In this document: positions 1 to 23,643 of the stretch, one piece after another
How the letters are laid out: the number at the start of each line of letters is the position of its first letter
Numbering within the stretch: the first letter of the stretch is position 1
IMG/VR virus record: IMGVR_UViG_3300009285_009299
Span: 1-23,643 of that record
Length of the DNA: 23,643 nucleotides
Direction: 5' to 3' (one strand)
DNA from: a virus
Notes under the pieces: model-generated
Database searches by the model: none
Seen by the model: only the letters and a program-made list of their open reading frames with translations
What the model was told of the DNA's origin: nothing
Program-made: the position numbers and the translations under genes

Positions 1-84
1 TGGGCCGCGCCAGCCTCAAGGGTAACACGCGACGGGTAGCCGCAGCAATCCAGCGCCAGCACCGCGTTCGACGCCAACACCACA

Positions 85-165
85 GCACGTCATTGGTGAT
101 CGCTTCAACGGGCACGTCATTGGTGGTCGCTTCAACGGGCACGTCATTGGTGATCGCTTCAACGG
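85..165. repeat. 27-bp tandem repeat, three copies
   Basis: Three head-to-tail copies of a 27-bp unit start at 85, 112 and 139. The unit begins GCACGTCATTGGTGATCGCT, and the middle copy differs by one base (GGTGGTCGC for GGTGATCGC). The unit is a multiple of three, so a minus-strand reading frame (16-213) stays open through it as a nine-residue repeat. That frame shows no recognisable domain and I do not call it a gene. Confidence 0.85.
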
Positions 166-276
166 GCATCTGGGGAGTGATGTAGGCCAGTGGCAGCACA
201 CTGACGCCGGCAATACTTTAAGTTTAGACTCTCAGCAGTTGAGTTATCGAACAATAGCACGTAAGCGGTTATCGAG

Positions 277-356
277 GAGAAGTCCCGGCGGAGTCTCTCT
301 AAATTTGAACACGCCAGCCCAATCCAACGCCAGGGACATTTCCGCCGGGACTTCTC
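277..356. repeat. Perfect 16-bp inverted repeat (hairpin)
   Basis: GAGAAGTCCCGGCGGA at 277-292 is repeated as its exact reverse complement at 341-356, with 48 nt between. It lies in a gene-poor stretch next to a second long inverted repeat (445-517). Paired long arms without genes look like a dispersed repeat or MITE/REP-type element. No terminal duplication or transposase was seen. Confidence 0.8.
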
Positions 357-444
357 AGCCGTCCTCAAATCCAACACGCAAGAACATCCGACGCGCAGAC
401 CTTCGGACATCGTGGCTCAGGCGCGCAAACTTCGGCGTTCTATG

Positions 445-517
445 CGAGGTCTGGCAGGGGCAGGAGTCACGGACCATAGCTCAGTCTCAACAGTAGGCCT
501 GCCCCTACCAGACCTCG
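445..517. repeat. 20-bp inverted repeat (hairpin, one mismatch)
   Basis: The arm at 445-464 (CGAGGTCTGGCAGGGGCAGG) pairs with 498-517, with one C/T difference and a 33-nt loop. GGGGCAGG-type hairpins are common as dispersed intergenic repeats in bacterial chromosomes, so this may mark host DNA rather than phage DNA. That origin is an inference. Confidence 0.8.
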
Positions 518-710
518 ACAATAGCCCATCTCGCCATCCTTGGGGCGCTACCACGCTTAGCTTTTCGTAGCTTTCCAGAACAGAGGCCACTAGGGAGGGA
601 AATCCTCAGTCCACTCTTTGGTTGTTAGGGGCGTCGCAGGCGCACACCCGTTCACCGCTTCGCGCCCCGCACACTCCACTCCGTTGCGTGTGCCGGGTGG
701 TTTGCGCGCG

Positions 711-817
711 GCGGTCCAGCGTGAGTTTTGCGCATTGAGACAAAGCTGGCGGCAGCCATGCGGCGGTCCAGCGTGAGTTTTGCGCATTGAGACAAAGCTG
801 GCGGCAGCCATGCGGCG
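711..817. repeat. 52-bp tandem repeat, two copies
   Basis: Two adjacent identical 52-bp units (711-762 and 763-814) are followed by a few bases of a third. The unit starts GCGGTCCAGCGTGAGTTTTG and ends with AGCCATGCG. The period is not a multiple of three, so reading frames through it shift between copies, which argues against coding. It lies just before the first regulatory site of the phage-like block and is the last clearly repeat-type DNA on the left. Confidence 0.85.
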
Positions 818-868
818 TCAAGCCGTTGTTCTACGTGGAACAAAGACTTGACATTGCGCTTGTCGCCT

Positions 869-883
869 AGGTGTAGCACGCGT
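869..883. promoter_or_regulatory. Weak copy of the phage palindromic operator
   Basis: AGGTGTAGCACGCGT matches the palindrome consensus RGGYGTANYACRCCC except at the last bases. A perfect -35-like TTGACA lies just upstream (848-853), but I see no good -10. It is 66 bp upstream of the strong copy at 935, so the two could form a pair at one control region. Confidence 0.35.
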
Positions 884-917
884 CATGCCATTTAGGGCGG
901 AAGACAGCAGATTTTGT

Positions 918-949
918 TTGATTTTTATGTTGCTAGGCGTATTACGCCC
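918..949 (+). promoter_or_regulatory. Promoter-like element overlapping RHH-type operator
   Basis: A -35-like TTGATT (918-923) is followed after 16 bp by a -10-like TATTAC (940-945). The -10 lies inside the palindrome AGGCGTATTACGCCC (935-949), which ends 15 nt before the start codon at 965. The sequence on to the right (TGTTAGGCT) is also shared with the site at 14452-14476, giving about 25 nearly identical bases 13.5 kb apart. A bound protein here would block the -10, so repression is the likely effect. The inferred binder is the RHH protein encoded at 14269-14445. Confidence 0.6.
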
Positions 950-964
950 TGTTAGGCTACTACC

Positions 965-1189
965 ATGATGAGAGCGGAACTTAGGCAGCGGTTAGCAGAG
1001 GCGGGGCGCGCGTATCACGCGCAGTTTCCGCAGGCCACCGCGGCGCCGGTCTACGGTCCCCGAGGCCAGATGCCGGGCTACCTCAGGCAGTCGTATCACC
1101 ATTATACCATGCCGCCTGGGTTCGCCGCCTGGGTCCGGCCAGCCACACACAGCCACCAGGCCCTTCTTCCACTGGGCCGCACAGAGTAG
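965..1189 (+). CDS. Small unknown phage protein (74 aa)
   Basis: Unrecognised protein, first gene of the plus-strand block. The ATG at 965 directly follows the operator-promoter at 918-949, with only a weak AGG-containing ribosome site. The sequence is rich in Arg, Ala, Tyr and His with a basic N-terminal helix, and has no membrane segment or Cys pairs. The next gene starts 7 nt after its stop, with an AGGAG ribosome site that overlaps this gene's end, which supports both as real and co-transcribed. Position makes it the most direct target of the putative operator, so an early or lysogeny-control role is possible but not shown. Confidence 0.6.
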   Translation: MMRAELRQRLAEAGRAYHAQFPQATAAPVYGPRGQMPGYLRQSYHHYTMPPGFAAWVRPATHSHQALLPLGRTE

Positions 1190-1196
1190 GAGCATT

Positions 1197-1409
1197 ATGG
1201 CACATTACCAGGTCACAGTCAGTTGGCAGGAGCGGCAGGCACTACTGCTTGCACTCCGCATCGACATCCGGCAGCAGATCACCGCCGCCGCCGGTCCAGG
1301 CCCAGGCCCAGGCATGCCAGCGTCAGCCTGGGCAGCCGAACACATGCGCGGCGCGGAGCAGAGCGCAGTCCTCTACCGGCGGCTCCTCAGGGCCAGCGCC
1401 ACACACTAG
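1197..1409 (+). CDS. Small unknown phage protein (70 aa)
   Basis: Unrecognised. The ATG at 1197 has a clear ribosome site (AGGAG, about 1188-1192) at good spacing, making this one of the best-supported starts on the left. The first half reads as a helix with polar and Leu-rich faces (QERQALLLALRIDIRQQI). The middle has a short Gly-Pro repeat (GPGPGPG), then a second helical part ending RRLLRAS. There is no membrane segment. It is probably co-transcribed with the gene at 965. No function is proposed. Confidence 0.65.
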   Translation: MAHYQVTVSWQERQALLLALRIDIRQQITAAAGPGPGPGMPASAWAAEHMRGAEQSAVLYRRLLRASATH

Positions 1410-1459
1410 TCACCCTTTTTTTGAGCTGAGGCGTAGTCAACCTCAGCCCAGCCGCCACC

Positions 1460-1693
1460 ATGAACATCTATCATCCAGTCAACACGAATCCATTCCGATC
1501 AGTCGGACCGCTAGTAGCGAGCAGTATCCCCGTTTCATCGGCCATGCTCTGCGCCGAGGCAGCCGCCGACAGCCACCGGGGCCAGGCATTCGCCAGGCCG
1601 CCATTCGGGTGGGCATGCGTTGGCGTCATAGGTCACGCGCTTACGCATCCTGCTGACTACCAGTCACTTACACGATATTCTGTATCATGTTGA
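1460..1693 (+). CDS. Possible small protein (77 aa), doubtful
   Basis: An open frame fills the space between the 70-aa gene and the HNH gene. It begins at an ATG without a visible ribosome site. The product is mildly hydrophobic, with several Ser/Ala stretches and three Cys, and matches nothing I recognise. Its last codons lie in the first copy of a 20-bp direct repeat (1654-1673), which may be a regulatory element rather than coding DNA. A 7-bp stem (1425-1431 with 1441-1447) precedes it. It could equally be non-coding leader. Confidence 0.35.
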   Translation: MNIYHPVNTNPFRSVGPLVASSIPVSSAMLCAEAAADSHRGQAFARPPFGWACVGVIGHALTHPADYQSLTRYSVSC

Positions 1694-1720
1694 CTATCAG
1701 GCACTTACACACACTATATT
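1654..1720 (+). promoter_or_regulatory. Duplicated 20-bp repeat with two promoter-like elements
   Basis: TGACTACCAGTCACTTACAC (1654-1673) recurs at 1691-1710 with two mismatches. Each copy starts with a -35-like (C/T)TGACT. After the first copy there is TATTCT at 1676-1681 (17-bp spacer). After the second there is TATATT at 1715-1720 (19-bp spacer). A transcript from the second would start only a few bases before the HNH start codon at 1733, giving a nearly leaderless message. The repeat could also be an operator. Confidence 0.4.
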
Positions 1721-1732
1721 AGGCTTGACACT

Positions 1733-1996
1733 ATGGGCGCACGGCAGAAAGATTGGGCGAGGCGAGCGCGGGCGAAGCTGGTCGCACAGCTTGGAGGCAA
1801 GTGCGTCATGTGCGCCAGCACAGAAGACTTACAGTTTGATCATATCGTCAGCCATAGCTGGGTCGCCAGCCACACTGAGTGGAGCCACCGCATCAGCATT
1901 TACCGCAGGGAAGCAAAAGCCGGGCTGATTCAACTTCTCTGCGCCTACCACAACCGGGTCAAAGGCCGTCCACCAGAGCCGGATGATCCATTCTGA
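1733..1996 (+). CDS. HNH endonuclease
   Basis: Small 87-aa HNH nuclease, a metal-dependent DNA-nicking or cutting fold. The visible signature is a CxxC pair (CVMC, about residues 24-27), the catalytic-type F-D-H-I (about 41-44), and a late C-x-x-H-N (CAYHN, about 68-72). The N-terminus is strongly basic. Length suits a minimal stand-alone phage HNH domain. In many phages an HNH protein sits beside the terminase and helps cut packaged DNA. Here it is on the opposite strand and about 3 kb from the large terminase, so that role is uncertain. The start at 1733 lies right after a promoter-like TATATT and has no clear ribosome site. Confidence 0.85.
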   Translation: MGARQKDWARRARAKLVAQLGGKCVMCASTEDLQFDHIVSHSWVASHTEWSHRISIYRREAKAGLIQLLCAYHNRVKGRPPEPDDPF

Positions 1997-2006
1997 GGAA
2001 AACACC

Positions 2007-2531
2007 ATGAAGAAATACTACATCAGATCGACGCCACAGCGTTTCACTCCGCAGACACCGCTCGACTACATCTACGGTGCCCGCTACACGCGCCGCCAGC
2101 AGCAGCGTCAGGCAGAAGCGGCTCGCAGGCGGGATGCAGCATGCAAGCCATGGCCAACGTGGGCAGACATCCTGCTCATCGGCATCGTGCTCGTGCTACT
2201 CGCGCTCGCGGTTGCCAGTGCCAGCGGACAGCAGCCGCCGGCCCACCAGTTGACAATCCCCGGCCGGGCCAGGCTGCAGACGGCACAACCACAGGGCCAG
2301 GCACAACACCGGACACAGCCCAGCGCAGCCCGCCCAGCCCGCCAGCCGATCACGCCCGCGGGCTTTGTGACCGCCGGCCACGGTCTGGGGAAGGTCCATG
2401 CGATAGCCACCGCCGGCAGCACCAACGTCATTTGCCGCACGCACACAAAATCCGCCTGGGCAGTCACCAACGGACCGGCCACGTGCATCCGCTGCCGCGT
2501 GCTCACAGGGCAGCCAGTCGAAAGAAAATAA
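2007..2531 (+). CDS. Single-pass membrane protein with C-terminal Cys/His cluster
   Basis: 174-aa protein of unknown function. The ATG at 2007 has a GAGG ribosome site overlapping the stop of the HNH gene; an in-frame ATG at 1983 lies inside that gene and is less likely. The N-terminal ~50 residues are very basic. A hydrophobic helix follows at about 53-72 (ILLIGIVLVLLALAVA), then a long Gln/Pro/Ala-rich linker. The C-terminal domain carries C-x2-H and C-x2-C groups (CRTH, CIRC), as in a small zinc ribbon. By the positive-inside rule the N-terminus would stay in the cytoplasm and the zinc-like domain would face outward. A regulatory or exclusion role is possible but unproven. Confidence 0.7.
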   Translation: MKKYYIRSTPQRFTPQTPLDYIYGARYTRRQQQRQAEAARRRDAACKPWPTWADILLIGIVLVLLALAVASASGQQPPAHQLTIPGRARLQTAQPQGQAQHRTQPSAARPARQPITPAGFVTAGHGLGKVHAIATAGSTNVICRTHTKSAWAVTNGPATCIRCRVLTGQPVERK

Positions 2532-2535
2532 CAAC

Positions 2536-2751
2536 ATGAAAACTGCTTGCATAATCTTTGACGGCCCCTACCCGACACAAGACAACAACGGCGATGAAGT
2601 CCCATATTGGTCAGTATTCGCCGCCAGCGAAGACGGAGAACCAACCAGCAGAGTATATGAGTGCCACACCTACACAGGGGCGCGCGCGCTAGCCCAGCGA
2701 ATGGCCCGAGACAGACGCGTAGAATTGGCACAGGACGCCATACCGGCATGA
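2536..2751 (+). CDS. Small acidic/polar phage protein (71 aa)
   Basis: Unrecognised 71-aa protein starting 4 nt after the membrane-protein gene. It begins with a beta-like segment (ACIIFDG), followed by a short Asp/Asn-rich turn. It then has an aromatic strand (YWSVFAASEDG) and a C-terminal amphipathic helix rich in Ala, Arg and Glu. This reads as a compact alpha/beta fold. Its stop overlaps the next start by four bases (ATGA at 2748-2751), suggesting translational coupling. Function unknown. Confidence 0.7.
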   Translation: MKTACIIFDGPYPTQDNNGDEVPYWSVFAASEDGEPTSRVYECHTYTGARALAQRMARDRRVELAQDAIPA

Positions 2752-3056
2752 CCTTTCCCAGCCAGACAGACGGCGCCGGCAAAATAGGTGTCTGGGTTCT
2801 CACAGCCGGGCCGGAACGAAATGCGCGGGCCGCGACCGTCGATGTTCGGTCGCACCGCCGTGAAATCCTGGCTGGAATCATTTTCCCGCGAGATAGACGG
2901 CTTCCACAGACTCTCATCTGCCCGGAACGGAGCGCGGCCTTCCTACTCTGGCCTGCCCGTGAAATCCTCGCACCAAGGGACCCCGGCGGTCGGCGTAGAA
3001 ACCGCCGCGCCGGGGCTGTTTTCCAGTTGGCCGCCGCAACCCCACAGAACCTATGA
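2748..3056 (+). CDS. Possible unknown protein (102 aa) coupled at both ends
   Basis: This frame starts in an ATGA overlap with the gene before and ends in an ATGA overlap with the VRR-NUC gene after. That exact fit is the main argument for it. The product is Arg-rich with no domain I recognise. Against it, the DNA holds a duplicated GTGAAATCCT segment and a GC-rich hairpin followed by TTTT (2981-3021), which look like non-coding control DNA. It may therefore be intergenic, with the frame open by chance. Confidence 0.4.
   Translation: MTFPSQTDGAGKIGVWVLTAGPERNARAATVDVRSHRREILAGIIFPRDRRLPQTLICPERSAAFLLWPAREILAPRDPGGRRRNRRAGAVFQLAAATPQNL
2981..3021 (+). terminator. Terminator-like hairpin before VRR-NUC gene
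   Basis: CCCCGGCG (2981-2988) pairs perfectly with CGCCGGGG (3008-3015). The inner bases GCGGT/ACCGC offer an alternative register. CTGTTTT follows the stem. The short T run makes this a weak intrinsic terminator or attenuator. If it works it would limit transcription of the nuclease and LRR genes downstream. Confidence 0.35.
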
Positions 3057-3418
3057 TCACCCAGGCCGACTACCTCGCGATGCTTCAGCGCATGGCCCCA
3101 AAAGCCCCGCCGCCAGCCACGCCACAGAAGCCGGGCACCATCGAGCACGAGCGCGACCTGCACGAGCAAATCCGCGCCGAATGCATTCACCGGGGCTGGC
3201 TTGCATTTCACGGCAGCATGGCCCACGCAACCCACCGCACCATTGGCGAGCCCGATTTCGTGATTCTGCGCGACACCGGGCGCTTGCTGCTGGTCGAGGC
3301 CAAGGCCCGCCAGGGCAAGCTGAACACCGAGCAACTGGCCCTCAGAGCCTGGGCCGAGAAACTCGGCCACCAAGTTCACATCGTCAGAAGTTTTCAGGAA
3401 TTCCTTGCAATATTATGA
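3053..3418 (+). CDS. VRR-NUC domain nuclease
   Basis: 121-aa protein of the VRR-NUC branch of the PD-(D/E)XK nuclease superfamily. After an N-terminal Pro-rich part, a helix with EHERDLHEQI is followed by the catalytic core. The core has G-E-P-D-F-V (about 72-77), then L-V-E-A-K-A (about 87-92), then a Gln-containing helix (NTEQLALRAW), as expected for the family. These single-domain forms are common in phages and are thought to act on branched or structured DNA in replication or recombination. The start is in an ATGA overlap with the preceding frame. The partners are probably the replication genes on the other strand. Confidence 0.88.
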   Translation: MITQADYLAMLQRMAPKAPPPATPQKPGTIEHERDLHEQIRAECIHRGWLAFHGSMAHATHRTIGEPDFVILRDTGRLLLVEAKARQGKLNTEQLALRAWAEKLGHQVHIVRSFQEFLAIL

Positions 3419-3479
3419 ACGAACCCACAATGACAAAAGCCTGCCTCAAAGATCAATTCAACCTCAACTAGAAAACACC

Positions 3480-4340
3480 ATGACAAACATCAGATACAAA
3501 CAAACGGATGGTCAAGTGACAATCACCGGCTATAACGGAGCAGAAAACCAGCTTATCATCCCGAGTCTCATCGACGGCCTACCCGTCACCACCATCGGAG
3601 ACTGGGCGTTCGCCAGCTGCACGGGCCTGACCAGCCTCACGATCCCGAACAGCGTCACCACCATCGGAGACTGGGCGTTCGACAGCTGCACGGGCCTGAC
3701 CAGCCTCACGATCCCGAACAGCGTCATCACCATCGGAGCCGGCGCGTTCCGAGGCTGCACGGGCCTGACCAGCCTCACGCTGACAGACGGCCTCACCACC
3801 ATCGGAAACTGGGCGTTCGACAACTGCACGGGCCTGACCAGCCTCACGATCCCGAACAGCGTCACCACCATCGGAAACTGGGCGTTCGACAACTGCACGG
3901 GCCTGACCAGCCTCACGCTGACAGACGGCCTCACCACCATCGGAGCCGGCGCGTTCCGAGACTGCACGGGCCTGACCAGCCTCACGATCCCGAACAGCGT
4001 CGCCACCATCGGAGCCGGGGCGTTCCGAGACTGCACGGGCCTGACCAGCCTCACGCTGACAGACGGCCTCACCACCATCGGAGACTGGGCGTTCGCCAAC
4101 TGCACGGGCCTGACCAGCCTCACGATCCCGAACAGCGTCACCACCATCGGAGACTGGGCGTTCGACAACTGCACGGGGCTGACCAGCCTCACGATCCCGA
4201 ACAGCGTCACCACCATCGGAGACTGGGCGTTCGACAACTGCACGGGCCTGACCAGCCTCACGATCCCGAACAGCCTCACCACCATCGGAGTCAGGGCGTT
4301 CCGAGGCTGCAGGGGGCTACCAAACAACCCGGCCCCATAA
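3480..4340 (+). CDS. BspA-type leucine-rich-repeat protein
   Basis: 286-aa repeat protein. After a 35-residue N-terminal part come ten full 23-residue repeats and one partial repeat (from residue 36). The consensus is V/L-T-T-I-G-x-x-A-F-x-x-C-T-G-L-T-S-L-T, ending IPNS or LTDG. This is the BspA/TpLRR family, which makes curved solenoids for binding other proteins or surfaces. No signal peptide or membrane helix is visible, so it is probably cytoplasmic or virion-associated. Repeats come in module types (WAF-D/A versus GAF-R; IPNS versus LTDG) shuffled in different orders, with near-identical DNA. The ATG at 3480 is chosen because the longer frame starts inside the VRR-NUC gene. It is the last plus-strand gene before the convergent minus block. 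Confidence 0.85.
   Translation: MTNIRYKQTDGQVTITGYNGAENQLIIPSLIDGLPVTTIGDWAFASCTGLTSLTIPNSVTTIGDWAFDSCTGLTSLTIPNSVITIGAGAFRGCTGLTSLTLTDGLTTIGNWAFDNCTGLTSLTIPNSVTTIGNWAFDNCTGLTSLTLTDGLTTIGAGAFRDCTGLTSLTIPNSVATIGAGAFRDCTGLTSLTLTDGLTTIGDWAFANCTGLTSLTIPNSVTTIGDWAFDNCTGLTSLTIPNSVTTIGDWAFDNCTGLTSLTIPNSLTTIGVRAFRGCRGLPNNPAP
3585..4337 (+). repeat. 69-bp coding tandem repeats (10 full + 1 partial)
   Basis: Ten 69-bp units (3585-4274) and a 63-bp partial encode the leucine-rich repeats. Most copies differ only where the module types differ, such as GACTGGGCGTTCGACAAC against GCCGGCGCGTTCCGAGAC. Long identical stretches between copies favour expansion, contraction and shuffling by recombination. Confidence 0.9.
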
Positions 4341-4438
4341 CCCAGCACCAGCACAGTTACGAAAAACCAGCAGAAATCCGGTTTGGTTAAGGCAAGCCAC
4401 ATTAACAAGATCAAAGTTCTACACCAGTTTATTAACCA
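4341..4438. other. Convergent intergenic gap
   Basis: The plus-strand LRR gene and the minus-strand 81-aa gene end facing each other here. I looked for a bidirectional terminator and found no strong stem with a T run on either strand. Confidence 0.5.
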
Positions 4439-4684
4439 TCACCGGCCCACAATCGCCGCCAACCGCGCCCGACGCCGCTGCGCCCGTAACCGGTCCTTAA
4501 GTTGACCAACGGCGCTCAAGACCTGGGGATGTGTCGCGTCCTTCCCCAGGTGGAGCACCTCCCGAATCTCGCCAAGCTGCCGCTCACAGTTCGCAAGCTC
4601 AATCAGGTTGCTTTGCAATTCAGACCGCAGGGCGCCAACGGCATCCCCAGCCTCCATTCCCACAGTTTTAGTGTTTTCGTTCAT
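4439..4684 (-). CDS. Small coiled-coil-like protein (81 aa)
   Basis: 81-aa unknown protein, last gene of the minus-strand block. It starts at the ATG at 4684; a TTG 6 nt upstream is less likely. A GGA-containing ribosome site (TTGGATTG) lies at usable spacing. Residues about 17-50 form a heptad-like helix (LRSELQSNLIELANCERQLGEI), followed by a second helix and an Arg-rich tail. It begins 2 nt after the 60-aa frame behind the large terminase, so it is probably co-expressed with packaging genes. Function unknown. Confidence 0.65.
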   Translation of the reverse strand: MNENTKTVGMEAGDAVGALRSELQSNLIELANCERQLGEIREVLHLGKDATHPQVLSAVGQLKDRLRAQRRRARLAAIVGR

Positions 4685-4686
4685 AA

Positions 4687-4869
4687 TCAATCCAACGTCA
4701 CCGCCAACAAGTGTACGACACCGCAGCCCGGAACCGCCCCGCAGCGCCCCTCAGCGCCCCGCCCTGCCCCCGAACGCCACCAAGGATACTCAGGACAGCC
4801 AAAACAACCCCCGACGCCGCCTAGGGCCACCCAGGCGCCACCAAAGGGCATAGGCAAGTTTTGCCGCAT
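4687..4869 (-). CDS. Small Gly/Cys-rich protein (60 aa), possible
   Basis: This frame fits exactly between neighbours. Its ATG follows the TAA of the large terminase with no gap, and its TGA ends 2 nt before the ATG of the 81-aa gene. A good ribosome site (GAGGG, 6 nt before the ATG) lies in the end of the terminase gene. The product is rich in Gly, Trp, Cys and Pro and matches no family I know. The fit and ribosome site support it. The low-complexity sequence is the reason for doubt. Confidence 0.5.
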   Translation of the reverse strand: MRQNLPMPFGGAWVALGGVGGCFGCPEYPWWRSGAGRGAEGRCGAVPGCGVVHLLAVTLD

Positions 4870-6258
4870 TTAGAACCCTCGCAGCTTCCGAATCGCCACC
4901 TGACGCGACTGGTAGTGCACCAGATAGCGCAAACAGTCGGCCAGGTCATCGCCACCATGCCCGTCCTCATCACAGTCCACCTTCAGCACGTCCTCCGGCC
5001 GATTCGGATCATGCTGCATCGCCGGCAACGTCTCCACCAGCCGCGCGCATCGCCCCAGAATGAACAGAGACGGACGAATCCCGGCATCCGGATCCCCAAG
5101 CCGCCGGAGAATCTCAGCCCAGCCCTGAACCCGGTCAGTATTCGCGCACCCGAACCGCAACCCCAAGGCCGAATACTGCCCGGCGATGGTTCCCCCGTCA
5201 CTTTGCCGGCTGAAACAGTCCGCCCCGGCGGCCAGGCGCCGGAGGCTCTCGACGGCCAGGCCATGCCGCTTGAGCATCGCCACGATCCCCGCGGCATGCC
5301 GCTGGGGCAGCCACAGCCGCTCCGCGTGCTCGTCCACCACGAACACGTTGCCGTCGCCATCCGTGCATGCCAGCAGAAACGCCGTGTAGTGAGTGAACCC
5401 ATAGTCCAGCGCCCCGAACCACTCCCGCGCCCGGGTCTCATCAAACGCAGCGACCACGTGGACATCGCGCCGAAAACTCGTGAAGTATTGCCCGGCCGCG
5501 ATGTCCCAGTCCCCATCAAACCAGGCTCGCTTCTGCCACCCCGTCAGGTTTTCCAGAACGTGCCGATACTCAGCATTGCAGTAGGAGTTGTCAGTCACGC
5601 GCGCCGCGATAAACCGGGTCTCAATTTCCTGCCCGCGCTGCCACGGGGAAATAAACTTCGCCCGATACCACGCGTGCCCCACACCGCCGGGGTTGCTCGT
5701 GCTGTAAATCCGCGGCCGCCAGTTCGCCTTGCTGGTGCGGCAGCAGGTGGAGATGTCCACGTACTTACGGTAGGTGAGCGTGGTTGCCTCCTCGATCCCG
5801 ACCACGTCATATTCAAGCCCCAGATAGGCATCAATATCCGACTCCTTCTGAAAGTGCCCGGCCACGATCCTCGAACCGTTCGCAAAGGTCACCACCCCGC
5901 GATGCGCCGCAAAGTCATGCTTTGTCCGCGAAAAAATCCGCCGCCGAAGGTCATCCAGGTTTTCCAGGTTCGCCTTGCCCACCTTCCGCAGCAGCAGGCA
6001 CTTCAACCCCGGCACCCGTTGGCAATCATCCCCGCCCATCTGGGCCAGCAGCCAGTGGGACTTGCCGCCCCCGCGGGCCCCACCATAGCCAATCGCCGTT
6101 GGCCCGCCTGGCTCATCACAAGCCCGCGCCGCCGCCGAGGCCAAAAGCTGCTTCGGTTGCAGCACAATTCCACGCACCAGCAAGTTCTCAGTTTGGTCCT
6201 GCGGACACCCGGCCTCCTGGGCCGCGCGCGCGTAAAGTTCGTAGTCGCTCGTTTGCAT
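4870..6258 (-). CDS. terL: Phage terminase large subunit
   Basis: The motor-nuclease that pumps phage DNA into the procapsid through the portal and cuts it. The ATPase half has a Walker A-like loop (GGARGGGKS, about residues 59-67), a Walker B with catalytic Glu (VVGIEE, about 152-157) and a coupling motif (STSNPGG). The nuclease half has an RNase-H-like first Asp (GALDYGF) and a late Asp pair (GGDDLADCLRY). The length (462 aa) is typical. The start at 6258 gives an N-terminus (MQTSDYELYARA) like relatives. An upstream in-frame ATG at 6288 overlaps the stop of the preceding gene (ATGA) and would add ten hydrophobic residues. Neither start has a clear ribosome site. Confidence 0.95.
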   Translation of the reverse strand: MQTSDYELYARAAQEAGCPQDQTENLLVRGIVLQPKQLLASAAARACDEPGGPTAIGYGGARGGGKSHWLLAQMGGDDCQRVPGLKCLLLRKVGKANLENLDDLRRRIFSRTKHDFAAHRGVVTFANGSRIVAGHFQKESDIDAYLGLEYDVVGIEEATTLTYRKYVDISTCCRTSKANWRPRIYSTSNPGGVGHAWYRAKFISPWQRGQEIETRFIAARVTDNSYCNAEYRHVLENLTGWQKRAWFDGDWDIAAGQYFTSFRRDVHVVAAFDETRAREWFGALDYGFTHYTAFLLACTDGDGNVFVVDEHAERLWLPQRHAAGIVAMLKRHGLAVESLRRLAAGADCFSRQSDGGTIAGQYSALGLRFGCANTDRVQGWAEILRRLGDPDAGIRPSLFILGRCARLVETLPAMQHDPNRPEDVLKVDCDEDGHGGDDLADCLRYLVHYQSRQVAIRKLRGF

Positions 6259-6284
6259 GGCTAAAAAAACCAGAAGGAACAGCA

Positions 6285-6569
6285 TCATAGGTCACACCAA
6301 ACTTGACCGCGTGCGCATAGCTCTCGAATCGCCCCCAGCTCAGTTTCCGCAGTGACCAGAAGCCCCATTTGCTCAAGCCGCATCCCGTAGCGGGCAATGT
6401 CCTCAAGCGCAGTATCAGTCACGGAGATCACCGCACACCACGGACGATCTCGGCGCGCCATCCCACGGCTCCGAAACGTCCAGATATGGTGCTTGCGCTT
6501 GAACGCCGCCACGCGCTGCCGCCGACTCAAGCCCGTTCGCGGAACCTCAAAAAGCATCGGCGTCCTCAT
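6285..6569 (-). CDS. Small unknown protein in terminase operon (94 aa)
   Basis: 94-aa unknown protein. The N-terminal half is basic (RRQRVAAFKRKHH) and has several Trp. The C-terminal half is a mixed helix (TETELGAIRELCARG). No zinc pairs or membrane segment are seen. Its start overlaps the stop of the zinc-ribbon gene by four bases, and its own stop overlaps the first possible terminase start, so it belongs to a tightly coupled set. The basic N-terminus would suit DNA binding, but this is a guess. Confidence 0.65.
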   Translation of the reverse strand: MRTPMLFEVPRTGLSRRQRVAAFKRKHHIWTFRSRGMARRDRPWCAVISVTDTALEDIARYGMRLEQMGLLVTAETELGAIRELCARGQVWCDL

Positions 6570-6775
6570 ATCTCAGGGTCCAGTCCAGCCGCATCCACGC
6601 ATTTCAGACAAACCTCACTCCCGGCACACTGCCGCTTTTCATCAGGCCGCTGCCGGCCACAGACCACACAGATAAAAACATGGGCAAAAGTACTGTCAGC
6701 CTCCAATGGACCAGTCACCGGAAGCGGCCTCTCCGCACGCGCACGCGCCAGGGAGTCACCAAGGCGGTCGTTCAT
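6566..6775 (-). CDS. Zinc-ribbon protein (69 aa)
   Basis: 69-aa protein with four Cys in two C-x2-C pairs (CVVC and CLKC, about residues 36-60), preceded by a predicted helix. This is a small zinc ribbon likely to bind DNA or protein. It overlaps both neighbours by ATGA, between the 182-aa gene and the 94-aa gene, upstream of the large terminase. No specific family is claimed. Confidence 0.7.
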   Translation of the reverse strand: MNDRLGDSLARARAERPLPVTGPLEADSTFAHVFICVVCGRQRPDEKRQCAGSEVCLKCVDAAGLDPEI

Positions 6776-7320
6776 ACCTCGGCGTCCTTCGCGCTCGCCG
6801 CCTTAGCCAGTTCAGCCTTTATCCCCCGAAGCGTTTCCCCAGCCTGCGTCAAGCCCAACACTACGCGACTATAATCCGCGCACCGCCGATACCGCACATC
6901 AAACCGAGTACAGCCAGGTTCCTTGGCCAGTTGCCCCTTGCCGCACATCCCGGCGGCCGTCATCCGAGCATTAGCCCCGCTCACACCATCCAGCGCCGCC
7001 GCCGCGTAAAGGTCAGACAGCGAAAACGGCTCATTCAGCCCCGCAATAACCCGCCGAACCTTCGCGCTCTGGCTATTTTCACGCCCGTCACGAGAGGGCC
7101 GGCCTCTGCCACGCACAGCAGCCCGTTTGACCCGGTTTGACCCTGTTTGACCCAGGCTACCCACGGAGGCCACAGCCACCTCGCTGGGGCCAGTGCCCGG
7201 CACACGCCCCGAAAAGTCAGCAGTCTCAGACCCAAACTTTTCCAGCCCGCGTAACAGGGCCATCAGGTCAGCAATCCGGTTCTGCACCGCCTCAATCACC
7301 TCAGCAATACACGCCTTCAT
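6772..7320 (-). CDS. Putative DNA-binding protein with winged-helix-like C-terminus
   Basis: 182-aa protein following the small terminase gene. The N-terminus (about 1-30) is a helix. The middle is disordered, Gly/Ser/Arg-rich, and contains the product of a 10-bp DNA repeat (7125-7153). The C-terminal part looks like a winged helix: a helix with FSLSDLYAAAA, a second helix, then GKGQLAKEPGCTRFDVRY as a possible wing. It is coupled by ATGA overlaps on both sides. A role in packaging-site recognition or regulation would fit its place, but no family was recognised. Confidence 0.6.
   Translation of the reverse strand: MKACIAEVIEAVQNRIADLMALLRGLEKFGSETADFSGRVPGTGPSEVAVASVGSLGQTGSNRVKRAAVRGRGRPSRDGRENSQSAKVRRVIAGLNEPFSLSDLYAAAALDGVSGANARMTAAGMCGKGQLAKEPGCTRFDVRYRRCADYSRVVLGLTQAGETLRGIKAELAKAASAKDAEV
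7125..7153. repeat. Three 10-bp-phased direct repeats
   Basis: GTTTGACCC occurs at 7125, 7135 and 7145, exactly 10 bp apart, so all copies face the same side of the helix. They lie inside the gene after the small terminase. Such phased sites can be protein-binding iterons. Confidence 0.7.
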
Positions 7321-7976
7321 TCACTCTCCTTTGGTTCTTCGGGCCGGGATTGGTCCGAAATCATCGCGGGACTTCCCGCATCGCAAATCGCCCCGCCCGG
7401 AATAGTTCCAGGAATATTTCCCGCCGCCGGCGCCACGCCATTCACAGCCGCCACCCCATAGACCTTCGCAATCGCCGCCGCGACCTCCACTCGAATTGGC
7501 TCGCCATCAGCTCCGGTTAGCTCCCCACGCTCCGTGGCCAAGCCCGTCGCCAACCGCCCCAGTTTCGAGCACACTTCGAGCAGCCGGTTTATGTCGGAAA
7601 GGCTTACACCACGCCGCTTTAGCTTCAAAATCCGAGCAATTTCCTGCCGCGCAAGCTCAAGTCCCTTACTCGCAGCCTCCCACTCAGCCGACCGCAGAAC
7701 CTCAACACGCTTGGCCCATTCGGCAGGCATTTCACCGACAACACGCTCAGCCTTAACAAGCTGCACAGCAAGCAAGTGAGACTGCCAAGCAGAAATGCGC
7801 CGCGGCCAGGTCCACTTTCGGCTAAATCGCTCGACAGTTGTTTTCGGGAGGCCGCACTCAGCCGCCGCCAAGCCGTGCGACCTTCGCTCGCCGAGGCCAA
7901 GGTAGGCAACGAAGGAGCCAAAGGCTTTAACCGTTTCGCCGGGCTGCTGCTCCCAAGGTTTTCGGGGTTGGCTCAT
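7317..7976 (-). CDS. terS: Terminase small subunit-like protein
   Basis: 219-aa protein resembling terminase small subunits, which recognise the packaging site and load the large subunit. The N-terminus reads E-T-V-K-A-F-G-S-F-V-A-Y-L-G-L-G-E-R-R-S followed by a helix-turn-helix-like part (LAAAECGLPKTTVERFSRKW) and W-x-x-R-I-S-A-W. Then comes a long helical oligomerisation region (about 70-160) and a flexible tail. It starts at the ATG at 7976; further upstream the frame runs into the repeat-rich control region. A GGTGCA hexamer (7982-7987) lies immediately upstream of the start, suggesting regulation by that array. There is no clear ribosome site. The end overlaps the next gene by ATGA. Confidence 0.75.
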   Translation of the reverse strand: MSQPRKPWEQQPGETVKAFGSFVAYLGLGERRSHGLAAAECGLPKTTVERFSRKWTWPRRISAWQSHLLAVQLVKAERVVGEMPAEWAKRVEVLRSAEWEAASKGLELARQEIARILKLKRRGVSLSDINRLLEVCSKLGRLATGLATERGELTGADGEPIRVEVAAAIAKVYGVAAVNGVAPAAGNIPGTIPGGAICDAGSPAMISDQSRPEEPKESE

Positions 7977-7998
7977 GGAATGGTGCAGAAAGTATTTT

Positions 7999-8025
7999 GG
8001 GGTATTTGAGGGGGTAGGGGGTAAT
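7999..8025 (+). other. G-run tract
   Basis: The plus strand has GGGG, GGGGG and GGGGG runs in close order just left of the long hairpin, with a further GGGG upstream near 7964. With four runs this could form a G-quadruplex, but the outer run is far away. It adds to the unusual structure of the control region. Confidence 0.4.
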
Positions 8026-8029
8026 GCAT

Positions 8030-8083
8030 GGTGCAAATAATAACCCCCTCTCTCTCTCTAAAGAGAGAGGGGTTATTTGCACC
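8030..8083. repeat. Long bulged hairpin in the control region
   Basis: GGTGCAAATAA (8030-8040) pairs with TTATTTGCACC (8073-8083). Inside, CCCCTCTCTC pairs with GAGAGAGGGG, leaving a 4-nt bulge on the left arm. The outer ends are iteron hexamers. It lacks a T run, so it is less like a simple terminator and more like a protein-binding or origin structure. Confidence 0.75.
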
Positions 8084-8174
8084 GCATAAATGCACCAGTG
8101 CAGATATTCTGCACCAGGATAGTTTTTGCACCATTTCTGCACCACTCGCAATTTTGAGAAAAGGGAGCATGGCT

Positions 8175-10232
8175 TTAGGGAGTTGACTCGACCAGCGAGT
8201 AGGTTCGGAAGTGCTTGTCGTAGGCCAGACGGCCACGAAGATCGGAGAAGAGATCCTTGGCTTTACGCTCGCCACAACCAGCCACCGCCTGGACGCGTTC
8301 AAGGCATTGGGCGTAGGAGAGGTGTTCGCCGCGGATATCGGCCAGGAAAGCCTGGGGATCAAAAGAGACCGGCGGGCGGCCTCGGGGCCCCTCGCCAGCC
8401 GGTTCATCAGGCGGCGCGGGCGGCGCGACCTGGCGCCAGAAAATACCGGCATCGGAGTGCTCGAGCCAGACAGAGGTCGTAAACTGGCCGAGGAGGTCCA
8501 AAGCGCCCGCCCGGCGGCCACGTTTGCCGAACTGAAGCTCGTAGAGATTTTCGCCACGCTTAAGAAGCGTGCAGGTAGCGCGCGGCCAGTTTGTCAGGAT
8601 CGAACTGCCCAAGCCCATGTAGCTATAGTCGGTCTTAGTCCAGCCCTTGCGGCTCTTTGGGTCGGCTGAGGGCTTGCCGGTATGGTGCATCATCATCCAG
8701 CAGGCCCCGGATGCCTCAGTGATCGGCCCCAGGCCGCCACAAAGGAAGTCCGAGCACTCTTTCTGGTTATTGATGTCCGCGCCGAGGAACGTGTAAAGCG
8801 GGTCCAGCCAGACCAGGTCAGGGTGATGCCGGTCGATCAGCCGCCGCACCACGGGCAGGAAATTAGCGCCCGTATGCGTACGCTCCCGGATGATGACAAG
8901 GTTGCGCTTCAACTCGCGCGCCACGTCGCCCGCGGTCGAGGCCGTCAGGACGCCCATGCCTGACAGAACACCCTGCAGCATCTCCGAGCAGTCCCCCAAG
9001 TCATTCTCGTGCTGGATAATCAGCGATTTGAGTGGCCGCACCGGCGCGACGCCAAAGAAGGCGCGCGCCAGGCCCCAGTGAATAGCGGCCTGAACCGAAA
9101 GGGCGGATTTCCCAACACCAGACTGGCCAATCCACATGCAGGCGCTCCCGCGCGAGAGCCAGCGCCGGCCGAGGATGCAGTCAGCATCGGCAGCCGGGTC
9201 GAAGGCCAGCATCTCGGCCAGCGTGATTTCCTGTCCCAGCCCGGCCGCGTCCTTATCCGCCAGCCAATCCAGGAAAGAGGCCGCCCCAATATTCACAGCC
9301 AGCAACTCCTGCCGCCGATTAAACCGGACGCAATTCGGCAGCCGTGAAAGACGGGAAGGGTTCTTGTTCTTCGCGTCCAGGCCATACGGGGCGAAGTGCT
9401 CGAAAAGCACCTTCACCCGGGCGTCATATTCAGCGCGGTCCTTCGCCTCGATCTTCACCCACGCATGAACGGACTTTCCACCACTCAACACGACCACCGC
9501 GCAGGGCAAATTCGTTTGCAGGTAGAGGTTCCACTGTTCTTCCTGGCTCAGCCCGTCAAATTCCACCAAGGCATGGCGGTAATCAGTCACGTCGGCGTCC
9601 CGGCTTCCACCCACGCGCAGCGGGTTGACAGCCACGTAGATGCCCGTGCGCTCATTGCAGCGCCAGATGCCATTCGGGTCGCCAGCGCGCGCATCGAGCT
9701 TCCGCAGCCATTCCTCCCGAGATAGCGTGGGGCCATCACCATCCGGGACCTCCCGGCCGTCATCATTAAGCCGGGCCGGGACAATACGGACGCCCTCGCC
9801 CGGGGCGAAGCAAGTCCGCAAAAGAACACGCGCACCATCGAGAATGGGATCCGGCAGCTCAGCGGGCGTCGGAATCGGCGCCCTCGCCCTGGCCGGCGCA
9901 GCGGCCACGCCAGCGGCAGGCGCAGGCCGAGGCGGCACAGGCGAGGACGGCGCACCATGATCGCCCAGCCCGCCACCAAGCAAAAAACCACGGGGCTTCT
10001 GATGTGGGGTGGCCACAGCCGATTTCACCTTGTGGGCCAGCTCAGCCTCAGACCAGGGCGGGTGACACAGGGCGTTATACTCCCCCATCAGCCGCAAGAC
10101 ATCCCCAGGGTCCAGGCAGAACCCATGGGCCAGAGCCGTGGCCACCGAAAACGTCTGGTCATGCCCGCCCTGGCCGGAAATGGCTGGCGGGCATTTAGCC
10201 AGGTATAGACGCGCGCGCTCGATAACGGGCAT
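8175..10232 (-). CDS. Primase-helicase replication protein (AEP primase + RepA-type ATPase)
   Basis: 685-aa multidomain replication protein. At about 1-75 is a primase-associated helical domain (ISGQGGHD; PPWSEAELAHK). Next is an archaeo-eukaryotic-type primase core with V-E-F-D-G (about 223-227), S-G-G-K-S-V-H-A-W (about 250-258) and S-R-L-S-R-L-P-N (about 293-300). At about 350-560 is a RecA-fold helicase of the RepA/AAA_25 type with Walker A GQSGVGKS (about 369-376), Walker B LVWLDP (about 472-477) and MMMHHTGK. A small winged-helix-like domain ends the protein. It probably unwinds and primes phage DNA. The ATG at 10232 has a GGAGG site; an earlier ATG at 10307 is possible. The iteron array lies just downstream. 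Confidence 0.9.
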   Translation of the reverse strand: MPVIERARLYLAKCPPAISGQGGHDQTFSVATALAHGFCLDPGDVLRLMGEYNALCHPPWSEAELAHKVKSAVATPHQKPRGFLLGGGLGDHGAPSSPVPPRPAPAAGVAAAPARARAPIPTPAELPDPILDGARVLLRTCFAPGEGVRIVPARLNDDGREVPDGDGPTLSREEWLRKLDARAGDPNGIWRCNERTGIYVAVNPLRVGGSRDADVTDYRHALVEFDGLSQEEQWNLYLQTNLPCAVVVLSGGKSVHAWVKIEAKDRAEYDARVKVLFEHFAPYGLDAKNKNPSRLSRLPNCVRFNRRQELLAVNIGAASFLDWLADKDAAGLGQEITLAEMLAFDPAADADCILGRRWLSRGSACMWIGQSGVGKSALSVQAAIHWGLARAFFGVAPVRPLKSLIIQHENDLGDCSEMLQGVLSGMGVLTASTAGDVARELKRNLVIIRERTHTGANFLPVVRRLIDRHHPDLVWLDPLYTFLGADINNQKECSDFLCGGLGPITEASGACWMMMHHTGKPSADPKSRKGWTKTDYSYMGLGSSILTNWPRATCTLLKRGENLYELQFGKRGRRAGALDLLGQFTTSVWLEHSDAGIFWRQVAPPAPPDEPAGEGPRGRPPVSFDPQAFLADIRGEHLSYAQCLERVQAVAGCGERKAKDLFSDLRGRLAYDKHFRTYSLVESTP

Positions 10233-10317
10233 CACGGCACGGACCTCCAGCAGCAGCGCCCCAGAGCCACCACCCACGCACAGAAGGCCGCTGGCACGGC
10301 CACGCATCCAGCAGCGC

Positions 10318-10494
10318 TCACAACAGCCTAATCTCCAGCCGGGACAAGGATTCCAGCACAGCCTTCATGCACGCGATCTCATGTTCAGCCAGGCGCCCAT
10401 CCATTTTTCCATCAAGGATACGCCGCGGGTAGACCCGCTCACGCAGGGCGATTTCCCGCTTCACACACGCAATCTGCTCATCCAGCGTTTTCAT
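10318..10494 (-). CDS. Small helical phage protein (58 aa)
   Basis: 58-aa protein starting MKTLDEQIACVKREIALRER and ending at a TGA at 10318-10320. It is almost all helix: a first helix with ACVKREIALRERVYP, then a turn (RRILDGKMDG), then a second helix (AEHEIACMKAVLESL). The pattern D-E-Q-I-A-C-V-x-R-E-I-A-x-R-x-x-V-Y-P is, from memory, frequent in small phage proteins next to replication genes; the function is unknown. A GGTGG ribosome site precedes the ATG. It lies between the tRNA and the primase-helicase. Confidence 0.75.
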   Translation of the reverse strand: MKTLDEQIACVKREIALRERVYPRRILDGKMDGRLAEHEIACMKAVLESLSRLEIRLL

Positions 10495-10510
10495 AATCCC
10501 ACCACCAAAG

Positions 10511-10584
10511 TTGCGGGGGCGGGAGTCGAACCCGCCTCCGACGGCTTATGGGGCCGTGCTGGAGCCGATCCAGTCCACCCCGCC
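10511..10584 (-). tRNA. tRNA-Met-like (anticodon CAT), atypical
   Basis: A 74-nt tRNA-like fold. The acceptor stem is GGCGGGG with CCCCGCA (six of seven pairs, G1-A73 unpaired). The anticodon stem is ACGGC/GCCGT with loop CCCATAA, so the anticodon is CAT. The variable loop has five bases, and the T arm is GCGGG-TTCGACT-CCCGC. The unpaired end of the acceptor stem and the GCGGGGTGGA/CCCCCGCAA ends resemble bacterial initiator tRNA. Oddities: the base before the anticodon is C instead of the near-universal U. The D stem only pairs in a shifted register (TGGA/TCCA). No CCA is encoded. It lies 5 nt after the helicase stop. It may be a phage tRNA, a decaying one or a tRNA-like RNA. Confidence 0.7.
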
Positions 10585-10589
10585 GAAAT

Positions 10590-12119
10590 TCACGCCGCCA
10601 CGGGCGCGCTCTTCCAGCCACCGAACTTCTCCGCGATGATCCGGGACGCCTCAGCCATCCCCACCGCCTCAGGCGCCGCCACCCCGAAGCGCCGCAAAAG
10701 CCGAAGCTGCTTGGGCGAAGCCAGCCCAAGGCGCCGCCGCGACTGAATTACATCGATGACCGCCGAAGCATGGCCGCGACTCTTGATCGACTCGGGGTGA
10801 ATCCCAGCACCCCGGATGAGGGCCAACTGCTTATCGCTCGCAGCACGCGAGTGCCACGGGACCTCATCCTCCCACTCCGCAGCCGCCAGCGCGTGCACCG
10901 AAAGGCAAAAGTCCATAGCATCACAAGCCATCGCCTCACGCCGGGACTTAGCGGCAAGCTCATCACGAAGCCGCTGCTCACGCCGCGACGACGCCGCGCC
11001 GGCAAGCGCCTCAAGGTCAAGCTCACCCTGCTCAGCCGCCATCGCCATCATCTCCGCAGCCACATCCTCAGACGGGGCTACAAGATGCGCCGGGCGAATC
11101 AGATTGTGCCGCTGTGACTGCCACAGAAAATCGAGCAACAGCAAATCCCGCTTGCCAGGGAAAATGCGCGTGCCCCGCCCAACCATCTGGGAGTAAAGCG
11201 CTCGCGACCTCGTTGGCCGAAGAACCACAACGCAGTCGATAGGCGGGCAGTCATATCCCTCAGTCAGAAGCATCGCATTGCTAAGCAGGTCGAGGTCCCC
11301 GGCCGCAAAGGCCGCCAGCAGCTCGCGGCGGTCAACAGAGCCGCCGTCAATATGCGCCGCCCGCAGGCCAACGCCCAGGCATTCGGCAACGAAATCCTTG
11401 CTGGTCTTGATCAGAGGCAGGAAGGCGAGGATCCTCCGCCCAGAGGCATGGTCACGCACCGCCTCGGCCGCCGAGCGCAGGTAGGGAGCCAGCGCCGCGC
11501 CGAGGTCCCCCGCGTCATAGTCACCAGCCGAGCTCCGAACACCGGCGAGGTCGATCTTCAAAGGCAACGCCTTCACGCCAATCCGGCAGAGCCAGCCATC
11601 CTTGATAAGCTGAAAAAGACTGACCTCCGCAGCGACATTCTCGAAATACCCGCCAAGATTGCGCTTGTCACCCCGGTCCGGAGTAGCCGTCACGCCCAGA
11701 ACACGCGCATGGCCGTCAAAATGGGCCAGTACCCCCCGCCACTCGTCAGCCAAGACGTGGTGGGCCTCATCGCACACGACCAACGAAAAATGCGCCGCCG
11801 GCCACTTCTCAAGCCGCCGCCGCATGCTCTGCACGCTCGCCACCACGACCGGCGCCGAGAGCGAAGCAGAACAGTCAGCCATTTCCTTCTGGGCAAAAAT
11901 CCCCGTAGCGGCATGAATCTTGGCAATAGCCTGGTCGATCAGCTCTTCACGGTGCGCCAAAACGAGAGACCGGCCAGGCTGCTCGCCCGCGGCCAGGTGC
12001 GCGAAGCAAATCGTCTTGCCAGACCCGGTCGGCAAAACAAGAAGTTGTTTGCCCCACTCGCGCCACCCAGCGCGGACAGCGGCGCAAACACGCTCCTGAT
12101 GCGGTCGCAGCGAGATCAT
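10590..12119 (-). CDS. SF2 DEAD/DEAH-type helicase
   Basis: 509-aa superfamily-2 helicase that would use ATP to move along or open DNA during phage replication or recombination. Motifs in order: Q-like RPHQ (about 6-8), Walker A LPTGSGKT (29-36), LAHREEL (Ia), DEAH (117-120), TATP (144-147), and QMVGRGTR (motif VI) in the second RecA domain. The C-terminal ~150 residues are helical and Arg/Ala-rich, probably for DNA or partner binding. The ATG at 12119 overlaps the stop of the coiled-coil gene (ATGA). Size and architecture match the Rad25/SSL2-like helicases usual in phage replication operons. Confidence 0.92.
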   Translation of the reverse strand: MISLRPHQERVCAAVRAGWREWGKQLLVLPTGSGKTICFAHLAAGEQPGRSLVLAHREELIDQAIAKIHAATGIFAQKEMADCSASLSAPVVVASVQSMRRRLEKWPAAHFSLVVCDEAHHVLADEWRGVLAHFDGHARVLGVTATPDRGDKRNLGGYFENVAAEVSLFQLIKDGWLCRIGVKALPLKIDLAGVRSSAGDYDAGDLGAALAPYLRSAAEAVRDHASGRRILAFLPLIKTSKDFVAECLGVGLRAAHIDGGSVDRRELLAAFAAGDLDLLSNAMLLTEGYDCPPIDCVVVLRPTRSRALYSQMVGRGTRIFPGKRDLLLLDFLWQSQRHNLIRPAHLVAPSEDVAAEMMAMAAEQGELDLEALAGAASSRREQRLRDELAAKSRREAMACDAMDFCLSVHALAAAEWEDEVPWHSRAASDKQLALIRGAGIHPESIKSRGHASAVIDVIQSRRRLGLASPKQLRLLRRFGVAAPEAVGMAEASRIIAEKFGGWKSAPVAA

Positions 12120-12517
12120 GCAGCCGCAGGCTTCACCGGAACCACAATCTCCAACTGCCGCTGCAACTCGCCGGGAGTCATATCTTCAGCCGCCACCAGC
12201 TCCCCAGTGTCCTCCCGATAAACCTCCTTGCGCCCAGGCTCAGGGGCCCCCAAACGCTCCAAGCAGGGGACCATGCGGAACTCATACCCCGAGGTGATCT
12301 TGTTGGTCAGAACGGAAATCTCCGCCTGCGCGGCTTGAACCTTCGCGGAAAAATCCGACGTGACACGCTTCTTGTCGTTTTCGAGAGCCACCAACTCAGT
12401 GTTTTTCTCCGCCAGCAACTTGCCGACGGCCAACATCTCGCGGTCTGTAAACACGCACCGCAGATTGCGCTTGCTTTTCTTGATCTCGGGCGCTTTCGCC
12501 TCATTAGGTTTCACCAT
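12116..12517 (-). CDS. Coiled-coil protein in recombination operon (133 aa)
   Basis: 133-aa protein with a basic N-terminus (KKSKRNLRC) and a long helix at about 25-75 (LLAEKNTELVALENDKKRV, then AQAEISVLTNKI). A C-terminal strand-rich part follows (YEFRMVPCLERLGAPEPGRK, REDTGELV). It sits between the DUF669-like and helicase genes, a position often filled by a small accessory protein of this layout in phages. It could be a recombination or DNA-binding accessory, but I do not know its function. The ATG at 12517 has no clear ribosome site; the stop overlaps the helicase start. Confidence 0.75.
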   Translation of the reverse strand: MVKPNEAKAPEIKKSKRNLRCVFTDREMLAVGKLLAEKNTELVALENDKKRVTSDFSAKVQAAQAEISVLTNKITSGYEFRMVPCLERLGAPEPGRKEVYREDTGELVAAEDMTPGELQRQLEIVVPVKPAAA

Positions 12518-12547
12518 AAGCTTAAAAAAGAGTTAGGATTAAAGAGG

Positions 12548-12997
12548 TTAGAACGGCGTCGCGGCCTCGGGGGCAGCCTCCGCACGCGGCAGCTTTTCCT
12601 TGTCGGCGTACCAAAACTTCACCTTGTTCCGCCGCTCGCCATTGTACGTGTCCACAAATATTTTTGCCCATCCACGCAGCCCCAGAAGCTCGACGAAAGT
12701 CTTGCCCTCAAACATCTGGTCCTTGTCAAATTCCAGTTCCTGGTCAGGAGCCATGCCAACGCCACAGCAGCCCAGGAACGCGACCAGGCGCGGAAGCGCC
12801 TCGGCGCTGAAAGTGAGAGTCTCGTAAAACCGGCCGCCCGTCCGCTCATTCAGAAGTTTCAGGTCGATTTTCTGACTCGCGCCGTCCTTCGTCAGGCCAA
12901 AACGATACCCGACCACGCGAATGACATAATCCCCCTCAGCACAAACAACAGCCGCCTTGGCGGCCTGCCCAGCATCATTGGTTTTAACGGAAGGCAT
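12548..12997 (-). CDS. DUF669-like phage protein (probable ssDNA-binding partner)
   Basis: 149-aa protein similar in layout to DUF669 phage proteins. It has an N-terminal strand G-D-Y-V-I-R-V-V, then a strand pair with K-D-G-A-S-Q-K-I-D-L-K-L. A strand-helix T-G-G-R-F-Y-E-T-L-T-F follows, with a GVGMAPDQELEFDKDQMFEGK loop and final strands (KIFVDTYNGERRNKVKFWY). The family is usually found beside Sak4-type ATPases and is thought to bind single-stranded DNA or act as a recombination mediator. The ATG at 12997 is 4 nt after the stop of the ATPase gene. The longer frame back to 13057 would overlap that gene and is unlikely. Confidence 0.75.
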   Translation of the reverse strand: MPSVKTNDAGQAAKAAVVCAEGDYVIRVVGYRFGLTKDGASQKIDLKLLNERTGGRFYETLTFSAEALPRLVAFLGCCGVGMAPDQELEFDKDQMFEGKTFVELLGLRGWAKIFVDTYNGERRNKVKFWYADKEKLPRAEAAPEAATPF

Positions 12998-13001
12998 AAA
13001 A

Positions 13002-14000
13002 TTAGGGTTTGAAAGAATCACGCGCCGCCAAAAACGCCTGCCGCAAAGCAGCCACATCCGCGGACACCATCCCCTTCTTTAATTCCGGGGTGATCTCCTT
13101 CCCAATCGCCTCCAGGCCGCTACTCGAAACCGCCAACTGGAAGCGCGCCAGAAAATTCTTCAAGAGGGACCCACTGGCCGCCTCCCGCGCCGCCTCATCG
13201 CCCGCCGAGCGCTCGGCGTCACGCACCCCTGCCGCCTCCTCCGAGTCCATCACCGCCTGGACGCCGCCAAGCAGCGGCAGCAGCGGACGGACCAAAGCGT
13301 CAAACGTGCAGCCCGGTTCAGCGTCAAGCCGAAAACGCTTGCCCGCCAGCTTGCCCGTCCGGTCCTTCTCCGCGAAGCACGTCAGCGTGACAGAACCATC
13401 AGCCGGGTTACGGAGCGGGTCCAGCCGAAAAAGAATGTGCGGCTCGTACGGAGTTTCACCCTCAGCCTTCATCTTGAGCCCCACCTGCTCAAGCTCACCG
13501 GACGCCTCGTCAGTCTTCCAGAGCGCCCCTTGCCGCCCGCAAAAGAACACGTGCAGGGGGGAAGACATGAGCAGCGCCACAAGCTCCTTATACGGCTTTT
13601 TAATGCCACCCCACGCCCGCAACGGAACCGTGCCGATTTTCGTCATCTGCCCCTCGTAAGCCGCCTTCGCAGACTCCCAAAGATGCGTAATAGAATCAAC
13701 AGCGACACCACAATAGACCGCAGGGTCCAACCCAACCACCGCATCCCGCACATCAAAGATCGAGCGCGTGTAAAGAGCGTCGAAGTCGAATGCGTCAGGA
13801 TGCACGAGCCGCTCAGCCACGGGCTTGCAGTAGAAGTCAGTCCCGCGTTCCGTATCGACGAACGCAAACCGCTTCCCCGTAAGCTTGGCCAGCCCCTCCA
13901 GACAAAGAAGAGTGGTCATCGTTTTGCCACTGCCAGTAGGGCCATAGACCCCAACCTTCAGCGCGGCCTGCTCCGCCGTCGCTTTTCTAAAACCTGCCAT
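13002..14000 (-). CDS. Sak4-like RecA-fold ATPase (AAA_24), recombination
   Basis: 332-aa ATPase of the Sak4/AAA_24 kind, a short RecA-like protein that promotes single-strand annealing or recombination in phages. Walker A is GPTGSGKT (about 20-27). D-T-E-R-G is about 49-53. Walker B-like is VAVDSITH (about 99-106). Next comes a helix-rich region with W-G-G-I-K-K. The C-terminal ~80 residues are an added helical tail (LLKNFLARF; LRQAFLAAR) that may contact partner proteins. The ATG at 14000 has a good GGAAG ribosome site. The DUF669-like gene follows at 4 nt. Confidence 0.88.
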   Translation of the reverse strand: MAGFRKATAEQAALKVGVYGPTGSGKTMTTLLCLEGLAKLTGKRFAFVDTERGTDFYCKPVAERLVHPDAFDFDALYTRSIFDVRDAVVGLDPAVYCGVAVDSITHLWESAKAAYEGQMTKIGTVPLRAWGGIKKPYKELVALLMSSPLHVFFCGRQGALWKTDEASGELEQVGLKMKAEGETPYEPHILFRLDPLRNPADGSVTLTCFAEKDRTGKLAGKRFRLDAEPGCTFDALVRPLLPLLGGVQAVMDSEEAAGVRDAERSAGDEAAREAASGSLLKNFLARFQLAVSSSGLEAIGKEITPELKKGMVSADVAALRQAFLAARDSFKP

Positions 14001-14050
14001 AGAGACTTCCTTTCGTTAGTTTGTTCATAAAAAAGCACCGCCAGGAAAAT

Positions 14051-14254
14051 TCATCGCCGCGATTCCACCGCCTGCCGCTCCGCCCATCGATCCAAGTCGA
14101 CGACCCGAAAAAGCACCGTGCGGTAGCCGGGCCGGAGCGACCGCAGGGACCGCGACGCCACGGCCCGCCGGAGCGCAAAGACAGAAACCACAGGCCTGCC
14201 ATCAGGCCGCCGCCCAAAAAAATCCGAGGCCATGCGATAGGTTAGAAGGCCCAT
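14051..14254 (-). CDS. Excisionase/MerR-like small DNA-binding protein
   Basis: 67-aa basic protein. The C-terminal half reads G-Y-R-T-V-L-F-R-V-V-D-L-D-R-W-A-E-R, the usual wing and last helix of excisionase-type winged-helix proteins. The earlier part (VSVFALRRAVASRSLR) could be the helix-turn-helix. Such proteins bend DNA in excision or act as repressors. I see no integrase here, so a regulatory role is more likely. The ATG at 14254 is 8 nt after the palindrome at 14262-14276; an ATG at 14234 is an alternative. The palindrome suggests control by the neighbouring RHH protein. Confidence 0.65.
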   Translation of the reverse strand: MGLLTYRMASDFFGRRPDGRPVVSVFALRRAVASRSLRSLRPGYRTVLFRVVDLDRWAERQAVESRR

Positions 14255-14261
14255 AGCCCGG

Positions 14262-14276
14262 AGGCGTATCACGCCC
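14262..14276. promoter_or_regulatory. Palindromic operator before excisionase-like gene
   Basis: AGGCGTATCACGCCC, a copy of the RGGYGTANYACRCCC palindrome. It lies 7 nt upstream of the ATG at 14254 and spans the stop codon of the RHH gene. Confidence 0.6.
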
Positions 14277-14445
14277 TACGCGAAATTTTTTTTGCCACCC
14301 CACGAGAAGGCCCAACGGCAGCGCGCAGAATCCGCTCCATCACCGAGGAGCGAGACCGCTCCAGGCGCTGAGCCTCAGCATCGAGGGCAGCAACCAGTTC
14401 GACGGAGAGCCAGGCGGTCAAGATCTTCTTTCGTGCCCTAAGCAT
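14269..14445 (-). CDS. Ribbon-helix-helix transcription regulator (58 aa)
   Basis: 58-aa protein of the ribbon-helix-helix (CopG/Arc-like) fold, which binds palindromic DNA as a dimer with a beta ribbon in the major groove. The ribbon is about residues 8-13 (ILTAWLS), then helix A (VELVAALDAEAQRL), then a turn with SRSS and helix B (VMERILRAAV), then a basic tail. The ATG at 14445 is taken; a GTG at 14472 would start inside the operator. An operator copy sits 17 nt upstream (14462-14476) and another at its end (14262), so it probably represses itself and the next gene. It is the best candidate binder of the operator copies at 935 and 21822. Confidence 0.8.
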   Translation of the reverse strand: MLRARKKILTAWLSVELVAALDAEAQRLERSRSSVMERILRAAVGPSRGVAKKISRRA

Positions 14446-14451
14446 TAGCCC

Positions 14452-14477
14452 CAGCCTAACAGGGCGTACCACGCCTA
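14452..14477. promoter_or_regulatory. Operator upstream of RHH gene
   Basis: On the minus strand this reads AGGCGTGGTACGCCC followed by TGTTAGGCT. It matches the copy at 935-957 in all but two bases over about 25. It ends shortly before the RHH start codon at 14445, as expected for self-regulation. Confidence 0.65.
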
Positions 14478-14502
14478 TGCAAGAAAAAAAAGAGCACAGA
14501 CC

Positions 14503-14706
14503 TCATTTTTTCTTAAAAAGCCTGATTTTGTTGGCAAACGGAGACACCTGGACCGGAGGCAATCCAAAGTGTTCCAAGAATAAACACTCGCCCAGCGTCG
14601 CCCGCGGCAGCCCGCGGCGCTGGGCCTCGGCCGCCAGCCGGCCAAGCAAATCCTCCCCGACCCAGAGAGAAACGTTGCGCCTACCGGCGCGATGAGAATG
14701 AGGCAT
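14503..14706 (-). CDS. Second ribbon-helix-helix-like protein (67 aa)
   Basis: 67-aa RHH-type protein. The ribbon is R-R-N-V-S-L-W-V (about 9-16), helix A is EDLLGRLAAEAQRRG, and helix B is ATLGECLFLEHFG. A specific tail follows: G-L-P-P-V-Q-V-S-P-F-A-N, then a Lys-rich end. The ATG at 14706 has an AAAGGG ribosome site. The tail recurs as a remnant at 14784-14885, showing a duplication. Together with the RHH gene at 14269 it forms a regulator island next to the recombination operon. Target sites are unknown; a half-site like AGGCGTG lies upstream at about 14743. Confidence 0.7.
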   Translation of the reverse strand: MPHSHRAGRRNVSLWVGEDLLGRLAAEAQRRGLPRATLGECLFLEHFGLPPVQVSPFANKIRLFKKK

Positions 14707-14745
14707 AAGAGCACCCTTTCACCTTCACCCCGAAAGAATAGAGGC

Positions 14746-14985
14746 GTGCTAACCGCCAAGCAAGCACAAACCAGCCAAAAACCTCACTTTTTACGAACCC
14801 TCCGCCACTTCGGCCGATTCGCAAAAGGAGAAGCCTCAACGGCCGGCAACCCCAGCCTCGCCCGAATCAAATTCTCCACCAACCGCTACCGGGAAGTGGT
14901 GGAACGAAGGGACGCCGAAGATTTCTGGCGGCTCACACCCGAGGCGGTCAAGGCCGCACAGCCGCCCGAACAACAGCCCCAATAA
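14746..14985 (+). CDS. Possible plus-strand protein (79 aa), uncertain
   Basis: An open plus-strand frame in a minus-strand region, starting at a GTG at 14746 (or an ATG at 14692 inside the RHH gene). The C-terminal half looks protein-like (RYREVVERRDAEDFWRLTPE, then VKAAQPP). The first half is antisense to the remnant of the RHH tail. Its end overlaps the lipoprotein gene by 38 bases. No ribosome site stands out. It may be a real antisense gene, part of a broken one, or chance. Confidence 0.3.
   Translation: MLTAKQAQTSQKPHFLRTLRHFGRFAKGEASTAGNPSLARIKFSTNRYREVVERRDAEDFWRLTPEAVKAAQPPEQQPQ
14784..14885 (-). pseudogene. Remnant of a ribbon-helix-helix gene C-terminus
   Basis: Read on the minus strand this encodes a helix R-L-V-E-N-L-I-R-A-R-L-G-L-P, followed by A-V-E-A-S-P-F-A-N and a Lys/Arg end. 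It parallels the RHH protein at 14503-14706 (GLPPVQVSPFAN...KKK). A TAG (14886-14888) interrupts the frame just upstream, and no clean RHH N-terminus follows in any frame. It is either a truncated duplicate or a gene using another start. Confidence 0.55.
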
Positions 14986-15253
14986 CAGCCTCAAGCAGCC
15001 CATTGGTCGCGGCACCCGCCTCCTGACTCAATGCGCCAACACTGGCCGTTTGGGTCTTATCGGTCTGGCTGGCCTTCCAGTTCGCAAGCGCCGAGCTTCC
15101 CGCGAAGAACGTGGTCGCCGCGGGCTTCGTGACGACTTCGCGGACAAGATTACCGGTCTCGGGGTCATAGGAGCGGTCATACTGATTCACGGTAAACCGC
15201 ACGCACCCACCAAGAAGCGTGGCGACCGGAAGAAGGATCAAGATTTTTTTCAT
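14948..15253 (-). CDS. Small lipoprotein (101 aa)
   Basis: 101-aa protein with a classic lipoprotein signal: MKK, a hydrophobic core (ILILLPVATLLGG) and the lipobox Cys (LGGC, about residue 17). After processing it would be anchored to a membrane by the Cys. The rest is Ala/Thr-rich with a strand-like VNQYDRSYDPETG and a helical end. Its start overlaps the stop of the two-TM protein (ATGA), and a TM-coiled-coil protein is nearby, so an outer-membrane spanin-like or other lysis role is plausible. Spanin lipoproteins are usually shorter and Pro-rich, so this is unsure. Confidence 0.75.
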   Translation of the reverse strand: MKKILILLPVATLLGGCVRFTVNQYDRSYDPETGNLVREVVTKPAATTFFAGSSALANWKASQTDKTQTASVGALSQEAGAATNGLLEAVIGAVVRAAVRP

Positions 15254-15486
15254 GTTTTCGGTTGTGGCTTCTGCCCGAGATAAAAACCAACGGCAATACC
15301 CGCCAGCGTCGCCACCGGTTCAGGAACCTTGATCTCCAACTTGTCCCTGAACGCCTCAGCGGCAGCGGCAAGCGCGATGGCACAAGCCGTGGCCACCAGC
15401 AACACCGCTAAGATGGCACGCACGCTAATACCACCAATCCTGCTCTCACCATCAGACCTAGCAAACTGCGTCGTATCGTCAGCCAT
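15250..15486 (-). CDS. Holin-like two-TM protein
   Basis: 78-aa protein with two hydrophobic helices (about 24-44, ILAVLLVATACAIALAAAAE; about 57-71, VATLAGIAVGFYLG) joined by a charged loop (FRDKLEIKVPEP). Size and topology suit a class II holin, which makes membrane lesions to time lysis. The neighbours are a lipoprotein and a TM-coiled-coil protein. No endolysin gene was recognised next to it, so the assignment rests on topology and context only. Confidence 0.6.
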   Translation of the reverse strand: MADDTTQFARSDGESRIGGISVRAILAVLLVATACAIALAAAAEAFRDKLEIKVPEPVATLAGIAVGFYLGQKPQPKT

Positions 15487-15495
15487 AAGAAATCC

Positions 15496-15813
15496 TCAAA
15501 CCTCACCAACACCCCGCCGCTCCGAGCGCCGCTGACAGCCCTGCATCGCCTCAGTGTTCCGCTCGATGCACACCGCCAGCTTCAACGCGGTCTCGTTCTG
15601 ATCCCTAATGACCACCATCAGCGCCTCGTGATGGGCACGACTCGAAGCCTTGTAGTCGGCAATCACCAGCTGATGCTGCCGCACAAGCCAATAAACGACC
15701 CCCGCACACGTCAGTAAGAGCAAACAGAGAGCAGCCAGGAAAAGCCAGCGGTCACTCATCGCCGCGGCATGGTCCACCGCGCGCAGAAACTCGTCAGTGT
15801 GCATATTCGTCAC
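15496..15813 (-). CDS. Membrane protein with coiled-coil tail (possible spanin-like)
   Basis: 105-aa protein with one membrane helix at about 24-43 (LFLAALCLLLLTCAGVVYWL). A helical, partly coiled-coil segment follows (VIADYKASSRAHHEALMVVI; ETALKLAVCIERN), with a basic tail. This is the layout of inner-membrane spanins or small phage membrane proteins. The GTG at 15813 has a GGAG site at good spacing; an in-frame ATG at 15804 is the alternative. It lies between the fibre gene and the holin-like gene, consistent with a lysis cassette. Confidence 0.6.
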   Translation of the reverse strand: MTNMHTDEFLRAVDHAAAMSDRWLFLAALCLLLLTCAGVVYWLVRQHQLVIADYKASSRAHHEALMVVIRDQNETALKLAVCIERNTEAMQGCQRRSERRGVGEV

Positions 15814-15816
15814 GGC

Positions 15817-16443
15817 TCAAGGCTCCACAGAATACCGCGCGACAACGTCCGCATCGGTCACACCGTAAGACCACATCTCCAACAAGGCCACCTTGCTCGC
15901 CGCGATAGAGACCGGGGCAGCACCGCCGACGAATTTCCACCCAGCCGGGAAGGACAAATTCCGCGGAGTGGCGTCACACACAATCCGCAACAGCCGCATG
16001 GCACCAGCGCCCAAAGAGTTACTGATGAGGGCCAGGTTGCCGGCCAGCACAACACTGGAGGAGCCAGCCCCAGCACCGCCAAAAACAATGACCAACGGAG
16101 TCGTATAGGTCAGGACATCAGGCCAGTAGGCGAACCGACCAGCCGTAACAGTGCTCACGGTAGCCCAAAAGTTGCCGTCAACCGAGAGATCGCGCTGGAC
16201 GTAGACACCGATCGTACCAGCCGAACCCCCATGACAAGCAAGGTACGAATCCACCACCTGAGGCACAAGCGGCGCCCCCGTCGTCAGCTTCACCCATCCC
16301 TCGACAGGTTTGCCCCCCGGCGTCACGCCGTCATGCAGCACCAGGGCTTTCTTCGTGGTGTCAAACGTCACCTCCCCATCCGCCCCGGTAAAGCTCGCGT
16401 GTTGGGCCGTCGTTCCCCGTCGCATCCGAACCTGTTTGGACAT
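15817..16443 (-). CDS. Tail fibre/receptor-binding protein with Mtd N-terminal domain
   Basis: 208-aa protein. Residues about 1-50 (MRRGTTAQHASFTGADGEVT, then DTTKKALVLHDGVTPGG) match the major tropism determinant N-terminal domain pattern, which attaches phage receptor-binding proteins to the particle. The rest is strand-rich, with a Gly/Ala/Ser-rich middle and an end near Y-S-V-E-P, as expected for a small fibre or a cap domain. No reverse transcriptase or variable repeat was seen, so there is no sign of a diversity-generating system. The start at 16443 is chosen because the longer frame overlaps the previous gene; only 1 nt separates the start from that gene's stop. Confidence 0.8.
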   Translation of the reverse strand: MSKQVRMRRGTTAQHASFTGADGEVTFDTTKKALVLHDGVTPGGKPVEGWVKLTTGAPLVPQVVDSYLACHGGSAGTIGVYVQRDLSVDGNFWATVSTVTAGRFAYWPDVLTYTTPLVIVFGGAGAGSSSVVLAGNLALISNSLGAGAMRLLRIVCDATPRNLSFPAGWKFVGGAAPVSIAASKVALLEMWSYGVTDADVVARYSVEP

Positions 16444-16444
16444 A

Positions 16445-16921
16445 TCAAGCCAGAGTTCCCCAATCCTCACCAGCAGTCGCAGCCGCCAAGTCCCCAAGGT
16501 CGACAGCACTCCCGTGCGCCGCCAGGGACCCATAGTCGTCATTCACAGTCCGCAGCGTGTGGAAAAGCCAGTACTCACCCAGCGGATCGAGCCGCGAATA
16601 GACGACATCACGGCGCTGCCCCGAGGCGTCTACCAGATAGTCACCAGGCCCAGGCCCGGGGCCGGAAACAGAAACCAAGTCGCCAGCCAGGATCACAATC
16701 CGCTCGTCCATAACGACGGACGGCTCACCCCAGAGATCAAAAGGGCGGTATCCAGCCACAATCATCTGGCAGGCCACGACCACCTCATCGGCAGCGACCA
16801 ATCCAGCCGCCGCGATATAACCAGGCGGCCGGTAGAAGGTCACCGCCGGCGCCACATCAGTCCCCAGGCCAAAGAGCGCCGCCAAGCTCCCATGCACCAG
16901 CGTTTTTAAGTCAAGACTCAT
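16445..16921 (-). CDS. Probable head-tail or tail-completion protein (158 aa)
   Basis: 158-aa protein in the structural operon between the connector and the fibre. It is strand-rich (VTFYRPPGYIAAAG; EVVVACQMIVAGY; ERIVILAGDL), with an N-terminal amphipathic helix (LKTLVHGSLAALFG). The end is Ala/Gly/Asp-rich. The layout resembles phage minor capsid or tail-completion proteins that sit between connector and fibre, but I cannot name a family. It overlaps the connector gene by ATGA. Confidence 0.6.
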   Translation of the reverse strand: MSLDLKTLVHGSLAALFGLGTDVAPAVTFYRPPGYIAAAGLVAADEVVVACQMIVAGYRPFDLWGEPSVVMDERIVILAGDLVSVSGPGPGPGDYLVDASGQRRDVVYSRLDPLGEYWLFHTLRTVNDDYGSLAAHGSAVDLGDLAAATAGEDWGTLA

Positions 16922-17475
16922 ACGCGCACCAGCCGAGACGAACCCGCCGCAGCAGCCAGAAGCGAACCAAGCTTCGCCAGCATCGTTTGCACCACCAGCG
17001 GCAGGACAGGCGCCGGATTCCGCGAGTCGAAAGTTATCCCCAGGGACCCCACCAGGTTCAGCTGCTTCATGCCCTGGCCGGCCGCATCCACGGTCCGGTC
17101 AGCCACCAGCAGCCACCGCCCGAGCTCGCAGGCAGCACCCAGCACCGCCCCCGGCACAGCCTCGCTATCGAAATAAGGGCCGGACACCCCCTCCAAAACC
17201 GAAATCCGAACGCCCTGCCGATCCGGATCAATCGCGCACTCGCGCGGCCACTGCAGTGCCTGCGCCTCAGATTTCCGCCAGCCGGAGAACTGGTAAGAGG
17301 CGTCAATCAGCCGCGTGGCCATCACCAGAGCAGACTCTTTCTGGCCAGCTGTGGCGGCCGTCCATGCCGAGGCATACAAGTGCCCCTCGTGGTAGGCATC
17401 GCCATCTGCCGCGCTCGCGTAGCTGTTCGCCCCGGCCAGGCCAGCGCCATCCTCTTTGAGAAGGACAAGAGCCAT
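16918..17475 (-). CDS. DnaT_2-type head-tail connector protein
   Basis: 185-aa protein with the pattern of phage proteins annotated DnaT_2 or head-tail connector. Features are S-Y-A-S-A-A-D-G-D-A-Y-H, W-x-x-A, K-E-S-A-L-V-M-A-T-R-L-I-D, F-S-G-W-R, Q-A-L-Q-W-P-R, and a late helix A-V-L-G-A-A-C-E-L-G-R-W-L. These proteins form a ring under the portal and seal DNA in the head. The name DnaT comes from a distant similarity only. It begins 4 nt after the beta-helix gene and overlaps the next by ATGA. Confidence 0.75.
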   Translation of the reverse strand: MALVLLKEDGAGLAGANSYASAADGDAYHEGHLYASAWTAATAGQKESALVMATRLIDASYQFSGWRKSEAQALQWPRECAIDPDRQGVRISVLEGVSGPYFDSEAVPGAVLGAACELGRWLLVADRTVDAAGQGMKQLNLVGSLGITFDSRNPAPVLPLVVQTMLAKLGSLLAAAAGSSRLVRV

Positions 17476-17479
17476 AAAG

Positions 17480-19171
17480 TCAGTTGGAGGTTAGGCGGGC
17501 AAGCACGTTGGTTTGCCGGGTGGCCCGAAATTCCACCCACGCCTGCTGGTTCGAAGTCACCGCAAAGTCGTAAGTTCCATTGGTCACGCCGGATGGCCAG
17601 ATAATCCGGGTGCCATTGGTCGCAGTGAATGTCACAGTGTAGTTGCTGGCAATCGCCGTCGCCCCGAAAAGAGAAACTCCCACCACGGCCCCAGGCGCGA
17701 TATTGGTCAATTGAAAGACGACATTCGTAGTCAAGGCATTCGTGCAGTCCAGCCAGTTGACTCCCGTGAAATCAAGCTGATTCGTCACCTGCACGTTAAA
17801 GTTCCGGGACGGAGCAATGTCCGCCAGCGCGCCATTCAGCCCCTGATTTCCATACGCCAGCGTCGGATAACCATTGCGATACGGTGAAGGATAGCTCACA
17901 CCACCAGCCAGGCGATTCCCCAGCAGCGTCAATTTGAAAACCGTCGCAGCCCCATAGATCGGGTTATACCGCGACTGCACGTTGGCCCCAGTGATCGTCA
18001 CGTTGGTGGATGTCGTGAGCATGTAGCCGTAGTCATTGGTCATCAGCAATTCACCCACGAAGTTCAGGCCGGAGCAGCCCGTGATATTCCAGCCAGCCGT
18101 CCCACCAGAGATGACATTGCCAGACACCAGAGAATCGCGCACATCCGTCAACGTCCCCTGATTGAAAGCATTCGTATTGGAGACATGATTCCCGACGATC
18201 CGCAGTCGGTTTCCTCCATGAATGTTCAGCGACGAGTTCTTGTCGCAATTCGCAATCCAGTTCCCCTCGATGACCATGTTTGTGCCGTCCACCCCCCAGG
18301 TCAGTCCCCCCATCCGGAAGTCATGGACATAGTTGTCGCGGATCACGCAGTGGTCGTTGAACGCGCCAAAGACGGCCATCTGCACTTCAACAAAATTCCC
18401 CTGCACGGGCTGTCCAGACTTGTTGCCATCCATTTCCAGATTCTCAATTATGACGTTGGTTGGCCCGTCCTGTTCCAAGCCCCAGCCGGAGGCCATGTCC
18501 ATCTCCGCGAGCGTGAACACGTTGTAAGTAGTATAGACAGCCGCGTTGCTCTCCGTAGCATAGCCCCGGTAGAGAGGGGCATCGAAGGTCAGGACGCTCC
18601 CAGCAATCGCGTAAACCCGCGCCAAGTCCCCATTATTGTAGCCCGCATCCGCACCATTAAAGAGACTGACAAGCTGCCCGAGGTAAAAGCCGTTTGTGCT
18701 CGCCACCCAGACGTTAGTTGCCCCCCCCGCAACGTCCGTCTGAATCAGCGTCGCGACCTGGTTCGCCAATTTCAGCACAGTGCCACCCCCCCATTTGCCC
18801 GCGCCATAAATATGGTGGTTGTTGGTCGGGTAAAGTTCTTTTTCGAGCAAGTAGACACCCGGCGGAATGTAAACGTCAAGCGAGGCATTCATGCAGGCTT
18901 GAATAGCCCAAGCATCCGGCGTCACCCCATCGCCCACCGCCCCGTAGAACTTGACGTTATTCGTGTCAGGCCAATTCGCCAGACCCTTCAGCCCGACCAG
19001 GAAGTTGCTCGCCGTGATCGCCTTCGATCCTGACGAGTCCGTTCCCCGCACAATATAGAACAGATCGCCCGGCCAGAGGCTGGTCAGCCGCGGCTTATCC
19101 GTAAGCATCACGCCCGCCCCAAGAGCCAGCAGGCCACAGCCCAATCCGAGCCAGAGATAAAAACGCCTCAT
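17480..19171 (-). CDS. Right-handed beta-helix (pectate-lyase-like) tailspike or surface protein
   Basis: 563-aa protein with a pectate-lyase superfamily beta-helix. The motif N-V-K-F-Y-G-A-V-G-D-G-V-T-P-D-A begins the helix (about 74-89), followed by Y-I-P-P-G-V-Y and many N-rich rungs (IIENLEMDGNKSG; VIEGNWIANCDKNSSLNIHG). The C-terminal ~110 residues are strand-rich with many T-N pairs. Such folds cut or bind polysaccharide as tailspikes or depolymerases. Unusually, the N-terminus has a hydrophobic helix (about 6-21, WLGLGCGLLALGAGVM), so it may be membrane-anchored or exported. The ATG at 19171 lies 4 nt after the stop of the 45-aa gene. The longer start at 19201 would overlap that gene. 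Confidence 0.85.
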   Translation of the reverse strand: MRRFYLWLGLGCGLLALGAGVMLTDKPRLTSLWPGDLFYIVRGTDSSGSKAITASNFLVGLKGLANWPDTNNVKFYGAVGDGVTPDAWAIQACMNASLDVYIPPGVYLLEKELYPTNNHHIYGAGKWGGGTVLKLANQVATLIQTDVAGGATNVWVASTNGFYLGQLVSLFNGADAGYNNGDLARVYAIAGSVLTFDAPLYRGYATESNAAVYTTYNVFTLAEMDMASGWGLEQDGPTNVIIENLEMDGNKSGQPVQGNFVEVQMAVFGAFNDHCVIRDNYVHDFRMGGLTWGVDGTNMVIEGNWIANCDKNSSLNIHGGNRLRIVGNHVSNTNAFNQGTLTDVRDSLVSGNVISGGTAGWNITGCSGLNFVGELLMTNDYGYMLTTSTNVTITGANVQSRYNPIYGAATVFKLTLLGNRLAGGVSYPSPYRNGYPTLAYGNQGLNGALADIAPSRNFNVQVTNQLDFTGVNWLDCTNALTTNVVFQLTNIAPGAVVGVSLFGATAIASNYTVTFTATNGTRIIWPSGVTNGTYDFAVTSNQQAWVEFRATRQTNVLARLTSN

Positions 19172-19175
19172 AAAG

Positions 19176-19313
19176 TCAACGAGTTTCGAGAACCTTGCCA
19201 TCCTGCGTCAGAAGGTAAATCCCCGCCTCCTGCGTCAGCAACGCGCGCACCGCGCGCGCCTTGCGCCGCTTTTGCAGCAGGTAAGCCCAAGCCCTACGCC
19301 TTCGCACATTCAT
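19176..19313 (-). CDS. Small basic protein (45 aa)
   Basis: 45-aa frame from the ATG at 19313 to a TGA at 19176. It is Arg/Lys-rich in the first half (MNVRRRRAWAYLLQKRRKAR) and then has L-L-T-Q-E-A-G-I-Y-L-L-T-Q-D-G, a repeated LLTQ(E/D) motif that I associate with small structural-operon proteins. Its stop precedes the beta-helix start by 4 nt, which fits a coupled pair. A strong hairpin (19323-19352) lies just upstream of its start. Confidence 0.6.
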   Translation of the reverse strand: MNVRRRRAWAYLLQKRRKARAVRALLTQEAGIYLLTQDGKVLETR

Positions 19314-19322
19314 GCTGAGAAA

Positions 19323-19352
19323 GGCCGCGCCGGCGCACCAGCCGGCGCGGCC
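19323..19352 (-). terminator. Strong GC hairpin, probable terminator/attenuator
   Basis: GGCCGCGCCGGC (19323-19334) pairs perfectly with GCCGGCGCGGCC (19341-19352) across a 6-nt loop. On the minus strand the stem is followed by TTTCTC. It lies after the signal-peptide gene and before the 45-aa and beta-helix genes, so it probably lowers transcription from the capsid genes into the rest of the operon. Confidence 0.7.
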
Positions 19353-19398
19353 GTGTACGCCCGCCCCGTCAAGCCAACGAAACCAGGGCGGAAGCAGT

Positions 19399-19941
19399 TC
19401 AGTACTTCCCCTGCACCAACCGGTAATTCACGTTGGTGAAGTTGAAGAAACCAATATTGGTCGTGGCGATCTGCACCAGCCGGACACTCGAGCAGCCGCC
19501 CAAGGAGGCCACCGCGATATTGGTCAGGCCAATCAGCCGACCCGTCCCCGTATGCACAATATCCACGTTGAACAGATTGCTCCCGGTAGTGAACAGCGAG
19601 TCATTCAGCGACCCGCCAAACACCAGCCGCACAATCCCGTTGTTCGTGTTCCCCGGCGCGGCATCGGCCACGACGTCGTAGAGAATCGCCAACGGGCTCT
19701 GAATCCCGGAAACCGACACCGGCGGCCCGTTCGTCACGTAGATATTCGTGCTGTTCGCCGCGGGGTCGAGCTGAAAGACGTTAGTCCCGCCAGTCCAAGA
19801 ACTGCGGAAAAAAGACCCGCTCGCCACCACATCGGCGCCCCAAGCCCCGCCCGCCATCGAAAGCAGGCAGCCGACACAGAACACCGCCACGCCCAACGGC
19901 GCCACCGCCGCCCGAACCATACTGTCAAAGATATTTTTCAT
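19399..19941 (-). CDS. Exported strand-rich protein (180 aa)
   Basis: 180-aa protein with a clear signal peptide: basic start (MKNIFDSMVRA), hydrophobic core (VAPLGVAVFCVGCLLSMAGG) and likely cleavage after A-W-G-A (about residue 36). The mature part is Asn/Thr/Ser-rich and beta-like (NVFQLDPAANSTNIYVTNG; GSNLFNVDIVHTG). It directly follows the capsid gene, where decoration proteins often lie, but those are not normally secreted. The C-terminal style resembles the beta-helix protein. An ATG at 19941 with a GAAAGGG site is preferred over a GTG 9 nt upstream. Confidence 0.7.
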   Translation of the reverse strand: MKNIFDSMVRAAVAPLGVAVFCVGCLLSMAGGAWGADVVASGSFFRSSWTGGTNVFQLDPAANSTNIYVTNGPPVSVSGIQSPLAILYDVVADAAPGNTNNGIVRLVFGGSLNDSLFTTGSNLFNVDIVHTGTGRLIGLTNIAVASLGGCSSVRLVQIATTNIGFFNFTNVNYRLVQGKY

Positions 19942-19971
19942 TCCATTCACCCTTTCAGTAAACGCGACGGC

Positions 19972-20964
19972 TCAGACGTTGTGCCGCACGGCCACGATCC
20001 GAATGTTCTTGTCGGCATAGACCTTCGACCAGTTTGCGGCCGTGCCCAACTCCGTGTTCGTCGGGCTCGCCCCAGACGACGTGCCGATCCATCGCACCCC
20101 GCGCGGGTGCAGGATGAACCGCTTCCGGTTAACCAGGATGTCATCGCTGGCCAGGATGTCCCGCCCGACCTCGACGGCCTCGGCCGCCTCCATCGCCCCG
20201 TTGCCCAGCGCAAACGCCCCCGGCCCGAACAGGTAGGTGGTGTAAGCCGAGGCATTCGAGCCGGCCACCTTCGGGCACCCGTCATCGATGACGACCCGGC
20301 GCCCCTGGAAAGACCGAAGAATCAGCTTCCCAGAACTGTCCGGCAAGTAGTCGATCAAATCCCGCTTCCGCAAGAACCCCTCGACATCGCTGTGCATCGC
20401 GCACGCGACCAGGTTCTGCCCGGCATCGCCCAGCTTCACCGTCGCATCGACAAAGCTGTCACCCGTCAGCCGCATCGCGTCCGTGATGCTGCCCGCAACC
20501 AGATCCTCGAAAATGTTCACCCGGTGCGTGGTCATGCATACACCGGCCGTCACGTCGAACAGCCCGTCCAGCTCCTTCAGGAGCATGGTCTGCAGATCGC
20601 GCGCCCAGAAGCCGGCCACCAGGTCAGCGATCTGCCGCATGGGATCATCCCCAGCCAGCAGCTTCGAGAGAATGTTCGATCCCCAGGCTTTGCCCCGGTT
20701 GTTCACCGCGGCCGTATCCTGCCCCGTGGTGATCGCCTGCAGCGTCAGCGAACCGGAATCGCTCAGGACCTCCGAACTGCCCAGCAGGTCCTTCCAGAAG
20801 GGCAGGTCCACCGTCTTCCCCGGCCCGCTTGCGAGCTGGTCAAATTCCGGGTCCCCTGCCACAATGCCCGAGGCGATAACCTCCGAGAGTGTGGCCGTCC
20901 GTTCCAGCGCGTAAGGCGCGAACACAGACGGCACGATGATGTCACTTACCAGCGTCTTGGCCAT
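19972..20964 (-). CDS. Major capsid protein
   Basis: 330-aa protein following the scaffold gene. The sequence pattern (IIVPSVFAPYALERTATLSE near the N-terminus; DLPFWKDLLG; a long central helix ILSKLLAGDDPMRQIADLVAGFW; the late region with RFILHPRGVRWIGT) is that of HK97-fold coat proteins of the phage coat/capsid 13-like families. It makes the shell. The ATG at 20964 has a GGAG ribosome site at about 9 nt; the frame extends upstream but without that support. The order portal-scaffold-capsid is classical. Confidence 0.88.
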   Translation of the reverse strand: MAKTLVSDIIVPSVFAPYALERTATLSEVIASGIVAGDPEFDQLASGPGKTVDLPFWKDLLGSSEVLSDSGSLTLQAITTGQDTAAVNNRGKAWGSNILSKLLAGDDPMRQIADLVAGFWARDLQTMLLKELDGLFDVTAGVCMTTHRVNIFEDLVAGSITDAMRLTGDSFVDATVKLGDAGQNLVACAMHSDVEGFLRKRDLIDYLPDSSGKLILRSFQGRRVVIDDGCPKVAGSNASAYTTYLFGPGAFALGNGAMEAAEAVEVGRDILASDDILVNRKRFILHPRGVRWIGTSSGASPTNTELGTAANWSKVYADKNIRIVAVRHNV

Positions 20965-21043
20965 TATTTTGGCTCCGCGACCCGGGTCTCCCCAGGCCAT
21001 TGGTTAACTGCCCGCGCCCGGCACCTTACCGGCCGCTCGCCCA

Positions 21044-21805
21044 TCAACCCCGCGCGCCGGCCGCCGCCATCAGCGTCCGCGCCCGAGCCGGATCACCCCG
21101 CACGACCTGGCCCTGCTTCGTGAGGTTGAAGGTCTCCCGTTTCCACGGGTTCTCACCACCCCCAGCCCCCCCGGAGCCGTTACCGGAAGCCCCGCCCCCG
21201 GAATTTTCCGCAAACAGATGAGGGGCCTCGGTCACCAGACCTTCAACCCACTCATCTAAAGTCATCGGCGCCACCCCGTCCTTCCCAGCCCGCGCCGTCT
21301 TCCCATCGGCCTCCATCGCCACCGGAACGCCGTTCACCAGTCGGAAGACACTCCGCACCCGCAGCACCAGATCGGCCATCGCCGTGGGCCGCAGCCCCCG
21401 CTTACCCCCAGCCGCTATCGCCGCCTGGTTGATCTGCAAATCCGACAGCCGCCCATTCAGCGCATCCCGCTCCGCTCCCAAGGCCGCAACCTGCTCCTGC
21501 ACCGGCTTCATCCGCGCCGCCAAAACCTTGTCCAAGTCCCCTGCCTTCCGCGCCGCTTCCTCCTCAAGCCGTTGCTTCTCCGCCTCCACCTTCCGCACCG
21601 CCTCGGGATCAATCCCCGCAAACCGCGCCTGCATTTCCTCCAACTGCCGTCGCAACCCAACATTGGCCTCTCGAAACTCGTCCAGCCGCCCCTTCTCCAC
21701 CACCCCATCAGCGTCCAGCACCCACGCGCCCCCGCGCTCCACATATAACCGCTGATCCTCAGTGGGAATTTCCGCCTTGCTCGCGTATTTCAGTTTCAGC
21801 GCCAT
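21044..21805 (-). CDS. Phage scaffold-like protein
   Basis: 253-aa protein with a long coiled-coil (about residues 40-130: FREANVGLRRQLEEMQARF; RKVEAEKQRLEEEAARKAGD; QEQVAALGAERDALNGRLSD). A Gly/Asn-rich linker (GGGASGNGSGGAGGG) and a short C-terminal end rich in Arg follow, the standard build of scaffolds that template the procapsid. It lies between portal and capsid genes. The ATG at 21805 is preferred to an upstream start in the operator region. The operator palindrome at 21822-21836 is 16 nt upstream. Confidence 0.85.
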   Translation of the reverse strand: MALKLKYASKAEIPTEDQRLYVERGGAWVLDADGVVEKGRLDEFREANVGLRRQLEEMQARFAGIDPEAVRKVEAEKQRLEEEAARKAGDLDKVLAARMKPVQEQVAALGAERDALNGRLSDLQINQAAIAAGGKRGLRPTAMADLVLRVRSVFRLVNGVPVAMEADGKTARAGKDGVAPMTLDEWVEGLVTEAPHLFAENSGGGASGNGSGGAGGGENPWKRETFNLTKQGQVVRGDPARARTLMAAAGARG

Positions 21806-21821
21806 GTTGGCTCGTTTTCCC

Positions 21822-21851
21822 GGGTGTAACACACCCAGCCCGCACAGTCAA
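21822..21851 (-). promoter_or_regulatory. Operator-promoter before scaffold/capsid genes
   Basis: The palindrome GGGTGTAACACACCC (21822-21836) fits RGGYGTANYACRCCC. On the minus strand a -35-like TTGACT (21851-21846) lies 16 bp from a weak -10-like TTACAC inside the palindrome. The layout matches the one at 918-949. It suggests the capsid genes share the regulator of the left block. Confidence 0.5.
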
Positions 21852-21922
21852 TAAGATAATTTCACTCCGCCAAAGGACGGGTCGGGTTTTCAAAAACCCC
21901 AGAACTGTGAGGGGGTAGCCTA

Positions 21923-22027
21923 TTTGAACGGGCGCGCGCGCAATTCGAAGACGCCCCATTCAGCTGGCCCACCCCAGCGAAAGATGACCATGAACACGAG
22001 TCGAGCGCCAGCCACGAGCACCAGCAA
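21923..22027 (-). CDS. Possible tiny membrane protein (35 aa)
   Basis: A frame from a TTG at 22027 to a TAG at 21920-21922 encodes a hydrophobic segment (LLVLVAGARLVFMVIF), then W-G-G-P-A-E-W-G-V-F-E-L and a basic end. It lies between portal and scaffold. No ribosome site is clear, and the internal ATG would make only 23 residues. Reported as possible because of its protein-like makeup. Confidence 0.3.
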
Positions 22028-22055
22028 TCATCGCCAGCACCAGACGCCGGAGACC

Positions 22056-23501
22056 TCACGCCGCCTGGCCCAGCGCAGGCACAACGGAAGCCGGCGGCGG
22101 CGCCGCCTTGATGAACGCCAGTTCCTCCTCAAGCGTGCGCCCAGGCGGAAGCAGCTCACCACGCTGGAACTGATGGTGCAGAGAATCACGCGAGAGAGCG
22201 CCAGCCTGCCACGCAGCCACCAGCGCATCAATCTCCTTGGCAGTCAGCGCCGCCGTGTCAAAGTCAGCATTTAACTCAAGCTTGACCTCGGAAACCATAA
22301 CCTGCGAAGGCAAGTCCTCAGCAGAATGCCACCAATAGACCCAGCGCAGCGCATCAGTCAGACTCGCCGAGACGGCACGAGAAAGGCCTGCCAGGATAGA
22401 TGATTCGCCCGCCTGGCGGATGGTCAGCGCCTCCGCGCTCTCGCTCACACGTTTCTGGCTTTCCAGCAGCCGAGAACCCAGCACTGTCAGCAGTCGCTCA
22501 ATGCGGTCGAGCGCCCGCTCAAAAGTCATCAGCCCCTCACCACGAAATTCCAAATAACCCGCCGTAGCACCAAGTTGCTCAGTGCACCAGGCAGCAGTTG
22601 CCCCAATCTTGAGATTGGTCTCCTTGGGAAAGCCACTCACCCAGGCCGTGGGAAGCGCGGTGAAGTGCAAGCCATGCTTGAAGTCCACATTCACGCGGTA
22701 GTGGTCCAAGTTGGCCACGACAATGTCATCAAGTGGAGAACGCTCGATCTCAGGCCGGTCATGCGTAGGACCATGGAACACAAACGGAATCGCCGGCAAC
22801 GGAACACCGCGCCGCGTCGGCACGCAAGACTCCACTACGCCCCATTCCGATTCCTTCCCCCCCGCTTCCTTGGCCAACTGCTGCCACCGCTCAACCACGC
22901 ACCGGCGCCCCCCATCGGCATCAGGGACAAGGCGCAATACCCGAAGCTGATCGATGGCCTCGAAACCAAAACCATCAGCATCGGGCCGGCAAACAGACTC
23001 ACGCACCACCACCAGAGTAAGCACCAAGCGCCCATCAATCCGCTCCGAGCGCCAGTTGATGATATTCTCGGCACCATAGAACGCCAGGTAAGCCCGCTGC
23101 TCGGCATCCTGCCAGTCCACCAAGGTGCCACCACGCCCAACCGCCAGGACATCCTGCACGACCGACCGGGCATAATCAGCCAACGTAGTGCCAAGCAAAT
23201 CCACGTCATCAGCCAGCCGGCGAAACACCAGTCCAACTCCAATATCGCCCGACGGCAACCGCACAGCAGGCACCTTACGGAAGATCATGCCCAGATACCC
23301 GGCGACAGTGCGCGCGCTCGCATTGTAAAAAAAGCCGCGCCCGACGTAGTCGGAATACTCTTTGTCGTTTTGCGAATCCAGCCGCGGCATGTAGCGCTCC
23401 CCAGCGGCCTTCACCGCATCCTCGCCGCCCAGCACGTCACGCACACGCCGCCAGGAACCGGAGCAACGCTCGTAATCAGGATGAATGAAATCGACAGCCA
23501 T
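22056..23501 (-). CDS. Phage portal protein (DUF4055 type)
   Basis: 481-aa protein of the DUF4055 portal-like family. It has the N-terminal pattern F-I-H-P-D-Y-E, a Y-x-x-Y-V-x-R-G-x-F-Y-N-A-S-A-R-T region (about 49-66), and a central domain with W-R-S-E-R. An L-D-D-I-V-V-A-N-L-D-H-Y-R part and a long helix near K-R-V-S-E-S-A-E-A-L follow, and the end is acidic/helical. Portals form a 12-mer ring through which terminase pumps DNA. It is the first gene of the minus-strand structural operon. The ATG at 23501 is chosen; a GTG 6 nt upstream is the alternative. Confidence 0.85.
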   Translation of the reverse strand: MAVDFIHPDYERCSGSWRRVRDVLGGEDAVKAAGERYMPRLDSQNDKEYSDYVGRGFFYNASARTVAGYLGMIFRKVPAVRLPSGDIGVGLVFRRLADDVDLLGTTLADYARSVVQDVLAVGRGGTLVDWQDAEQRAYLAFYGAENIINWRSERIDGRLVLTLVVVRESVCRPDADGFGFEAIDQLRVLRLVPDADGGRRCVVERWQQLAKEAGGKESEWGVVESCVPTRRGVPLPAIPFVFHGPTHDRPEIERSPLDDIVVANLDHYRVNVDFKHGLHFTALPTAWVSGFPKETNLKIGATAAWCTEQLGATAGYLEFRGEGLMTFERALDRIERLLTVLGSRLLESQKRVSESAEALTIRQAGESSILAGLSRAVSASLTDALRWVYWWHSAEDLPSQVMVSEVKLELNADFDTAALTAKEIDALVAAWQAGALSRDSLHHQFQRGELLPPGRTLEEELAFIKAAPPPASVVPALGQAA

Positions 23502-23509
23502 ACTCACCG

Positions 23510-23536
23510 TTTCTACCCAAACGCCAGAGAAGTCAA
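23510..23536 (-). promoter_or_regulatory. Possible promoter upstream of portal gene
   Basis: On the minus strand a -35-like TTGACT (23536-23531) and a -10-like TAGAAA (23515-23510) are separated by 15 bp. A transcript would start within a few bases of the ATG at 23501. A palindrome GCGAATTCGC (23537-23546) lies just upstream. The spacing is short of optimal. Confidence 0.25.
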
Positions 23537-23643
23537 GCGAATTCGCAACCCGAGTCCCCCATCGGTAATCGCCATGGTGGGGACGTCAGGGGCGGGGGCC
23601 GCGCACGGGGCGCGGCAAGCGCTACGCTTCGCGAACGCGGGAC

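Follow-up and report, generated by a model that had tools for sequence, protein, structure and literature searches.

The locus analysed here raises the question of what an array of repeated hexamers is doing in a stretch without a gene, between the replication and packaging genes of an uncultured phage. Origins of replication in such phages have seldom been located. The DNA (hereafter the window) is an IMG/VR record taken at its full 23,643 bp; it is classed as linear and lacks end repeats, and the gap in question occupies positions 7977–8174 on the minus strand, between the genes for a primase-helicase and the small terminase subunit (terS). An earlier note on this DNA had offered three functions for the gap: a replication origin, a packaging site or an operator cluster controlling the terminase genes. 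Comparison with related phages supports the first of these and not the second, and leaves room for the third only as a secondary role. On a basis that is computational throughout, we consider it very probable that 7977–8174 is an iteron-type replication origin which is read by the winged-helix tail of the adjoining primase-helicase.

Organization of the gap

The operon runs from right to left and encodes, in order, a Sak4-like protein, two small proteins, a DEAD/ResIII helicase and the primase-helicase, followed by the gap, terS (7317–7976, minus strand; phrog_6299, E 1e-16), two small genes and the large terminase subunit gene terL (4870–6288, minus strand; phrog_979, E 7e-21). The gap begins at the stop codon of the primase, placing it immediately 3' of the proposed initiator gene, and it is AT-rich for this genome (54% versus 39%). 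It had been described as the only large gene-free gap in the operon. A second gap does exist at 10308–10589, but because that one contains a 58-aa ORF and a tRNA-like element, 7977–8174 remains the only gap without a gene. The tRNA-like element (10511–10584, minus strand), located between the DEAD/ResIII helicase and primase genes, has a CAT anticodon; its Rfam tRNA score is 28.8 against a gathering score of 29, and ARAGORN makes no call there.

The earlier count of at least seven GGTGCA/TGCACC hexamers in about 160 bp is borne out: there are exactly seven, spanning 162 bp and starting at 7982, 8030, 8078, 8091, 8110, 8127 and 8138, out of 19 in the entire 23,643 bp. Read along the minus strand, five are forward, at 8143, 8132, 8115, 8096 and 8083 (iterons 1 to 5, at 8138–8143, 8127–8132, 8110–8115, 8091–8096 and 8078–8083), and two are reversed, at 8035 and 7987 (iterons 6 and 7, at 8030–8035 and 7982–7987, lying as exact words on the plus strand), the last of them stopping 5 bp short of the start codon of terS. 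The copies also have flanking bases in common, giving a coding-strand consensus of (T/C)GGTGCA(A/G/T)(A/T)(A/T)(A/T). Estimated by Poisson from the remainder of the window, the probability of such a cluster is about 1e-7 for GGTGCA at any position and about 2e-4 allowing for all hexamers. Among 200 dinucleotide shuffles of the 350 nt that follow the primase, none had more than 5 copies of any hexamer, compared with the 7 observed. The GGTGCA cluster is far beyond what chance would produce, and chance is excluded as its source. Elsewhere in the window, an ORF of BspA-like leucine-rich repeats (3405–4340, plus strand) lies within a region of hexamer-rich direct repeats.

A bulged, near-perfect palindrome, with its stem at 8030–8083 (minus strand), has iterons 5 and 6 as its outer arms, as the earlier note had recognized. 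It consists of an iteron, an AT-rich step, a C-tract, a TTTAGA loop, a G-tract, an AT-rich step and a reversed iteron, and as DNA the segment 8022–8091 folds with z = -11.7. The G-run tract noticed previously is also present, as three G-runs (7999–8002, 8010–8014 and 8017–8021; together 7999–8021, plus strand) between the palindrome and the last iteron. No Rfam family was matched in the gap or the rest of the window, nor in 16 related loci.

The proposed initiator

The gene that ends at the gap (8175–10307, minus strand) encodes a protein of 710 aa in which profiles, Foldseek and AlphaFold2 distinguish an AEP (PrimPol-type) primase, a hexameric helicase of the RSF1010 RepA type and a C-terminal winged-helix-like tail. 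The primase part matches phrog_2597 and PDB 6zp9 (E 0.002), while the helicase part matches AAA_25, the profile of RSF1010 RepA (1g8y, E 1.2e-18) and, by Foldseek, 1nlf and 1olo. The mean pLDDT of the AlphaFold2 model is 84. Residues 651–705 (8193–8357, minus strand), the proposed iteron binder, are modelled in the order H-H-H-E-E with pLDDT mostly 87–92, and when modelled alone this tail retains the same order of three helices and two strands (pLDDT 76). We term the tail winged-helix-like because its matches in the PDB are weak (best E 0.08, with several of them to winged-helix regulators), although the order in the model fits a winged helix. The gene adjacent to the gap encodes a predicted replication initiator by sequence and fold, with a putative DNA-binding tail by model. 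At the other end of the protein (10208–10307, minus strand), residues 1–24 are disordered in the model and relatives suggest that the true start is Met34; it may be so, in which case the gap upstream of the gene would be larger.

Recurrence of the array beside related primases

With the single primase sequence of the window as query no close relatives were found, and an alignment was then needed as the query. The comparison covered a non-redundant set of 52 tail-bearing primases, window included, for which control windows were taken from the same loci. At least six copies of one hexamer occur in the 300 nt 3' of the primase in 20 of these 52 relatives, compared with 14 of 3849 control windows; at a threshold of at least five copies the figures are 29 of 52 and 86 of 3849. 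At the 3' end of the primase ORF itself the same thresholds are reached in 0/52 and 1/52, respectively, and in the stretch 300–600 nt downstream in 1/51 and 2/51. Since the positions flanking the 300-nt stretch behave like controls, the array belongs to the place and not to the genomes. The surrounding genes are also alike: FP_Lugh has the order Sak4, SSB, SSL2 helicase, primase, gap and RusA, a module retained in phages whose primases are related.

The repeats 3' of related primases are short and occur in both orientations, but the word varies by phage, being ACTGCA in Aster, AGCTAT in EFC-1, GGGACA in Javan355, CGGGCA in Castelnaud and ATTTCA in BCJA1. The earlier note named a lack of conserved hexamers in relatives among the findings that would refute its reading. 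GGTGCA itself is indeed not conserved, in contrast to the array, the palindrome and the position they occupy. That test needs to be reworded, because the hexamer varies while the other three persist. Five relatives (L024, L025, L026, L028 and L029) share the order seen in the window, namely iteron, ATAT, C-tract, short TA-rich loop, G-tract, ATAT and reversed iteron, and 10/52 gaps contain a C-tract/TA/G-tract core, compared with 2/2575 control windows. When the palindrome cores of these five relatives and of the window are aligned as DNA palindromes scored by RNA rules, 10 of 17 predicted pairs keep pairing with both sides changed in at least one sequence. Judged from these six sequences, the alignment shows conserved symmetry and is not evidence of an RNA. 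In three phages whose terL is 70% identical (L009–L011), a gene of its own encodes the helicase, which carries an HTH-like tail at its end; in the gap, two direct repeats are accompanied by a CCCTWTAAAG-like core, weaker in L010, and a single reversed repeat.

Where the primase has no tail, the array is absent (0/6 non-redundant relatives). In L027, L032, L033, L035 and others the primase stops right after the helicase domain, and most tail-less primases abut the next gene, often a large-terminase-like one, without an array. The link between tail and array is supported by these cases and not proven, because there are six non-redundant tail-less cases from few lineages. Some tail-bearing relatives depart from the pattern. 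About 15 of the 52 show no hexamer excess, which may reflect degenerate iterons, wrongly placed gene ends or use of another origin. The chief exception is L023, whose primase is the closest by identity (52% overall); it has the C-terminal tail and no array 3' of the primase; an opposite-strand gene appears to occupy the expected place of the gap. Its full contig (L194/L195, a 28.6-kb record) contains no iteron array anywhere, and no origin was found elsewhere in it.

Correspondence between primase tails and iteron words

Over the broad family the correlation between tail and iteron is weak (partial 0.08, with 16 of 500 permutations as high). Because covariation was weak over so diverse a family, a closer one was chosen, consisting of 72 non-redundant primases like those of Gram-positive phages. 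Among pairs in this set with core similarity of at least 0.9, mean iteron similarity is 0.39 where the tails are alike (n = 151) and 0.07 where they are unlike (n = 252), the pairs not being independent and both the pair counts and the Fisher tests ignoring shared ancestry. The core also correlates with the iterons (partial 0.26). When the recognition helix is taken as the last match in the tail, a rule by which some tails are mis-parsed (e.g. L159, L165, L178, L181 and L019), KT[V/I]RR tails go with GGGAC/GGACA words in 15/16 cases versus 3/56 others, RT[V/I]RD tails with CCGCA/GCCGC words in 15/18 versus 7/54, and RTVRNR tails with ATTTC/TTTCA words in 4/7 versus 1/65. FP_Lugh is the exception to the KT[V/I]RR rule, having an RRR helix and yet not being rich in GGGAC.

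An example is the pair L185 and L020, in which core similarity is 0.96 and tail similarity 0.55; the helix reads RRR in L185 and RNR in L020, and the words of the whole array have changed with it, being AGGGAC in L185 and ATTTCA in L020. The L185 word is also found in L114, whose tail is otherwise unlike (0.26). These associations suggest that in the Gram-positive relatives the iteron class follows the recognition helix of the tail. The tail of the window is too different for the Gram-positive classes, and since it is not alignable to the KTxRR helices its specificity was not predicted from them. Most likely the primase-helicase recognises the GGTGCA words beside its own gene.

Alternative roles of the gap

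Small terminase proteins often bind repeats near their own gene, and the gap lies directly before terS and terL, as would suit a pac/cos-type site at which the small terminase binds to initiate packaging. The iteron class, however, goes with the primase tail. Arrays follow the primase even where no relative of terS or terL is found within 3.5 kb downstream, the L024 record carries GTGCAA iterons without any match to the TerL of the window, and in FP_Lugh and EFC-1 several genes lie between the array and terS. Relatives of terS itself (L003–L008), on the other hand, have no GGTGCA array, and upstream of terS no hexamer occurs in them more than 5 times. We therefore regard a packaging site as very unlikely. 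It is also unlikely, if a little less so, that the array is primarily an operator cluster through which a repressor, or the primase itself, controls the terminase genes. The array does stand at the junction of replication and packaging genes, with iteron 7 close to the terS start codon as described above, and regulation of transcription is common among iteron initiators. On the other side, no promoter of the sigma-70-like type, the type covered by the search, was found in 7900–8300; from relative to relative the next gene varies and the array remains beside the primase; and mixed orientation around a conserved palindrome suits an origin better than a simple operator. An operator function, for example damping of terS through iteron 7, is compatible with these observations as a secondary role only.

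A third reading takes the palindrome for a transcription terminator, or for part of a folded RNA leader of terS, with the repeats incidental. On the minus strand, the palindrome and the TTATTATTT that follows it score as terminator-like (3 sites versus 0.5 expected), and the entire 198-nt gap has a strong RNA fold (z = -9.0), yet it matched no Rfam family. The iterons and AT-rich steps are outside what a terminator requires, and such a reading leaves unexplained those iterons that lie beyond the palindrome and their recurrence beside tail-bearing primases only. As the main function of the gap this is extremely improbable, while it is quite possible that the palindrome serves secondarily as a terminator of primase transcription.

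Comparison with known origins

In position and iterons the proposed origin appears to match those of SaPI/PICI elements, SCCmec and phage Sfi21, while the domain fusion of its predicted initiator and its iteron-armed palindrome differ. In PICIs the origin directly adjoins the 3' end of rep and has a set of iterons on either side of an AT-rich region (PMC6092414), and the SaPI Rep helicase recognises its origin through a C-terminal domain (PMC6092414, PMC7581432). Directly after the initiator gene the window likewise has short iterons in two sets, one of five forward and one of two reversed copies, but these flank a C-tract/G-tract palindrome with iteron arms and short AT steps where the PICI centre is described as AT-rich, and the proposed initiator joins an AEP primase and a helicase of the RSF1010 RepA type. 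The contig does not fit a PICI satellite, since genes for portal-like, major capsid and terminase proteins are found on it. SCCmec Cch2 uses its C-terminal domain to bind direct repeats that lie just 3' of the gene encoding it (PMC7581432). This pattern 2 arrangement is similar to that of the window, although the helicase belongs to another family, inverted repeats are dispensable for Cch2 binding and the primase-polymerase is encoded separately.

In the record of Streptococcus phage Sfi21, 302 bp that directly follow the gene of a putative primase are annotated as an "origin of replication". We found nine AGTAAC words there, in both orientations, around a stretch rich in AT; no stronger array occurs in the 12.7 kb examined. 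The element is reported to be an origin that infection activates (PMC6356513). The replication module (Sak4-like protein, helicase, SSB and primase) and the non-coding origin 3' of the primase (the PER element) resemble those of the window, whereas the centre is long and AT-rich and the primase and polymerase/primase proteins come from separate genes. Because the two primases have no detectable sequence similarity, Sfi21 is an analogue and the parallel a functional one.

Two further parallels come from plasmids. In the plasmid pRN1, a stem-loop directly 3' of the gene for ORF904, an AEP-helicase-winged-helix protein, is required for replication, and its authors propose the same stem-loop origin for phage BIP-1, in which iterons were looked for and dismissed as the origin (PMC4234260). 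The window too has a stem-loop directly 3' of a gene that joins AEP, helicase and winged-helix-like domains in one chain; the pRN1 helicase, however, is of SF3 and the origin has no iterons, whereas the window has iterons and a RepA/DnaB-type helicase of RecA fold. Plasmid RSF1010 encodes the relative, in sequence and fold, of the window helicase (RepA), its RepB' is an AEP primase (PMC4434180), and its oriV also combines iterons and hairpins, but the work is divided among three proteins with RepC as a separate iteron binder, and the ssi hairpins are apart from the iterons. A literature search found no iteron origins described for the family with AEP, RepA-type and winged-helix domains; as most subscription papers lay outside the search, novelty is provisional.

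Proposed mechanism and implications

A possible course of initiation at this origin would begin with the winged-helix tail binding the GGTGCA iterons that directly follow its own gene. The five forward and two reversed iterons could then load the ring helicase around the central palindrome, with two helicase rings assembling about it, while the AT-rich steps would melt and the palindrome could extrude as a hairpin. The helicase domain would unwind and the AEP domain would prime, possibly at the extruded hairpin, so that the domains would cooperate in the manner of RSF1010 RepC, RepA and RepB'. More tentatively, and with rather more doubt than belief, we suggest that this may be an unnamed and widespread class of phage origin, in which one protein combines the roles of RSF1010 RepA, RepB' and RepC, tail and iterons change as a matched pair that makes the origin phage-specific, and the palindrome extrudes as the AEP priming site.

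If the rule holds, the origin could be read from the sequence directly 3' of the gene in any phage with this type of primase. The paired change of tail and iterons between the nearly identical cores of L185 and L020 would put origin specificity within reach of a domain swap and, if true, would explain how related phages remain separate replicons, as well as the use of origin DNA as a decoy, which has been described for Sfi21.

Additional hairpins in related loci

Two other groups of hairpins were observed. In L009–L011 a hairpin with no Rfam match and absent from the window lies between the proposed origin and terS (L009 5232–5272, L010 5314–5350 and L011 5211–5253); its CCCTCCTTGGGGTCGGG centre is identical in all three, while the stems differ and still pair. 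In the Gram-positive phages L014–L022 the gap 3' of the primase contains, besides the iterons, an extra long, G+C-rich, imperfect hairpin, likewise with no Rfam match, examples of which are at about 5009–5075 in L014 and about 5150–5220 in L016.
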